Assembly: GCA_021798355.1 (NCBI GenBank)
Contig: JAJZMG010000049.1
Location: 1-34,426, forward strand
Direction of reading: 5' to 3'
Length of the DNA stretch: 34,426 bases
Source of the DNA: Nanobdellota archaeon
Lineage (GTDB): Archaea; Nanobdellota; Nanobdellia; Parvarchaeales; Parvarchaeaceae
The notes beneath the pieces were generated by a model. The model saw only the letters and a program-made list of their open reading frames with translations, did no database searches and was not told the origin of the DNA. The translations under genes and the position numbers were made by a program. Shown piece after piece: positions 1 to 34,426 of the stretch (positions are counted from its first letter, which is position 1; the number at the start of each line of letters is the position of its first letter).

Positions 1-426
1 TCCGTTGATCTTAGGTTAGGTTACGTTTTCAGAGTTTTCAAAAAGGTAAACAAGATGGTGGTAGTAGACGATTCTACAGACTACAAAGAACTTACAGAAG
101 AAATAAAGATAAAGAAAGGCGAGAGTTTTCTTATTCAACCAGGAGAGCTGGTGCATGCCATAACAATAGAGAGAATATCTCTTCCACAGAACATCTCCGC
201 AAGGATAGATGGCAGATCTAGATTTGCAAGGTTAGGCCTGCTAACACATATAAGCAGCGGTTTTATGCAGCCAGGTACTTCTGGTAAAATAGTATTGGAA
301 ATGGCTAATTTATCTCCAATAGCGCTAGCTATAAAGCCGGATACTAAGATCTGCCAAATAGTATTTGAAGAGCTAAAGGGAAGGGCAAAATATTCCGGTA
401 AATTTACAAATCAAGATAGACCTTAA
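1..426 (+). CDS. dcd: dCTP deaminase / dUTPase-fold protein, 5' end truncated by the window
   Basis: Frame is open from base 1 (SVDLRLGYVFRVFKKVNKM...), so the listed ORF start at 55 is internal. SVDLRLG, GRSRFARLGLLTH and GFMQPGTSGKIVLEMANL are Dcd/dUTPase motifs. Confidence 0.88.
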   Translation, partial: SVDLRLGYVFRVFKKVNKMVVVDDSTDYKELTEEIKIKKGESFLIQPGELVHAITIERISLPQNISARIDGRSRFARLGLLTHISSGFMQPGTSGKIVLEMANLSPIALAIKPDTKICQIVFEELKGRAKYSGKFTNQDRP

Positions 427-465
427 TAACTACGAATAACTGATACTAACCAATTTTACGAATTC

Positions 466-561
466 TCAAACCCTTGAAGCAAGGGAATTGTTCCTAAGTA
501 TTATGGCTATAAGTATCAATAAGTACAAAATCGCCGCACCTACCAAAACTATACTTGACAT
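466..561 (-). CDS. 31-aa single-TM microprotein (below the ORF-track cutoff)
   Basis: Reverse strand reads MSSIVLVGAAILYLLILIAIILRNNSLASRV*, a clean hydrophobic helix with a basic C-terminus. G-rich SD-like GGGGGAT lies just upstream of the ATG. It fills the dcd-nth intergenic gap. Confidence 0.5.
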   Translation of the reverse strand: MSSIVLVGAAILYLLILIAIILRNNSLASRV

Positions 562-686
562 ATTTTCATCCCCCTATCTATAATAGAAGACAACTTACAT
601 AAATACTTTTTGCTTTTTTTCTCTCTTTTTCATGATGAAATTACATATTTTGAATTATTCACTATGTTATAAAGTTAAAAAATTAT

Positions 687-1337
687 TTAGTTAACCCCAT
701 TTTTCGGACATAACTCGTTTATAGGGCATATCTCACACTCGGGTTTTATAGATTGACAGATTTGGTGCCCATGTTCCTTAAGTACATACGCAAAATTTTT
801 CCAATATTTTTTAGCCACTATCTCTTTTAGGTCATTTTCTATTTCATCAGGTTTTTTGCTTTTGCTTAACCCTATCCTATAAGAAAGCTTTATTACCCAT
901 GTATCTACCGGTATTCCTTCAACTATACCAAAAGCATTAATTAAGATAGTATTTGCCGTTTTTCTACCAATACCCGGCAAAGATAATAAATTTTCCATGT
1001 CATTTGGTATTTTCCCGTTGTACTTTTTATTTATTATCTTGCAGCAATTTATTATATGATTTACTTTACTTTCTGCGAAGCTAACTTTCTTTACATAATT
1101 TAGTAGACTGACTGGATCTGCCCCTGAAAAGTCTTCTACGGTTTTATATTTTTTGAAAAGCTCCGGGGTTAATTCATTTACAACCGTATCTTTTGTCTGT
1201 GCAGATAATATAGCAGCAACCAAAAGTTGTAAAGGTCCATCGAAATTAAGATAGTATTTTACGTTTCTGTATTTGTTTTCAAGTATCTCTATAACCTTTT
1301 CTGCCTTTTTATGTTCAATTAAGGCGAATTCTGACAT
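687..1337 (-). CDS. nth: Endonuclease III (HhH-GPD, 4Fe-4S)
   Basis: LLSLPGIGRKTANTILINAFG HhH motif, VDTWV catalytic Asp region, C-terminal Cx6Cx2Cx5C (CQSIKPECEICPINELC). Start trimmed to MSEFALIEHKK because the longer ORF overlaps the divergent peroxiredoxin. Confidence 0.93.
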   Translation of the reverse strand: MSEFALIEHKKAEKVIEILENKYRNVKYYLNFDGPLQLLVAAILSAQTKDTVVNELTPELFKKYKTVEDFSGADPVSLLNYVKKVSFAESKVNHIINCCKIINKKYNGKIPNDMENLLSLPGIGRKTANTILINAFGIVEGIPVDTWVIKLSYRIGLSKSKKPDEIENDLKEIVAKKYWKNFAYVLKEHGHQICQSIKPECEICPINELCPKNGVN

Positions 1338-1374
1338 ATAAGACTTATATACATGTTTTTCTTTATATGCATAT

Positions 1375-1818
1375 ATGGAAGTTAAAGAAGGAGATGCTTT
1401 CCCTGATTTTAGGCTCAAAGCGGATGATGGGATGGAAGTTTCTTTATCTGATTTAAAAGGAAAAAGAAGTGTGGTATACTTTTATCCGAAGGATGATACT
1501 CCCGGGTGTACAAAGGAGGCATGCAGTTTTAGGGATAATATAAACTCATTTAAATCTTTAGGGATTCCTGTATTTGGAATAAGTGTTGACAATATAGAAT
1601 CCCACAAAAAATTCAAAAGTAAATACTCTATCCCCTTTATCTTGTTAAGCGATTCGGATAAAAAAGTCGTTACAAAACTTGGAATAAAATCTATGTTTGG
1701 TGCCGCATCGAGGGTTACATTTATATTGGACGAGAACGGAAAAATACTGCGGATATATCCAAAGGTTTCTCCAGATAAACACGCAGAAGAGATATTAACA
1801 TTTCTTAAAAAGGGATAG
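1375..1818 (+). CDS. bcp: Peroxiredoxin, Bcp/PrxQ type
   Basis: VVYFYPKDDTPGCTKEACSFRD is the Bcp active site; C-terminal RVTFILDENGKI. Confidence 0.95.
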   Translation: MEVKEGDAFPDFRLKADDGMEVSLSDLKGKRSVVYFYPKDDTPGCTKEACSFRDNINSFKSLGIPVFGISVDNIESHKKFKSKYSIPFILLSDSDKKVVTKLGIKSMFGAASRVTFILDENGKILRIYPKVSPDKHAEEILTFLKKG

Positions 1819-1863
1819 AAAGTCTTTTAAAAACTATAAATAAACTTAACTAATAAAGATAGT

Positions 1864-2229
1864 ATGCTAAATATAGCTTATACTGTAATATTTGCTGTGC
1901 TTTTTATAGGAGGAGTTGTAGGCTCAATATTTTCAGGCGTAACTTTCTTTGCTATATTCAAACATAGAAAAGACAAGGCCCCCTTAACATCTTTCTTTCT
2001 AAACAGAGATTTAGCTACAAAGGAGTTAAACATGTTTATATACCCCGGTTTAATGCTTTTTTTGACAGGCCTTTTTACATTTGTCCAGAAAATCCTTAAC
2101 AATTATCCTTTGTTATACAATATAAATCAGATTTTCTTCTACCTTGCGTATCTTTTTGGAATAGCTGCATTGTTTGTTGTTGTATACATATCTTTTCGCT
2201 GGTTTAAACTTTTTAGGAGGTTTATATGA
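1864..2229 (+). CDS. Small multi-TM membrane protein, KHRxDKAPL family (copy 1, gene A)
   Basis: Hydrophobic helices with conserved FKHRKDKAPLTSFFLN and C-terminal FRRFI, shared with 3143-3487. Stop overlaps the next start (ATGA). Confidence 0.8.
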   Translation: MLNIAYTVIFAVLFIGGVVGSIFSGVTFFAIFKHRKDKAPLTSFFLNRDLATKELNMFIYPGLMLFLTGLFTFVQKILNNYPLLYNINQIFFYLAYLFGIAALFVVVYISFRWFKLFRRFI

Positions 2230-2531
2230 ATACAGATTTTTTATATGGTGTAATTTTATTTGTTCTGGGCTCTTTAATTCTTTTCTTTGTACTAGTTTTA
2301 AGGAAAAAGCTGAATAAAAATCCCACTTTATTTTTATCTTCATTTTACATTAAAAAATACAAACAATATGCTTTTGTATTATTCTTTTTGACTACTTTAA
2401 TTTTAGTGACAAATTATGGGATAACCACGGTTGTTTCATTAAGTAATCCTGCAACTCTTATCTGGGAATATGGTAACATCATATTGTTTGCTACTCTTGC
2501 CTTATTTTTCCTATTTATGTCTCAGTCCTAA
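2226..2531 (+). CDS. Small multi-TM membrane protein (copy 1, gene B)
   Basis: Starts in the ATGA overlap after AGGAGG; hydrophobic helices; positional and junction similarity to 3484-3801. Confidence 0.75.
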   Translation: MNTDFLYGVILFVLGSLILFFVLVLRKKLNKNPTLFLSSFYIKKYKQYAFVLFFLTTLILVTNYGITTVVSLSNPATLIWEYGNIILFATLALFFLFMSQS

Positions 2532-2974
2532 AAATCGTTGAACACTTTTGTTTCATTTTCACTTGATGGATTACTTCTGTCCGCACTAAATACTTTATAA
2601 CTCCTCGGTTTTAACATAGAAACAATATAGTCAAATGCAAGTGAAGGATTACTTTCATTTCCGCAGGAGTATATATCTACTGTAGCGTATCTACTTTCAG
2701 GCCAGGTATGCAGTGATATATGGCTTTCAACTATCAATGCTATTATAGATACCCCACCTATGTCAGGAGAGTTTATAGTGTTGAATTGTCTTTCTAATAT
2801 ATCAATTATGTGGAGATTACCTGCTCTGGAAGCTTCTATTACAGACTCTTTTAAGTATATCATATTTTTAAGGATAGAATCCTCAATGTCATAAAGATTT
2901 CCAAAAACGTGCTTGCCAATTACAGGGGTTAAGTTACCTTCAAACAAACCCAATTTTTTACTTCTTTTTCTCAT
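2528..2974 (-). CDS. speH: S-adenosylmethionine decarboxylase proenzyme (prokaryotic class)
   Basis: GGVSIIALIVESHISLHTWPESRYATVDIYSCG: ES cleavage site giving pyruvoyl-Ser, plus conserved His and Cys. Confidence 0.93.
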   Translation of the reverse strand: MRKRSKKLGLFEGNLTPVIGKHVFGNLYDIEDSILKNMIYLKESVIEASRAGNLHIIDILERQFNTINSPDIGGVSIIALIVESHISLHTWPESRYATVDIYSCGNESNPSLAFDYIVSMLKPRSYKVFSADRSNPSSENETKVFNDF

Positions 2975-3098
2975 TGATTATTATTGAATACTTCCATTTA
3001 AATAATTATCTACTTAGTGTAGTTAAATTTGGTAAGTTCGTGTAGAATTCCTTTTTTGTAAGAACAATATACACAAGAGATAGGGAGTTCGCTTTAAA

Positions 3099-3129
3099 AT
3101 AGGCACCGAAAACTATTTTATATGCCTAT
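3099..3129. promoter_or_regulatory. Inverted repeat flanking the putative TATA box of the 3143 gene
   Basis: ATAGGCA-(17 nt containing ATTTTATA)-TGCCTAT; TATA about 25 nt before ATG 3143. Confidence 0.5.
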
Positions 3130-3142
3130 CGCTTACTAATTT

Positions 3143-3487
3143 ATGCTTTACGAAAATTTCCATTTTTATTGGATATTGTTTGAGACTATAAATGGTTTAA
3201 TCGTCTCAATTTTAAGCGCTTTTGATATATACATACTATACAAACATAGAAGCGATAAAGCTCCATTAGTAAGGTGGGCTTTAAATGAAAAAGCATCTAA
3301 GAATAACTTTTCCATTCTTTTGACAGCGTCTATCCTATTCATAGTTATATTTGTAGTCTATTCTTGGGGCTCAGTGGTAAATAATACCTCTATTAAGATC
3401 ACGGCTGAGCTAATAGGCACGTTTACATATTTAATGGTAAGCTATGTGATAGTAAATTGGTCAAGGATATTTTTGAGGTTTATATGA
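3143..3487 (+). CDS. Small multi-TM membrane protein, KHRxDKAPL family (copy 2, gene A)
   Basis: LYKHRSDKAPLVRWALN ... SRIFLRFI, paralogous to 1864-2229; ATGA overlap with the next gene. Confidence 0.8.
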   Translation: MLYENFHFYWILFETINGLIVSILSAFDIYILYKHRSDKAPLVRWALNEKASKNNFSILLTASILFIVIFVVYSWGSVVNNTSIKITAELIGTFTYLMVSYVIVNWSRIFLRFI

Positions 3488-3801
3488 ATAGCGGATTTTA
3501 TGAGGCAATTGTAATTGGAGTTATAGGCATGATGATAACTGTTTCAGTAATAAAATTCATGAAAGTTTTTTATAGCAGCCCTTTAAAATCGGTCCAGCTT
3601 ATACGACTTAATAAAAATTCAGTTAGGGTATTTATTATTTTTTTGTCTATGAATTTTATATTTTTATTAGGTTACTTACTGCAGTATTTTAACTTTTTAG
3701 ACAATTCCGATTTATTGGCAATATTAGTATATGCTTTAGGAACCTCTTTTTTCTTTTTGTCACTTGCAAGGATACTCTCTACAAAGTACAAAATGAATTA
3801 A
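3484..3801 (+). CDS. Small multi-TM membrane protein (copy 2, gene B)
   Basis: Start trimmed to ATG 3484 (MNSGFYEA...), which preserves the ATGA coupling seen in copy 1. Confidence 0.75.
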   Translation: MNSGFYEAIVIGVIGMMITVSVIKFMKVFYSSPLKSVQLIRLNKNSVRVFIIFLSMNFIFLLGYLLQYFNFLDNSDLLAILVYALGTSFFFLSLARILSTKYKMN

Positions 3802-3850
3802 GGCTAGTTAAGTTAGAAAGGCTTTTATAAGATTCTGCCCTTTAAACGCC

Positions 3851-4357
3851 ATGTTAAAGAAAACTACAAATAAAGATTTTGATAAATATAATAAATTGAG
3901 GCAGGATTTAGATTCCATTATTGAGAGTTTTAAAACTGACGATCCTGCTAAAATATTGAAGTTTTCTTATAGTAACTTGTCAGACTACTTTAAAAACATA
4001 CAAATTAAGTCTTTAAACAAAAGGAAAGAAGAAATGAAGTTTCCAGGAAAACCAAGTGATTATACTTTGACACGAAACGCCATAAGGGATAATAAATTAA
4101 GTATTATGCATGATAGTTTCCCGCTGTTTTATATGGAAGGGATATACAGAAATAGGCATTTCAAGGATGAAAGAGATTACCTCGGAGTTAAAATAAGTGG
4201 AAAAATAATTCCAGCAGCCTATATACAACATATAAAGTCTAGAGATTACAAGATTTATCTCGACTATAACATTGTAAAAAATGTGGATAATGAAATGTTT
4301 AAACGACTTATAGCTGCTGCCAGTATATTGTTGTCTGAGTATAAGAATAAATCTTAA
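3851..4357 (+). CDS. Hypothetical protein, 168 aa
   Basis: Intact ORF with TATA-like CTTTTATAAG about 25 nt before the ATG. Confidence 0.7.
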   Translation: MLKKTTNKDFDKYNKLRQDLDSIIESFKTDDPAKILKFSYSNLSDYFKNIQIKSLNKRKEEMKFPGKPSDYTLTRNAIRDNKLSIMHDSFPLFYMEGIYRNRHFKDERDYLGVKISGKIIPAAYIQHIKSRDYKIYLDYNIVKNVDNEMFKRLIAAASILLSEYKNKS

Positions 4358-4410
4358 CTAGTTTTAATAGTATGACAAATTTAGTCTTTCCAATATAACT
4401 GTAGACCGAG

Positions 4411-4429
4411 TTTGTGTTTATGACACAAA
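4411..4429. repeat. Inverted repeat TTTGTGT-TTATG-ACACAAA
   Basis: Perfect 7-bp arms with 5-nt loop in the 180-nt gap between 4357 and 4538. Confidence 0.5.
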
Positions 4430-4537
4430 ATCAAATTTTTGGTGACAAAAAGGTATTAATAATATTATCTATCTAATATTTTTGTACTACAGATACAAAC
4501 ATCTCTAAAAAATGTAGTATAATCATAAACAATATTT

Positions 4538-4846
4538 TTGAAACTAATTATGAAAATAAACTCAAAAAATGATAAGTTGGATGAAATGCTTTTCGATTGC
4601 CGTTTGACCCTATTTGGAAAAGCAGATTTAGATCTATTTTTAAATGCAGATAACATAAAGAATTACATAGAAAAGGACTCTTTGCTCTATTCTTCCGATT
4701 TTAAAATTTTAAGCAGGGATAGAATCGCTTTTGATATCGGCTTTTACACAGTATCAAATAAATATGAATTAAAAGGCAAGCTAAACAGCCTTGCGAGCAA
4801 ATATTTTCTTGGTATAACCTACAAATTACATGTTATACCTGATTAA
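4538..4846 (+). CDS. Hypothetical protein, about 100 aa (start may be 4550)
   Basis: Intact ORF in a gap otherwise lacking better candidates; no family recognised. Confidence 0.55.
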   Translation: MKLIMKINSKNDKLDEMLFDCRLTLFGKADLDLFLNADNIKNYIEKDSLLYSSDFKILSRDRIAFDIGFYTVSNKYELKGKLNSLASKYFLGITYKLHVIPD

Positions 4847-4866
4847 TTTGTAAGGCGTTTTTATAA

Positions 4867-5487
4867 TTAATTATTTTTATAGACATCCTTGAACTTAACA
4901 TACCTTTCATTTAATTTTTTCCAGTCTAAATTATTAAAGAATGGTTCTAAGTATTTTGCTTTATCAGGCCCATAATCAACATAAAACGCATGCTCATAAA
5001 CATCTAACGCTATAATGGGTATCGAACCCCATACTGCCCCGTCATTGTGCACATCCGCCAAAAACGTTCTAAGCTTATTGTCTGTAGGGTCTATTGCAAG
5101 TATGGCCCATCCTCTAGCTGCCTTTGCAGTTGCCATCATATCTAACTTGAAATTTTCAAAGCTGCCGAAGTCTTCATTTATCCTTTTTATAAGAGGCATA
5201 TCTTCAGAATATTTGCCATCTCCTCCGAACATTTCAAAATATAATTCATGTAACAGTTGACCGCTTGCATTAAATGTTTCTTCCTTTTTCAAAGATCTAA
5301 ATTCGCTGTAATTTGCATTTGCGGCGGCTTTATCAACCGTTTTAAGCTTGCCATTAACTTCATTTCTCTTTTTAACGTAACCCGCATAATGTACGTCATG
5401 GTGAAAGCTTATCTGCTTCTCAGAAAATCCATCTAAGGATTTATACTTTAGTTTCTGCACTTCATACTGGTCATCGTAGTTTGCCAT
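4867..5487 (-). CDS. sodA: Fe/Mn superoxide dismutase
   Basis: SFHHDVHYAGYVKKRN, LLHELYFEMFGGDG, DVYEHAFYVDYG metal-binding motifs. Start trimmed to MANYDDQYEV (5487). Confidence 0.93.
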   Translation of the reverse strand: MANYDDQYEVQKLKYKSLDGFSEKQISFHHDVHYAGYVKKRNEVNGKLKTVDKAAANANYSEFRSLKKEETFNASGQLLHELYFEMFGGDGKYSEDMPLIKRINEDFGSFENFKLDMMATAKAARGWAILAIDPTDNKLRTFLADVHNDGAVWGSIPIIALDVYEHAFYVDYGPDKAKYLEPFFNNLDWKKLNERYVKFKDVYKNN

Positions 5488-5565
5488 AAAATCACCTAGG
5501 AGTATGAAACAGTCATAGTATATAAAATTTTTAACAATAAAAGGAAAGTATTTAAACATAAAATC

Positions 5566-5580
5566 TATCTAAAATAGATA
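5566..5580. promoter_or_regulatory. Perfect palindrome upstream of padR-like gene
   Basis: TATCTA-AAA-TAGATA. Confidence 0.5.
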
Positions 5581-5599
5581 TCGTAAAGCGATATTATAA
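5578..5599. promoter_or_regulatory. Putative operator ATATCGTA-AAG-CGATATTATAA
   Basis: Inverted repeat ATATCG-TAAAG-CGATAT; shares 19 bases plus one gap with 33663-33685. Confidence 0.55.
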
Positions 5600-5608
5600 G
5601 ATGAAAAT

Positions 5609-6127
5609 ATGAAAGACAAAGAAGATAACTTTAATGAAATAAAATTTGGATTTAATCTAGACCAGCACGTTATGCAAAAGATTGCACATTCAATGCACGG
5701 CATAAGTCGCGGTTTTGGGATAAAATATTGGATATTGATGTTAGTGTCAAAGGAAAAAATGACAGGTGCACAGATGATAGACAGGATATATGAAATGAGT
5801 TTTGGCTTCTGGAGGCCTTCTCCCGGTAGTATATATTCTATTTTAAAATACCTCTCAGAAAGCGGTTTTGTGAAAGTAGAACAGAAGGACAACAAAAAAT
5901 ATTATTCTGTTACTAATAAGGGAAAAGAGTATCTAGACAGCTCATGGTTTCCATGGAGATCTGCTTCTTCATTCATGAACAAGGATGAAGGAACAAGCAT
6001 AAACGAAACCATAGAAACCTTGGATAACCTGTCAGAATTTATATCAGAAAAGGAAAAGCTTCTGAGTAATGAAAACAAGAAAACCCTAAAAAAGATAGGG
6101 GATAGGCTGCACGCTATACTCAAATGA
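5609..6127 (+). CDS. PadR-family transcriptional regulator
   Basis: MTGAQMIDRIYEMSFGFWRPSPGSIYSILKYLSESGFVKVEQKDNKKYYSVTNKGKEYL: PadR winged helix. Confidence 0.93.
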   Translation: MKDKEDNFNEIKFGFNLDQHVMQKIAHSMHGISRGFGIKYWILMLVSKEKMTGAQMIDRIYEMSFGFWRPSPGSIYSILKYLSESGFVKVEQKDNKKYYSVTNKGKEYLDSSWFPWRSASSFMNKDEGTSINETIETLDNLSEFISEKEKLLSNENKKTLKKIGDRLHAILK

Positions 6128-6128
6128 T

Positions 6129-6908
6129 ATGGAATATTCTATAATTGCAGACAAACTAACTAAAAAATTCGGAGAGTTTACTGCTGATAATGCTATAAGC
6201 TTAAAGATAAAAAACGGGGAGATATTTGGGATTTTAGGTCCAAATGGAGCGGGAAAAACGACTTTAATAAGCATGCTCACTACATTAATAAAGCCGACAA
6301 GCGGTCATGCATCTGTACTCGGACACGATGTAATAAAAGAAGCATTGGAAGTTAGAAAGTCCATAGGCGTAATAACAGAAAAGGTTACTATGTATCCTCC
6401 GCTTACGGCAGAAGAAAATTTGATGTTTTTTGGAAGACTTTATGGAATAAAAAAGAAAGATCTTGAGGAAAGGATAAATAAAGGGTTAGAAGAGTTCCAG
6501 CTTTCTAAATTCAGAAAAAGACCAGTAGGTACGTTTTCGTTGGGTATGAAAAGGCGATTGGACCTAGTAAGAGTATTGTTGAATGAGCCGAAGATCTTCT
6601 TTTTGGACGAGCCTACTGTCGGTCTCGACCCTATAACTGTTTCATTTATAAAGAAAAAGATAAGGGACATAAACAAGAGAGGAAGCACTATCATACTTAC
6701 AACACATATAATGCAGGACGCAGATGAACTTTCTGACAGAGTTGCGCTGATAGACCATGGTAATTTAATGGCATGTGATACTCCTAATAGTCTTAAGAAA
6801 AAATTAGGGAAAAACGCAACTTTAGAAAACGTTTTCATACATTATGCAGGCGAAGAATTAAGAGACGAAACTGAAAAGATGAGTTTGGCTCCTAGGAGAG
6901 GCATGTGA
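6129..6908 (+). CDS. ABC transporter ATP-binding protein
   Basis: Walker A GPNGAGKTT, signature SLGMKRRLDLVRVLL, Walker B IFFLDEPTVGLDP. Confidence 0.96.
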   Translation: MEYSIIADKLTKKFGEFTADNAISLKIKNGEIFGILGPNGAGKTTLISMLTTLIKPTSGHASVLGHDVIKEALEVRKSIGVITEKVTMYPPLTAEENLMFFGRLYGIKKKDLEERINKGLEEFQLSKFRKRPVGTFSLGMKRRLDLVRVLLNEPKIFFLDEPTVGLDPITVSFIKKKIRDINKRGSTIILTTHIMQDADELSDRVALIDHGNLMACDTPNSLKKKLGKNATLENVFIHYAGEELRDETEKMSLAPRRGM

Positions 6909-8107
6909 TGGCATTCAAGGCGTTAAATGATGCGTTAATTGTAGCTAAGAGGGATTTGATTGAACTTTACCGAACGCCATTCAGGCTTGTTATGATGTTT
7001 GTATTTCCAATACTAATAATAACGTTATTTGGTTTCATGTTCCCGTCGACTTCTAGCTTCAACGGCATTCATATAGGTATAGTAAACAATGACAGTGGCT
7101 TTACTTTGAATGGCCAAACAGTCTATTTAAGTAATTCCTTTATATCGCTTGTAAAATATAATTCAAGCATTGCTTTTAGAAACTATTCTTCATTGGCTTC
7201 TGCTGAATCAGCTTTAAGAAGCGGCACAATAGATTCTATTATCTATTTTCCCGCAAATTTCACAAGCAAAAGTCTTTCTGGCCAGCCCACGCAATTAAAG
7301 CTCGTAACTAACCCTACTTCTCCAACATTAGAAGAATACATAGATACTAAGGTATCTATAGCATCAACTGTACTTTCCGCAGAAATTGTCAACGGAACGG
7401 TTTCTAAATTGAATTCTGAGCTTGTGGGTCTACCGAAAATAAATCCTCAATTCGTTATTTCTCCCGTAGTTGTAAGTGCTGCTCCAATAATATCCGGTAA
7501 CTATTTTGATTTTATAGGTCCTGGCTTAATAATGCTCCTAAGTATGATGGCAGGATTAACTGCGTTAGGGTCAGCTTTAAGCAGGGAAAAAGAGGATGGA
7601 ACTATTACTGCGGTAATGCTTTCGCCAATAAGAACAGGCTCTTTCTTGACTGGAAAAATGCTTTCACAGTTAGTAAGAAGCTTAATACAATCTGCTGTAG
7701 TTGTTATCCTTGTAATACTCCTGTTCCACATGAGTTTCAATGGCAACATACTGCTCATGGCAGCAATCCTTATACTTGGTATATTCGGTTTTCTTGGCTT
7801 AGGCCTTTTAGTAACGGCATTGACAAAGGATCAGGAAACTTCTCAATTATTGTTAAATTTAGTTTTCTTTCCGATGCTTTTTTTAAGCGGAGTACTATAT
7901 CCTTTACAAGAGTTGCCCTCGGTTATAGCAGATATAGCAAAGTTCCTGCCCCTAACCTACGGGGTCCAAGCTTTCAGACAAGTAGTCGTTTTCAATGCAT
8001 CATTTAGTTCAGTATGGTCATCGATGCTCATACTCTTTTTATTCGGCGCGGTATCCCTTGTAATTGCAGTACCTGTATTTCTAGTAAAGAAAGGTAGTGG
8101 TAATTAG
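6908..8107 (+). CDS. ABC-2 type permease
   Basis: N-terminal TM, extracytoplasmic domain, C-terminal TM block (SREKEDGTITAVMLSPIRTGSFLTGKM, LFLSGVLYPLQELP). TGATG junction with the ATPase. Confidence 0.93.
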   Translation: MAFKALNDALIVAKRDLIELYRTPFRLVMMFVFPILIITLFGFMFPSTSSFNGIHIGIVNNDSGFTLNGQTVYLSNSFISLVKYNSSIAFRNYSSLASAESALRSGTIDSIIYFPANFTSKSLSGQPTQLKLVTNPTSPTLEEYIDTKVSIASTVLSAEIVNGTVSKLNSELVGLPKINPQFVISPVVVSAAPIISGNYFDFIGPGLIMLLSMMAGLTALGSALSREKEDGTITAVMLSPIRTGSFLTGKMLSQLVRSLIQSAVVVILVILLFHMSFNGNILLMAAILILGIFGFLGLGLLVTALTKDQETSQLLLNLVFFPMLFLSGVLYPLQELPSVIADIAKFLPLTYGVQAFRQVVVFNASFSSVWSSMLILFLFGAVSLVIAVPVFLVKKGSGN

Positions 8108-8146
8108 AATAGTTATAAAAGTATAGATTAGATATTAATATATAAA

Positions 8147-8947
8147 ATGGACGATAAATTAAAAGAGCTTATAAAAAATAAAGAGCTTTTTCTTTTAGAT
8201 GGAGACGGTACATTATACCTTTGGAATAAACCTTTTTCATCATCCTCTGCCTTTTTAAGTAAATTGGTAAAATTGAACAAAAAGTTCATAATCTTAAGTA
8301 ACAATGATTCGGAAAGCAAGGAGAAAAGGTTAAGGTTTTTGAATAAAATGTTTAAAGTTAAACTAAAAGAAGAGCAGCTGCTGCTTCCAAATGATTTAAT
8401 TGAAGAGTTCTTGGTTAAAAAAGGGATCAAAAGATTTGATGGGTTAATTTCTAATAATTTTCTAGGGGAGCTTTTATCAAAGGGATTTGTATTGGATAAA
8501 GATAAACCCGAAATAGTAATAGTCGGGTTCGATGTAAATCTTACTTATCAAAAATTAATGAGAAATATAAATCACATAAATAATGGAGTTAAATTTCTGT
8601 TGACGCATACTGACCCATTATGTCCCTATAAAAAGGGAAAAGAGATACCTGATGCGGGCTTGATAATAACGCTTATAACGCAGGCTGTAAGACGGCAACC
8701 TGATTACACATTTGGAAAACCTTTTAGATCTACGATAGAATACATAGTTAAAAAATATAGGGTTAAACGGAACAAAATGCTTGTAATAGGAGACAGGATA
8801 AATACGGATATAAAAATGGCTGGTGAAAATGGCATAAATTCCATATGGATAATGAATGGCCAGGATGAAAAAAAAGTAAATCAGTATAAACCAACTGAAA
8901 AAGTATCCTCAATTAATGCTCTTTATGATCAAATAAAAGGGCTATAA
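8147..8947 (+). CDS. HAD-superfamily phosphatase, NagD-like (class IIA)
   Basis: LLDGDGTLYLWNKPF, FIILSNND, KPFRSTIEYIVKKY, MLVIGDRINTDIKMAGENG. Confidence 0.87.
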   Translation: MDDKLKELIKNKELFLLDGDGTLYLWNKPFSSSSAFLSKLVKLNKKFIILSNNDSESKEKRLRFLNKMFKVKLKEEQLLLPNDLIEEFLVKKGIKRFDGLISNNFLGELLSKGFVLDKDKPEIVIVGFDVNLTYQKLMRNINHINNGVKFLLTHTDPLCPYKKGKEIPDAGLIITLITQAVRRQPDYTFGKPFRSTIEYIVKKYRVKRNKMLVIGDRINTDIKMAGENGINSIWIMNGQDEKKVNQYKPTEKVSSINALYDQIKGL

Positions 8948-9041
8948 CTTGGATATTATGTCTTATATCAAAATGTTCCCATTCGTAATTCTTTTTTACA
9001 ATCCTGAGTTAGTTTATTAATGACTAAACATTGATATTACT

Positions 9042-9443
9042 ATGATACATTCTGTAATTGAAACATATTATCCTGGTAAGTGCAATATAGGGCAGGAGGA
9101 AATAAAGAAAAGATATAAAGCAGGATTGGCTGGTTTTATTATATTTGTAATATTCCTAATTTTTCTTTCGGTCTTTAAATTAAATTACTTGTTTTTTATA
9201 CTGTTAGCATTTCCATTATTTCTGGGTTTTATTGGGTTTTATCAGGGATACAAAAGATTCTGTGTTGCAAATGCTGTTACTGGACTTTATGTTTTTTCTG
9301 ATAATAAAAAAGGTTCAATAAAAGATAAAATCGCACACAGAATCGACTTAAAGACGGCAGTAATTTTAATTACCTACTCGTTTATATCTGCGGCAGTGGT
9401 TACAATGATAATAACTTTAATCGCTTATTATTGGTTAATTTAG
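9042..9443 (+). CDS. Small membrane protein, unknown
   Basis: Paired hydrophobic segments at each end; basic cytoplasmic-type loop. Confidence 0.7.
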   Translation: MIHSVIETYYPGKCNIGQEEIKKRYKAGLAGFIIFVIFLIFLSVFKLNYLFFILLAFPLFLGFIGFYQGYKRFCVANAVTGLYVFSDNKKGSIKDKIAHRIDLKTAVILITYSFISAAVVTMIITLIAYYWLI

Positions 9444-9456
9444 CATTCTATATTTT

Positions 9457-9474
9457 TTAGGTTAATTTACCTAA
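9457..9474. promoter_or_regulatory. Inverted repeat TTAGGT-TAATTT-ACCTAA
   Basis: Lies between the 9042 gene stop and the glycerophosphodiesterase start; could be an operator or terminator-associated. Confidence 0.35.
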
Positions 9475-9545
9475 CAAACACGAGAGAAGAAAATCCCTTC
9501 ATTACAGTTAGATAGCATTAAATTCTTTAAAGTACTGAAATTGGA

Positions 9546-10277
9546 ATGGATATGCCCTTAGTTTATGGACACAGGGGTGCGGCAGTAGAAGCTCCTGAAA
9601 ATACTTTGCCTTCTTTTAAACTTGCCGAAAAACTTGGTGTTTACGGTGTAGAAATGGACCTGCATACTAGTAAGGATGGGGAGTTAATTGTTATACATGA
9701 TGAAACCTTAGATAGAACAACCAATGGCAGAGGTTTGGTCCATTCATATAACCTGAAGGAGATTAAAAAGCTTGATGCAGGCTTTAAGTCCGGTAACAAA
9801 TGGGTGGGAACAAGAGTGTCTACATTAAGAGAAGTATTTGAAGGATTGGGAAGGATAAATTATTATCTAGAGATAAAACAGAGTTCAAAGGTTTACCCCG
9901 GAATCGAGGAAAAAATGTTGAATTTAATAGATGAGTTCAATCTTAAGAGCAATGTTCAGGTAATATCATTTGATTTTGATTCTTTGGAAATAGTAAGGAA
10001 GTTAGACAAAAAAATCAAAACTGGTTTGCTTTATATAGGCAAGTCTTCTTGGTTTATCAGTATCGCTAAAAACCTTAAAATCAATTTTTTGCAGCCAGCA
10101 TTTAACTTAGTTTATAAGGAGGATATAGAAATTGCTAGGAAAAACGGCTTTAAGGTGGCGGCTTGGACAGTAGATACTCCAGAAGACATAAAAAGGGCAA
10201 TAGATCTAAAAGTAGACAGCATAACCTCAAATAATCCAAGACTCGTACTGCGTACACTTAAAAAGTATGCAAAATAA
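9546..10277 (+). CDS. glpQ: Glycerophosphodiester phosphodiesterase
   Basis: GHRGAAVEAPENTLPSF, GVEMDLHTSKDGELIVIHDETLDRTTNGRG, YLEIK, AWTVDTPEDIKRAIDLKVDSITSNNP. Confidence 0.95.
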   Translation: MDMPLVYGHRGAAVEAPENTLPSFKLAEKLGVYGVEMDLHTSKDGELIVIHDETLDRTTNGRGLVHSYNLKEIKKLDAGFKSGNKWVGTRVSTLREVFEGLGRINYYLEIKQSSKVYPGIEEKMLNLIDEFNLKSNVQVISFDFDSLEIVRKLDKKIKTGLLYIGKSSWFISIAKNLKINFLQPAFNLVYKEDIEIARKNGFKVAAWTVDTPEDIKRAIDLKVDSITSNNPRLVLRTLKKYAK

Positions 10278-11766
10278 AAGGTATATTGCAGCGGTAGATC
10301 AAGGAACAACGGGTACAAAATGTTTAATATTTGATACAAACGGCAAGGTTATCAGTAAGGCCTATAAAAGGCACAGACAAATCCTGCCGAAAGAGGGGTG
10401 GGTAGAACACGACCCTTTAGAAATATTAGACAATGTTAAATTTATTCTAAGTTCTGCGGTTCATTCCGCAAATATAGAAACTAAAAATATCGTTGCAGTA
10501 GGCATAAGTAATCAAAGAGAGACAACAATACTGTGGGACAAAAGGACAGGCTTGCCTCTAAGCAACGCAATAGTCTGGCAGGATATGCGGACGCAAGACA
10601 TAATAAAAAAGATAAGAGGCAGATATGGTGAAAAAGAAATAGAACAGAGAACTGGCCTGAGACTAAGTACCTATTTCTCAGCTTCTAAAATAAAATGGTT
10701 AATTGACAAATCAGATAAAATAAAGGATTTGATAAAAGAGAGACGCGTGTTGGCAGGCAATATCGACAGCTGGCTTATATGGAAATTAACGGAGGAAAAT
10801 AACCATTTAACAGATTATACAAACGCATCAAGAACGCTGCTGATGAATTTAAGAACTAAGGAATGGGATTCTGATATGCTGGACATTTTTAAAATACCTG
10901 AAAGCATACTGCCGGATATAAAGCCTTCCATAAATAATAATGGGTTTGGAACCATGAATTATGGCAGTTTTAGAGGGGTCAGAATAATGGGGGTAATGGG
11001 TGATCAGCAGGCAGCGCTGCTTGGGGAAAGGGCCGTTTACAATTCTGATATAAAGGTTACATATGGAACAGGCAGCTTTATACTTCAAAATACCGGCAGA
11101 AAGATAAAGAGAGAAAAAGGGCTTTTGACCACTTGTGCTTACGGTACAGGTAAAAATGACTGTACATACGCCCTTGAGGGGTCTGTACCAATATCGGGAG
11201 AGATATTTGATTGGCTAAAAGAGCTTGGTATAATGAAATCCTTTACAGAGATTAAAGAAGCAATAAACTCTTCTATAGATAATAATCTCTTTTTGGTACC
11301 GGCATTTAGTGGGTTATTTTCCCCTTACTGGGATGAGTCTGCAAGAGGTATAATAATAGGGATAACAAGAAAATCAAATAAGCTTGCCTTTATACGATCT
11401 GCAGTATACTCTATCTGCATGCAGGTTGTTGATATAATAAAAAGAATGGGAAACCTTTCTGGTAAAATAAACGTAGATGGGGGAGTTGCAAGCAATGATT
11501 ATATCATGCAGTTACAGGCAGATCTGCTCGGCAAACTGATTTACAGGTCTGATTTGGTAGAGGAAAGCGCATTCGGAGCAGCGTTATCTGCAGGGATAGC
11601 TTCAGAAGTATGGGATTTTAAAAGTATAAAAAATTTAAACACATCCGGCAGGTATTTTTATCCAAAAGTGGACAATAAGGTGTATAATTCTATGTATACT
11701 AAATGGGTTGACGCGGTGAAAAGATCCAGAAATTGGAACGAAAGCTTTAAATATAATAAAAATTAG
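10267..11766 (+). CDS. glpK: Glycerol kinase
   Basis: AAVDQGTTGTKCLIFD, GISNQRETTILWDKRTGLPLSNAIVWQDMRT, GDQQAALLGE, VDGGVASNDYIMQLQADLL. Overlaps the upstream gene by 11 nt. Confidence 0.97.
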   Translation: MQNKRYIAAVDQGTTGTKCLIFDTNGKVISKAYKRHRQILPKEGWVEHDPLEILDNVKFILSSAVHSANIETKNIVAVGISNQRETTILWDKRTGLPLSNAIVWQDMRTQDIIKKIRGRYGEKEIEQRTGLRLSTYFSASKIKWLIDKSDKIKDLIKERRVLAGNIDSWLIWKLTEENNHLTDYTNASRTLLMNLRTKEWDSDMLDIFKIPESILPDIKPSINNNGFGTMNYGSFRGVRIMGVMGDQQAALLGERAVYNSDIKVTYGTGSFILQNTGRKIKREKGLLTTCAYGTGKNDCTYALEGSVPISGEIFDWLKELGIMKSFTEIKEAINSSIDNNLFLVPAFSGLFSPYWDESARGIIIGITRKSNKLAFIRSAVYSICMQVVDIIKRMGNLSGKINVDGGVASNDYIMQLQADLLGKLIYRSDLVEESAFGAALSAGIASEVWDFKSIKNLNTSGRYFYPKVDNKVYNSMYTKWVDAVKRSRNWNESFKYNKN

Positions 11767-11774
11767 TTTTTTAT

Positions 11775-13196
11775 ATGCGAAGCAACACTGAAACTGTTCA
11801 CGTGCCAAGACGCTCTGTTATAACTACTCTTTCAGCGATGGGTTATTTTCTCGATGGTTACGACCTTAGCGTAATATCAGTTTTTACTTTAGTTTTAGTA
11901 ACTTATAAGATATTCCAATACACTGCATTTACAGAATCGTTCGTCTCAGGTTCTGCGTTGCTAGGGGCATTTGTGGGAGCAGTAGTTTTCGGTCACTATG
12001 CAGATAGAATAGGAAGAAGGTATCTTTATATCTTTGACCTTATATTCTTTGCGGTCTTTGCAATCTTATCAGCAGTGTCAACAAATATAACGGAAATGAT
12101 AATTTTCAGGTTCTTCGTTGGATGGGGGGTGGGAGCAGACTATGCGTTAAGCCCAGTTTACACTACTGAAATGTATCCAAACAAGAAAAGAGGAGCAGGT
12201 TATGGATGGGTATGGACATTCTGGAGCATAGGCGCAGCAGCAGCATTCATACTAGGATATGTATTCTTTTTAAGTAACCCATTAACAAGCTGGAGATGGG
12301 TCTTAGGGTTGGGTGCAATACCTGCGGTGATAACTGTAATACTTAGGACGAGAATGCCAGAATCGGCAAGATGGAAGATAATAGCCGAAGGAAATGCAAA
12401 TGATAAGAATGTAAAGACCGTGGCTCAAAAGATAGGAATGACTCCACAGGACATTAAAGCGATATTATCAGAAAGACAAAAAGAAGCAAATATTGCAGCA
12501 GGTTCATTCGCAGCGCTGTTTAAGGGGGAGTACGGTAAAAGAACGGCGGTTGTATGGACTCAGTGGATAATATACGATTTAGCAGGTTATGGAATAGGTT
12601 TATATTCACCATTAATACTCAAGGGTTTAGGAGTCGCAGGATCGACCTCCCTTTTATATTCATTCGTTTTCTACATGCCAATAGGCTTCTTGGGAGCGTT
12701 TGGTGCTGTAATGCTTAACGATAGGATAGGAAGAAGGCCGCTGCAGGCTTTAGGTTTTGCAGGAATGGCTGTGGCCATGCTTTTGTTCTTTATAGCTGCA
12801 ACGGCAGCTGCTTCAATCGCCATAATAATAGGTATAATAGCATTTATACTGGATTATGGTCTTGGAAATCTGGGACCTGGGAACACAATGGGTTTATACG
12901 CAATAGAGCTTTTGCCTACGAAGCTAAGATCATCCTCAATGGGAGGCGCCACAGGGATAACTAGGATTGCCGCTTTCCTCTCAGCTTTTCTGTTTCCTTA
13001 TTTGACTCTTACGCTAGGTAAATCAGGATTCTTCTTCGTACTTTTGGCACTGATGGTATTCGTATTCTTCTTTACGGTATTCTTCACGCCAGAGACAAAA
13101 GGATTAACATTAGAAGAGATAGCGATAGCTTCATACAAGCACGTGCATGGAGTTCCAAAGCTTGTAATGCCTAATAAATCCAACAGTAAAAAGTAA
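11775..13196 (+). CDS. MFS transporter (sugar-porter / phosphate-symporter-like)
   Basis: GYFLDGYDLSVISV, GHYADRIGRR, GVGADYALSPVYTTEMYPNKKRG, PETKGLTLEEI; 8 nt after glpK. Confidence 0.92.
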   Translation: MRSNTETVHVPRRSVITTLSAMGYFLDGYDLSVISVFTLVLVTYKIFQYTAFTESFVSGSALLGAFVGAVVFGHYADRIGRRYLYIFDLIFFAVFAILSAVSTNITEMIIFRFFVGWGVGADYALSPVYTTEMYPNKKRGAGYGWVWTFWSIGAAAAFILGYVFFLSNPLTSWRWVLGLGAIPAVITVILRTRMPESARWKIIAEGNANDKNVKTVAQKIGMTPQDIKAILSERQKEANIAAGSFAALFKGEYGKRTAVVWTQWIIYDLAGYGIGLYSPLILKGLGVAGSTSLLYSFVFYMPIGFLGAFGAVMLNDRIGRRPLQALGFAGMAVAMLLFFIAATAAASIAIIIGIIAFILDYGLGNLGPGNTMGLYAIELLPTKLRSSSMGGATGITRIAAFLSAFLFPYLTLTLGKSGFFFVLLALMVFVFFFTVFFTPETKGLTLEEIAIASYKHVHGVPKLVMPNKSNSKK

Positions 13197-13227
13197 TCCT
13201 TGATCTAGTTTTATAATTAAAAACGAT

Positions 13228-13833
13228 TTAAATTATAAGGTTTAATCTTATCCACTCAATTATCTGTTTTTTATAAGCTTTTTCTCTTTCATTATCTATT
13301 TTATCCTTTATATTTTTATTGGCACTTTTAGTTAACTCTATTAATTTTTTATTATTAGAGCCTCTGTTGATAACTTCTAGTATAGCTCCTGCTATATCCG
13401 TGTACTCCCCTATTTTATCCTTCCAGTAATCCGGCAATTTATATGTAAGAATAGAATTAAGCATGTAGGAAAGCGTTGGAATGCGCATTTTTCCTACTTC
13501 AACAGATTTTTTCCATCTCGTAAATATTGCATTAGGAGGGGGTATAAGCAGCAAAAACTTAAAGTAATTCTCTAACAGATTAACCATTTTATCATCAAGT
13601 AATTCATATTCAAACCCATTTTTCCCAATTACAAGCATTCTAGGTTTTTTTATTTCCAGTTCTTTTAAATTTTCCATTATGTGGTTAAAAGTGTCATTCA
13701 ATTTATTATAATGGTTGTTTTCTGGATAGAATAACCTCTTTCTATCAAGATAAAGTATCTTTATTCCCTGAGCTATATTTGCTCTTAAAAGTATATCGTC
13801 ATCTACTTTAGCTTTCTTTCTTCTAAATATCAT
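13228..13833 (-). CDS. Hypothetical protein, 201 aa
   Basis: Intact ORF filling its own interval; no family recognised. Confidence 0.65.
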   Translation of the reverse strand: MIFRRKKAKVDDDILLRANIAQGIKILYLDRKRLFYPENNHYNKLNDTFNHIMENLKELEIKKPRMLVIGKNGFEYELLDDKMVNLLENYFKFLLLIPPPNAIFTRWKKSVEVGKMRIPTLSYMLNSILTYKLPDYWKDKIGEYTDIAGAILEVINRGSNNKKLIELTKSANKNIKDKIDNEREKAYKKQIIEWIRLNLII

Positions 13834-13908
13834 TACTATAATATAAAAATCAAATTTATTAACACTTTCTCTTTCATATTATAAGTGTTTTTGGTAGTAA
13901 AAACTTAA

Positions 13909-15219
13909 TTAATCTTCCTTGAAATAATTACGTTTGAACCTACTACCCTTTTTGAATCCAGAGTAATGTCTGTCATTATTATTGCTAAATTCTTTTCTAT
14001 AAGGTTTATTCCTGCCACCAAAACCTCTATTTGGATTGAAATTGCTCCGTCTTAATGCACTTTCAACCTCATGCCTTGAATCTCCTTTGTAGAACTCATT
14101 CATTTTTTCCCTGTAAGTTGAAAGGTTGAATTCTAAAGGTGAAAGCTTTATTTTTGCGTAGTTCTCTATCTCATAAACAAGGTACTTTTCCGCAGGCGTG
14201 AATATGGTAAATGCCCTTCCACTTTTTCCCATTCTTGCGCTTCTACCTACTCTGTGGACATAGGCCTTTGGATCCGTTTCCGCGTCAAAATTTATTATAT
14301 CCGAAACATTGTCTATATCCAATCCACGCGAAGCGACATTGGTAGCTATAAGCATATTTATACCTTCTTTAAACATGTTAAGGGAATGTTCCCTTCTATT
14401 CTGGCTTAACCCTCCATGCATCAATACAGCTTGCATTCCCAGATTCTGCATTATTAAATGTATTCTTTCGGCATTCCTCTGCGTCTTACAGAATATTATC
14501 GCTTTTTCTGGCTTTTTTTCATCTAAATATGCAAGTAGAGTAGAAAATTTATCATGCCCATTTGCAATCGAATAAAAATGTTGTATAGTGCTTACAGTTA
14601 CCTCTCCTCCGCTTATGTTGATATTTACAGGACTATTGGTATAATTTAAAGTAATATGCTTTATTTCTTCTGGGATAGTTGCAGAGAAAAACATCGTCTG
14701 TCTGCTCTTCGGCAACTTTGATAAAATATATTTAATATCATCTATAAACCCCATATCAAGCATTATATCGACTTCATCTAAAACAAGAAACCTTATCGAA
14801 TCCGTTGTTAATTCTCTTCTCTTCATTAAATCTATTAGTCTTCCAGGCGTCCCTATTATTATATTAGCCCCATTTTTAATTTCTCTTATTTGGTAATTTA
14901 TTGAAGCGCCGCCATAGATAGTTACTGCTTTAAGTTGCATATGTTTTCCAATCTCCCTTACAACATCAGTAACTTGTAAAGCAAGTTCTCTAGTAGGAGT
15001 TATTATCATTGCTGCCTGCTTTTCATTTTTTTCGAGGCCATTTAATATAGGTATAACAAATGCGGCAGTTTTTCCACTCCCTGTTTTAGATTTTACAACT
15101 ACGTCTTTACCTTCCAATTCAAGAGGTATTACTTGCTTTTGCACTTCCGTAGGCTCATCAAACCCCATTTCATGCAATGCATTTAATATCTCCTTTCTTA
15201 AGTTCATTGAGTCAAACAT
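13909..15219 (-). CDS. DEAD-box RNA helicase with basic Gly/Asn/Arg-rich tail
   Basis: SKTGSGKTAAFVIP, PTRELALQV, LDEVDIMLDMGF, FFSATIP, VHRVGRSARMGKSG; tail RSNFNPNRGFGGRNKPYRKEF. Confidence 0.96.
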   Translation of the reverse strand: MFDSMNLRKEILNALHEMGFDEPTEVQKQVIPLELEGKDVVVKSKTGSGKTAAFVIPILNGLEKNEKQAAMIITPTRELALQVTDVVREIGKHMQLKAVTIYGGASINYQIREIKNGANIIIGTPGRLIDLMKRRELTTDSIRFLVLDEVDIMLDMGFIDDIKYILSKLPKSRQTMFFSATIPEEIKHITLNYTNSPVNINISGGEVTVSTIQHFYSIANGHDKFSTLLAYLDEKKPEKAIIFCKTQRNAERIHLIMQNLGMQAVLMHGGLSQNRREHSLNMFKEGINMLIATNVASRGLDIDNVSDIINFDAETDPKAYVHRVGRSARMGKSGRAFTIFTPAEKYLVYEIENYAKIKLSPLEFNLSTYREKMNEFYKGDSRHEVESALRRSNFNPNRGFGGRNKPYRKEFSNNNDRHYSGFKKGSRFKRNYFKED

Positions 15220-15262
15220 ATCTATTTACAGCTTTATATTGATCTTTTGATATAAATACGCT

Positions 15263-16024
15263 ATGTCTATTAAAAATAACGAAAAAACTATAAAAGAATG
15301 GTGGAATTCAGCCTCTGAGTACTATCAAAATGAAATATCAGGAGACAGGATGGTAGACGTTCAATACGGTCCTTTTGGTTCGAATGAGAAGAAGCTAAAA
15401 TTACTCGGTGAGGTTAAAGGTAAAAAAATTTTGGAGATAGGCTGCGGAGCAGGGCAGGCGGCAATATCACTGGCAAAGAAAGGCGCAATATGCACAGGAA
15501 TAGATATTTCTCCTAATCAAATTAAATTCGCTAAGAAAAATGCCGAAAAAGAGAAAGTGACTGTTAAATTTCTTGAGCTTCCCTTCTCCTCATTAAACAC
15601 ATTAAAATCCAGAAAATTTAACATTGTTCTCGCGATAATGTCATTGCAGTATTGTGTTAATATGGCCGATTTACTCAAAAACGTAAAGAATCTGCTGGTT
15701 AAGGACGGAATATTTATTTTCAGTATAGAAAGCCCTTTCTATCTAGTTATGGATCCAAGAGATCTAAAAATAAAAGAAAGTTACTTTAATGTAGGATTAA
15801 AAAGAAAAAGGGAAAAATGGCCAGACGGGAGTATCCATTACTTTATGTACTATGACCGTAAAATAAGTGACATTATAAACCTTATAATTGATTCTGGATT
15901 AAAAATTGAAAAGGTACTTGAACCGCTGGATAAGGAAGATAATGTATGGGGTAAGGGTTACAGAAGAGCACTGGTAAATAAGATTGCGCCTACAATTATA
16001 TTCGTGTGCAAGAATAAAAATTAA
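15263..16024 (+). CDS. Class I SAM-dependent methyltransferase
   Basis: KKILEIGCGAGQAAISLAKKGAICTGIDIS; LKNVKNLLVKDGIFIFSIESPF. Confidence 0.9.
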   Translation: MSIKNNEKTIKEWWNSASEYYQNEISGDRMVDVQYGPFGSNEKKLKLLGEVKGKKILEIGCGAGQAAISLAKKGAICTGIDISPNQIKFAKKNAEKEKVTVKFLELPFSSLNTLKSRKFNIVLAIMSLQYCVNMADLLKNVKNLLVKDGIFIFSIESPFYLVMDPRDLKIKESYFNVGLKRKREKWPDGSIHYFMYYDRKISDIINLIIDSGLKIEKVLEPLDKEDNVWGKGYRRALVNKIAPTIIFVCKNKN

Positions 16025-16047
16025 TATATTAATCATCTATTAAATGA

Positions 16048-18684
16048 ATGATAAAAGTCTTGAATAAGCAATACTCGGATAAAGAAAGCCTGAAAACTTT
16101 GAACCCTATTGTTAAAAACTGGTTTATTTCCAAGTTTAAAGAGTTGACTCCTCCTCAAAAGTTTTCATTTAAGACAATAAAAGACAAGAAAAATGTCCTT
16201 ATAACGGCACCAACAGGAAGCGGTAAAACCCTGTCTGCCTTCATCCCTATAATAAACAAGCTAGTTGAATTATCTATAAATGATGTATTAAACGATGAGA
16301 TCAAATGCTTGTACATATCGCCTTTAAGGGCATTAAATAATGATATTTACAAGAATCTTGTACTACCAATTGAAGATCTTTACAAAACACCCGAATTGGC
16401 TGAAAAGAAAAAGATAACTATAGGAGTGAGAACAGGCGATACTCCGCAGAATGAGCGCAGAAAACAGTTTGTTCACCCTCCTAGCATATTTGTAACTACT
16501 CCGGAATCTTTGGCAATAATGCTAAATTCCCCAAAATTTATACAAAAATTTGTTAATTTAGAGTATGTTATAGTTGATGAACTGCATGAACTTGCAAATA
16601 GTAAACGTGGCTCTCATCTTGTAGTTTCGCTTGAGAGATTGAGTGATTCGATAAAGCATGATTTTGTAAGAATAGGCTTAAGCGCAACGATATACCCTCT
16701 AGACAAAGCAGCACGCTTCCTTGTGGGTACAAAAAGAAGCTGCGTTGTTATTGACGCATCATGGAGTAAAAAAATAAATGCAAAGGTTATTTCGCCAGTT
16801 AGGGATTTGATATATACAAATGAATCAGAGATAGATACTGCCATGTACAATATAATAGACAACATAGTAAGAAAGAAGAGAACTACGCTTATATTTACCA
16901 ATACTCGCAGTGGGACTGAACGACTTGTTTTTAACCTTAAAAAAAGGTTTGGGTATAAAGATGAAGAAGTATCTGCACACCACGGTTCTCTTTCCAGAGA
17001 AGAAAGGTTCTCTGTAGAAGAAAACTTAAAGAACGGTAAGCTCAGGTGCGTAGTTTCATCCACAAGCTTAGAACTAGGAATTGATATAGGGAGTATAGAT
17101 AATGTCATACAGATAAACTCCCCGAAGAGCATAACTAGAGCCTTACAAAGAATTGGTAGAAGCGGACATGGCTTTAAAGACACTGCAAATGGCGATTTAA
17201 TAATAAATAACAGAGATGATTTAATCGAATGCACAGTAATGCTTTATGACGGCTTAAAAAGAAAGTTGGATTCGTTCACAATGCCAGAAAATCCATTGGA
17301 TGTTCTCGCGCAACACATTGTTGGGATGGGTTTAAATAAAATCTGGGATGCCAAAGATGCATATAACTTGATTAAAAAGGCTTATCCATTTAGAAACTTA
17401 GACAAAAAAGATTTTCTTGGTTTAATAAAGTATCTTGCTGGAGAATATGTTTCATTAAGAGAAAGATCGGTTTATGGGAAGATATGGTTTGATAACACTT
17501 CAAATAAATTTGGAAAAAGGGGCAGGCTTACCAGGTTAATATATTACACAAATATAGGAACTATTCCTGATGAGGTTGCAATAAATGTTTACATCTGGGG
17601 TACGAAGAAAAAGATAGGAAACATTGAAGAGGAGTTCCTGGAGAAACTAAAAAAGGGGGACGTTTTTGTTTTAGGCGGAAAAGTGTACAAATTCCAAAGA
17701 TCAAGCGCGGCTGATTGCTTTGTCTTGCCTGCAAACGGGGAAAAACCTAATATACCCCCTTGGTTTTCAGAGCAGCTTCCCTTAAGTTATGAATTAGCTG
17801 TGGATATAGGCAAGTTTAGAAGGGAATTTTCATCTCTTATAAATAACATGCCCAAAGAAAAATTCGTTTACAACAATCAAAAAGAAGTGCCTAAAAAAGT
17901 AAAGGAGTATCTGATTTCAATGCCTACAGACAAAAATTCAATTGCCTCAATATATGAATATATGATAGAACAGACCTATTTTACTGGTAAAGTTCCATCA
18001 GATAAGCTAATTTTGATAGAAAAGACAAAATACAATGACAAAGAATACACCATATTTCATTCACTCTTTGGAAGAAGAGTGAACGATGCATTATCTAGAG
18101 TTTTTGCGTTTATTTTAAGCGATAAAATCGGGGAAGAAATTGAATTAGTAATAAATGACAATGGCTTTGCATTAATTTCAAATAAAAAAATAGCAGATAA
18201 TACGATTAAAAGCGTCATCTCTTCTGCTTGCAACCAAGATATAAGAAAAATAATAAAAGAGAACATAAAAAGAACGGAAATACTTAGAAGAAGATTTAGA
18301 CATGCCGCAGCAAGAGGATTGATGATACTTAGAAATTACAAAGGCCATAGAATAAGAGTCGAAAGGCAGCAAATAAATGCACAGGCTCTTTTAAGGATAA
18401 TAAGCGAGATGGATGAAAATTTTCCAATACTAAAAGAAGCGTATAGAGAGATAGAAGAGGATGTTATGGATATTGTAAATGCATCTGGAATTTTAAGAGG
18501 AATTAAAGACAAAAAGATAAAATATTCAATAATAGAAACTCCTATTCCTTCCCCATTTTCTCATAATCTTGTAACTATAGGAGAAACTGACGTAATATCA
18601 ATAAAAAACAAGAAAGAATATGTTAGGCAGCTGCATAGACTTGTAATGGAAAAAATATCGGAGAAGCAAAATGCAAATAAATGA
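16048..18684 (+). CDS. lhr: Lhr-like superfamily 2 helicase
   Basis: ITAPTGSGKTLSAFIPIINKL, VDELHELANSKRGSHLVVSLERL, LSATIYP, SSTSLELGIDIGSID, ALQRIGRSGH. Confidence 0.94.
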   Translation: MIKVLNKQYSDKESLKTLNPIVKNWFISKFKELTPPQKFSFKTIKDKKNVLITAPTGSGKTLSAFIPIINKLVELSINDVLNDEIKCLYISPLRALNNDIYKNLVLPIEDLYKTPELAEKKKITIGVRTGDTPQNERRKQFVHPPSIFVTTPESLAIMLNSPKFIQKFVNLEYVIVDELHELANSKRGSHLVVSLERLSDSIKHDFVRIGLSATIYPLDKAARFLVGTKRSCVVIDASWSKKINAKVISPVRDLIYTNESEIDTAMYNIIDNIVRKKRTTLIFTNTRSGTERLVFNLKKRFGYKDEEVSAHHGSLSREERFSVEENLKNGKLRCVVSSTSLELGIDIGSIDNVIQINSPKSITRALQRIGRSGHGFKDTANGDLIINNRDDLIECTVMLYDGLKRKLDSFTMPENPLDVLAQHIVGMGLNKIWDAKDAYNLIKKAYPFRNLDKKDFLGLIKYLAGEYVSLRERSVYGKIWFDNTSNKFGKRGRLTRLIYYTNIGTIPDEVAINVYIWGTKKKIGNIEEEFLEKLKKGDVFVLGGKVYKFQRSSAADCFVLPANGEKPNIPPWFSEQLPLSYELAVDIGKFRREFSSLINNMPKEKFVYNNQKEVPKKVKEYLISMPTDKNSIASIYEYMIEQTYFTGKVPSDKLILIEKTKYNDKEYTIFHSLFGRRVNDALSRVFAFILSDKIGEEIELVINDNGFALISNKKIADNTIKSVISSACNQDIRKIIKENIKRTEILRRRFRHAAARGLMILRNYKGHRIRVERQQINAQALLRIISEMDENFPILKEAYREIEEDVMDIVNASGILRGIKDKKIKYSIIETPIPSPFSHNLVTIGETDVISIKNKKEYVRQLHRLVMEKISEKQNANK

Positions 18685-19414
18685 ATTTATAGAATTGATA
18701 GAGGGAATGCCTGCGGCTTATATAAAACCCCTAAATTCAATTATTATATCGGATACCCACCTAGGTTATGAAGGCCAAATGTCAGTATCGGGTACTTTAA
18801 TACCGAACAGAAATCTAAGTTTCATAGAGGATATAATAGAAAAAGCGGTTATAATTACAGGGGCAAATAGGCTAATCATAACCGGGGATTTAAAGAATGA
18901 TTTTTCTGACTTAAAATACTATGAAAGAAAAGAGGTAGGAGAGCTTATAGAATTTTGCGAAAAACTTTCAATAAAGTTAATTTTAATAAAGGGCAACCAC
19001 GACAATTACCTTGACAGGATAAAAAATAGTTATAATGTTGAGATAATTAAAGATTATCTGCTTGAGAAAGGCTTTTACATAACACATGGAGATGAACTCC
19101 CAAAATGTAGTGCAGATACGTATATAATCGGGCATGAACACCCTAGCATAGTAATCTACAGACAAGTAGGCAACGGAGAAAAGATGAAGGCATTTCTTTA
19201 CGGTGACACAAAAGACGGCAATAAGCTGCTTGTTTTACCTGCTTGCAGTATGTTTGCTCCGGGTAGCAATATAAATGAGGAAGGAAAAGACGAATTATTA
19301 TCTCCGTTTTTAAAAGAGATTTGCGATGTAGATAATTTAAATGCGATTTGCATATCAGAAAATGAAAACCTTAATTTTGGAAAAATAAAGGATTTAAGAA
19401 ACATCATAGTTTAA
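18671..19414 (+). CDS. Lhr-associated metallophosphoesterase
   Basis: IIISDTHLGYE, ITGDLKND, KGNHDNYLD, THGDE, IGHEHPSI; 14-nt overlap with lhr. Confidence 0.92.
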   Translation: MQINEFIELIEGMPAAYIKPLNSIIISDTHLGYEGQMSVSGTLIPNRNLSFIEDIIEKAVIITGANRLIITGDLKNDFSDLKYYERKEVGELIEFCEKLSIKLILIKGNHDNYLDRIKNSYNVEIIKDYLLEKGFYITHGDELPKCSADTYIIGHEHPSIVIYRQVGNGEKMKAFLYGDTKDGNKLLVLPACSMFAPGSNINEEGKDELLSPFLKEICDVDNLNAICISENENLNFGKIKDLRNIIV

Positions 19415-20202
19415 GTTTTTATTATTAAATGATATATATCTAGGTTTTTATGCCTTGAATATGGTGCAATAAAATCAAAGGGCATTTCACTGTCATACTT
19501 GAAATTTGCCGGGTAACTCGACTCTTTTTTCTTAAAAAGCTTTCTAAAATCTGTAAGATCTACATCGGAATTAGGGTCATACTTCTCATTTGTTTTTATA
19601 ACATATGTTTTTCTTCCTTTTGGAAGACCATCAGAACATATCAGATACCCTCCTTTCTTAAGCGCAAGGTTAGTTATCCTAACGCCACTGGAAACAAGTA
19701 TTTGAAGATCCAAATTTCTTGTTCCATTAAAGTATAAAGTACCGCTATCCGCGCATATTTCTACACCTATTCTAATATTTTTCCAGTTAAACTCGTTTTT
19801 TACCAAGTAATCCCTACCGACAATTTCAAATTTCCCGTTATTAAAGAATGAGGTTCCCCCATCTTTTCTTTTTATTGTAGAGAATATTACTTTTTTATTG
19901 TAGATGACTGGTAAAAAATTATACATTTTCATATTTTTTGTGGATATTACGGCAGTTCCAGGTAATATTAACTCTTCTGTTGCAATATTTTTTATTTTAT
20001 AGAGCAATTTTTCAAGTTCATAGTATGGATATGCAATCTCATCGCCTGAGTTATTATCCATAAGTGACCATTCTGGTCCAATTATCATATCCAACTCAAG
20101 CTTCTTTGATTTTTCGATTAAGCTCAAAGTTTTTTCTAGGCTGGAATAACGCGGTTTATATGTATTTATGTTTATTACTCCTACTTTTAGAAGCCTTTCC
20201 AT
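19411..20202 (-). CDS. Divergent nitrilase-superfamily (C-N hydrolase fold) protein, paralogue A
   Basis: IIGPEWSLM (candidate Glu), IFSTIKRKDGGTSFFN (candidate Lys), IGVEICADSG (candidate Cys); strongly similar to 31395-32252. Confidence 0.72.
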   Translation of the reverse strand: MERLLKVGVININTYKPRYSSLEKTLSLIEKSKKLELDMIIGPEWSLMDNNSGDEIAYPYYELEKLLYKIKNIATEELILPGTAVISTKNMKMYNFLPVIYNKKVIFSTIKRKDGGTSFFNNGKFEIVGRDYLVKNEFNWKNIRIGVEICADSGTLYFNGTRNLDLQILVSSGVRITNLALKKGGYLICSDGLPKGRKTYVIKTNEKYDPNSDVDLTDFRKLFKKKESSYPANFKYDSEMPFDFIAPYSRHKNLDIYHLIIKT

Positions 20203-20283
20203 AATCTATCTGAATCGGATGAATATTAATACATTTTGCGTTATCATAAACAATTATTTAATCTGTTATTGTGTTATATCAAT

Positions 20284-21591
20284 ATGGTGGTAAGCAAAAT
20301 AATAGTTATAGGTGCGGGTGCAACAGGGTCATTTATTACTCATGACTTAGCAAGCCGCGGTTTTGATGTTACAGTCATAGAAAAAGGGAATATTATAGGA
20401 GGAACGAGCGGAAAGTTCCACGGGATGCTGCATAGTGGTGCAAGATACGCAATGAATGACATTAAGGCTGCACAAGAAAGCATTTTAGACAATAAGATTA
20501 TATCCGAAATAGCTCCTTTTTGTATAGAGAACACGGGCGGATTATTTGTAGCTTTGAACGAAGAAGATTTGTCTTTTCAAAGCAAATTCGAAGAAGGGTG
20601 TAAAAAATCAAATATTCCAATAGAAAAGCTTAGTATAGAATCTGCATTGAAGGAAGAGCCTTTCCTGAATCCTTCATTAAAAGCGGCATATAAAGTTCCA
20701 GATAAGACTATAAACTCCTTTAGGTTTATAACAAGCTTGTTGCTCACCGCAAAAAGAGAATCCGCAAAGGTTTTACTAAATACTGAAGTTTTGGGCTTTA
20801 TAAAAGAAGGCAATAATATAAAGGGTGTAAAGATAAAAAATAATAATACAAAAGAAGTTAGCGAATTAAAGGCAGATTTAGTAGTAAATGCAAGCGGAGC
20901 ATGGGCTTCTAAATTAATAGCCGAAAAAATTGGAATTAAAAGCATAGAGATGATACTTTCAGCAGGTACAATGGCCGTTATAAACAGAAGGTTTACTAAA
21001 CATATAATAAATAGGCTAAGAGAACCATCGGACGGTGATATTGTCGTACCTTTTTTCAATGATTCAATTATAGGAACAACTGCCTTTATAGTGGATGATC
21101 CTGAGAAATTTGAAGTTGACAAAGAAGACATAAGTTTTTTGCAGAAAGCAGGTAGTGAAATGATACCTGTCCTCGCAAATCATCCAGTTTACAGGTACTA
21201 TGCGGGGGTTAGACCATTAATAGCTGTAGGGGAAAGTGATGATAGCAGAAAAGCAAGTAGAGATTTCAAAATATTTGATCATTCTGCTACGGATAACATA
21301 AACGGGATTATAAGCATAGTTGGTGGGAAGTTAAGCACTGCTAGAATAATGGCAAAGGACATAGGTGATTTTATAGGAAATAAAATGAACAATACCGCCG
21401 AATCAAAAACCGATAAAATAAAACTTTACTGGCCACAGATTAACAGTGAAAATATAGATGAGATGTCAAAGTCATTGTCACTAAGCAAGGACTTTCTATC
21501 TGAGATAATAAATGAATCCGCTGGCAAAACCTATTCTGATATGTATTCAAATGCAATGGATTTATTGTATTCAAGGAGGTTGTTTGAATAA
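20284..21591 (+). CDS. glpA: FAD-dependent glycerol-3-phosphate dehydrogenase, GlpA-like
   Basis: IIVIGAGATGSFITHDLASRGFDVTVIEKG; GKFHGMLHSGARYAMNDIKAAQESILDNKIISEIAPFCIENTGGLFVAL closely follows GlpA. No C-terminal BFD-type Cys cluster. Start trimmed to ATG 20284. Confidence 0.88.
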   Translation: MVVSKIIVIGAGATGSFITHDLASRGFDVTVIEKGNIIGGTSGKFHGMLHSGARYAMNDIKAAQESILDNKIISEIAPFCIENTGGLFVALNEEDLSFQSKFEEGCKKSNIPIEKLSIESALKEEPFLNPSLKAAYKVPDKTINSFRFITSLLLTAKRESAKVLLNTEVLGFIKEGNNIKGVKIKNNNTKEVSELKADLVVNASGAWASKLIAEKIGIKSIEMILSAGTMAVINRRFTKHIINRLREPSDGDIVVPFFNDSIIGTTAFIVDDPEKFEVDKEDISFLQKAGSEMIPVLANHPVYRYYAGVRPLIAVGESDDSRKASRDFKIFDHSATDNINGIISIVGGKLSTARIMAKDIGDFIGNKMNNTAESKTDKIKLYWPQINSENIDEMSKSLSLSKDFLSEIINESAGKTYSDMYSNAMDLLYSRRLFE

Positions 21592-21592
21592 A

Positions 21593-22057
21593 ATGGAAAT
21601 GAAGGGAAGTTTTGCAGTAAATTTTGAAGTTCAGAAAGTTTGGGGTGTAGTTTCAGATGCTAATAAATTTTCGAAATGCCTTCCAAATGTAGTATCTACT
21701 GAAGTAACGGGAGATAAATTCCAACTTCAGTTCAAGGCCGATGCAAAAAAATACACTTCAAAATTTTTAGGAGCTAGTTATCTTTCGACCCTTAACGTAA
21801 AATTTTCTGCCGAATTAAAGGAAATGCAGGAGAATAAGCATATCCTCATAGAAGGAGAGGGATCCACGATAGGCTTGAAGTTTTCACTTTCTATTTATAT
21901 TGATTTAAGCACGCAGGATTCTTCAACTAAAATAGATTGGAAAGCTGTAATAGAGCTCGGGAGAATGGCGAAACTTTTTGGGGAGGATGTTATTAATCAG
22001 GCGGTAACCGATATCGTAAACCAAACAATAGAAAACTTGAAAAATGTCCTTAAATAG
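21593..22057 (+). CDS. CoxG-family SRPBCC protein
   Basis: MKGSFAVNFEVQKVWGVVSDANKFSKCLPNV...TEVTGDKFQLQFKA...: CoxG (CO dehydrogenase subunit G)-like; 1 nt after glpA stop. TTG at 21584 is an alternative start. Confidence 0.8.
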   Translation: MEMKGSFAVNFEVQKVWGVVSDANKFSKCLPNVVSTEVTGDKFQLQFKADAKKYTSKFLGASYLSTLNVKFSAELKEMQENKHILIEGEGSTIGLKFSLSIYIDLSTQDSSTKIDWKAVIELGRMAKLFGEDVINQAVTDIVNQTIENLKNVLK

Positions 22058-22173
22058 TTTAAGATAACTTGCCTATCGGCTATCAAAATAAATTAAACAG
22101 CTTGAAAAACCCTGATTTTTTGACGTAAAATATTTATATAGTTGTAAATTGTATTATTTAAAGGTAGATAAAA

Positions 22174-22623
22174 ATGGAAACTAAATTAGATTTAATTTTA
22201 TTGGAAGAACTGGCTAGAAAATACGGGGCAGCGATTGGGTACGGCCTGCCAAACGATAAAGGGTACAATAATACGTTATATATTCTTTATATTGGCGATA
22301 AAAACCCATCAATAGAGTCGCACAATAAGCTAGAAATATGTATGAAAGAGTATCCATCTGAAAACAAAATAAAAACTATACAGCTGTTCTTGTATAATAA
22401 AGATAAAAATTCTCGTAAACTTCTTCTGGATTATATTCGCAGAGATACGCTCTCTAAGGATAAGCCGCTTTTCTTAACCGCGAAAAATTACAAAAACTGC
22501 AAGTACTATCTAAATAATGATACTATAATTAATGAATTGAACAGCGGTAATAGGGGTTTGAAGAAGCTGAATAGAACCCTTAACGATTTTATTTACAATA
22601 AAGAAAAATCTAAAGAGTTATAA
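22174..22623 (+). CDS. Hypothetical protein, 149 aa
   Basis: Intact ORF with upstream TATTTATATA box; no family recognised. Confidence 0.7.
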   Translation: METKLDLILLEELARKYGAAIGYGLPNDKGYNNTLYILYIGDKNPSIESHNKLEICMKEYPSENKIKTIQLFLYNKDKNSRKLLLDYIRRDTLSKDKPLFLTAKNYKNCKYYLNNDTIINELNSGNRGLKKLNRTLNDFIYNKEKSKEL

Positions 22624-22674
22624 GTTGAATCTAGTTATAAAAAATAGGTTTGTACTGATAATTAAAAATAAGTT

Positions 22675-24144
22675 ATGAAACTAGAAAACGTTGCAAAAAA
22701 TCTAAATCCAAATAGCGCTTCTAGAAATGAACGTTTAATCCTATCAGTACTCGTAATAAGCGTATTGATGGCTTCAATAGATTCAACAATAGTTCTACTT
22801 GCTTTTCCTGCAATAACCCAAAGCCTTCATTCTAACCTTTCAACGATAATTTGGGTCATTCTTATTTACCTGCTTATAACAGCAGTTGCAGCTACACAAC
22901 TAGGCAGGATAGGTGATATTTTTGGTAGATCTAAAATTTTCAACTTAGGCATAGCGATATTTACCGTTTTTTCATTTATGTGCGGTATAGCCCCTACAGA
23001 TGTAACTTTAATTATATTTAGAGGTTTTCAAGCGTTGGGTGGCGCTATGATGACCGCAAACAGCGGTGCCATAATAGCAGATACCTTTAGACAGGAAAGG
23101 TTAGGCAAAGCATACGGCTTTACAGGCATGGGCTGGAATGTAGGCGCTATGCTTGGAATCGTACTTGGAGGCGTTATAACCACCTTTATAGGTTACAGAT
23201 ACATCTTCTTCATAAATGTGCCTATAGGAGTAGTTCTTCTGCTGTTAGGTTTGAGATATATAAAAGACAATAAAAGAGAAAATGAAAAACTTGACATCTT
23301 AGGAATGAGTCTTTTTGGGATATCTCTTTCAATGATGTTATATGCAGGGGTAAGGATAGCTTCCGTAGGGTTAAATTTTGTAAATACTTTAACGTTGCTA
23401 ATAGGCGTTTTACTGCTTCTTCCATTCTATTTTAGAGAAAAAGCTTTCATAAACCCTGTGATAAAATTTTCAATGTTTAAGAATAAAGTGTTCAAGAACT
23501 CGGTATTGGCTTCAATGTTTCAGGGCCTAGGTTTTATGGGCGTGGCATTTATGCTGATTATGTATCTTCAAGGAGTAAGAGGATTAAGCCCTTTTGATGC
23601 ATCATTACTCCTTCTCCCAGGGTATATCTTAAGTGGCGTATTGTCTCCTTTTATGGGCAGATATTCTGATAAATACGGGGCTAGATTACTTGCCACTATA
23701 GGTCTTTTGGTCATGATAGCGGGTATAACCGTTTATTTCGCACTTACTGCTACATCAAGCATATATATAGTTCTTATTGGTTCAGCCATAACTGGGTTAG
23801 GAGGCGCAATGTTCTGGCCTGCAAATAACAGTGCTGTAATGAAAAGCAGTGAAGCAGGAAGATTCGGTACTGCTTCCGGCGTTTTAAGATTATTTGGTAG
23901 CATAGGGATAATGGGTAGTTTTATAATAGTAATAGTCACTGCGACTTTGGCCATACCAAGGTATCTTGCATTTGAAATATTTGTAGGGACCTCTAGACTT
24001 ATTGGCGGTATTACTAACGGATTTATAAAAGGTATGCATTTTTCGTTTATATTTCTCATATTGATGCTTGCAATAGCGGCATTGCTTTCTTTTACGCGTG
24101 GAAAGGAAAATACATCAGAGCAAATTAAAGTTAATCCTCAATGA
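22675..24144 (+). CDS. MFS multidrug-type transporter, DHA2/EmrB-QacA-like
   Basis: LMASIDSTIVLLAFPAITQSL, GRIGDIFGRSKIF, RGFQALGGAMMTANSGAIIAD, long multi-TM protein. Confidence 0.93.
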   Translation: MKLENVAKNLNPNSASRNERLILSVLVISVLMASIDSTIVLLAFPAITQSLHSNLSTIIWVILIYLLITAVAATQLGRIGDIFGRSKIFNLGIAIFTVFSFMCGIAPTDVTLIIFRGFQALGGAMMTANSGAIIADTFRQERLGKAYGFTGMGWNVGAMLGIVLGGVITTFIGYRYIFFINVPIGVVLLLLGLRYIKDNKRENEKLDILGMSLFGISLSMMLYAGVRIASVGLNFVNTLTLLIGVLLLLPFYFREKAFINPVIKFSMFKNKVFKNSVLASMFQGLGFMGVAFMLIMYLQGVRGLSPFDASLLLLPGYILSGVLSPFMGRYSDKYGARLLATIGLLVMIAGITVYFALTATSSIYIVLIGSAITGLGGAMFWPANNSAVMKSSEAGRFGTASGVLRLFGSIGIMGSFIIVIVTATLAIPRYLAFEIFVGTSRLIGGITNGFIKGMHFSFIFLILMLAIAALLSFTRGKENTSEQIKVNPQ

Positions 24145-24160
24145 GCAGAACTTGGATATT

Positions 24161-26887
24161 TTAGGGGTCTTGTGGGTAACGTATATTATGTTCTTCTTTA
24201 AGTTTCTTGAATATTTCATCATTTAAACTGTCTGAGTAATAATATTTTTCAATTGCCTTCTCAATTAATTTTTCAGGATTTTCTTTGTATTCTATTAATT
24301 GCAGAATATGCTTTTTTATAGTTTCTATCTGCATATCTTTTATCTTTTGAGTGTCCAGCTCATATTCAAACTTCCCAGTGTTTATCTTGCCAGTTAAACT
24401 TATGTATGCTATAGCAGTGTCTACATCCTTTTCATCAATTTTTTTCTCTATAGAAAAAAGTCTACGGTAAAGTGCAAGCTGCCTTCTGTGCTTTGATCCT
24501 TGTTCATCTGATTTGTCTGTCTTAAAGTCTATTATCAGGAATTTATTCTTTTCTTTATTTAGAAATACTGCATCCAACTTTGCTGATAATTTTAAATCGG
24601 TTTTTATGTCAGGAAAAACAACCTCTAGGGGCATTTCCAACGATTTCTCTGCCTCGACCTCTGTAGAGTTATACTTCCTTTTTATTTCCTCGAGTATACT
24701 AGTAATATTCCGGAAAATTTTCTTCTGCGTTTCATTCAGTTCTTCTTCTTTTAATACTTTCTTAAAGTAATCTTCTGCAATTTTATGCGCTTTTAAGCCG
24801 AATTTTGTACTTTCGGTAACCTCTCTTACTCCTAAAATGTTTCTTTTTATGAAATTTAAAGGGTCTAGCATCGAATCTAGAAGCGAGAAGGATATACCTT
24901 TTAGTTGATTGAAATAGTCACTTACTCTTTTCATGAGCCATTTATCATTTTCTTCGAGTAGTTCCTTTGCAGCTTTGTATTCTTTGTTTACAAAAAGCGA
25001 ATAAGCTTCGGCATATTTTTTCTTGTATGGTGCAGGTTCATCTTCTATTTCATCTATGCTTTTTTCTATAAGATTATCAACATAATATTCCTCTGCTAAA
25101 GAGGGTGTGTTTATAACAAATAGATTTTCCCTTGCACGAGTAAATGCTACAAAGTCTACTCTAATGCCCTCTTCGGATAATTCCTCCTTGACATCTATAT
25201 CTCTGGTTTGCTTTATTATAGAATTTGTGACTAAATCAATGTAACTAGTCTTATTGTTCTGTTTTTTTGGGATATATATAACATTGTCAAATTCAAGGCC
25301 TTTGGCTTTATGTACGGTTGTAAGCACAAGATTTTCCTGTTTATCATTCGATTCATAGCTGTCTTCTGCTGCATACAGATAAACTAGCAAATCTGAAAAA
25401 TTCGGCAGTTCATTCATATCCATGTATTGATTTATGTTTTCCAGTGTTGCCGCCGCGCTTATGTAATAGTCATCGTCTAGAGCGACTGATATTGGCAGTA
25501 TTGTTTCATTGAAGAGTTTATTTATATTAAATAGATTTAACTCTGCCGAGGCCTTTCTTTCAAAGAACGGTTTAGCTAGCCGTTTAACTTCTGGCATATC
25601 GATTTCCTTTTTTCTGTATTTTTCTTCTATTTCGAAGGCCTTCTTAAGCGAAACCCCTGAGAAAGGAGTAAATAGGGCCTTTAAAATGTCCTTTTCATCG
25701 CTGTTGAACACTCCTTTTAAATAATCAATTATTGAATTCTTCGCCCTGTTGGAAACGGATGCACTAGCAGTTGTTGCATATTTTATATTTTTTGAATCTA
25801 GAATACGTGAGATATTTATTATCTGTTCATTGGTTCTGGTTATTATTGCGGTGCTTTTGCCCTGTGAAATCAAGCCAGTTGCAGTTTTTATGGCTATATT
25901 GTCAGTATTGCTGCCCACCAATTGCTTTACGCTGCCCCCCGGGCCTTTATTGCTTTTAAAATCGCTTAGTTCCTCTTGGTATCCTTTGTCCTTTGTTTTA
26001 TTTAGAAAATATTGCTTGGAATACTCAAGGATTTCGCTGTAACTCCTATAATTTAATCCCTTTGTCATCTGTTCTAGATTGTTTAACTTCTGGAATTCAA
26101 TGAAATTCTTTAAGCTCCCTCCCTGAAAACCGAATATAGACTGCTTTCTATCTCCCACAAGAAATAGATAATCTCCTAATAGCCTCGCTATCTCCGCTTC
26201 TACATCATTTAAATCTTGAAGTTCATCGACTAAAACATATTTGTAGTGCCTTTTTAATGGATCATATTCGACCAAAAATCTCTTTAATAGGTCGTTATAA
26301 TCAATCTTTGTTTCTCCTTTGTCCCGTTCATAATCCCTAAATGCTATCATAAAATAATCAAGAAACGCCAGTATTTCTTCAATGGTTATACTGCTCATGT
26401 TCTCTAAAAATGATTTATTCATTAGTTCGGTTTTAGTCGCCTTTATATCTATTTCTTCGGGAGTTATTCCGAAGCTCTTTATATAACGCATAGAATTCTC
26501 TATTTTTGGAACAAGTTCTTGTATTATGTAATCCCTATCATAATTGAAGGCATTGTTATTTTCAAAGCTTTTGAATATGGAGAATCTTATGAAATTATTG
26601 CTTACAAGCTCATACTCTTTTCCTTCTTGAGAGAAATACGAATTGCAGAAGCTATGAAACGTAGAGATAGTAATACCATTTATCCTTGATATCTCTAGAT
26701 TATTCTCTTTTAGTTTTTGCCCAATTTTTTCAAACATCTCGTCTACTGCCTTATTTGTGAATGTCAAGCACAGTATTTCTTTTTCATTAACTCCGTTTTT
26801 TATAAGTTCTATTACTCTATCCGCTAACGAAGTAGTTTTACCCGTTCCCGGGTTGGCTTTTATAAGTATGTTTTTACTTAAATCCAT
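24161..26887 (-). CDS. UvrD-family helicase fused to C-terminal RecB/AddA-like PD-(D/E)XK nuclease
   Basis: ANPGTGKTTSLADRV, LCLTFTNKAVDEM, VDELQDLNDVE, VGDRKQSIFGFQGG, TTVHKAKGLEFDNVIYIP, VAFTRARENLFV; C-term GLKAHKIAEDYF, AKLDAVFL, FLIIDFKTDKS, RRQLALYRRLF. Confidence 0.93.
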   Translation of the reverse strand: MDLSKNILIKANPGTGKTTSLADRVIELIKNGVNEKEILCLTFTNKAVDEMFEKIGQKLKENNLEISRINGITISTFHSFCNSYFSQEGKEYELVSNNFIRFSIFKSFENNNAFNYDRDYIIQELVPKIENSMRYIKSFGITPEEIDIKATKTELMNKSFLENMSSITIEEILAFLDYFMIAFRDYERDKGETKIDYNDLLKRFLVEYDPLKRHYKYVLVDELQDLNDVEAEIARLLGDYLFLVGDRKQSIFGFQGGSLKNFIEFQKLNNLEQMTKGLNYRSYSEILEYSKQYFLNKTKDKGYQEELSDFKSNKGPGGSVKQLVGSNTDNIAIKTATGLISQGKSTAIITRTNEQIINISRILDSKNIKYATTASASVSNRAKNSIIDYLKGVFNSDEKDILKALFTPFSGVSLKKAFEIEEKYRKKEIDMPEVKRLAKPFFERKASAELNLFNINKLFNETILPISVALDDDYYISAAATLENINQYMDMNELPNFSDLLVYLYAAEDSYESNDKQENLVLTTVHKAKGLEFDNVIYIPKKQNNKTSYIDLVTNSIIKQTRDIDVKEELSEEGIRVDFVAFTRARENLFVINTPSLAEEYYVDNLIEKSIDEIEDEPAPYKKKYAEAYSLFVNKEYKAAKELLEENDKWLMKRVSDYFNQLKGISFSLLDSMLDPLNFIKRNILGVREVTESTKFGLKAHKIAEDYFKKVLKEEELNETQKKIFRNITSILEEIKRKYNSTEVEAEKSLEMPLEVVFPDIKTDLKLSAKLDAVFLNKEKNKFLIIDFKTDKSDEQGSKHRRQLALYRRLFSIEKKIDEKDVDTAIAYISLTGKINTGKFEYELDTQKIKDMQIETIKKHILQLIEYKENPEKLIEKAIEKYYYSDSLNDEIFKKLKEEHNIRYPQDP

Positions 26888-26991
26888 TCTAATGATTACT
26901 TGCCTTACTATAAAAAGTTTGTAATATACATGATATGTTGAGTATATATGTTTATTTTAAAATTTATAAAGTAGAAGCCACTTATTATCGA

Positions 26992-27576
26992 ATGGAAAGA
27001 AAAGTTTATACTGAAATCAACGAAATAATAAATCCAGAACATACTGCATTAATTATATGGGACGTACAAAAAATGTTAGTGAACAACATATACAATAAGG
27101 AGGAATTTCTTAAAAATATAAATAAATTAATAGAAACTGCAAGAGGCAAGGGAATACCTCTATTCTTTACGAAGATTACACCACTGCCAAAGGAATTTGA
27201 AGCCCCTGCAAGGAAGTACTCTTCCAGCAAAATGAAATTTAACCTTTCGCAGTTATCAAAAGAAATGTTTGATTTAGCCATTGAGCCTAAAGAAAATGAG
27301 ATAATACTGAACAAAAACACTGCAAGCATATTCATAGGTACTAATTTTGAACTTATGTGCAGAAATGCCGGCATTGAAACTTTGATAATATCAGGTATAG
27401 CAACTGAAATAGGTGTTGAGTCAACGGCTAGAGATGCGGCTAACAGAGGCTTTTATGTGGTCGTAGATTCGGATGCATCATCTTCTAGTGACAAGGAGGC
27501 TCATGAAAGATCCTTACAGAACATGAAAAAGCTTTTTGATGTAGTACCAACAAAAGACATAATAAAGGCGCTTTAA
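26992..27576 (+). CDS. Isochorismatase-family hydrolase (nucleophile position Gly)
   Basis: ALIIWDVQKMLVNN, FFTKITPLPKE, IISGIATEIGVESTARDAANRGFYVVVDSDA. Confidence 0.87.
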   Translation: MERKVYTEINEIINPEHTALIIWDVQKMLVNNIYNKEEFLKNINKLIETARGKGIPLFFTKITPLPKEFEAPARKYSSSKMKFNLSQLSKEMFDLAIEPKENEIILNKNTASIFIGTNFELMCRNAGIETLIISGIATEIGVESTARDAANRGFYVVVDSDASSSSDKEAHERSLQNMKKLFDVVPTKDIIKAL

Positions 27577-27824
27577 TGGCTTTGAAAAAAGATCGTGATA
27601 AAATAAAGAGAGATATTGAGAAAAAATACAGGGTTTTCGGCCTAATAAATGACTTTATGATAGGGCTTGAATTCTTGATAGGCAGCATAGAATTTCTGCC
27701 AGGTCACTTAAATACAGTAGGAGTTTATCTTTTTATCTTAGGGAGCTTTCAAATCCTGCTGATCCCTACAATAAGGATAGCTAGAGATATGCACATAAGT
27801 GTAAAGTTAAAAGCCAATAAATAA
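27576..27824 (+). CDS. Small membrane protein, possibly YrhK-like
   Basis: Two hydrophobic hairpin segments (LIGSIEFLPGHLNTVGVYLFILGSFQILLIP); TAATG coupling with the upstream gene. Family call tentative. Confidence 0.65.
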   Translation: MALKKDRDKIKRDIEKKYRVFGLINDFMIGLEFLIGSIEFLPGHLNTVGVYLFILGSFQILLIPTIRIARDMHISVKLKANK

Positions 27825-27829
27825 GATTA

Positions 27830-28738
27830 ATGCCGTATATACGCATGGAAATGAAAGAATTCAATAAAATAAATAATAAAATATCTGCGCTTGGAGTTGG
27901 CACTTGGGAACTTAGCAACGACAGGGAAGAGAATATAAAATGTATAAAATACGCAGTAGACCGCGGAATAACTTTTATAGATACTGCAGAGATGTATAAT
28001 ACGGAAGATGTTGTTGGCGATGCAATAAAAGGATATGAAAGAGCTAAGCTTTTTATTGCAAGCAAAGTATGGCCAACTCACTTCAGATATGATGATGTTA
28101 TAAAGGCCTGCGAAGCTAGCCTAAAGAAACTTGGCACAGGTTATTTAGATTTATACCAGTTACATTGGCCAAATAAATCTGTTCAAATAAAGGAGACAAT
28201 GCGGGCAATGGAAAAATTAAAAGAGAATGGAAAGATAAAAAATATAGGCATAAGTAATTTTTCGCTAGGGGAAATGAAAGAAGCCCAGTCAGTAATGGCA
28301 AAGTATGAACTCGCTTCCAACCAGGTAGAATACAGCATTGTTACTAGGGATATAGAAAAAACCGGCGTTTTTGAGTACTGCTTGGAAAATCATATTGCGG
28401 TTATAGCTTACAGCCCACTGTCTCATGGTAAAATCTTCAAAAATCCCGAGCTATTAAATGACATAAACAAAATAGCCAACAAATATTCAAAGTCTGCAGC
28501 ACAGATTGCAATAAGCTGGCTTTTGCACAGAGAGAATACTTTCCCAATACCAAAAGCAAGCAATACTGAACACATGAAAGAAAACATTGAAGCCGAAGGC
28601 ATAAAACTGAATAAGGAGGATTTAACTTTCCTTTCCGGATTAGAAAGCAAATACTATACTGAACCTATAGCAAATCAGCATAAAAAGAACGAAGATAAAG
28701 TAAACAGCTATAACTTTAAGGAAGAAAAGATAAATTAA
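27830..28738 (+). CDS. Aldo/keto reductase
   Basis: LGVGTW, GITFIDTAEMYNTEDVVGDAI, YLDLYQLHWPN, KIKNIGISNFS, AQIAISWLLHRENTFPIPKAS. Confidence 0.95.
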   Translation: MPYIRMEMKEFNKINNKISALGVGTWELSNDREENIKCIKYAVDRGITFIDTAEMYNTEDVVGDAIKGYERAKLFIASKVWPTHFRYDDVIKACEASLKKLGTGYLDLYQLHWPNKSVQIKETMRAMEKLKENGKIKNIGISNFSLGEMKEAQSVMAKYELASNQVEYSIVTRDIEKTGVFEYCLENHIAVIAYSPLSHGKIFKNPELLNDINKIANKYSKSAAQIAISWLLHRENTFPIPKASNTEHMKENIEAEGIKLNKEDLTFLSGLESKYYTEPIANQHKKNEDKVNSYNFKEEKIN

Positions 28739-28770
28739 TGCATTAAAATACAAAAAACCAGTAATAAGAT

Positions 28771-29163
28771 ATGGCATGCAGTACAATAGATCTTTTAAAT
28801 ATACTTGGAAAAAAATGGGATGCAACAATATTGGAGGAGATAATTAACAACGAAGGAATAAACTTTGATAAGCTAATTTCGTTAAATCCTAAGATATATC
28901 CTAAAACCCTGAATAAAGCATTGAGCGATTTGATAAAAGCGGGCCTTATAACAAAAAATCTCTCTTACAGCAATAAAATGAAAAGAAGTGAGTATAAAAC
29001 GACTGAATCCGGAAGGGAGCTTGATTCTATATTTAAGTCATTAAAGGATAATCTCAAATGTAATGGCCAGGCAGGCACTAAAGAGTGCAGGACATGCGAA
29101 AAAGGGCCAAATGGTAATAACCTACGGGGTAGTTACCTTATAAAAACAGAAAAAGAGTTATAA
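28771..29163 (+). CDS. HxlR-family transcriptional regulator
   Basis: MACSTIDLLNILGKKWDATILEEI...LNPKIYPKTLNKALSDLIKAGLITK: HxlR wHTH with N-terminal Cys; Cys-rich tail. Confidence 0.83.
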   Translation: MACSTIDLLNILGKKWDATILEEIINNEGINFDKLISLNPKIYPKTLNKALSDLIKAGLITKNLSYSNKMKRSEYKTTESGRELDSIFKSLKDNLKCNGQAGTKECRTCEKGPNGNNLRGSYLIKTEKEL

Positions 29164-29210
29164 ATTTAGCAAACGTAATGGAAATGCTACTAAATTGCTG
29201 CTATTAAAAT

Positions 29211-30638
29211 ATGGATAAGGAGAAAATTAGCTCATTTTTTAGACCTTTAACAGATTTAATGCACGATCAGTACATAAACTATGTTCCCTCTTACGGGAAC
29301 AGCTTCTTTTTTACGATAGGAATATACCTGTTGGAAATATTTGTGATATTGGCTATAAGCGGCATGATAATGCTAATTTTCGGGCCGTTTTGGTGGGACA
29401 CTACAGCAATAGGAACCTTTTTTAGAAGCATCCACCTTTGGGCAGCAGAAGCGTTCGTGACCTTGATGTTTATACATTTATTTGTAAATTTTTCAACATC
29501 TGCATTTAAAAAGAAAAAACTTGTATGGATGATTGGCAGCGTAATATTATTTTTAGTACTAATAGAATTTGCATTTGGGATAGGTGTTCAGGGAGGTTTG
29601 CTTTCGCAGTGGAATGATAAAGCTGGAGCGGACCTATGGAACGGCCTTGGATTAGGGTTTTGGGTTAACCCTTTAAATCAAGGAGCGGTTTTAGGTTGGC
29701 ATGTAGCAATTATCCCCATACTGCTTCTTTTATTGATATTTATGCATTATTCTTTGGTAAAAAAAGACGGATTAAGCAAGCCTTATAGAAAAGATATACC
29801 CTACAAAATGGTAAAGGCGGACCATAAAAAGATGTACAGAAGAATGATTTACATATTTATAATAATTATGGTATTTGCATTCGTATTCAGTTCTCCGTAT
29901 ATAGCGCCGTTAACCATAAGCCAAGCTGCAAACTCTAACCCTTCCGGAATTGCAACAACTCTGCTGCAGGAGTTTAATTATTCGTCAACCACTGCTACTT
30001 ATATGGACACTATAGACCCGTATACTTTTAGTACCAGAACGGTCTACTTTACCATTCCATATTCTGCTTATGTGGTTCTTACCAATAAAACAAATGAACT
30101 TTCAACCTTTTTAAATGAGAATTCTTCACAGCAAAATAAGCAATTTATACAGGCGTATGATTACTTCAGTAATAATGGCTCAATTTCCACCGCAGTAAAC
30201 TCCCAGAACCCGCTTATATCTGCAACGGCAAGCTTAACTAAAATGGCTGAATCTGGAGGATATCAACTGGTTATACAAAATGAGAGCAGTAGCGGCCTTG
30301 ATGAAACTTACGTCTTAAGGTTTTTGTATGATAGCGGGGCATTGACAAAGGCAGCAACCAAGGACGGTTTAAGAACTGCCCAGTGGGGAATGCTAAGAGT
30401 AGGTTCACCCCCTTGGTCTATACAGTATTGGTTAATCCCATACAATGCACTTGAGATAACAACTGCCAACATACCTTGGTGGAATGACTTAGAAAATGGG
30501 ATTATAGCAATGATTGTGTTCCTTATTCTGCTATTGTTACCATTTATACCTTACTTAAATGAACTGCCAGACAAACTCAAACTTTACAAGCTATTTTGGA
30601 ATAAGTACACGAATCCAGAGATGAGGAAGAAAAAATAA
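29211..30638 (+). CDS. Cytochrome b (b6-like) with large extracytoplasmic insertion
   Basis: Heme-ligand pairs IHLWAAEAFVTLMFIHLF (Hx13H) and WHVAIIPILLLLLIFMHY (Hx14H); PPWS at the Qo-motif position; C-term FIPYLNELPDKLKLYKLFW. Confidence 0.88.
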   Translation: MDKEKISSFFRPLTDLMHDQYINYVPSYGNSFFFTIGIYLLEIFVILAISGMIMLIFGPFWWDTTAIGTFFRSIHLWAAEAFVTLMFIHLFVNFSTSAFKKKKLVWMIGSVILFLVLIEFAFGIGVQGGLLSQWNDKAGADLWNGLGLGFWVNPLNQGAVLGWHVAIIPILLLLLIFMHYSLVKKDGLSKPYRKDIPYKMVKADHKKMYRRMIYIFIIIMVFAFVFSSPYIAPLTISQAANSNPSGIATTLLQEFNYSSTTATYMDTIDPYTFSTRTVYFTIPYSAYVVLTNKTNELSTFLNENSSQQNKQFIQAYDYFSNNGSISTAVNSQNPLISATASLTKMAESGGYQLVIQNESSSGLDETYVLRFLYDSGALTKAATKDGLRTAQWGMLRVGSPPWSIQYWLIPYNALEITTANIPWWNDLENGIIAMIVFLILLLLPFIPYLNELPDKLKLYKLFWNKYTNPEMRKKK

Positions 30639-30691
30639 TAGTGACTTACAGGTTACTTACCATTTATAAATGCAAAAAACCTATAATAGTC

Positions 30692-31333
30692 ATGGGATTT
30701 GTGGATGAACTGGCACTGGAATTGTTCTTCGTTGCCTTTTCAGGGTTCTTATTAGATTATACCGTCTTGGCTATGTACAGAGATTATAGGGCCAGGTATA
30801 TAAATAAATCCAATTCAAAATTAAGTATAGAATCGCACCTGCAGAATTCAATTTATATGTTTGCAGCTATAGCTGTTTTCATTTTAGTAATGGGCTTTTA
30901 CGGAGAAGTAACTTGGAATTTACCCGGCGCATATGACTTATTATTCTATGATCCGTTTATAATGGCAGGAATACTTGCATTAGGATTTGTGTTGTCAGTT
31001 AAATATAACCAGAAGCTACAGTATGTCGGATTGGTTGCTTTATTTATGGGGCTAGTACTGATAGAATACGGCGTATCGGGTTATAATTTAGGTTACACTA
31101 GCTCTCCTTTAGCATTACTTGGATTGTATACTGCATTTGGAATAGCAGGCATATTTGCATACCCGACGGCTTTAGTTCTCGATAAATATAGGGAGAATGG
31201 CAGCAACAAGCCATTAAGCAGAAACTGGATTATATTCATTTTAGTGTTCTTGATTTTCTTGACTTTGGGATCTATACTTGCAGCTTACATCGGAGCGGTA
31301 GCCGTCCCAGCACATCTTGCGGCACCTCCTTAG
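30692..31333 (+). CDS. Multi-TM membrane protein, possibly DUF981-like
   Basis: Several TM helices; FYGEVTWNLPGAYDLLFYDPFIMAGI resembles what I recall of DUF981. GTG at 30641 is an alternative start. Confidence 0.7.
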   Translation: MGFVDELALELFFVAFSGFLLDYTVLAMYRDYRARYINKSNSKLSIESHLQNSIYMFAAIAVFILVMGFYGEVTWNLPGAYDLLFYDPFIMAGILALGFVLSVKYNQKLQYVGLVALFMGLVLIEYGVSGYNLGYTSSPLALLGLYTAFGIAGIFAYPTALVLDKYRENGSNKPLSRNWIIFILVFLIFLTLGSILAAYIGAVAVPAHLAAPP

Positions 31334-31394
31334 AAAATAGAACTTTATTTATAAGAGGCTAAGGTATTAATATTACCTGCTTTCTAATTACGAA

Positions 31395-32252
31395 ATGAAA
31401 ATGCGTTTGGGAGGCATAACAAATATAGATACTAGCGAATATGGCAACCCATATAGCGTGATTGACAGTATACAAAAAGCCAAGTATAATGACTTGGATA
31501 TACTTATAGGCCCAGAATGGAGTCTTACTTGCAGGCCTGGTTTGTATAACCGAAATGTAAAAACCAAAAAATCTGAAACCTGGGTAGAGTTGCTTTTTAA
31601 TGCTCCAGATTATATCAAATATGCGCCTAAAGACGCAAGAAACATACTTGAAGAAGGATTAGAGAATGATTTTAAAAAATTTACTAAAATCCCAGCCATA
31701 CCATATTCAAAAAGAGAATACGAAAATATGTTAAAGGATATTAAATATGCAAGCAAAGGTTCGGATATGCTTATCTTCCCAGGAACCGCGATGTTTTATG
31801 ATGAGAATAGAGTACTTTATAATGTAATGCCGGTAATAAGCAACGGGAAAATCGTTAAAAACATATATAAATTCCATGATGGATTGAGTTCAAGATTTAA
31901 TCTTGAAAATGCACTGAAGCTTTACCCTTATAATAAATGTAATAAAGAGGATTATTCCTTTTCTTATGGAAAAAACCCCATAATAAACTTTAATGGTATA
32001 AAAACATCCGTTGAGATCTGCGCTGATGCTGGCATGCTTAAAAGACAGGGTGTAAATGGTTTAGATCTACAGGTATTATCCTCGTGTGGAAATTCAGCTA
32101 CGGATAGGGTTATAAACAAACAAGGCTACCTAGCAGTTGTTGACGGATTAAGGAATGCAACTGTATATGTTTCAAGTATGCATATACCAAAATTAAAACC
32201 TGTGGAAAAATTCGGTGAATTGCACATATTCGATTTAGAATTCGGTGCATAA
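31395..32252 (+). CDS. Divergent nitrilase-superfamily (C-N hydrolase fold) protein, paralogue B
   Basis: LIGPEWSL, LIFPGTAMF, NVMPVISNGKIVKNIYKFHDG, TSVEICADAGML, LDLQVLSSCG; same motif order as 19411-20202. Confidence 0.72.
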   Translation: MKMRLGGITNIDTSEYGNPYSVIDSIQKAKYNDLDILIGPEWSLTCRPGLYNRNVKTKKSETWVELLFNAPDYIKYAPKDARNILEEGLENDFKKFTKIPAIPYSKREYENMLKDIKYASKGSDMLIFPGTAMFYDENRVLYNVMPVISNGKIVKNIYKFHDGLSSRFNLENALKLYPYNKCNKEDYSFSYGKNPIINFNGIKTSVEICADAGMLKRQGVNGLDLQVLSSCGNSATDRVINKQGYLAVVDGLRNATVYVSSMHIPKLKPVEKFGELHIFDLEFGA

Positions 32253-32361
32253 TCCAGTTCTTAACCTTTAAGTGAGCGCCTTTAGCCTCTACCAAGGCCT
32301 GCCTTTTATATGATATTTAATTTTTTATATTATGCTTTATAGCTGTTTATCCTTCAATTTG

Positions 32362-33579
32362 TTAAATCTTTGTACCTTTACCACTTATAACTTTTTTAGA
32401 AGAAAGCACCTTAAAGTAGACAAATCCTCCTATAAATTGAAGAACTCCTCCTATAATGACAGGAAATGGGAGAGAAACATCCATTAAATAACCTGACAAA
32501 CCCGAACTTGTCTGAGATAGGCGGTTTGCCAATCCAATAAAACTTGATGCGGTGCCATAATCTTGTGAATTAACTCCTGTCATATTAACTGCACTCCTAG
32601 ACGGAGAGCCAAATCCTGCAATAAATGAACGAAAAGTAAAGAAAACGGAGGCTATTATAAATAATGGCGAAAAAGCAATAGCTAGAAGCATTACCCCCAG
32701 CAATGTTCTTGTATATGATGCAGTAACAAGAGTGGAGAACTTTGAGGAATAAGCGCGTTTAGAAGCTACAAAGGCTGCAAGTGCAGTTGCAGCATATGAG
32801 ACAGTATACATAATTCCAATAACTCCGCTGCCTGTATTGAAGCGCAGCTCAAACCATAAAGGGAGAAGAGGTAATGCTACTCCTAACCCAAACCCATTAA
32901 AAGAGTTTGCAATTATGACTTTAAGAGAATAGCGTATGCTTTCTTTTTTCATTATCCTAGTTGTCTTTTTTGGTCTTTTTACTTCGGAAACGAAAATTAA
33001 TGCTAACAATGAAATAAGAACCATGGCTGCAGATAAACCGAACAAGATTCTAAAACTATTTATAACCCCAACAGAATTCGCAAAAAAGCTCTTAAAATAT
33101 AACATTAAACTACCAAATATGGCAAACGCTGAACCAACATAAGTTGTCGCTGCTAATTTCTTGACTCTTTCCTTATTATCTTTCCAATTACTTACTATTA
33201 ATGCAGTAGATCCTGGCGAAAACGTTCCGCGCATTCCTCCTGCAACACCTGCTATTCCTCCTATTGTAGCTGCTATAACTATTACAAAAAAGTTTATAGA
33301 GCTTGCAAGCAGAATCAAAGCCACTAAAGGAAAGATTTCCCCGATTATAAGAGACTTTTTGTACCCTACTCTATCGCCGAGTGCCCCTAAAAGAACAGAT
33401 AAACCGGCATTAAACACCATTATGACAAAATAGATTATCCCTATGGAGATTATGTTATAATGTAATGCAAATAGATAAAGTGGCAAAGATAATGTAACAA
33501 ATATGAGGGCAACGCTTCTTGAAGCCCTCGATAATAAAAAGAATTTGAAAGTTCTTTCTTCTTTGCTACTGAAATCCAT
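32362..33579 (-). CDS. MFS transporter
   Basis: GDRVGYKKSLIIGEIFPLVALILL, long multi-TM protein, FGSPSRSAVNMTGV. Confidence 0.87.
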   Translation of the reverse strand: MDFSSKEERTFKFFLLSRASRSVALIFVTLSLPLYLFALHYNIISIGIIYFVIMVFNAGLSVLLGALGDRVGYKKSLIIGEIFPLVALILLASSINFFVIVIAATIGGIAGVAGGMRGTFSPGSTALIVSNWKDNKERVKKLAATTYVGSAFAIFGSLMLYFKSFFANSVGVINSFRILFGLSAAMVLISLLALIFVSEVKRPKKTTRIMKKESIRYSLKVIIANSFNGFGLGVALPLLPLWFELRFNTGSGVIGIMYTVSYAATALAAFVASKRAYSSKFSTLVTASYTRTLLGVMLLAIAFSPLFIIASVFFTFRSFIAGFGSPSRSAVNMTGVNSQDYGTASSFIGLANRLSQTSSGLSGYLMDVSLPFPVIIGGVLQFIGGFVYFKVLSSKKVISGKGTKI

Positions 33580-33661
33580 TCATTTATTATTTAATCTGAG
33601 ATATATATCTTTTTATTATTTCGATAGATCTAACTTACTATTAAATAGATAATTATATATG

Positions 33662-33685
33662 AATATCGTACTTCCGATATTATAA
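33662..33685. promoter_or_regulatory. Putative operator ATATCGTA-CTTC-CGATATTATAA within AATATCG-N6-CGATATT
   Basis: Inverted repeat 33662-33681, about 10 nt upstream of TATA box TTTATATA (33691-33698). Confidence 0.55.
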
Positions 33686-33690
33686 AAAGA

Positions 33691-33698
33691 TTTATATA
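33691..33698 (+). promoter_or_regulatory. Archaeal TATA box for FMN reductase gene
   Basis: TTTATATA centred about 26 nt before ATG 33720, consistent with a leaderless transcript. Confidence 0.6.
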
Positions 33699-33719
33699 TC
33701 TTTATTATGTATGTTAAGG

Positions 33720-34271
33720 ATGGAAAAAGTAAAAATAGCTGCATTTGCAGGGAGTCTTAGAAAAGACTCGTTTAACAAAGCAATAATAAACACCGCAAAA
33801 AAATACGCACCCGAAAACATCGAAATAGAAATTCTTGAGTTAGAGAACATACCGCTTTTCAATCAGGACATAGTTGATTTCCCGCAAAGCGTAAAAATAT
33901 TCAAAGATAAGATAAAGGGAGCGGATGCAGTACTAATAGCCACTCCTGAGTACAATAGGTCCATACCTGGCGTTTTAAAGAATGCTATAGATTGGGCATC
34001 TAGGCCTTACGGAGATAACTCGTTTGATGACAAAGCCGTTGCAACAATAGGAGCAAGCGGAGGCGCCATAATAGGAACGGCCGTGGCACAGTATCATTTA
34101 AGGCAAATATTTTCATTCCTTAACGCACATCCTTTGGAAAGACCACAGGTTTTTATAGGAGGGGCAGGCAATAAAGTAGAGAATGGCTTATTCGTAGATG
34201 ATGATACCGTTGAATTAATAAAAGACCTGGTAGAAAAACTTGCAGAATGGGCTTTAAGGCTAAAAAAATAG
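33720..34271 (+). CDS. NADPH-dependent FMN reductase family protein
   Basis: IAAFAGSLRKDSFNKAIINTAKKY, ATPEYNRSIPGVLKNAIDWASRP, ASGGAIIGTAVAQYHLRQIFSFLNA. Confidence 0.94.
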   Translation: MEKVKIAAFAGSLRKDSFNKAIINTAKKYAPENIEIEILELENIPLFNQDIVDFPQSVKIFKDKIKGADAVLIATPEYNRSIPGVLKNAIDWASRPYGDNSFDDKAVATIGASGGAIIGTAVAQYHLRQIFSFLNAHPLERPQVFIGGAGNKVENGLFVDDDTVELIKDLVEKLAEWALRLKK

Positions 34272-34426
34272 TTATTTGCCACAGATTTTAAATTTATTTA
34301 ATCTCACATGCAGTCAATCATTCTGAAATTATAACTGAAAAGACATCACAAAGAGAAAACAGTAAATGTGCGGTCAGTGGAGCTCACCCCTTCTTATTGG
34401 ATTAATACTTAGCTAAGACCACAGGA

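Follow-up and report, generated by a model that had tools for sequence, protein, structure and literature searches.

Overlapping gene pairs for small three-helix membrane proteins in Ca. Parvarchaeota

Two A-B pairs beside the closest described systems

In the paired SMR systems of the EbrA/EbrB type, two adjacent genes encode small membrane proteins that are homologous to each other and form a heteromer, and SdhC and SdhD, two small adjacent proteins of three TMs each, make up a heterodimeric anchor. Here, we describe two adjacent genes for small membrane proteins, A and B, whose organization is of this known kind and which are best read as an undescribed, lineage-restricted family of paired membrane proteins. 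The overall explanation that we favor, and consider probable, is that A and B are a coupled 1:1 pair, likely heteromeric, that may serve as a membrane anchor or adaptor.

The window, the whole stretch of DNA analyzed, is a 34,426-bp contig (C22) of a 700-kb draft genome that is 87% complete. The features discussed here are as follows:

1864..2229, + strand: A protein copy 1 (A1), 121 aa, three TMs, KHRKDKAPL...LN, C-terminal FRRFI; deep A clade II
2217..2232, + strand: copy 1 junction, GAGGTTTATATGAATA, with an SD-like GAGGT within the Arg-Phe codons of A and an ATGA stop/start
2226..2531, + strand: B protein copy 1 (B1), 101 aa, three TMs; its start overlaps the A1 stop (ATGA)
2528..2974, - strand: speH (AdoMet decarboxylase), convergent with copy 1; a positional neighbor outside the system
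3143..3487, + strand: A protein copy 2 (A2), 114 aa, three TMs, KHRSDKAPL...LN, C-terminal RFI; deep A clade I
3475..3490, + strand: copy 2 junction, 16 nt identical to copy 1
3484..3801, + strand: B protein copy 2 (B2), 105 aa counted from the ATG at 3484, three TMs
9443..9546, + strand: pair-free site between a 133-aa gene (9042-9443) and a glycerophosphodiesterase gene (9546-10277)

All four ORFs lie where the initial annotation had placed them, both A proteins carry the motif and RFI end that it had described as shared, and the 16-nt identity of the two junctions can be read directly from the sequence. Judged by their alignment, A1 and A2 are homologous (25% identity, E = 2e-11 in BLASTP); B1 and B2 show weak pairwise similarity (E = 0.008) and are clearly one family by profile.

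The AlphaFold models of A (mean pLDDT 93.5; helices 2-34, 40-47, 49-78, and 82-113) and B (mean pLDDT 87.9; helices 3-31, 33-42, 44-68, and 75-99) have the same helix order: TM1, a short helix, an Asn, TM2, and TM3. Each protein would thereby consist of three transmembrane helices and a short amphipathic cytosolic helix that ends at an Asn cap, and A and B may assemble into a six-helix heteromer. The positive charges of both proteins sit in loop 1 and at the C-terminus, which suggests an N-out/C-in orientation. Residues K34, H35, D38, A40, P41, L47, N48, W106, F110, R112, and F113 are conserved in A, and B, or else a partner in the cytosol, probably makes contact through the KHRxDxAPL-x4-LN motif on the cytosolic side and the C-terminal WxxFxRF.

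A and B are probably ancient paralogs, as their shared helix layout and an hhalign comparison suggest. The comparison gave 80% when the A gene of locus L118 was left out and 83% with a smaller curated set; the reversed control gave 3%, but the best of 20 window-shuffled controls reached 79%, nearly the real score, so the homology is only suggestive.

No credible match for any A or B protein was found in Pfam, NCBIfam, or PADLOC, or for the A proteins in PHROGs. A PDB sequence search returned no relative of the family, and Foldseek gave nothing significant against the PDB (A and B) or BFVD (A). Squid rhodopsin matches (E 0.09-0.28) reflect composition and topology only. A viral origin was set aside, given the BFVD result and a search of viral contigs with the KHRxDxAP pattern that yielded no relative. 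Among open-licence papers, we found no described Parvarchaeota family of such a kind. The initial annotation had recognized no known family, and these sequence, structure, and viral searches bear it out; a match of A to a characterized family, the outcome it had named as contrary, was looked for and did not occur.

The likeness to paired SMR proteins lies in the adjacent small membrane protein genes. SMR proteins have four TMs and a conserved membrane Glu, whereas A and B have three TMs in confident models and no conserved column of charged TM residues; the SMR profile matched neither protein in Pfam or NCBIfam. SemiSWEET and PQ-loop proteins are closer in having three TMs, about 90-115 aa, and the same presumed topology, but they are encoded by one gene, whereas A-B is a gene pair and presumably heteromeric. 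Unlike SdhC/SdhD, A-B occurs in scattered copies and matches no family. No succinate dehydrogenase genes were seen beside the pairs examined (ORF listings with genes named by eye), and neither A nor B has a conserved TM His of the heme-ligating kind found in SdhC/SdhD; the sole conserved His lies in the cytosolic KHR motif. Weak matches to oxidase subunit II (NCBIfam CoxB in five members, E = 0.01; PDB 6kob_B, E = 0.063) accompany the presence of cupredoxins beside one subfamily (S4, see below), but A has no cupredoxin domain, and the catalytic oxidase subunit, COX1, was found in none of 30 genomes of the class. The reading of A as the subunit II hairpin of a cytochrome or quinol oxidase was dropped because the PDB alignment is in the wrong register, setting TM1 of A on the second helix.

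Several of these likenesses would suit a small heteromeric transporter or channel resembling EbrAB or SemiSWEET, in which two parallel homologous three-helix halves enclose a path through the membrane: the protein size, the overlapping gene pair, the parallel 3+3 TM topology, and the probable A-B paralogy. SemiSWEET is also among the non-significant Foldseek matches of both A and B. However, those matches have E values of about 5-9, TM-scores of 0.29-0.44, and an rmsd near 10 Å or worse, which is no match to the fold, and neither the SMR, Fluc, and SWEET families nor the PQ-loop profile was matched in Pfam. The single NCBIfam PnuC match concerns one member (E = 0.0026). With no conserved charge in the TMs, ion-coupled transport is disfavored, though a channel would be compatible; taken together, we regard a transport function as unlikely, and the anchor or adaptor reading is preferred.

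Distribution and inheritance of the pairs

The genome contains five A and five B genes by profile, every one in an adjacent pair, and while two of the pairs lie in the window, contigs C29, C12, and C26 carry one apiece. About 80 A genes were found in total, all from one archaeal family (Ca. Parvarchaeota) and largely from acidic sites. Strong matches are confined to this one taxonomic family and three genera, with 21 positives among 280 genomes of the class and nine true positives in a 371-genome sample of the phylum; out-of-family A matches in three genomes (G050, G129, and G346) are partial and near threshold and were taken as noise. Named relatives in the collection are MAGs that carry the label Ca. 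Parvarchaeota or Nanoarchaeota archaeon, and the names of the isolates point to acid mine drainage or comparable acidic habitats.

Genomes that have the family carry 1-7 pairs. Of 28 genomes placed in the genus, 11 lack it, some of them 98-100% complete, and it is hence dispensable. Some of the family-negative genomes may be only remotely related, their TrpRS being 35-37% identical, but this does not hold for G014, G006, and G016 (63-73%), so the group has indeed seen loss or gain. In five genomes of genus g1 (G004, G005, G011, G012, and G015), TrpRS identity does not exceed 35-37%, which reflects either a replaced TrpRS or a deep split in the genus.

B lies directly downstream of A in 77 of 80 cases (59 by direct B match, 77 after weaker loci were read and a wider B profile was applied). 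The three remaining A matches are a 53-aa fragment in G001 and two from a tandem A-A-B locus in G028, where a B-like ORF follows the second A. A and B are thus supported as a genetically obligate pair, and the genetic part of the obligate pairing proposed in the initial annotation stands; A and B occurring mostly apart was looked for among the 80 A genes and was not seen. At the G028 locus (G028:C35:5642-6726, L139), two A genes precede a single B, an arrangement seen at no other locus. At G009:C5:42229-42830, an A gene with in-frame stops lies next to an apparently intact B, and this is a decaying pair.

The A family comprises at least eight subfamilies, and with midpoint rooting the two copies in the window are members of its two deepest clades, so the speH neighborhood joins two old paralogs. 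A local or recent duplication around speH, as the initial annotation had envisaged, was rejected in view of this deep split and of the occurrence of speH without pairs; most pairs, moreover, lie elsewhere. Both pairs accompany speH in most genomes that have it, one pair does so in G008, G010, and G017, and none in four congeners (G006, G014, G016, and G021). Since speH can be present without pairs, its position is incidental, the one of two options in the initial annotation that held; the other, a link between speH and the pairs, did not.

Pairs are present or absent at defined sites. The site TrpRS - CopG-like - PAPS reductase lacks a pair in G009 and holds one in G002, G003, G025, and G026, and in G006 the order SOD - speH - Bcp - EndoIII is found without pairs. 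In relatives (loci L123, L124, and L128-L130), a pair of subfamily S6 sits at the site equivalent to window positions 9443-9546, where there is none here. A and B are shown to be inherited, and gained or lost, as one unit. The membrane protein encoded ahead of this site in the window (9042-9443) is 133 aa long, has a CNIG motif, and matches nothing in Pfam. Its gene directly precedes the S6 pair in several relatives, with a few bases of overlap or gap, and because it abuts A there it may be a third member of the S6 unit.

Such patchy, multi-copy, and site-specific presence would also be explained by a selfish or conflict module of two genes, of the toxin-immunity or holin-antiholin-like type, and five members have weak PHROG holin matches (E = 0.033). 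We nevertheless consider this improbable. In either copy, A and B are real membrane proteins with a dN/dS of mostly 0.03-0.25, which places them under purifying selection, and each copy has long been conserved at the same site. A and B also resemble each other in size and topology, as most toxin-antitoxin pairs do not, and the PADLOC and viral-contig searches described above were negative.

The A-B junction and probable translational coupling

The ATGA overlap is found in 55 of 68 unique A-B pairs, a set that leaves out two L118 entries (tandem A-A-B locus), and GAGGT-like SD sequences are located in the last codons of A. Because the same layout recurs throughout this set, the likeness between junctions goes beyond chance. 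The 16-nt identity in the window is no sign of recent copying, since it combines an SD-like GAGGT over conserved Arg-Phe codons with the shared stop/start. A purely nucleotide (SD) origin of the RFI end was rejected in part: the terminal Arg codon of RFx is AGG in 40 of 49 cases, and the nine with AGA or CGA retain Arg-Phe, so a protein motif is conserved beside the nucleotide signal.

Overlapping start/stop pairs, and their coupling via termination-reinitiation, are known from archaea (PMC6728339). By the same route, B would be translated by termination-reinitiation after A, and the two proteins would thereby be made in 1:1 amounts. Many paralogous pairs share this one junction design, so the family offers a clean way to ask whether obligate heteromers go together with coupled translation. 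One divergent junction is seen on contig C26 of this genome (G000:C26:839-1282, locus L137), where an A of subfamily S5 continues for 27 codons beyond the RF that normally closes A and shares 68 nt with B; its relative in L149 differs in this, and a frameshift or an assembly error is possible.

The histories of A and B agree closely. Patristic distances of the two trees correlate at r = 0.91, against at most 0.11 after permutation. Of the 42 A splits with support, 30 recur in the B tree, as do 31 of 39 in the reverse direction. Adjacency and congruent trees can also come from linkage alone, but that A and B are independent small membrane proteins held together by their operon, with no complex, is hard to credit when the two genes retain one order, mostly with coupled starts, across eight or more subfamilies located at unlinked sites, and when A without B is nearly absent and an intact B next to a broken A was seen once (G009:C5).

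A tentative role and the redox neighborhood of S4

A and B probably act as a heteromer, and its most likely role, which we put forward tentatively, is that of a membrane anchor or adaptor subunit, with paralogs serving different membrane processes. At least one of them may serve a membrane redox module, as suggested by subfamily S4, whose A has an extra N-terminal TM and which shares a conserved operon with two cupredoxins and DoxX. The order cupredoxin - cupredoxin - DoxX - A - B - MscS is found in this genome and two others:

S4 operon: G000:C12 (locus L136:4065-7398), L078:3301-7578, and L079:3174-7576; cupredoxins membrane-anchored

The cupredoxins were called from Copper-bind/SoxE matches near the cut-off together with the YLCPIPGHAELGMYG motif. 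In L079, the operon is followed by a gene with an oxidoreductase molybdopterin domain.

Other neighborhoods are mixed. The pairs in the window adjoin Bcp and SOD, with SOD beside a pair in another genus too (L134), and the pair in G022 adjoins an oxidoreductase with a molybdopterin domain. The C29 pair is near TauE and FKBP, the C26 pair is near SufS/NifU, and other copies adjoin PAPS reductase, FtsZ, or GDPD genes. A redox theme across the family is possible, based on one subfamily and an impressionistic view of the neighbors. More doubtful is the broader idea of an undescribed class of heteromeric membrane modules, made of two diverged copies of one three-helix fold and expanded to 1-7 paralogous pairs in a single family of ultrasmall archaea, in which each pair would serve a different partner process, at least one of them as a membrane part of a blue-copper/DoxX electron-transfer operon.

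Reduced DPANN genomes rarely keep expanded families, and the expansion of A-B pairs, which belong to no current family, in genomes of 0.4-0.9 Mb therefore marks something from which these cells benefit. A search for COX1 in 30 genomes of the class, 18 of them from the genus, found none, with positive controls. The S4 operon ties the family to membrane redox chemistry in archaea in which no heme-copper oxidase gene was found here. In the window, a cytochrome b gene (Cytochrom_B_N_2) adjoins a gene for a DUF981 membrane protein (29211-31333), in a genome in which no COX1 was found.
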